Source: Cliona cf. orientalis
Lineage: Eukaryota; Porifera; Demospongiae; Clionaida; Clionaidae
NCBI GenBank assembly: GCA_963930775.1
Contig: OZ005700.1
Location: 6,272,609 to 6,336,608, forward strand
DNA length: 64,000 nucleotides
Direction: 5' to 3'
The position numbers and the translations under genes are program-made. Below the pieces are notes generated by a model that saw nothing but the letters and a program-made list of their open reading frames with translations, made no database searches and was not told where the DNA came from. Of this stretch, positions 1 through 64,000 are shown piece after piece; within the stretch, counting starts at the first letter, position 1, and every line of letters begins with the position of its first letter.

Positions 1-411
1 TGGAATGGCCTCTTGTCCACATGCCATCTTATGGAACATGGACTTAGCCGCCAGTCGGACTTGCTTCTCTGTCGACGTGGCATCTGTCATGACCTCCATT
101 TCTCGTACCAATTCACTCGGAAGAACCACTGTAGGGGGGAGGGCAGGAGCAGACTCAAGGAACGATTTCATCCACACGGAAGCATCGTCCACCCCTTTCT
201 CTGAAGCACTGATTATCTTCTTGATTGATTTGGTGAGGATATCTGTATCCTGAAAGCTGGATTGCTCTGCTTGTGAGTACAACTTCAGTCCTTCCCTGTA
301 CGCCTTTCCTCCATCCTCTGCCTCGCTCTCGCGATCGGATGAGATGATAAATCCAGGTTCTTCGATGCCGCTACCCGCAGTTTCACCAACGTTTCGTCTT
401 CTAACTTCCAT
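1..411 (-). CDS. Partial gene, N-terminal 137 residues, wolframin-like (tentative)
   Basis: An open frame runs on the minus strand from an ATG at 411 to the window edge with no stop, giving 137 residues. An in-frame stop lies just upstream (430-432), so this ATG is the first possible start. The protein begins MEVRRRNVGE, has an acidic stretch, then helical Sel1-like segments. The stretch LVREMEVMTDATSTEKQVRL followed by AAKSMFHK resembles the part of wolframin where REVRQLSS...ERAVRKAALVMYWKL is found. In wolframin this region precedes the ER membrane segments, which would lie outside the window. No membrane segment or catalytic motif is visible here. Coding status is fairly safe because the frame is open for the whole length with sensible composition. 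The family call rests on one short remembered alignment and could be wrong. Confidence 0.5.
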   Translation of the reverse strand, partial: MEVRRRNVGETAGSGIEEPGFIISSDRESEAEDGGKAYREGLKLYSQAEQSSFQDTDILTKSIKKIISASEKGVDDASVWMKSFLESAPALPPTVVLPSELVREMEVMTDATSTEKQVRLAAKSMFHKMACGQEAIP

Positions 412-764
412 ATCCAGTCGCTTTATACTTTATCCTCTCTGAATACACCCACGCTTGAGCGCTCTGAACACGGAACTTAAGCTCCAAGACTCCACCTTGC
501 ACTATAGCAAATGAATTATTTGCTGACTCGGCGAATTGTTTTCCCATGTGACTGTCATGTGACCAAGCTTAAAAGACAGGAAACAAGATGGAGGCGCGGA
601 AGAGTGCTGTTTCGGTGGACAACTAGTGCTCTGTATGGTTTCTAAAGAAGAATCCGGGTGAATCCGACAGAACTTCCCCCTTCTAGTCTATGTTATGCTA
701 GCTGACGGTTGCAGATAGTGTTCATTTGAACTGAGCAAGTCAAAGGATCTGCAAGTGGACCAAA
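412..764. promoter_or_regulatory. Shared upstream region of two divergent genes
   Basis: This 353-bp gap separates the minus-strand start at 411 from the plus-strand PP2A B-subunit start at 765, so it must hold both promoters and both 5' UTRs. No TATA box is obvious. The PP2A start codon is embedded in AAAATGGCGGCG, which fits the YY1 consensus (AANATGGCGGC), and a weaker relative, AAGATGGAGGCG, occurs near 586-597. Regulatory function is inferred from position and motif only. Confidence 0.5.
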
Positions 765-3700
765 ATGGCGGCGGGAGGTAAGCTTCAAAGGGAATACGGG
801 AGACAAGTATCTTGCCCACTAGGAGCCTTATTTACGCACTGAATAGATGGAAATTGGAAGGGATTGTCCGAGTGAGCTTTAAACGAGGCTCATACACTCC
901 GTACACTTACAAATTCCGCTCGTTCTGCTGCCCCTCTGGTGCACTTGAGGTGAACCTAGCGGGTTCTGGTGTATAGTACAGCCCCTCACTTAGCCTTTGA
1001 CTTTCTAGGACTCATATCACGTGTAACTACGCTGTAGGTCACTTATGTCCCCAAACTAAGCTTGTGGGCACGTGAGATTTGAATTTTTGCAGCTTGGAGG
1101 GTCTACCAGGCTGGTGTGACATTATGAGCCTAGATTAATAGCCGTGTGGCTCACTGTTTTATTTTATGTTAAGGAGGATGCGGGCCACTTGGAGAAAGGG
1201 AGGGAAGGATAGAATGGTGTGGTTTGGATCATATTCCTGCATTGTTGAGCTACGTAGTTTGCATTTCCTGCATCGGGGTGTGTTTGCTGAGTCAGCTATA
1301 ATATTGTGGAGATGTGTGCACTCCTCATTTTGATGATATGCTCCACTCGTTGTGCTGCAGGTGGAGGAGGAGAGATACCTTGGTGCTTCTCCCAGGTCAA
1401 GGGAACCATAGAAGATGAAGTGGCAGATGGTGAGGACACTGATATGTATTATGTCACCTGCCTAAAAGTGTTCCCCAACCACATCGGGGATAGAAGAAAT
1501 GGTGGCAGGTGTATGGTGAATGGGTGCATGCTACGCAGCACATTTTCATAATTCCTTCTCTCTCCCCCCTCTCTCTCACTAGCTGCCTAGCTAATTTGAT
1601 TACTCTATTAACTGACCATATTCAGCACATCGGGATAGGAATTGCGCTATTGGGTCTGGTAGTTATTTCAGTCACGGAATCTGAAGCTGTCCAAACTGTG
1701 ATCAAATATTCATAAATTCTACTTGCATGTTTCATTTCACATTTAATATGACCTCAGTAGAACTGTCTGTTAGGAATCTTGCGTGTGGGGGCTAGGGCAG
1801 GCACTCTGTAGCCGTTTCAAACTTGCCTAAATTGGGAAAGCCATGTCTCATTTCTGACCTCTGACCTTTCTTCTGAATCTGCTCGCTCAGAAGTATTGTT
1901 TTTTTTTTTAGTTTAGGTGTTCCTAGAGCAGCTAGCCCGGCGCCTCTGTCCACATCGCTTGATCAAAGCTAACTAAAGGGGAACTGTAATTATTGAATGC
2001 TGTCCACTATCAAGCAGTTTAGACACCCTTGGCTCGGCTTAGGTGGGGATTATTTCAGGATTGAGTACAAAGCCCTAAACCTAGGAGGGGCTCTGTGAAA
2101 TAATCAGAAGAGTGTCCTGATCATAATATGCAGTCACCCCCTGTATCATTGATAGCTACCATGCACTTCTTCTCTTCAGAGTCTGTAGCTGTTTGAGGGG
2201 AGTTTGATTTGTTGAATTGGTTGGCTAGCTAGAGCACGTGTGCATGTGGCATTGCTGACCATCTGATTGCGGCCAATGTTTGTATCATTTGCTCTAGCAA
2301 TGCTTCCAATCCCCTCAACAAATTGTCCTGTTGGCATGCTGTGCTGGACAAATTCCTGCCTCTCTCCTCCTCTGATGTTTGCCAGTGAGTGGGCTGCACA
2401 CATTTTTATGATGTGTTATGGCCTGGTGTACTAGTGCTGTAGCATACCTGTTCCATGCACAAGTCATAGCAAGGCTTAGGTGGGTGTTGGGCTTATTTAT
2501 ACTTAGGGAGGTGGGGGGTTCTCTGGAGAAAGTATGTATATGTATCCTAGATAGTGGGACTGTTATCATACTGTACTGCACTCTGTAGAAGAGGTTTGGA
2601 TGTTCTCTGGGATACTAAGTAGCTCTTCCTTTCACTTGTAGAATACAAGGGTTTCCAAGAGCTTTTCACAGATTCCAGTGACTAAGTTTATTGCCACCTT
2701 ATTATGGGGTATTTTTGTGTCTTGAGCTGTATGTAACATAGGAGATTCCCCTGGGGGAGCCCCCCTAATTCTCAGTGGCTGTACCCCTTACCTTCCTGTG
2801 CTTAGGCAAGCAGTGGAAGTTGGTTCTCCCAGGGAGAGTTGATATAGCCGCTTGGAGGGTTTCTTGCGTAATTATGTGGTATGTATCATAAAATTCTAAT
2901 TTCTATCGCTGACTGTGAAGATCATACTGCCCTATAAGCTGTCTGTCACCTTACCATAAAGGAGGGAGAAAAAGTAATGTGTTCAATGGAATACCATAAC
3001 TGGTGTGGAGTATTGCTACATGCCAATACTGTTGAGGCATATGGTGCGTACTGGGTCCAGCCGTGTAACAAATTAATCCAATCTTGTGGATGAAATTGCC
3101 AGTATTCTTTTATAATAATAAAGTTGGAAGACTTGCTAGTCTTGAACTCTACTGTACAGTGAAAGGTGCTCCAGTGTATGTGTAAAGTTAAGTATCTATG
3201 CTTTGTCCAGTAAGGGTGTTTTTATTCATGAGTTGGTCCAGTCCAGCTCAGATGGATGCGGTTGGTTTGTAAAATTAGTGGGCATTCTTGTCATAATTCT
3301 GAAAGTGGCAGTGTCTGTTGTGGTTTAACACTGAATCCCACGAATGGTCACACTGTCAAGTGAAGGGTGTGGGGGGATTACCCCTCCACTTAGGCTGGAC
3401 GCTCCTATTGTGTGATAATTAGCCAGTCTCTTGGCACACTTAGGCTTTTGATGTTGACTGGAGGTTTGCTTTCTGTATTGGTGAGATGAGGGAGAGGGAA
3501 GCGAAGAGGAAGTAGGGAAGGGAGGGAGAAGAGAGAGATAGAAGAAGGGAGATAGAGAGAGAGAGAGGATAGATACCCTGTGTTTAACTACATGTATTTC
3601 CTATTTTTCTATGCTCAGCTGACATTATTTCGACGGTTGAGTTCAACCACGACGGGGAGTTCTTGGCTACGGGTGACAAGGGTGGACGTGTGGTCATCTT

Positions 3701-6700
3701 TCAGAGGGACGGCACAAAGATGCGGGTAAGGGGCACTGCTGAACAAGGTATTCAGTCCCTATGTGTACAGACAGGGTGGTACTTGGAGCCTCATTAACCC
3801 TCGGCGCATGCGCGAGGGTTACTGTAGTCGTTCTGTGTGTGTGTCTGTCAGTCTGTCTGTCTGTTAACTCGCTAACTGCTACATACCTTGTTTGCGAGTC
3901 TCAAGCACGGTGTTATGAGACTCTTTATGGCGTTTCAAACGCATGGATTGTGTGTATTTCGCTGAAGACGCTTTGTTCTCCAGTTCTGGCGACATTTGCT
4001 CAGGACCGCTAAGCTTCTTGACTTTCCTGCCAATGCACTCGTTGATCTATGCAGTGTTCTCCCCAAGCTAAATTCAAGGCATGATGGGAGGGCATAGTTT
4101 GGGTGGAGCCTGTGGCCACATCAAAGCACATAGATTATTCCTATTCCCACACCAAAGGAAACTCTGTACTGAGCCGACATGCCTTAGGTATGCTAGGGAG
4201 AACACTGTGTATGTATGTGCAGATGTGTGCATGATTAGTTTTAGATGACGAGCCTTTTACATGTACATTTGTACATCTATAAGGAAAGCGTCGACTCATT
4301 TCTAGTTCTCTCGTTGCAAACTAAAAGCATTGGGGAAGCATATCATCTTACCTATTCCACAGCCATTAATGTTGATCATTTTCAATTTAGTCAGTGCATC
4401 CAACGAGTACAGTGTCCGTCCAAGAGTGTGTACTCTTGGTGTATCTTAATATTATGGAGTCATGTGTGGACCTCAAAACATGGTAGGGTTGAATCTGGAG
4501 GGGGCATCACCTGGGATTCCCCCTACAGAGCAAGTTACCTTTTAGCAGGTTTGGTATTGAGAAACATTAGGATTATAATCCCCCATTCCCCAAGTATGGT
4601 CATTACCCCTTCTGTATTAAGGCAATGATGGAATTTCTCTCAGTTTTTGAACACAGCTTGTTTCCAGTATTGTACAGTGTTAGCTGTCCTAATAGTTGCA
4701 AGAGGAATCCTCGCTTGGTGGGTGTCCTTTGATGAGCGAGACTCAGTTCCCTTGGTAGCGGATTCCTTGGGGCAGAGTAGAGCAGTTCTGTACAGCCTCT
4801 GTTCATGTTCATTCCCTTTGATGTTGTCCGTGAGAGTCCAGAGAATCTTAAGAACCTTCAATTGTTGACCAAAGTGGATAAAAGTAACTCTCAGTCTCTA
4901 GATTTCGTGAAAACCATTGTCCCTCCATTGGATCCTTTTATAAGGAAATAATAATTATTGAACTTTCCACTGTGTAGTAGTGTACATGTACATGTATATT
5001 GTTGCATAGTAAAATTGCATCTCTCTCTCTTACACACACATACACACACATTGCAGGGAGCGAGGCCAGTAGTTGTATCACCACCAGTCTTTAGATGTGA
5101 CTATAATGTCTACAGCACATTTCAGAGTCACGAGCCAGAGTTTGACTACCTCAAAAGTTTAGAGATAGAAGAGAAAATCAACCAAATCTGCTGGGTGAAG
5201 CAATCAGGCTCTTCACTATTCCTACTGACCACCAATGGTGAGGCACACACTCACTGATGACACACACATGCATACACGTACATGCACTCACTCACTGATG
5301 ACACACACACGCACTGACACACATACTCTTAATTCACTCACTCACCCACACACATATTCTCTCATCCACTCCTACACACACAGGTACACGTGCAGACTCA
5401 CACACACACACCTCCCCTGCCATGCTAGTGTCCCTCAGTGCTTGGTTGGTTGGTTGGGGAGACTTCCTGTGTAGTCGCTGGCCGGGCTATATTGAGGCTT
5501 TCACTTCCTACCCCTGTATTATCATTTGATTATCTAGAGCTTCCCCCCCTAAATACCCTCTTCCTAGTGCAATAGTTCTCAAGTGTCATGGTTGTGCACA
5601 GTCATGATTTTGCTTAGTTTCTGATCACGGTCGAGAAAAAGGATGACTTGAAGCAAATTGGTTGAATTCCTTGCATAAATTATATTAGTGGGAGATTTCT
5701 ATCAGGCTGATAAACACAGAAATCTGTGTTGCTGTAACAGATGCCATGTTAGTTTCTTGCCAAGTTTCATGAAGTCAGGGGGAGGGGGAGGGAGATAATG
5801 AATGTACTACAGTGTGTAGAGTGCTACTCTCCCCCACCCCCCTGACTCATGAAACTGATACACACATGCACATGCATACCTACATGTACATAACTGCTTC
5901 AAAACCTGTAGTCAGATGAATAGTGTGAACATTCCGCTGGTTTAATGGAATATTACTGCCCACTACCCACCTGCTCGCACACATGGCTTGTCATATTTAT
6001 GGCTTGCCAGCCTACTGCAGTATATGAGCCTACATTCCTTAAATGCCGGTGCTGGAGTGATGCATGTCCTGGTAGTGTAGGCTGGTTACTCATCTGTTCC
6101 CTTACTCTCATGGCTACTAGTGGTACATGTGTATAGCTATATATAGCCCTCTGGGCACGGCAGGCTTCCTAATCTGTAGTGCAATTAGCCAGGGGTCTCC
6201 TCAGTATCTATGTTGCGTGTGGTGGATGGTTATGTCACTACACACACTGGACTGGTGGCTGGCACTCCTTATCAAGTCTGTGGCCTAATCTCACTCTGTC
6301 AGGGGACGTTGGCTTCACTTGTTACAGTGCTAACCTTTTTAGGCCGGCAAATATAACCATTGGGTTATGGGTCTATAAGCCTTTTGTGCGGTTGGTAGAA
6401 ATACCTGTAGTATGGAAGCTGAGTGTAGCTGCTCTGAATCTCTTTAGTATGGAGAGCTCTCGGAGTCCCAACACTATTGGAGGACTGAGGGCCTCCCGTA
6501 TCTTTTAATACTGTTCCTATCCTGTGTATGGTGTTGAGGTTTTGAGTGTGGCCATATTTGAGTATGCTTCATTCATGCATACATCAGCTGGTATGCTCCT
6601 GCTGAATTTGTTTGTCCAGTGGTGATTCAGTGGCCCCAGGGGAAAAGGCCGCCTGCCTAGCCTTGTTTGATGGGAAGTTGATCCTTCCTCAGCTGGCCAT

Positions 6701-9700
6701 ACTCTAGATAAACTTGTTTATAAAGTAGTTGGGTATCATTGTCACCCAACTAGGTACAGGTGTTTAAGAGGCTTACCTTCGGTTCTATAAACCAATCTGT
6801 GGCAAATCAAAAACTACACTTTATGGCTGCACGCGTACATCTTGCTATCTATAATGCAATGAAGTTCCCTTCTCTGGGTTAGATATTCCCATCTGGATAT
6901 TCCAGTAATCGATTAAGTATTCGTAGATTTGGAGAGTGTATTAGGTAGACAGGAAAGAGGGGCATGTACATTGTATATGTGTGATGGGGGGGGACCTATA
7001 ACCATACCCTTCATACTATTCTCTTTATTCCACTACATTTGCAGATAAGACAGTGAAGCTATGGAAGATCTCTGAGCGATGCCGGAGATACTCCAACCTG
7101 AACACAGTGACGGACGATGGCATGGTGAGGGAGGAGGACTCCATCACAGCACTTAAAGTGCCCGTCAAAGTGGCCGACGATATATCTATAGAGGCTATGC
7201 CAAGAAGAATATTTGCCAATGCTCACACTTACCATATTAACTCCATCTCAGTAAATAGTGACGGCTGCACCTACCTCTCGGCAGATGACCTTAGAGTTAA
7301 CCTTTGGGACCTGGAGAGAACAGACCAGAGTTTTAGTATCCTTGATGACTTAAAATTTGTCACTTTTTTTCTGTCCACACTTTCCCTTTCACACCCATCT
7401 CCCTTCTCTTCTCCTCCCTCCCATTTCCTATTTCCTTTCTCTTCTTTCTCCTCCCCTTTCTCTTTAATCCTCTCTCTTTCTCTCTCCTCCCCTCGCCTGT
7501 CTCTTTCACCTCCCTCACCTCTCTCTCTCTCACCCCAAAGTCTTTCTTCTCCACCCCTCCATCTCTCCTGTCTTCCTTAACCTTCCCTCTCAGACATTGT
7601 TGATATCAAGCCTGCCAACATGGAAGAGCTGACAGAGGTTATAACAGCGGCAGTGTTTCATCCAGTCAAGTGTAACGAGTTCATCTACAGTAGCAGTAAA
7701 GGTACCATCAGACTATGCGACATGAGAGAAAATGCTCTCTGTGATGAGCATGCAAAATGTGAGTCCAGTATCATATATGCACGTATCTATTGTATGTTAG
7801 GAAATTTTGGTGAGGTTATAACTTGGTAATTTGTGAACGTTTTGAAGAAATTTAATGCATCTGTAACACTGAGCATTCAGCTTGCCAAGGTTAATTGCTA
7901 ATACCAAATGAGAGCTATTATCTTAATGCTCGCTAAAGTTACCTGGTGTACTGGGCATATAAGGTAGAGGAAAATGCAAGGAGAAAATGAATACCCTTTC
8001 TAGGTAAAAGGAGTAGGGAAGCCACTGTGTGATTGGATGGGGCCGCTATTGTGGTTTGAAGTTGAAGTGCATGGGTGCTGTGTGTGGGGGTGTGTAGTGT
8101 AGCGATGCATTTGTGGATTGTATTTCCTACCCGAGTGTAATTGAATTAGTACAGTGTCCCGATATTGTACATGTGGTCGTGGGATATACTGCTGTGATGA
8201 CTCCACATACTTCTAGCTACGTGTGCTGCTTACATGCATCTTCTTGCCTCTCTCTCTCCCTTCCTCCCTCCCTCTCTCTCCCCATCCCTCCCTCCCTCCC
8301 CCCCTCTCTCTCCTCCAGTATTTGAGGAGCCTGAAGACCCCAGCAGTCGTTCATTCTTCTCTGAAATCATTGCCTCAATATCTGACGTCAAATTCAGCCA
8401 CAGCGGTCGGTATATTCTCTCAAGAGACTACCTCACAGTCAAGGTTAGTTTTGGGATCATGCCATACATGTAGGTGCTGGTTTGCACTGGTCAGTATGTT
8501 TGAGAGGTAACATCCTTCCTGGTCTCACACTGTAATATTCAGTAATCAGTGTACTAGCCATCTACGCAGCTTAGACTTATTGTGTGTTCATAGTGTGTAA
8601 TGTAATGCACAGCAGAAATCTATTCCTGATCACCATTTGTAGCAAGCTTTCTTGACTCCAAGTGCATACATGCAAAGTGTAATTTTATTGATGATCTCTA
8701 CCTATCCATCAAGCCTTACATGGACCTGTTTGGTAAAGGGTGGTCAGACATCGATGATCCAGCCCGCCCGTGTGTTTCATCTATGTAGCTTTGGTCAGCT
8801 AGCTAGCTGGAATTCTGGAACAATTGTTGCCATAGTAGTAGTTAGGAGTTGGGGGTGAGATGAGTAGAATACCTCTAAGCTTGATTGGTCTTGCTAATTG
8901 GCCTAATGTCCAGACATTGTCCTCTCTTGACGGCAGAGCATGAATTGCCAGGTCTTCTAATTCACAGCGGCGCCACTGCATTGATTTGCCTGTTGTCCCA
9001 TGACTAAAATACAAATTACTAGTTGGATCATCCAATGGATAGATATGTAATTTGGTGGTAGTTCTACACGATACTACACAGGGCCTGTACCCTTGCTGTA
9101 CCTGTACAGTGCATGTGTCATGTTCTTCAATTGACCGTACTGATGTGTACATAATCCACAAGCGCACAGCAGGTATTGGTAGTGAAGGGCTGAGGGAAAG
9201 AAAGGCTAACAGTAGTAGTCTAGGGGTAGGGTACCTCAGTAGAGCAGGACTTGTGGGGAGCATGTAGGATTGTAGTATTCCTCAATTTTTTTGTTCACTT
9301 ATTGCCTCTCTCTCATTGACACACACCTCACCTCCTACATAGGTATGGGATGTGAACATGGACTCTCGGCCTGTAGAGGTCTACACTGTCCATGACTATC
9401 TACGGAGTAGGCTCTGCTCTCTTTATGAGAATGATAGCATCTTCGACAGATTTGAGTGTGGCTGGAATGGAGATGACTCGTATCCTTACATGCCAAATAT
9501 AGTGTGTAGAGGTGTATGTGTGCATGAGTGGTTTGTGTGTGAGTGTGATCCTATCTAGCTAATGTTGCCTATTCAATGGCAAGCTTCCTTTAGATGGTGT
9601 GTATAAGATGGGATGATCTGGTGTACCTGGTTAGGGAGAAGGCCATACAGCCTTTGAGAGCTATAAATTCATGATTAAATATTGCTATAACTGTAATATG

Positions 9701-10474
9701 GCTAGCAGTATCATATCGCCGATTACTACCTGTATCTATTTCATATGATTTAGTATCTCCGAAAACACTATAATACTGTCCTCTGTGTGGTTGTCATACA
9801 GAGTGAGCCTTGTGACATTCCTTGGTCGATGAACTGTTAAAGACTATGGAACCTTTTGTCTAAAAAATCAATTAGCGTGTTGTCCGTTTTATACTGGCCC
9901 ATTGGGCACGGGTAGGTATAGAGAGGTCAAGGAATGTAGAAGATTGTCTATATATGTGAGTACCACTCAGCTTGCGTAGAGAGAGACGGAGTGTTTTGCG
10001 TAGTGATGTATTGGACTACCTGCTACTGACACCTCGCTATTGAATTATCTACATAGATTTCTGTGTGTAAAATGCTTGGTTTCGTTGAATGAGTGGTTTG
10101 TGTTGGTATGCAAGAGATGTAGGGTATGAGGGAAGAAACAAGTTGCTCTCAAACAGTCTACTAATTGCCCTTGACTCTTGCAAACCCCCGACAGGAAACT
10201 CATAACAGGCACCTACAACAACTTCTTCCGCATTTTTGACCGCTCTGGACAGAACGACTACTGCTACGAGGCGTCACGTGACATGACGACGCTCGGCCAG
10301 ATCCTCCGGCACAAGAAAGTCACACAGACAGCAAAACGAAAACGGGATGAAGTGAGTGTAGAGCACCTGGACTTCAACAGAAAGATCCTCCACGCTGCAT
10401 GGCACCCTAGGGACAATATTCTCGCAATAGCGGCAACAAACAATTTGTATCTCTTTCATGAGCAACAGCCCTGA
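765..10474 (+). CDS. PPP2R2: PP2A regulatory subunit B (B55/PR55), WD40 beta-propeller
   Basis: Nine exons: 765-777, 1361-1429, 3619-3725, 5057-5237, 7045-7335, 7594-7758, 8319-8443, 9343-9479, 10195-10474. All junctions are GT-AG, phases match, and the total of 1368 nt encodes 455 residues, close to human B55 length. Family landmarks appear in order: [127 protein letters not shown] and a final AATNNLYLF. The subunit is a seven-bladed propeller that targets the PP2A A/C core to substrates in cell-cycle and signalling control. The family has several vertebrate paralogues (A-D); this copy cannot be assigned to one. The first coding exon is only 13 nt, ending in phase 1, and is supported by the MAAGGG start that resembles MAGAGGG in vertebrates. 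Confidence 0.97.
3793..3990 (+). repeat. Dispersed repeat family R1, copy 1 (PPP2R2 intron 3)
   Basis: It begins TTAACCCTCGGCGCATGCGC, passes through a TGTCTG-rich tract and contains GCTACATACCTTGTTT. A second copy with the same order of blocks is at 53622-53830. The start is a near palindrome around GCATGCGC. No coding capacity is seen, so it is probably a non-autonomous element. Ends are approximate. Confidence 0.6.
7373..7592 (+). repeat. Polypyrimidine tract filling PPP2R2 intron 5
   Basis: About 210 bp of almost pure C/T (TCTC, CCTC and TTTC units) run up to the acceptor of exon 6. It is low-complexity sequence. The open frames that cross it are composition artefacts. A long tract of this kind is compatible with the adjoining 3' splice site. 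Confidence 0.8.
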
Positions 10475-11233
10475 TTGGTCGAACCAAAACGCTTACCATA
10501 ATACCTTACAGTTTATCGGTGCTTTTTTTAGAGGCTTACAAGAGACTCGCATGTGGCGGGGCTGTTAGCTAGCAAGATTAATAAATAGAATTTTGTTTTT
10601 TTTTTCTTCCATTATTTGCTACCAATGTTAGGTAATGAATCACCTTCTGTTCTTCTTGGGTCCTTTTTTTTGTTTTTGACATGTAGCAATTGTAATAATA
10701 ATATTATTATATATCTTTTGTGCCATCACACTATTATTAAATATTATATTGTGGTATTGTATTAGTAGCAAGTAAAATTATATTATAGATCTTATTTATG
10801 ATGTTCTGTCAGTTTTCTGTGTATTGTATGGAGACATGACATGGTACAATGCGTATTATACACGTTGGAATACATGATATAACCATATTTGGTCAAACAG
10901 GCAATACAAGGTACAGTTCAAGGATGCACCTGTGTTCTCTAAGTATGCAGTGCATCAAATATTAGCCTAGATCATATGATAGATGGAACTTGAGGGACGA
11001 GGCTACAGAATTATCACTACAAGAATTCTTTTTTGTGCAACTCAAACACAACGTGCATAATAATAATACATGTGTACACAGTAAAATCAGCTGGAGTATG
11101 TAATAAGGGAACATTGATTGACATGTATGTGTATACACAACCTGACTAAAAAGTGGAGCACTAATAAACTATACAGTAGATATGTATGACATGATGCCAT
11201 GGCCAGTTGCACATACATGTGCACTGCAGTGTG
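10475..11233. other. Convergent intergenic region
   Basis: This region lies between the 3' end of PPP2R2 (plus) and the stop of the pseudokinase gene (minus), so it holds both 3' UTRs. It is AT-rich with ATTATTATTATA runs around 10700-10750. Apart from the AATAAA listed separately, no gene or clear element is seen. Confidence 0.6.
10580..10585 (+). terminator. Poly(A) signal AATAAA of PPP2R2
   Basis: AATAAA lies 106 bp after the PPP2R2 stop codon and is followed by T-rich sequence. It is the first canonical hexamer downstream of the gene. Confidence 0.6.
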
Positions 11234-13108
11234 TTAATTTTCATCATCATCGAGAAAACTCTTTCTCTTATCGAGGATTCTCTTCAGCTCGGGAGTAGGC
11301 TCGTCGCGAGTGCTAGACTGAGCTCTTGTTTCTCTGCTCAGATTGGCATCATCGTGCTGTGGCTCCGACTCGCTCCCTCCCCCTCCTCCTCCTCCTACTG
11401 CCTTCTTCTCCTTTATGGCGTCCAGGCTCTCAGCATCACTGATCTTCTGTTGTTGCCTAGCGAATATCTTGGCGAGCACGGGATCACGACCGCCTCCAGG
11501 CGTATAATCATCACCATGGCTCATGCTCTGAGAACGCTGAATCTTGAAGCCCTGGTACATGTAGCCATCACTGGAGATGTTTCCTCGTCCCAGTCTGCCC
11601 TTATTCCTTCTCAGTACAACACCACTTGCGTCGTCGACAGTCCCTTGTGGCGATCCTCCCCCCTTATCAGAGGCTGGTCCCGGACTACTGGGAGACTGTG
11701 AATAGCGTGGAGGGTAAACCATCTTCTTCTTACCAGACGATACCTGGTGTTCGAGCACTTCAATGCGATTGTGGGCTGCCTTCAGTAAGTTGTCCTTTGC
11801 GGCTATGTCTTGCTTCTTAGCAGCAATCTCTCGATCCTTTGCTTTTGCGAGGGCCTCTTTAGCCCTCAGGCCAGTCTCGTATGCCTTGATTCTCCCCTCT
11901 TTACTGGCGAGCGCCTGCTTGTAGCCATCCACTTCCTGCTTCTGAGAGGCCAGCACTTGGTCTTTGGATTCCAGCTCCAGCTTTAGTGGTTCAATCTGAT
12001 CCTTCAGGCCTTCAATTTCCTCCTGTTTAGCTTCCATTGCCTTGTTTAGGCTGGCCACTGTCTCCTTGCTCAGTGTCAGCTGACCAAGGACGGCAAACAT
12101 GTCGAGGATGTTCTTGTGTTCTGGAGGGTGCTTTGAGGAAACCACCTCCATTTCCTGGGCCACACTAGCAGCGTTCGGTCTTGAGGAGGGCTCATCTTGA
12201 AGGCAATTCGAGGTGAGTTCTCTTAGTGGGTGGCTCTCTCCCAGCTCATTAACAAATTTCTCCCTCCTTTCGAACTCGCTCAGCGTAACCACTTCTTCAG
12301 GTGCATCTTCCTTCGGGTGTTGCTTATCTTTGAGTGGGCTGGGTTCTCGCTGAAGCGAGATGTGAATGATCAGGTCACCCAAGTTGAAGATGTCACCGCT
12401 CTCTGTGGGGGTATCTTCCGGAGGGTGGTAGGGTGCGTTTGGTTGAGTGGGGACTGGTGCGCCAAATCGAACCACGTCCGACAGCTTCGCATGCAGTGCC
12501 TCGGTCAGCAGGACATTGTCTGCATTGAGGTGACCATGAACCAGTGGAGGCTTCTGCTCATGCAGGTATCGAAGGCCAAGGGACACCTCCAGCAGTATGG
12601 TGTAGGCTGCATGGTTAGGGATGTGAGAGTACTTCTGCAGGCAGCCGGACAGGGAAAGTGGCAGGTGCTCAAAGACAAGCATCGGAGGGATGGCCGTGGC
12701 ATCGTTGAGCTGCACACCCAGCAGCTGGACCAGGTGAGGATGGCGAAGACCGCCCAACTCCAGGCACTTCTGACTGAACTGCTTGCGAAAATTATCGGTG
12801 GCAAATATGCTGGTATGGATGGTCTTTCCAACGCAGGTCACTCCGGCTAGCTTGACTAGGCCACCGTCTGCGTACGTGCCAGCAGCAAGCTTCTCCCTGG
12901 TCTCCTCCACGGCTCCGCTAGGGAGCAGCAGGTCCTTGAGCGAGTCCTTCCACTCGTCAGTGGTGGTGAAGCAGGGGCTGCTCGTACTGCTCTCAGCATT
13001 CGACGCCATCATATGATAATGGTTATTATGCACGCAGCACGGACTCGAGTGAAATGTGATCCCTTGCTCTATTAGTGCTGCAGTAGATAAAATCTCCGAA
13101 ATGCTCAA
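11234..13108 (-). CDS. TKL-like pseudokinase with long coiled coil
   Basis: A single uninterrupted frame of 624 residues. From the N-terminus there is a Ser-rich lead, a kinase-fold domain (about 60-330), a charged coiled coil (about 340-470, many heptads such as LKDQIEPLKLELESKDQVLA) and a disordered Ser/Gly-rich tail. Kinase landmarks: likely beta-3 lysine K95 in CVGKTIH, RHPHLVQLLGV, GLRYLHEQ, then VHGHLNADNVLL where HRDLxxxN is expected, and LSDVVRFG in place of DFG. The catalytic Asp is His193 and the DFG Gly is missing, so phosphotransfer is unlikely. PYHPPE and the FERREKF...HPLRELTSNCL...RP segment match the large sponge TKL-like kinase family as I know it. The start may be Met34 (13009), which has A at -3 and G at +4; residues 1-32 look like UTR. 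A scaffold or allosteric role is inference. Confidence 0.88.
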   Translation of the reverse strand: MSISEILSTAALIEQGITFHSSPCCVHNNHYHMMASNAESSTSSPCFTTTDEWKDSLKDLLLPSGAVEETREKLAAGTYADGGLVKLAGVTCVGKTIHTSIFATDNFRKQFSQKCLELGGLRHPHLVQLLGVQLNDATAIPPMLVFEHLPLSLSGCLQKYSHIPNHAAYTILLEVSLGLRYLHEQKPPLVHGHLNADNVLLTEALHAKLSDVVRFGAPVPTQPNAPYHPPEDTPTESGDIFNLGDLIIHISLQREPSPLKDKQHPKEDAPEEVVTLSEFERREKFVNELGESHPLRELTSNCLQDEPSSRPNAASVAQEMEVVSSKHPPEHKNILDMFAVLGQLTLSKETVASLNKAMEAKQEEIEGLKDQIEPLKLELESKDQVLASQKQEVDGYKQALASKEGRIKAYETGLRAKEALAKAKDREIAAKKQDIAAKDNLLKAAHNRIEVLEHQVSSGKKKMVYPPRYSQSPSSPGPASDKGGGSPQGTVDDASGVVLRRNKGRLGRGNISSDGYMYQGFKIQRSQSMSHGDDYTPGGGRDPVLAKIFARQQQKISDAESLDAIKEKKAVGGGGGGGSESEPQHDDANLSRETRAQSSTRDEPTPELKRILDKRKSFLDDDEN

Positions 13109-13754
13109 CGACGATCGATCGACTGATTGTAGTGCACCCGATATGCTCCAGTGGTTGCGGTTTGCTACATCACAGCACTAATGGGGCATATGCATGCATA
13201 TATACCACGTTTGTCCATTAGGGAATGAGCAAAGCAGGCGGGGAATGCGCGGAATGCTATAAATAACGATTACAGCGCTAATTGAAGGCTAATTATGCAT
13301 AGCATTCTATATATAGCAGCTTCCCCCATTAAGATCAAGAACTCCTGCATGGATGATATTTTGGGCATGAACCAGCTGTCCCTCCCAACTCGGTCAATGA
13401 GATACTGAATCCTAATATTCTCGTACCAACAATTGCAATAGAGAGCACTTAGAGCTGTGTTACTGTGTACTTACAAATAGCTGGCTATGTTACCATATGA
13501 ATAGGGCTCACAATACTTGCAAAGTAGGTTGAGGATATTATAATAATTATTTATTACTATGTAGAAGCACAGCTGTGTATATCATGTAGCCAGCTGCATC
13601 ATAATTGCGCAATTGCATGGACATGTAGTTCAAAGTGCAAGGCACGGAATAATAGGCAGCAGAGTAGACAAATTAATAGTAGCAAAGGTACATGTGGAAG
13701 AATATTAAATTTTGACGGAAAGGGTAGAGAGAAAAAAAAAGAGGAGGAAGAGGT
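13109..13754. other. Intergenic, no gene seen
   Basis: This lies between the pseudokinase start and the TEX261 stop, both minus strand. It is AT-rich and should hold the pseudokinase promoter and the TEX261 3' UTR. I see no open frame with coding character and no element with terminal repeats. Confidence 0.5.
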
Positions 13755-16700
13755 TTATAATGATTTTGAACTTCTACTTGGCGTCACACTACCAATTTTG
13801 CTAGCCATAAAGTCAACAAGAGCAAGGAATCCACTTCTCCTGGGCCGCCTGGCAGAACCATCTGAAATTGAAGATTGAGAAATATGTCGTAATCTATACC
13901 TCTGTCTGTCCCCCCACCCCACCCACCCACCCCAACTCCATCTTCCAAGCCTTCTTCCCTCCCTCTCCTTTCACACCTCTCCCTCTCTTTCTCCCTCCCT
14001 CCTTTTGTCACCCCCTCCCTCCCTAACTCTCTACTTCCCTCTCAATACTCACTCACCCTCCTCTCCAATAGTTGGCAGGACCATGTCATTCGCAGAGAGT
14101 GAAATAAAGAATCCAAATGGTACCAGCCATAAACAAACAAAGAAGAAAGACAATACCTGGAAAAAGTGTGGACAAATAAAGTATAATAATCATAATTCTT
14201 GTTTACATCCAGCGTGGATTCATATCCTCTCTGGCAAGCACATGACTGCCACCCTAAACTGGGTATCGACAACAATAATATTATACCCATTGTGCTAGCA
14301 TAATGCCAGTAAACATAACCAATTATGCTAATTTGCATCCATTAATGAGATTAATAAAGACACTACCACTAACTAAACAGCCAGGGTGATCAGCTTTACC
14401 ATAATAAGTCAACTCGTGACTCACAAAGCTCAGATATTATGGTATGGCATGGCATGGCATGCAGTATATAGTTGCTACGGTATAATACAATTAAGGAGAA
14501 AACACAAGCTCATAGTATGCACTGTCATCTACTTATGTGTGAGGGAGATACGGGCTTATAGTAGCATATGCACAATGTCATACTAGTTGCCGGCCTCATA
14601 ATAATAATATTATTATTATCACAAACGTGGGGGTCTGGTATAATAGTTGGTAGGCAGCACTGATTAGTGTGTAAAGGTAGCGATTTAGCACGTACATACA
14701 AAAACAGCATGGGTCATGTCACTTGTCGATGTTGTATATACTAGGATTGGTGTGTGCCTAAAATTCCATTTGTGTGTATGCTGCTGTAAGTGAACAAGCT
14801 CTCCACTTAAACTTCGCACTACCAGTGGGATGCATGAATCACTACAGCCAACCCTTTACTGCATTATACTCAACACAACACAGTGTGTGTATTATAATAA
14901 TAATAATTATGTGTGTGTGTACCTCTTGAAATGTGTGCCACTCGTCAGCAAAGTACTGGAATGCCAGGTAGTGGGCTACCAGTAGACAAACTGTAGTAAT
15001 GAGTAGTAATTGAAAGTCATAAATACAACGTGTCCGTCGTCATTAACCACAAATGCCCACACACATACAAAACAACTGTCTCCCATTACTACTACACACC
15101 ACACAATCATGTCGTGCAAAATAGCAGGAGACTTGTACCACACACACACGCACACTCAGTGCTAGTGAGGTGGGAGGCTTGGGACTGGCATCACTGGCCA
15201 TGTACACTACACAATGCATGTGACCAGGGGAAATTTGTTCCTGGACATGCTGCTTACTAATCTACACTATTGTGGACACCTTTTGAGATACCTATGTAGT
15301 ACATGTATGTAGATTAGGGTATCTTGATTAAAGGAGGTCTCCCCATTTTATCTGTGTGGTTTTGTGCACTCTATTTGGGTATCATGATAATAATAATTAT
15401 AACTAGTGTCATGCAGGGCCTGTTTGGGGCGAGCCTGAGCTGAGCCTCTGTTGGACTCTGGGAGTAGCCAAAGACAAAGCCATAGCACGATAGATCCTGA
15501 AGACCATGCACCGACATACATGTAGATCGAAGCAGACAGTGACAGTCATAGTGCTGTGTAGCTGCATGACAGTTCCCTCCACGTACGTATCTACCCATAG
15601 CCAATAGCCAATAGTCAAAATTTATAGCTTAGCTGCCTCTATTTAATATCACAGGCTCAGTGAGCAGCACGTCTATCTTTATCACGTTCTTAGCTGCTCC
15701 TCGCGCTGTTGAGCTGACGATGACTTTGTCTTTCTCTCTCTCTCTCTCTCTCCTGCTTTTGAGCCTTCTCGATCTCGTCCAGTGCGTGCGCGATGAAAAC
15801 GAGGGTAAATTTGCAATTCGCTAAATTAGAACGGCATATATACGGCTCGTAGTGTCAGGCATGAGAATGCGCAATAGACTATTTCGCGTTTATGCCCATA
15901 GCTAGCTATTATAGGGTGACCGACGTACCATATATATATATATATACAATTCGCGCATGGATGTACCGTTTATGTGGGGCTCGCTCAGGCTCGCCCCAAT
16001 TATTATTGTTCATAATACAATATAGTAGGGATGTGGATAGGTAATGTTCAGATTAAAGTGATATCAACCTGGAGTAAAGGGGGTGTACTATATATTATGA
16101 TAGGAGGAAAAGAAGGAGAGAGAAGTGAGAGAGGGAGGGGAAGGAGAACGGGGGGCTAGAGGAATGGAGATAGGAAGAAGAGATATCATAAAGCTACAAT
16201 ACTCTCAAGATTTTATGCAATTTTAATTTATGCATTTTAGCACATCTGGCATCCTGTAGTTCAAATCACAAAAGCTGTAGCTTTATGGCAGATGGAGGGA
16301 GGGAGGGAGGGAGGGAGGGAGGGATGGGGACAAGAATGATGGATAAAACATACAAGTGCCTCCAATGAATCCTGGGGAGAGAAGGGAGATGATGGGAAAG
16401 GTACTGAGTAGAGAACCAAACAAGACATGAGCCAGTAGGCCAGAGAGTATCAGTAGCCAAGGGAGGCCATCGATCAGCAGTGCTACGTAGACCACCACCA
16501 CAAACTGGAGGGAGGGAAAGGGGAGAGAAAATGAATTACGGTATTTACGTGATCTAGCATTTCAGAAAATTTTTGTACTAGAACACTGAGCTTATCATGA
16601 GGAATGTGCTCCTTCTTTAAAAATCAAGTTAGAGTGGAATACTTCATCTATACAGGTATAAATTAATGCTGATACTACCAAACCAAGTGCTTTATCATAA

Positions 16701-19458
16701 ACAATTGAGACTCCTTAACTTACAATGAGTAAGTATGTGAGTATCTTTTTGGCGAGAACTGAGTACTCCTCTATCAGCTCAGCGAGGTAGTACAGACCTG
16801 CAGCTGGTGGGTGTAGCAAACCACAACTCAATGATGAAGTATACACTCAGTGCCAATACTTATAGCATGTCTATACATGTAAATGATTTTTGATAAAAGG
16901 TGCGCTTTTCTGGTAAAGGTCGTCAACTGGCCATTAAGTGGCCACCTATAGAAAGCACATACTGCACTGATCATTGTCATCAATATCATACCTATGGACA
17001 GTGGGAACAATAATCCTCTACAAGTGAATTATGGTCTCTGTAGAATCATATGCACACGACAAGCTTAATTGCAATCACTGCAAGTGGAAACAAAGAGTAT
17101 CACACTGCTACAGCACCATATCACCCAATACCCTATAGATTACCTTGTTAGGCCATTACCAAAATTAATGCCACAAAGTCCACACCGTACTAAGTTGGTC
17201 AAGGTGTAAAGTCAGTAATTTAGTGCTAATAAAGCAACTCCATGACTAAATCATGTATTTTCACTAAAACACCTACAAACTAGAGCCTACTAGCCTCTAC
17301 CTAGCCTGGGTTCAGGCTAGAGAGCCCAGTAGTATATAACCTCCACAACAATCCCAACCCCATTATATTCTAACCCAAACCCTAACCCCTACAATTATGT
17401 ATCCCCTGTCTTATCACTGCCTAACCAAAATCCTACAACATACCCTAAAGGGACATTTTTGTGTGTGAAAAATTCGGTCAAAACGGCCCTCTTAATAAAT
17501 TTACGCAATTTTAATGTATGCATTGCAATGTATTGCACGATAAAATTTTTGTCTCACATAATTTGCATAAATAAAACTCACTCATAAAAATATCCCTTTA
17601 TGGTATAATGGCTGCATAGCATGCATAACAATATTGTTATTATTGTAGTACAGTTTGCCTGCAGCCATAGAGTAAATGATCAATATTTGGACTCCAATAT
17701 GGGGAGAACGTAAATATCTATAATTATTGGTCATGCACAAATGTACCCTCCCACCCACGCACTAATTGCAAACTGAATGTGACCTTTGAGTGATGTTGTA
17801 TTTTGGTGATATTCCACCAGAAATACCAGTGTCCGAGAACTGTAACTGTCCGACAAAAACTTATGATCGGTTGTCAGATGGCTTGGATTCCAGACATCTA
17901 TGGTAACTTCAGTGCTGTCCGAAAACAGATCACTTTGTCTGATAATTGCAGTTCTTGGACATTGGAGTTTCTGACGGAATGTATATCACCATTGCCCAAA
18001 ATGCAATATCGCTTCAAGGTCAAATTCGATTTGCAATTACTGAATACTGGTGTTTTTGGGCCAAACACAAGGTCATAATTATTTTGGTTCGTAATAGTAT
18101 GAAAGTGGGGCTATGTCCTCGTGCAGGAATCTCAGCTACTTCTGTTCTCCCGACATTAGAGTATGTGTCAAACAATAGATCGTATGCTCTAATCATAGGA
18201 CTGGAAGGTCGGTTGCCTATGAATTTCTAGCGAGTTAGAGTCCAATCGAGTTGGATCCAATGAGAGCAGGTGGCTAAATTGGAGAAAATTTCTATGTATA
18301 TGGTAGTACTTTCAATGCATGAACAGTGGTCTCACATGTAAATTTATAGAAGTGGAGTAATTTCGACACAAATTTGATCTTTCGGGTCTGCTGCCTCCCA
18401 CAAATGGACAGCACCCATGATGCCTATGCTGTAGGATACAGTAATCACTCACTGTCCATCACGGCCCAAACAATTGTTGCCAAACGCGCAGCTCCTTGTT
18501 GTAGGAGATGGAAATGGTCGCCCTGGTCGAAAATCTGCTGATGGGGCAATTCCAACATGACGGACTACAGCATGCACTTTGAACACCTCTTCCACCACGA
18601 CATGCGCATATGAGGACGGTATGGATGATATTCGATAGCATATTATACTATGTTTAGCGATTCCGGGTGATCGACCTGTGGCAATAAAAGTAGCCATAAC
18701 TTGGCAATGGATTTAGCTATGAACAGGAAACACAAACCACGAGTTAGCTGAGTGAATGGCCTTTCTTCTGAATCTTGAATCGAGCGAATCGGTTAATCAC
18801 ACGCTTTGTGACTTTGATTTTTAGCTCTATGGAAATTTGTATGCGAAAATCTGTTTTAGGGCATAACTCAGACAAGCTTTGTTCTTTCAACAGGAAACAC
18901 CCAGCGCTGAATAGGTCATGTCGAGAGGAAGCTATCGACACCTTAACCGTATGAATTGCTATCACTGCCACTTTGCGATATCGAGCCGAAAAGTCGGGCG
19001 TCCGGAATCACTACTATGTTCATGGTGTAAAAAATTATGTAAGGATTTATATTTTGGTGGCCCATTTTTGTAATTTAGCACCATGAAAAATTAATTTATT
19101 CATACTTGGCATGTCCAGTAGTTTCATAAAATCGAGTCGGCCATGAAACATGCAGGTAGTTCAGCAATCACAGTCAGTGCTCAGCATGTCCAAAGGCTAA
19201 TATAGCCTATGCTACAGCATTATCCCCTGAATTGTACGAAATACAGCTGTTTGAAATGCCATATGTCGCTATTACCCCGCTATCGGAATAGCCCCTCCTT
19301 ACTTTACGTGACATGCTGCCTATACCTTGATCATGCACATACTGGATGACGTTTTGTAACGATTTATTTGTGTATGAAGCGCACAACATACCTAGAGAGA
19401 AGACAGCAAAGGCGATTTGACCTGCCAGCCCTACCCAACTCAGTAGCCAGAGAAACAT
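13755..19458 (-). CDS. TEX261: TEX261 / Svp26 family ER-Golgi membrane protein
   Basis: Six small exons on the minus strand: 19392-19458, 16724-16797, 16354-16504, 14923-14990, 14057-14156, 13755-13861. Every junction is GT-AG, phases agree, and the sum of 567 nt encodes 188 residues (human about 196). Recognisable segments in order: MFLWLLSWVGLAGQIAFAVF, GLYYLAELIEEYS, GSLLSTFPIISLLSPGF, VAHYLAFQYFADEWHTFQE, CLWLVPFGFFISLSANDMVL, and a basic tail RRPRRSGFLALVDF...TPSRSSKSL. Four hydrophobic segments are visible. The yeast homologue Svp26 is a COPII adaptor or retention factor for Golgi membrane proteins, so a cargo-sorting role in the early secretory pathway is expected. Intron 1 is 2.6 kb and intron 3 is 1.4 kb; each carries a transposable element. 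No frame damage is seen. Confidence 0.93.
15424..15999. mobile_element. Element with GGGGCGAGCC terminal repeats, copy 1
   Basis: It lies in TEX261 intron 3. The left end TTGGGGCGAGCCTGAGC is mirrored by the right end GCTCAGGCTCGCCCCAA. A second copy at 49206-49896 shares both ends and an internal stretch coding, on the minus strand, for a peptide ending SSxAxGxAKNxIKID. This copy is interrupted by a (CT)n run and by an AT repeat (about 15935). It is non-autonomous or decayed, and no target duplication was recognised. Confidence 0.65.
17443..17603. mobile_element. Small TA-flanked inverted-repeat element (MITE)
   Basis: In TEX261 intron 1. The left end CCCTAAAGGGACATTTTTGT and the right end ATAAAAATATCCCTTTATGG are imperfect inverted repeats. 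TA lies directly outside both ends, as expected for Tc1/mariner-type insertion. At 161 bp it has no coding capacity. The superfamily is an inference from TA and structure only. Confidence 0.6.
17604..19391. other. Rest of TEX261 intron 1, nothing recognised
   Basis: Several open frames of 60-94 codons occur on both strands (for example 17803-18230 plus and 18449-18971 minus). None has splice context, a known motif or a partner exon. The GC content from about 17800 to 19000 is somewhat higher than the surrounding intron, which could mean an old decayed insertion, but I found no terminal repeats. Confidence 0.35.
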
Positions 19459-19618
19459 CCTCCAGGCGCTAGGCCAGCGTGTGTGCTGCGCTGCACAGTT
19501 AACTTTTCAATATTACCCTCTAATTGAACAAAGGGGTGGGGTCTGGGGACGAGACTTCCCCACCCTTTCTTACATCTATGCTTACATGCAAGCATAATAA
19601 TTAATTTTTACACTAATA

Positions 19619-22600
19619 CTATACTGTGCGTCTACATATTCTTTCAGTTTCAATGTCTGTGGCTATCCCTACTTGACCCTCTCTCTCCAGAGCCTCGATC
19701 AGGGTCTTCCATGTTGGATCATTAGTGACATTTTTTTCTTTCCTCAGCCATGCAGCCACCATATCGCCAGGGAGATGCTTCATCCTCTGCAGACGAGTAT
19801 AGGACAGACCAAGAGCTCCACCCAAATCCATGATTTGATCATTGTTCAGTGATTGGAGGCAGGAACACACTTCAAAATGATCTGAGTCAATGCCTGCCAA
19901 TATTTTTGACGTGTGCATACATTGTAACAAGAAGTATCGGTATGATTCAGGCTATTGTCTCTTATCACCTAGCTAGCTAGCTAGCTATAAGAGTGCATAA
20001 AGAGAAAAGAAGTGGAGGGTCTTTTCATTCAAATTCATCATGCTTTGTAGGCTGCTAAGCTTTAGCCTTCCACTCACTCAGTTTTCTCTCCATATTCCGA
20101 CTGGCTAAGGATGGCCCAGCTGTGGATGACGCATGACCAGCAGTAGAATATTCAGATTCTAGTCTACTTCGCTTTGTGGGAGAGGGACCTTGAGAATATG
20201 CAGGATGGGGCAAGGCACAATAAGTATTAATTTAATAGTATGGCAACAAGAAACATCTATGGCCACACTTGCAATAATAATTATAGGGATAGTTATACAG
20301 TATTACCTATGGCATCCAATTCTCCAACTTGTATTTGAGTGGCTTGACCCAGTGAGGTCGGATCTGAGTAGTAACAATATTATGTAAGCTATGTAAGAAG
20401 CTGTCAGAAAGTTAGGTTAGTTTCAGCAACTGCATGGTTTAACTTTGTAGCTACCTTTAGCAGGAAGATCTATTATGAAGATATCGTGAGGGTATTTTGC
20501 TCCATAGAGTTTGAAACCTTTTTTGCTCTTTCGGAGACTTCAGCCTTCAATTGGCAATGTGGAGTCACTTTACCCCCTGTAAAGCTATCCACATACTTCT
20601 TGGTCACCTACAAGATTGTTTCCAGCAATGGAAAAGAATAGGGGGGACAAGGGCCTCGTGCTACATCTAACTCACCACAGGACGCATCAGTGGAGTGATC
20701 TTCCAACCTTTAGAGATAACACCTTCCATGGGAATATCCAGCGCAGTGGCGTAGGAAGATACTCCGGTAAAGGGGTGCACTATTATCAAATTGCGCGCGG
20801 AGCGCGCGCGAAAAATCCGACCACGCCCACTTTCGATCGAAAACCCCGCCCATTTTGCATAAACGAGCAAGCAGGGGCCCTGAGCTTAGCTACTTTGTTA
20901 TGTTATGAGATATTTTAGTCAGGTTTGGCCTAAGCTGAGGAGGCAGCAGTCTTTGGGCCACTCCTTTCCAGTATGCAGCTGTAGGCGCCTTCTGTGTGCC
21001 TTTCTTTCTATGGGGGTGCGCCAGCACCCGGCGCACCCATGGTTCCTACGCCACTGCAGCGTCACTGCATCTGATTCAAATTCTATTATCTGGCGTAGAC
21101 CAAGCAAAGCTTTACCGTTTCCATACTCTTCTTTGACAATCTGAGAATAAGAATCAGTTATAATGATAATAGCACTTAGTATTATGCATACAAGACTCAC
21201 AGTGAGATGTGCTTCTAAATTCCATGTCACCACAAAATAAATTTGATACGAATTAGGGTGAGCTAGATAAAAGAGTTGTGAACAGTATTCCCTATCCTCT
21301 GATCCCTCTTGCGTTATTCCAACTCCAGAGAAACTGTTTAGCTCAATGACTCCATTGGAGCTATGGTTAGTGAAGATACCTCCAGGCAGCTGTTTAAAGG
21401 AGTAGGGGAGTTGTTTCTGACAGCAAACTGCTCGAACAAAGTGTAGCTTAGTACTCTCTGGCTTAGCGCAGTGCTGAATTTCTACTGTGATTGGCCGGGT
21501 GAACTTTTTCACTGTCTCACAACGGAACCAGAAGATGGCACTGACCAGATGCGAGTTTTCAGGGAACTCATACTGGCCAGCTATGGAGACCTTGATGTTG
21601 ACGGTGCACTGCTCTATGCCTGCTGGCAGGCAGCCCGCCTGAAAGAGAAGCCTCAGACCAAAACCTGGCCATATGATTTGCTGATCATGGGAAGAATAGA
21701 TCACTGCAGACATTTCTCCACACACATCCACACAACGCAAGTTCCAGGAAGCTGTGGAAATGCACAGAACTAGCTCCATAAGTTTAAACTATGCACAGTA
21801 AATTACTAATTATATTATCCTCATCATCCTGTACTTAATCAGCTTGTGCATAGTTAAATCGAGTGGCCAATCAGATTACATCTTTCATACTAAGTTAATC
21901 AGAGCCATGATCAAAAGCGTCACCCTAACAAAACAGCTTCACCTCTAGTATGTATCGGGATACTATAATGATTATGTACTTGCATACCATCTGTTGTGAA
22001 TGCAATTGCTGGTGATAGTTGATATTTAAGTTCATCATTCTCAGAAGTCAATTCTTTGATTCTCTTTTGCATTGCATACCCTTCTCGTTTCAATTGCAAA
22101 ATGGTATCATCTCTCAAACGCAAATGCCCACCCATTTCTGCATCCCCTATATAATTTAAAAGTGCACCATAATACATACAGAACTATTGTAGGATGAAAT
22201 TTCAACTCAAGTGACGCCAAGTCCCTGAATATTTTTGATGACATATAGGTTGCAATATCTCCACTATGCAATCATTAACAACTTGCTTTTTACTGACAAA
22301 AGTATTAATTTTAATTATGAGTCTTTGCGAACCACACAATGTCATGCAGTACAACCTTAAAGTTGTTCCTCACCATCTGTTCTTCTGATCGGGGATAGAT
22401 TCTCTGTTGCTCCACTGAGGTAGGACTCTATCTGTTGGGCTAGATCACCCAGTTTGAGAACACGAAGGATGTGCAGGAGATTATTCCAAGTAGGAGACAC
22501 CTGCCACACACTTCTTACACAGTAGTTAATCAGATCAGATTCTTGGTCATGAGTCATGGGTAGCCCAAGGATGTCCTGGATGTGCTGAGTGTATATGCTC

Positions 22601-23944
22601 ATCACTGGGATAGCCTTTTCCAGGAAATCAAGAGCTTTCATGTCAAAGAAACTGTCTGGATTGAAGGATGCCACTGCAACATGAACAATTTCAAGTTTAA
22701 TATCTATCATCAGTATAAACATGCTACACTTCTGCAGAAAAGTGATTTAGCCATCTTCATGCGGTATCGATCCTAAAATAATAATCGCAGACTTACTTCG
22801 GAGCTTGATTTTGAAGACTCTTTGTCCATTAACAACCATTAGCTCGTTGGATGGGAGAGCTACAGCACAAGGAGTGGCAACATTCATTGTGATGGGAGCC
22901 TCTCCCACGTGTACCCAAGACTGTGTGGAGGAGGAGTAGACACAAAGAGATGTGGTAGTGGAATTTAATCCTCCCACTGCAATCAACATGTTTCCAAACA
23001 CAGAAGGATGGCAGAATCCAATAGGGATACTCCGTATTCTCTTCCATACTGACCGTGGTTGTGAGGTCTCCTTGGCACTGAATTGACAGCTGGCTATGAG
23101 TGAATCTAGAGAAGCAGAATACACGCAAGTTTCTTGTGGTAGACTCAGTTCAGAATTTGTTCCTCCCATCAGATACCAGCGACTGTTGAAGACAGTAGAT
23201 GTTATAAAATGCAGCAACTGAGGTGGATGTTGTATAGTTGCCCATTGACGACCATTGTATACATAAATTTTATTGTTCATGAGAGGATAATCAATTCCAA
23301 TCACGAGGAGATAGTCTCCATGACTCACAGAAGATGCACCAGGCGCTGGCAATGGTGTTGGCAGAGGCGGTAGAGTTTCCCACCATTGACCATGCTCGCT
23401 TAATGTCCACAATTTATTCCGACGTAGGTAGCCCACTGGTATACTCCCATCCACCGACTAGTACCAGCTGGGAGTGGTAAGTGGTGAGGGCAAAGTGATA
23501 TACAGGAGTATCTAGTACATCCCATGTGTCAGTGGCAGGGGTATAGACATAGAGCCTAGCTTCATCCCTTTTACTTCCAGATACTGTTCCTCCCCCTAAA
23601 TAGACCTTATTTTTCAGCCACACTGCCTGAGCTCTACCTATACACACAGGCACTTCCCTGCACTCTTGCCATTCCACTGAAGCCAAAGGATGAAGGATAT
23701 CAACCTGGATGTTAGAGATCAACATAATAATTGATTATAAAAAGATCGGGTGCAGACAACTCATGCAATTCTATTACAATTTACAGGTATTAACTCATTG
23801 GTACAATTGTCAATTCTATCTGACTGTGCACTTAGGCATACTAGTCTAAGAGTATTATAGCACTCCTTTGTCAACACAATAATTGCCAACTTCCTACTAA
23901 CTGCATGGGTATACAGAATCCATTTAGCTTACTGCTCGATCCAT
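19619..23944 (-). pseudogene. Kelch-Death-coiled coil-ZU5-Death gene, disrupted
   Basis: Ten exons on the minus strand: 23933-23944 (MDRA, tentative), 22797-23704, 22374-22673, 21988-22146, 21201-21751, 20676-21140, 20455-20607, 20307-20363, 20078-20188, 19619-19893. Without the lesions the total is 2673 nt, 890 residues. Domains: Kelch repeats (5-305; VYLGGG, VLVGG, YLMGG, IAVGG motifs), a Death-like fold (310-400), a coiled coil (410-455), ZU5 (about 480-640), and a C-terminal Death domain (about 800-885; LGGALGLSYTRLQRM). ZU5 and Death domains are adaptor modules in UNC5, PIDD and ankyrin proteins; a signalling role is inference. Lesions: one extra base in Kelch near 23411-23424, a 313-bp transposon in exon 6, and a missing base in an A6 run (20519-20524) of exon 7. 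The last could instead be a 54-nt intron with a poor acceptor. The indels may be assembly errors; the transposon is not. Confidence 0.8.
20744..21056. mobile_element. GGCGTAGGAA element 1, inserted in a coding exon, 5-bp TSD
   Basis: 313 bp with ends CAGTGGCGTAGGAA and TTCCTACGCCACTG (perfect 14-bp inverted repeats). The direct repeat CAGCG lies at 20739-20743 and 21057-21061. Removing the element and one CAGCG leaves exon 6 of the Kelch/ZU5 gene as a 147-nt, 49-codon phase-0 exon reading ESDAVTLDIPMEG across the site. The element contains GCGCGCGGAGCGCGCGC and the phrase CCACGCCCACTTT, both shared with the copy at 40409-40752. The CAGTGG start recalls hAT ends, but hAT duplications are usually 8 bp, so the superfamily is left open. 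Confidence 0.9.
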
Positions 23945-24491
23945 GATTCAATTACTCTGTTCACTGGATGTTTATGCTTCAGTATCCAGAGAGCTTATTA
24001 GTAGCTAAATATCTCCAGCATAATAAGACTGCATGCATGTATGGTTCCACATTTGTTGGGTCACACCCATTTTACAAACAATTTACATAATAGATAATGT
24101 GGGAGTACCTGTAGATGACAGTATTGAGGACTGGGTCTTTTATTTTGCCTCAGTTTGATAGTTTAGTACTACTGTGTAGCTAATACTTGGTATAATCTAT
24201 TCACTGATGAGCTAAGGGTCACTGAGTTTGTTTATGCTAGTCAAGAAGCCACGATGACTTCTGTATACCATAATCAAAATCAAAATTATAGTATACCCAT
24301 TAATGCTATTAATGTTGATGAGGTTTTCATTATTGCACTAATTCTAGCTATAGCTATCTCATACCAAATTTTAAAATTTAGTTACATACAGTGTATGTGG
24401 CATTGTCCATATTATTTATAAACATATCAAGCAAGTATTAGGAATTCAAGGGTTGTATGACATTGTGTCAAGTTTAACATTATTGTGGATA
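23945..24491. other. Intergenic, no gene seen
   Basis: AT-rich sequence between the Kelch-gene start and the GNAT-A stop. From about 24310 onward it is similar to 30890-31097, i.e. the 3' flank shared by the duplicated GNAT units. Nothing else is recognised. Confidence 0.5.
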
Positions 24492-25466
24492 TTAATCAAT
24501 AGAAGGAGATGCAATGCCGTAGATCTTTTTTAGTTGTCTCCCAGGGGGAATTCCCTTAGTGTACATCCTGTTGGCAATGTGAGTGAGCTCTGCCTCCAGT
24601 TCATCCATCAGCTCTGCAGCACCTTCTCCACAGTTATCCCCAACAGGATGGAACAGCTCTAGCTTTGTCTTGGGGACGGCTTCATTTGCTAGGCAATACT
24701 CTGCAGCTGTTTTCAATAAAAGCTTGGCAATCTGTACATTGTCGGCATACAGTGGTGCCATAGCTAGGCCAATTTCTGTTCCGCCACCTCTGATCACTTG
24801 CTTGATAATGGCGTATCCAACAACGTTATCACTCTCCTTATTGATAGCAGTCCATCCCAGGCTTCCTGGAACACTGATCCAGCTCATCATGAATCTCTGG
24901 CGTGGAGTTCCAAATACTGTCTGGTCATATTTGAGTAAGCACTCCAAGTTTGTTTTGCAAATAGGCTTCACATCAATGCCTAGCGGAGTTATAAATCTTT
25001 TGCACAAATTTGCAATTATCTTCTCCAGATTTAGCATGGCAACGTTAGTATTCCAAAGCTTGTTGAATCCCAGCATTTCACACTTCGATTTCATATCCAA
25101 ATGCATATCTCCGCCGATAGTGTAGTTTTCATCACAGATGTTCATTGACTTACGTATACTTTTTATGGCATAATTTCTTCGTCTAAACTTTTCTGTTACA
25201 ATTATTCCCCCACCATGGTAATGGTTGTTAGGATATGTAATGAAACTGAAATGAGTGGCTAGTTCTCCATCAACTTCCCCAACGTAGAAACATTTTGGAT
25301 CAAAATCAATAGCACAAAGAAAATCACACGGTCCAATATGCCATCCATCTTGGACTGCTCTACGCGTGATCATATCAACATCCTTGGATGTAGCACTCCT
25401 AAAGATGAGCTGGTTAGCTGTGCTCAAGGATCTGGCTAATAATCTTATACCTGCTTGTAAAATCAT
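24492..25466 (-). CDS. GNAT-A: tandem-domain GNAT N-acetyltransferase, mitochondrial-like
   Basis: Intronless 324-residue protein. The N-terminus MILQAGIRLLARSLSTANQL is basic and amphipathic, like a mitochondrial presequence. The first half is a GNAT fold: FRSATSKDVDMITR, GEVDGELATHFSFI and the acetyl-CoA loop region GGGIIVTEKFRRRNYAIKSI. The second half resembles the C-terminal Acetyltransf_18-type domain: LLKYDQTVFGTPRQRFMMSW, VVGYAIIKQVIRGGGTEIGL, APLYAD, and the closing TKGIPPGRQLKKIYGIASP. The substrate is unknown. It belongs to a local family of five intact copies (24492, 31098, 37568, 44787, 52123) plus two broken ones. The 3' half is almost identical in DNA among copies while the 5' half differs. 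The RRNY loop departs from the usual R/Q-x-x-G-x-G/A, so activity of this copy is less certain. Confidence 0.88.
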   Translation of the reverse strand: MILQAGIRLLARSLSTANQLIFRSATSKDVDMITRRAVQDGWHIGPCDFLCAIDFDPKCFYVGEVDGELATHFSFITYPNNHYHGGGIIVTEKFRRRNYAIKSIRKSMNICDENYTIGGDMHLDMKSKCEMLGFNKLWNTNVAMLNLEKIIANLCKRFITPLGIDVKPICKTNLECLLKYDQTVFGTPRQRFMMSWISVPGSLGWTAINKESDNVVGYAIIKQVIRGGGTEIGLAMAPLYADNVQIAKLLLKTAAEYCLANEAVPKTKLELFHPVGDNCGEGAAELMDELEAELTHIANRMYTKGIPPGRQLKKIYGIASPSID

Positions 25467-27512
25467 GATACTTGTTCCGACTCCTTATGCCACAGCCCTA
25501 CTATATTATAACTCTGTCATGGCTCCACACCACTCCCACATCATGTGTACCATGCATTCCTGGAATTGTTATCCACCCCCGGTTGCTAAGCATAGGTAGC
25601 TAAGCATAGTGATAGATTGATGATGAGTAGCTACTCCTCCCGTGTGAAACTAGATTATGAGACCTCAAATAGTCACAACTGTGGGAAGCCATCAGACTTG
25701 GTGTCCAGTGAAGGGCTCTGTGTATGGCCAATGGTATAATAATTATGGCTTAGACTTAGTCTGGTGAGCAGGGAAGGGTCGAGCTATAATAATATTATTA
25801 TTGTAAGGTGCATATGCATGTATGCCCATACAGGTCCAATTTTCATGGTTTTCTTGGGTATTAAGTTACTATCCATGAAAATTAGGCCCACGAGGAATAA
25901 GCATGATAGCCCATGAACGTTAAACTTTCTTTAGAGAAGACCTTCTGCAAAACCTTGACCCCATTAAACTTTTTACTATAATCTATTATAGTACATACAA
26001 CCATGCATGTACTTATCATTATCTGACTCATGGGAAAAGTGAGGTAAATCAATCACCTGAGTCACTCATGGGCTTGGTGATATTAAGTAATACTCATGGG
26101 AGTTTCTTCCATTAATTTTTACATATATATTCTTCACCACAACTGATTTATGCATGACCTCTGCACTGACCTCACTAAAATCTCCCCAGATAGCTAATCA
26201 TGGGTGAACCTTAACCTTAATAATTATTATAAAGCATGACAATTACACATAATTGATGTATGCTACTCACATACAATGTCATAGTGACCCTTTACCATAT
26301 ACAATGGAGCTACTATCAATAATGGAGCTGCACATGTGCAGTGTTTCATATCACATTGAGAACAGAACAGTGCACATTATAATAATAATAATACCAGTGA
26401 CGTATATTATGTAACAGTTACTTGATTATTAATTTTTGTGAACTATTACATTATTAGAACTCTGATCTAGTGTTTTGCTATAGCTTGTGTTATTTGTGTT
26501 GATATTGAGTACTATTCTGTACATTCTTGAATGAGCAACTATTAAAACGTGTACTAAGAACAAGCCGACTCAGGAGAGGAATGCTACGTTACTAAATGGA
26601 TAGACATCCCTGCATCATATCAAATTTGGACAAGAGACCGAGGCGCCAACCCTCGGAGAATTCGAAGCCAGCAACAACAATTCAAAATTAATGACGATGT
26701 AGTACAGGATATCTCCCAGTACTAGTTGTCCATCACCAGAGGAGGTTGGACGTGCATAGTTCAATACTTAAAGACAAAAATCTTTGAATTGAGGGGTAAT
26801 AACTTTGCCAGTGATTCCATACTGATGAAATATTACATCTTAGCCTATTAAGATCATCAAAACAGTGTTACCTATATAGTGGAGTACATATTTGCACTAT
26901 ACTTTGTCGCTTAATTGCATTCCATTGTACATAAAACAGCTCATAAGTACTCCATGGTTGATTTCCTCACGGGGCTTCAGTTGGGCTCTGACATTATTTG
27001 TCAACATAGACTTACTGGCGAAGTTTCATTCCCTAATTCCAAAAATTCCTTCATTATGTATAGGACAATGTCCAACCTCCTCTGGTCCATCACTGCCACT
27101 CTTGTTTGGTGCTTCAAGTTTGTAACTATAGCTATATACCACCCCTACTGTTGATTCAATTTTTATACTAAGTCTTGCTAATTATTATTACTAATGTGCT
27201 GATGCACTTATCATTGGTATATGACCATCCTCAATTCACAGTAACACTGTTGATGATGGTGGTCTTTGAAATTTCCACAAGTCAATCTGGCCCAGATAGC
27301 CTATTATTATAATAGCAAGACTTAGTATAAAAATCAATGGTACTCTATTGCTATTATCCACCACCTAATTTAACACCATACAATGCAATGCAAACTGCAC
27401 TTCACCCCTTGAAGTTGTGCAAAATTTTTAATGTACAAGGTAATTCTGAAATGTGTTATAATATTATAGAAGGCCATGATCATGAATATTAATTTTAATA
27501 CTAAAATTAATG
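25467..27512. other. Non-coding spacer in duplication unit A
   Basis: The parts near 25560-25720, 26590-26660 and 27340-27512 resemble the shorter spacer 32046-32960 in unit B. The 25760-26560 stretch has no counterpart there and looks like a private insertion, but terminal repeats were not found. No gene is recognised. Confidence 0.5.
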
Positions 27513-28545
27513 TTAATAATCAGCTGCTGAGTCAGCAATGAAGTCTCGTCTTCCAATCTTGCCTGCCTCTTGTTGTTGAATGGCGGCTAGCTTCGGACAC
27601 TCAGTGATGCGATGGCCCAGTCCACCACAATAGGCACAGCCCTTGTCATCACCAACACCAAGCATGTCAGTAGTGAGAGAGTCCAACTGGTGGAGAAATG
27701 GAGGCACTTTCTGCTTTGCTTCAATGAGTAAGGCTTTAAGATCTCTCAGTACAGATTCCTCTAAATAATAACATAATATCCATCAGGAGCATGGCCCAAT
27801 GTAAAATTTAACGATATTAGCTAAATGCACACTTACCACACATTTTATTGATGAAGGTAGTAGCAATACCAGTCTTACCACAACGACCTGTCCTGCCAAT
27901 GCGGTGGACTACATAATGAATAAAATTAATGTGTAATTGCAAACAAAACTGGATTCAATCATTTTACACACTCACCATAGTTCTCAATATCTGTGGGCAT
28001 GTCATAGTTGATGACATGTTGGATATTGGGGAAGTCCAGTCCCTTTGAGGCTACGTCTGTTGCCACAAGTACATCTTTACGACCTTCACGAAATTCACGA
28101 ATGGACCACTGCCGATCCTCCTGATCTGAAATTAAAACCTTAAAAAGTTTCAGCAACTGTATTATGACTATCCCTGGCTAAGTCCACTGAATTATCAAAA
28201 TGAATTTTTCGACTTGCTAAGCATGTGATTCCATTGTATACTCACCTTTGTCCCCATGGATGCTGACAGCCTGCACTCCCTTTAGCAGCAGGTACATGCC
28301 AGTGAATATCATCCACTTCAGCCTTCTTCTCTGCATGAGAACACCAACACCTACATACAGATAGAACAATAGTCAAAAGTATATAGATCTACTGACTAAT
28401 GTTTCCCCTGCATGTATTCTCACAGGTGGCGGTGTTTTTTGAAGACACTCTAGAAGGTAAACAACTTTAGCCTCTTGCTTGACATACTCCACTTCCTGTA
28501 TCACATCCAAACTGGCTGCTCCAGCTCGACCGACATTCACAGTAA
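27513..28545 (-). pseudogene. Duplicate of DDX41 exons 9-13, broken in exon 10
   Basis: Five blocks match the DDX41 exons at 32961-34023: 28424-28545 (122 nt), 28246-28350 (105 nt), 27976-28125 (150 nt), 27837-27908 (72 nt), 27513-27760 (248 nt). Splice sites are kept and four blocks have exactly the length of the intact exons. The exon-10 block is 105 instead of 97 nt because of two 4-bp insertions (TGCA after TTCTCA, and TGGC after GATATTCAC), which shift the frame twice. No copies of exons 1-8 lie upstream, so on its own it has no start or ATP-binding half. The zinc-knuckle exon is intact, so use as an alternative downstream 3' end of DDX41 cannot be excluded, although exon 10 as spliced would not read through. 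Confidence 0.85.
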
Positions 28546-29009
28546 CTGCCGGAGCGTAACCCATACAGGATGGAGAATTACTCCAAGTATTTCCATTTGA
28601 AACTGATGACCCTAACATTACATGTACGTATGCCATGATACGGTGTCGACAATTGCATATAGATTCATAATTTGGCCCAATTAAGCTAAAACGTCAACAG
28701 TAAGAGTGCTGTTGCCCCAAATATCTACCCTAGTCTTTCCTATATCCACTTGTATTAGTGAAATAGTAATTTAGTATCCAACTAACAATGGCATTGCGGT
28801 CCATGCCAGCACCACCACCCACCATGATATCTGGTGTGACAGTGCATGCAGAGCTAGGTGATCATGATGTGCCAAGACACACAATGACACAAGAGCTAGG
28901 AGGGTTAGTACTATCTAGGAGGCACTGTTGATCCAAAAAAGAGGCAGCACCATAAATATCAAGAACCTGGATAAAAGGGCTACAAATGAAACCCATTCAC
29001 AACAATCAC
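28546..29009. other. Duplicated DDX41 intron-8 sequence
   Basis: This is similar throughout to 34024-34500, immediately 5' (in gene direction) of the intact exon 9. Shared words include ATCTACCCTAGTCTTTCC and AAATATCAAGAACCTGGATA. It therefore represents the copied end of intron 8. The similarity breaks near 29009, where the GNAT fragment begins. Confidence 0.7.
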
Positions 29010-29186
29010 TTACAGATATTTTGGATCAAAATCAACAGCACAAGGAAAATCACATGGTCCAACATGCCAGCCATCTTGGACTGCTCTACGTGTGATTATA
29101 TCAACATCCTTGGATGTAGCATTCCTAAAGATGAGCTGGTTAGCTGTGCTGAAGCATCTGGATAACAACCTGATTTGCAAAACCAT
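29010..29186 (-). pseudogene. GNAT-A2: 5' fragment of a GNAT gene
   Basis: It starts at MVLQIRLLSRCFSTANQLIF, runs through RNATSKDVDIITRRAVQDGW and stops in the frame at VDFDPKYL. Only the presequence and the first third of the GNAT fold are present. In unit B the corresponding gene (36128-37062) is longer but also broken. Because all other family members are intronless, this is a truncation rather than a first exon. The breakpoint at about 29015 joins it directly to duplicated DDX41 intron sequence. Confidence 0.8.
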
Positions 29187-29559
29187 GATGCTTATTCTAA
29201 ATAGCTGAATCCTATGCCACATCTATACTCATGCAAGTACAACACATATCATTATACTAGCTGTAACTACATGTACAATACACCATAATTTTAACCAATA
29301 ATGAATGGGTATAATACTATATGACTGTACATCTCTATATGTATATCATGCATGACCCAGTTCACTGCACGTTCCAGGAATTACGTATAACTTCCTCAAT
29401 TTGTATGAACACCATGGCATCATTATTATTGTCCACCACTTCCTTAACAATCAATAAGTGGTGTTCCCCATATGAGGTATTTACAAACAGGAGTAGATTA
29501 GATAGGAGTGTTGAACTACATGCAAACACATTTCGGGAGGATAGATAATACGCGCTGTA

Positions 29560-29826
29560 CTTCAGCCTAAAATCAAGTGGCCAATCAGATTTAATTTACA
29601 TAAATTGATCAGAGCCATGATCAAAAGCATCACCATTAAATCTTATAACCGTTTGTTACAAAACAGCTTCACCTATCGGGATACTAATGATTATGTACTT
29701 GCATACCATCTGTTGTGATGGTGATAGTTGACGTTTAAGTTCATCATTAATTTTTCAGAAGTCAATTCTTTGATTCTCTTGCATTGCATACCCTTCTTGT
29801 TTCAATTGCAAAAGGTATCATCTGAA
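29560..29826 (-). repeat. Degenerate copy of the Kelch/ZU5 coiled-coil exon and flank
   Basis: Similar to 21862-22115, i.e. exon 4 of the Kelch-ZU5-Death gene plus adjoining intron. Shared words include CAGAGCCATGATCAAAAGC, ATGATTATGTACTTGCATAC, CAGAAGTCAATTCTTTGATT and GCATTGCATACCCTTCT. Small indels destroy the reading frame. Its right end meets the Penelope-like fragment at about 29826, so copying and retroelement insertion may be linked. Confidence 0.75.
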
Positions 29827-29829
29827 ACA

Positions 29830-30825
29830 AACGATTCTTTGACCCCATTACCAGCAGAGAGGATCGCAGAGCTCCTTCAGCTCTGTCTGAAGTCAACCTA
29901 CTTCAGCTACAACGGTGAGTTCTATGAGCAGAGGCAGGGCGCAGCCATGGGCTCCCCTGTCTCTGCAGTAGTTGCCAACTTGTACACGGAGTTCTTTGAG
30001 GAGCTGGCACTACAGTCGGCTCCCTCGAGACCAAGGTTCTGGAAGTGGTATATGGATGACACATGCTGCATGATGAAGAACGATGAGGTAGAGCCTTTAC
30101 TCAACCATCTCAATAGTGCACGCCCCACCATCAAATTCACCAGGGAGCTGGAGAGGGACGGCTCCCTTCCCTTCCTTGATACCAAGCTAACACGAAGGGA
30201 AGGTGGCACTCTGGATGACTGTCTTCAGGAAGCCAACGCACACAGTCAGGTACCTGCACTTCAGCTCCCACCACCCAGCAAGTGCAAAGAGGGCAGCCGT
30301 CAGGAGTCTCTTCGACAGGGCCAGGAACATCACTCTACGGAAAAAGAACCTGCGGGAAGAAGATCACCTCACCACCATTTTCAAACAGAACGGTTATCCC
30401 TTACCCTTCACCCGTGCCATATTCTCTTCCATATACAGAAACCATCAAAACTACCAGCAGAGGAGTCGGATGAGGAACTAGCTAGATGATGATCCCAGGA
30501 GGATGAGAGGAAACAACCATTGGCAGTCATCCCATACGTGAGCGGTGTGAGTGAGTGGTTCAGGAAGGCCTGAGGGAAGTTCAACCTACGGGTTGTCTAC
30601 AAATCAGGCCCAACTCTCCGCTCGCTACTCACCAAAGTAAAGGACCCCCTCCCCATGCAAGGAGAAGCTGGCAGGTGTACTCTAGCTACCAAATCCTCTG
30701 CCAGTGTGGCAAGGTGTACGTTGGGGAAACGCAGAGGTGCCTAGAGACGCGAGTCAAAGAATACAGAGATGCGTGCAACAAGGGGGACACATGGAAGTCT
30801 GCCATAAGCAGAGCATCAGTATGAT
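29830..30825 (+). mobile_element. Penelope-like retroelement fragment (RT plus GIY-YIG), decayed
   Basis: The C-terminal part of a reverse transcriptase is readable: AELLQLCLKSTYFSYNGEFY, QGAAMGSPVSAVVANLYTEF, then the catalytic-like WYMDDT, then LPFLDTKLTR. The frame then shifts to FRKPTHTVRYLHFSSHHPAS and FKQNGYPLPFTRAIFSSIYR. Further on, after another break, comes CQCGKVYVGETQRCLETRVK, a GIY-YIG-type endonuclease segment. The order RT then GIY-YIG is typical of Penelope-like elements. The 5' part is missing and at least two frameshifts plus a stop are present, so it is inactive. It lies between duplication units A and B. Confidence 0.88.
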
Positions 30826-31097
30826 TACCTCATAACCACAGAATAATAAATTGTTACTGGGCACATGTAACTATCATTAATTTTTCATTATTGCATACAA
30901 TAATGTTAATTCTAGCTATCTCATACCAAATCACATACAATAACTATAGCTGGCATCATCCATATTAATTTTACGAACACATTATGCAAGCATTTAAATT
31001 TTAAGGATTGAATGTATCAAGATTAACATTATCTATTATTAGATTTGGCAAGGGTTATAGACTCAGAATCTTATATATAAGCCCTTGGGTGTGGATA

Positions 31098-32045
31098 TTA
31101 ATCAACAGTAGGAGACGCAATGCCATAAATTTTTTTCATCTGCCTTCCAGGGGGAATTCCCTTAGAGTACATCCTGTAGGCAATGTGAGTGAGCTCTGCA
31201 GCACCTTCTCCACAGTTATCCCCAACAGGATGGAACAGCTCTAGCTTTGTCTTGGGGATGGCTTCATTTGCTAGGCAATACTCTGCAGCTGTTTTCAATA
31301 GAAGCTTGGCGATGTCTGCATTGTCAGCATACAGTGGTGCCATAGCTAGGCCAATTTCTGTTCCACCACCTCTGATCACTTGCTTGATAATGGCGTATCC
31401 GACAACGCTATCACTCTCCTTATCGACTGCAGTCCATCCCAGGCTTCCTGGAACACTGATCCAGCTTGTCATGAATCTCTGGCGTGGAGTTCCAAATACC
31501 ATCCGGTCATATTTTAGCAGCTTCTCTAAGTTTGTTCTGCAAATGGACTCCATATCAACACTAGACGGAATTCCTGGTTCCTTACCCAGTTTTGCAACTA
31601 TCTTCTCCAGATTTAGCATGGCAATACTAGTATTCCAAAGCTTGTTTTTGAACCCCACCATTTCGAACGTTGATTTCATACCTAAATGGACATCTCCGCC
31701 AATTGTGTAGTTTTCATCACACATGCTCATTAACTTCTGTAGAGTCTTTAGAGCATAACCCCTCCGTCTAAACTTCTCCGTTACAATCATTCCTCCAGTA
31801 TGGCAATGGTTGTTAGGATATGGAATGATACTGAAATGAGTGACTAATTCTCCATTAATTTCTCCAACATAAAAACTTTTTGGATTGAAATCAATAGCAC
31901 AAGGATAATCATATGGTCCAACATGCCAGCCATCTTGGACTGCCCTACATGTGATCATATGAACATCCTTAGATGTAGCATTCCTAAAGATGAGCTGGTT
32001 AGCTGTGCTGAAGGATCTGGATAATACTCTCATTCGGAAAACCAT
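31098..32045 (-). CDS. GNAT-B: tandem-domain GNAT N-acetyltransferase
   Basis: Intronless, 315 residues from the start MVFRMRVLSRSFSTANQLIF, chosen by alignment with the other copies; the frame extends 20 codons further upstream. The acetyl-CoA loop reads VTEKFRRRGYALKTLQK, matching the GNAT R-x-x-G-x-A pattern better than copy A. The C-terminal domain has KYDRMVFGTPRQRFMTSW, GTEIGLAMAPLYAD and TKLELFHPVGDNCGEGAAE. Compared with all other copies it lacks eight residues after GEGAAEL, an in-frame 24-bp deletion lying between two GCAGAGCT direct repeats. Otherwise intact. The basic N-terminus suggests mitochondrial import. The substrate is unknown. Confidence 0.87.
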   Translation of the reverse strand: MVFRMRVLSRSFSTANQLIFRNATSKDVHMITCRAVQDGWHVGPYDYPCAIDFNPKSFYVGEINGELVTHFSIIPYPNNHCHTGGMIVTEKFRRRGYALKTLQKLMSMCDENYTIGGDVHLGMKSTFEMVGFKNKLWNTSIAMLNLEKIVAKLGKEPGIPSSVDMESICRTNLEKLLKYDRMVFGTPRQRFMTSWISVPGSLGWTAVDKESDSVVGYAIIKQVIRGGGTEIGLAMAPLYADNADIAKLLLKTAAEYCLANEAIPKTKLELFHPVGDNCGEGAAELTHIAYRMYSKGIPPGRQMKKIYGIASPTVD

Positions 32046-32960
32046 GATACTTGTTCTGACTCCTTTGCAATGACTGTGGCTAGCCCTGTCACACCTCCAA
32101 TGCAAGCTACTTCATGCATTCCTGGAATTGCTATCCACCCCCATAGTTGCCAAAAGTCCAGGTTTGGCCAGGATAACTAAATGTAGTGATCTATTGGTCT
32201 ACTCCTCCCATGTGAAACTAGATTATGAGACCTCAAATAGTCACATAATCAAACTTTGGGAAGCCATCAGACATGGTGTCTGGTGAAGGACTTAGTCTCA
32301 CGTGCTGGTCTTGTGTGTAGGGAAGCAAGTTAGTGTAAAAAAGACCTAGAGTAACTCACGGAATGATTTCAGCTACATGTAAACCATATTACAACCTAGA
32401 GTAAGTCTAAATCCGAGTATCCATTAGTGTAACAAGTTGGGGGGGGGGGGGGGGGGGGGGGATTTTTACACCACTTCGGATATTGCATAAAATTAAATGG
32501 ATAGACATTGGATCCCTACATCATATTTAGTATCGGACCCCCTCAGTGTGGAGCTTTGAATCAGAACAAGAGACTGAGGTGCCAACCCTCGGAGAAGTCA
32601 AGTATGTTTTCCATCACTACCACTTCTTGTTTTGGTGCTTTCTTTAAATACATGCCACCCCTGCTGTCGATAATTTATACTTGCATAATTATAATAATAG
32701 GCTATCCACGGGCCAGATTGAGCACAGAAATTTCAAGACCACCATCATCAACAGTAAGATTTAAATTACATGTGGATCGAGGGTGGTCATATATACCAAG
32801 ATAAGCATCAGCACATTCTATTGGTATTATTCATCACAAAAGAAATGAATAACTTAATGCCATACGTACAATGTCACACAAAACTGCACTTCGCCCCTTG
32901 TACAAGTGTGCAAGATAATTAAAGTGTTACATAGAAAGCCATGATCATGAAACTTTAATG
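32046..32960. other. Non-coding spacer in duplication unit B
   Basis: A shorter version of the unit A spacer. It contains a run of 23 G at 32439-32461. No gene is recognised. Confidence 0.5.
32439..32461 (+). repeat. Poly(G) run of 23
   Basis: An uninterrupted G tract. Similar tracts occur at 57236-57256 (21 G) and 44118-44141 (24 C). Lengths of such runs are unreliable in most sequencing data. Confidence 0.9.
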
Positions 32961-61284
<28,324 letters not shown>

Positions 61285-61537
61285 CTTCACCCAAGATTGT
61301 GCACTCCAGCTGACTAGGCATAGGTACTAGGTCGGCTCCACGTAGGTGTGACGTACGTACACACTATGCGCGCGCGCGCGTGCGCGTACGCGTTGTCACA
61401 TGATTCTTTCAAACTAGCACGAGATCCACACCAGCAACGCCCCCTTTCATAGCAGCGAGATAGAAGCTGGGGGAGGGGCTGCTCAGTGACAGCCTTCGAG
61501 ATTTCTTCCAGATTCAGTCGCTCGTCTATCTGCGAGA
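61285..61537. promoter_or_regulatory. Shared promoter region of DDX41 and the DOK-like gene
   Basis: 253 bp between two divergent start codons. It includes an alternating purine-pyrimidine tract of CG, TG and TA steps at 61367-61391 (TGCGCGCGCGCGCGTGCGCG), which could adopt Z-DNA, and TGACGTACGTAC (61350), a CRE-like word. No TATA box. Function is inferred from position. Confidence 0.5.
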
Positions 61538-64000
61538 ATGTCTCAAGCTGGAATAAAGAAGAAAGGCTACCTACTCAAGCTCCCAGTGACGGGCATCGTC
61601 AAAGTAAGAGCAGCCAACTCTTACAAAAATCCACCCACTTCAATTTATAAATTTTTGCAAATTTTATGCTAGAAATGGGCTAAGCGTTGGTGCGTCCTGT
61701 TCGCTACTTCCCACGAGGGAGTGGTCCGCATAGAGTACTATGTCGATGAAGTTTCAGAAAAGTCTCAGATCGGGAAGAGGACCATCCCTCTGCGAGATAG
61801 CTCCAAGATTCAACAAGCAGTGGGGGACAAAGTTCATCCTTACGTGTTTGAGTTCACCACTCAGCTAGGTAAGAGTGTACATATAATTTCACTTATACTG
61901 AACTTTCGAATGATATATACATTTTTGCAGGTCAGCATGTGTTTGCTGCTGAAAATCAGCCAGAACTGGATGAGTGGATGGAAGGGATTAGAGATGCTGT
62001 CCACGAAGATCGTATGAAGCGCAAGATGAACAAGAGTCAGACAAAACGTGCAACCACTACTAGCTCAGCAGCGGCAGATACTTCAAAGCCGCAAGCACAG
62101 AGCTCCAACCAAAAGTCTACAGAAGATGCTGGCTATTCACCTGCACCGGGTGGATTTTCAAAGGGCAGCACACACACTGCATCAAACATTACATCCGGTA
62201 ATTACACGTAGGTAGTTTACATGCTATTGTGTGAGTCTAGGTGTGCGTATGTGTGCATGTATTTGTGATATCTTAATACCCTGCACACGTGCACATGCAC
62301 AAGGGTTAAGCAATCGATTTGCATATAGTTTATGTTATGGATCTTGTGTTTGGCACCGACTTATTAATTAGAGTGCGCGAGAAATAGCAGGATGCACATG
62401 CAACACACGCGGAGTATGTGCTCTAGAGAGCTCTAGTTAGTGCATGAAATGAAATAGCATAATAATAGCTATACTTAACACTGGGTATTAAAATCTCTAC
62501 AGGAACATACAGAATAACTCTGGAAGAGAACGAGACCACAGATGAACTAGATCTTCATGGATCGTTCAACCTTGTCCTAGCCCCCACTACTCTGACCATA
62601 GCTGACGTCAACACGGGAAAGCCAATCTACAAGTGGAACTATAAGTTCCTCAAGAGCTTCGGAAAGCAGTCGGGAAGGTTCAACTTTGAGGTCGGCAAAA
62701 CACCTCAAGGAGGTACCGGTACCTACAGGTGCATAACCACCTGCTCCAAGGAGATATTTGGAGTGGTGAATCGCAACATCAAGATCATCCGAGAGCGGTT
62801 GGAGACTGCTAGGAGGGAGCAACAGCCAAAGCAGCAGCAGCCACGTCGACCAGACAGGCGCTCTGGGGTAGCGGATGACACTGTTCCAGGGAAGTACCGT
62901 AGCAGTCAGAACATGGAGGGAGGAGGAGCCGCCATCGGAGAACCTATAGAGCAACAAGCACAGCCTAACCGAGAAGCCAAACTAACTGAACAAGATGTGG
63001 CCAATAATTACTCACTGGCAGGACAAGGGGAAGAAGACATTGCTGCTCTCTACGCAAAAGTTCAGAAACCTCCAAAAGGTAATATAACCTTCAAGCACTC
63101 AATGTGTTGATATAGGATTCCCCACACTGTCCTGGTAACTACACCCTCCCAAATGATTTTAGTTATCCCTGTATGTGTTCTTTTTTGAGTGGATTCAAAG
63201 CATTAGTGAAAGCATTTATTGACTACAAGGCTATGAATATGCCTTCCATTGATTCACCAACAGGTGGTGCCCCACCCACCTCACCATTTGAGCCTCAACA
63301 GAAACAGGGAGAGCAGCAAACCAGTCCAGCAGCAGCACAGCAGCAAGCTTCTGCTCAATCAACCAATCGATTCTCCTACGACGACACCCTGGATACTCGA
63401 GACAGCGCTCTCATTCAGTTGGACGGACCACTTCTGGATGTTGAAGCATTAAGTCCCAAAAAGCCTGCTCCAGACTTGAGCAATATCATGGATCTTGAAC
63501 TGAACAATGACTTCTTCTCAAAGACAGCCAGTACAGCAGCTACTGGCGTTGATCCATGGGGAGGTGGTGGAGCAGCGCAGACATTGGGTAATATGGGCAT
63601 GCAGAGCAGCAACCCATGGGGCGCTGGTGGTGGACAACAGTTTGGTGGTGGTGGGCAACAGTTAGGTGGCGGTGGTGGGCAACAGTTTGGTGGTGGTGGC
63701 ACTGGGCAACAGTTTGGAGGCGGTGGTGGGCAACAGTTTGGAGGCGGTGGTGGGCAACAGTTTGGAGGCGGTGGTGGGCAACAGTTTGGAGGCGGCGATG
63801 GGCAACAGTATGGAGGCGGCGGTGGGCAGCAGTACGGTGGTGGTGGGCAGCAGTTTGGTGGGTATGGAGGGGGATTTGTACAGCCAGCTGGTGGAGGATA
63901 TGGAAAGTCCACTATGTACGGGAGACCTGCACAGCAAGGGCAGTGGGGTATGGGCGGTCAGCAGCAGTCTGCTGCATTTGGACGTCAAGCAGCAGCAGCT
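61538..64000 (+). CDS. DOK-like docking protein, PH + PTB, partial at window end
   Basis: Five exons so far: 61538-61603, 61673-61868, 61931-62197, 62503-63078, 63264 to the window edge; phases agree and 614 residues are encoded. A PH domain (6-115) opens KKKGYLLKLP and includes KWAKRWCVLFA and the closing ENQPELDEWMEGIRDAV. After a Ser/Thr-rich linker comes an IRS-type PTB domain (177-275): TYRITLEENE, PIYKWNYKFLKSFGKQSGRF, TYRCITTC. PH followed by PTB is the DOK arrangement; DOK proteins bind phosphotyrosine NPxY sites on receptors and recruit SH2 proteins. Possible docking tyrosines are Y346 (NNYSLAG) and Y360 (ALYAKVQK). The tail has one DPWGGG, one NPWG and many GGGGQQFG repeats, unlike vertebrate DOKs. 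FRS2 and IRS are less likely (FRS2 lacks PH). The C-terminus lies beyond the window. Confidence 0.85.
62274..62438 (+). repeat. Dispersed repeat family R2, short copy 6 (DOK-like intron 3)
   Basis: Starts TTAATACCCTGCACACGTGC, continuing ACATGCACAAGGGTTAAGCAATC, and ends GTGCTCTAGAGAGCTCTAGT. The centre is deleted compared with the longer copies. Confidence 0.65.
63626..63866 (+). repeat. In-frame GGGGQQFG tandem repeat
   Basis: About nine imperfect units of 21-27 bp encode GGGGGQQFGG-type peptides inside the DOK-like exon 5. Unit variants include GDGQQYGG and GTGQQFGG. All units keep frame. Confidence 0.85.

Follow-up and report, generated by a model that had tools for sequence, protein, structure and literature searches.

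A putative hAT5-type MITE in a coding exon of a probable young pseudogene of the Kelch/ZU5-like/Death-like family in the sponge Cliona cf. orientalis

The interrupted exon and its gene family

The window, a stretch of 64,000 nucleotides (C12:6272609-6336608) of the Cliona cf. orientalis genome, carries on its minus strand a gene that belongs to a large Kelch/ZU5-like/Death-like family. One coding exon of this gene holds a DNA transposon with its target duplication intact (Table 1). The domain labels proposed in the initial annotation stood in part. Kelch passes the Pfam cut-offs, whereas ZU5 and Death stay below them in the window copy, with 15.1 versus a cut-off of 21 bits and 16.8 versus 22.6 bits, respectively. 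ZU5 was matched by all 15 family members given, with E values up to 1 and a best value of 3.1e-7. Among the literature titles listed, none concerned a Kelch-ZU5-Death family. The 21 closest paralogues of the ZU5 exon (L040-L060) are unevenly spread, with 12 in a cluster on C11 (about 8.9-9.4 Mb), another six on C7 and a single one on each of C1, C12 and C13.

Table 1. Positions of the gene and transposon features in the window
Feature	Position	Strand	Basis or remark
Last exon with a weak Death-domain match; open frame ends at TAG	19619..19893	-	exon ends by eye
Following exon with 19-nt deletion, frameshift	20455..20607	-	junction about 20515/20514; exon ends by eye
Interrupted exon	20676..21140	-	147 nt empty, 465 nt occupied; phase 0 at both ends; preceded by AG, followed by GT
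Target site duplication CAGCG, left copy	20739..20743	.	sequence
Putative hAT5-type MITE, 313 bp	20744..21056	.	each of the three gene-sense frames has stops
Left terminal inverted repeat CAGTGGCGTAGGAA	20744..20757	+	end comparison
Right terminal inverted repeat TTCCTACGCCACTG	21043..21056	-	14/14 complementary to left CAGTGGCGTAGGAA
Target site duplication CAGCG, right copy	21057..21061	.	sequence
Preceding exon, ZU5-like, open	21201..21751	-	translation, ZU5 match
Kelch exon with net 8-nt deletion near 23427, frameshift	22797..23704	-	exon ends by eye

The 313-bp element described in the initial annotation was recovered at the same span within the minus-strand coding exon, and CAGCG indeed occurs on both of its flanks. 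Inverted ends are present as proposed; they are perfect over 14 bp, longer than the 10 bp first given. Read in gene sense, the element is non-coding, with no transposase of its own. Removal of the element together with one CAGCG restores, as predicted, a stop-free exon that reads IVKEEYGNGKALLGLRQIIEFESDAVTLDIPMEGVISKGWKITPLMRPV straight through. The uninterrupted state of this exon is also seen in the paralogues. In 28 of 29 paralogous loci of the same genome the protein match was continuous across the insertion point, the remaining locus (L068) giving no match, and none of the 26 paralogous exons aligned at the DNA level had an insertion there. L061 and L064, which match across the site as well, are not among these 26. 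A search of the same genome with the protein of the neighbouring exon returned no second near-identical copy of the locus, only the window itself. The insertion, the empty exon and relatives with identical ends that bear a hAT domain make this a textbook-clean case.

The element family and its hAT-domain-bearing relatives

Relatives of the element were sought in the primary haplotype, which comprises 216.8 Mb in 149 contigs. A passage of PMC12639293 gives the published odCliOrie1.1 assembly as 217.17 Mb in 307 scaffolds, small pieces of which lie outside the 149 contigs searched, and states that an alternate haplotype of Cliona cf. orientalis was also deposited. The element search listed 43 matches, with the best candidates scored. 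Seven relatives with both ends showed 89.4-97.2% ungapped identity to the window element, the nearest being L005 at 97.2%. An internal stretch is missing from the window element, amounting to 40 nt as compared with L002, L004, L005, L006 and L008, 41 nt as compared with L007 and 31 nt as compared with L003. Both ends were found in 37 of 38 fetched copies, a count that covers both end sets and includes the two copies in the window itself. An exact 5-bp duplication flanked 32 of these 37 copies and was absent in five. The exact 14-mer end occurred 261 times in the genome versus once for the reversed control. The abundance of this end over its control and the recurrent 5-bp duplications therefore mean that the element is not a chance arrangement. 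A second MITE in the window, at 40409-40752, belongs to a sister set, with ends CATAGGCGTAGGAA and the duplication CTATA.

A search for a larger partner by the distances between partial element hits found no autonomous element, whereas a search for end pairs succeeded. Among the 100 of the 261 end sites that were listed, two convergent pairs on C1 are spaced by about 2.8 kb (18014371-18017222 and 30756771-30759561); a third close pair among the listed sites is the MITE L004 itself. Each 2.8-kb element encloses a match to PF05699, the hAT dimerisation domain, at 34.4 and 38.0 bits, both over the cut-off. Their ends, read as four 61-base pieces, show exact 14-bp repeats and the 5-bp duplications CTATG and GTTAC. 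By eye, 38 of the first 40 bases of the first 2.8-kb element recur at the gene-sense end of the MITE in the exon.

The ends of hAT elements begin with CAG, and so do those of the window element. The usual hAT target duplication is 8 bp according to a passage of PMC12730594, and families with 5-bp duplications form the hAT5 group (Kapitonov and Jurka 2007, cited there). Because the window element shares its ends with elements that enclose a hAT-domain match, and because its family makes the 5-bp duplications of the hAT5 group, we classify it as a putative non-autonomous hAT5-type MITE. The likeness to the hAT5 group is one of description, and the window element differs from that group in being non-coding and only 313 bp long. 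Mar of Drosophila is reportedly a MITE family derived from hAT elements. Such hAT-derived MITEs are likewise short and non-coding, with inverted ends, target duplications and many diverged copies; in place of the 8 bp that are usual for hAT duplications, the window family has 5 bp. None of the literature titles listed dealt with hAT MITEs in sponges. MITEs of the hAT5 type are already a known kind, of which the window element appears to be a new member, and its insertion is an ordinary one.

The window element was probably mobilised by hAT-domain-bearing elements that share its ends. Their transposase, of hAT type, would have acted in trans on the non-autonomous element, cutting CAGCG in a staggered way and joining the CAGTG...CACTG ends to the target by strand transfer; repair of the gaps would then have left the two copies of CAGCG. 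The target was a coding exon in one member of the large gene family described above.

Two minor observations concern C1. At 37.5 Mb it is unusually large, the next largest chromosome being 14.8 Mb. By a hand count, 91 of the 148 listed hAT-domain matches (150 of 230 candidates scored) fall on C1, all beyond 13.9 Mb, and this part looks like a transposon-rich arm.

Further lesions in the same gene copy

We compared the other exons of the window gene with those of its paralogues. The frame of the Kelch exon runs for only 106 codons in the window copy versus 303-361 codons in all but one of the 19 other paralogues that were fetched. As compared with the 18 aligned paralogues, the window exon is short by 8 nt in 16 comparisons and by 11 nt in two. 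Alignment ends apart, the remaining length differences are multiples of three. The deletion lies near 23427, and a stop follows close behind it. This alignment excludes L069, which is the window, and L085, which is short itself. With its Kelch frame of 121 codons, L085 may be a second broken member of the family beside the window copy. The exon that follows the insertion lacks 19 nt that are present in all 14 of the paralogues that could be aligned out of 20 given; for the other six, one exon-7 piece or both were missing from the search results. The other translated exon pieces of the window gene are open.

The window copy combines independent frame-breaking lesions, seen against intact relatives, with retained introns, which are features of a non-processed pseudogene. 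It thus looks like a young pseudogene in which the insertion is one of three lesions. Its age is suggested by the rates of change. The dN/dS of the ZU5 exon between the window and 20 paralogues is 0.23-0.35, the median over 190 paralogue pairs being 0.39. This low ratio implies constraint over most of the gene's history, followed by a loss that is either recent or specific to this haplotype. At ZU5-exon codons conserved in 80% or more of the paralogues, the private single changes of the window copy are 25 silent and 19 replacing, with no excess of replacing changes; the same count in eight of the 20 paralogues, which were the ones checked, summed to 34 silent and 40 replacing. There is no sign of a long period of relaxed evolution, and the pseudogene must therefore either have arisen recently or belong to this haplotype only.

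Taken together, a hAT5-type MITE was very probably inserted, by a transposase acting in trans, into a gene copy that is now most likely a young pseudogene. The same copy has also lost a net 8 nt from its Kelch exon and 19 nt from the exon after the insertion, giving three independent disabling changes. The initial annotation held that the insertion should inactivate this allele. That claim assumed a working gene, and the 8-nt and 19-nt deletions coexist with the element. With two further frame-breaking deletions in the copy, the insertion need not have caused the loss of the gene.

A less likely alternative is that the gene still worked until the element, by itself, inactivated it, and that the small deletions came later or exist only in this haplotype. 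The clean duplication, the perfect ends and the relative at 97.2% identity suggest a young insertion, and the dN/dS values speak for a long constrained history; against this stand the frame-breaking deletions in the Kelch exon and in the exon after the insertion, and one sequence shows no order among the three lesions. The locus thus carries a caution. One exon read alone suggested a single-hit knockout, and it was the comparison with the paralogues that exposed the two further disabling deletions. Should the three lesions segregate apart among individuals, the locus might serve to date when this member of an expanded sponge gene family was lost.

Splicing across the element and other coding insertions

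Could the element be removed from the transcript? Read-through of the element meets a stop 135 nt in. Skipping of the whole exon would keep the frame, as the exon runs from phase 0 to phase 0. The initial annotation had stated that no GT...AG pair is placed to remove the element with the frame restored. This was too strict as worded, since 24 stop-free in-frame pairs exist; none of them, however, yields the exact 147-nt exon. The pairs with both sites near the element ends would add 30 or 48 nt in frame. Splice matrices were built from the gene and its paralogues with 48 donors and 27 acceptors, the donor set leaning strong because a GTRAG rule selected the post-ZU5 donors and a non-GT donor (L065) was dropped. 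Against this set the best candidate donor scored 2.6 bits, below the weakest of the 48 family donors (4.6 bits). The best candidate acceptor scored 4.4 bits, and some candidates fall inside the real range of -0.5 to 19.5. Splicing would thus probably not rescue the transcript, and the gene is likely dead in this individual.

Other copies of the family also lie in coding frames. L004 is inserted in an ANF_receptor frame (E 6.7e-21) and L012 in a Death frame (E 7.1e-6), while L020 lies in a Helicase_C-like frame with an E value of 0.002 that is below the cut-off. All three have exact 5-bp duplications, and their frames read through the empty site. Coding insertions thus number at least four among the 36 copies examined, the window copy included, as only long frames were screened. 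The 36 are the 38 fetched copies minus L013 and L003, which a stricter end pattern removed, though L003 still shows a 5-bp duplication. In gene-sense orientation the window copy lies one way and L004, L012 and L020 the other. When the frames across the empty sites of the 36 copies were compared with random flank positions, none stood out as open, by a control so blunt that the coding site of the window itself gave 0.31. The protein-family scan covered all 27 non-window long frames plus L005. Apart from L004, L012 and L020, none of the 27 frames had a match over the cut-off; those to Late_protein_L2 in L007 (E 0.0084) and to YesK in L036 (E 0.043) are both below it and were taken as chance. L005 has Chlam_PMP repeats over the cut-off, yet its junction lies six codons from the end of the frame, and it was left uncounted.

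Three of the four coding hits of the family are in receptor-like or Death-type genes. That the hAT5 MITE family settles in coding exons without strong purging, and that cryptic splice sites at its ends occasionally supply new introns or variants to expanded sponge gene families, is a speculative and improbable extension of these data. In some of the hit genes the transcript would then shed most of the element in frame, for which L012 offers an option that adds 9 nt and the window copy the one that adds 30 nt.

Still less probable is that splicing takes the element out of the mRNA like an intron and that its family acts as introners. A passage of PMC9860276 describes introners that have inverted ends and duplications, of which some add 12 nt; like them, the window element is a non-autonomous DNA element with inverted ends and a duplication, and it interrupts a coding exon in an organism that lives in water. 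The 24 in-frame stop-free pairs, among them the two near the element ends, and the four coding insertions would fit such a role. The window element differs, however, in having neither consistent splice sites nor an exact removal. Its candidate donors are weaker than all family donors, no splice-site layout is shared among the four coding insertions, L020 has no usable GT-AG pair near the element ends, and the window gene is broken elsewhere anyway. As neither exact removal from the window exon nor a splice layout shared by the four coding insertions was found, we rejected the introner reading of the family as unlikely.

It is equally improbable that the gene is an assembly composite in which the deletions or the element are artefacts: although the analysis rests on a single assembly, an exact 5-bp duplication around an element of a known family would be unexpected from misassembly, the 8-nt and 19-nt deletions are not homopolymer slips, and a passage of PMC12639293 gives the primary consensus a QV of 58.
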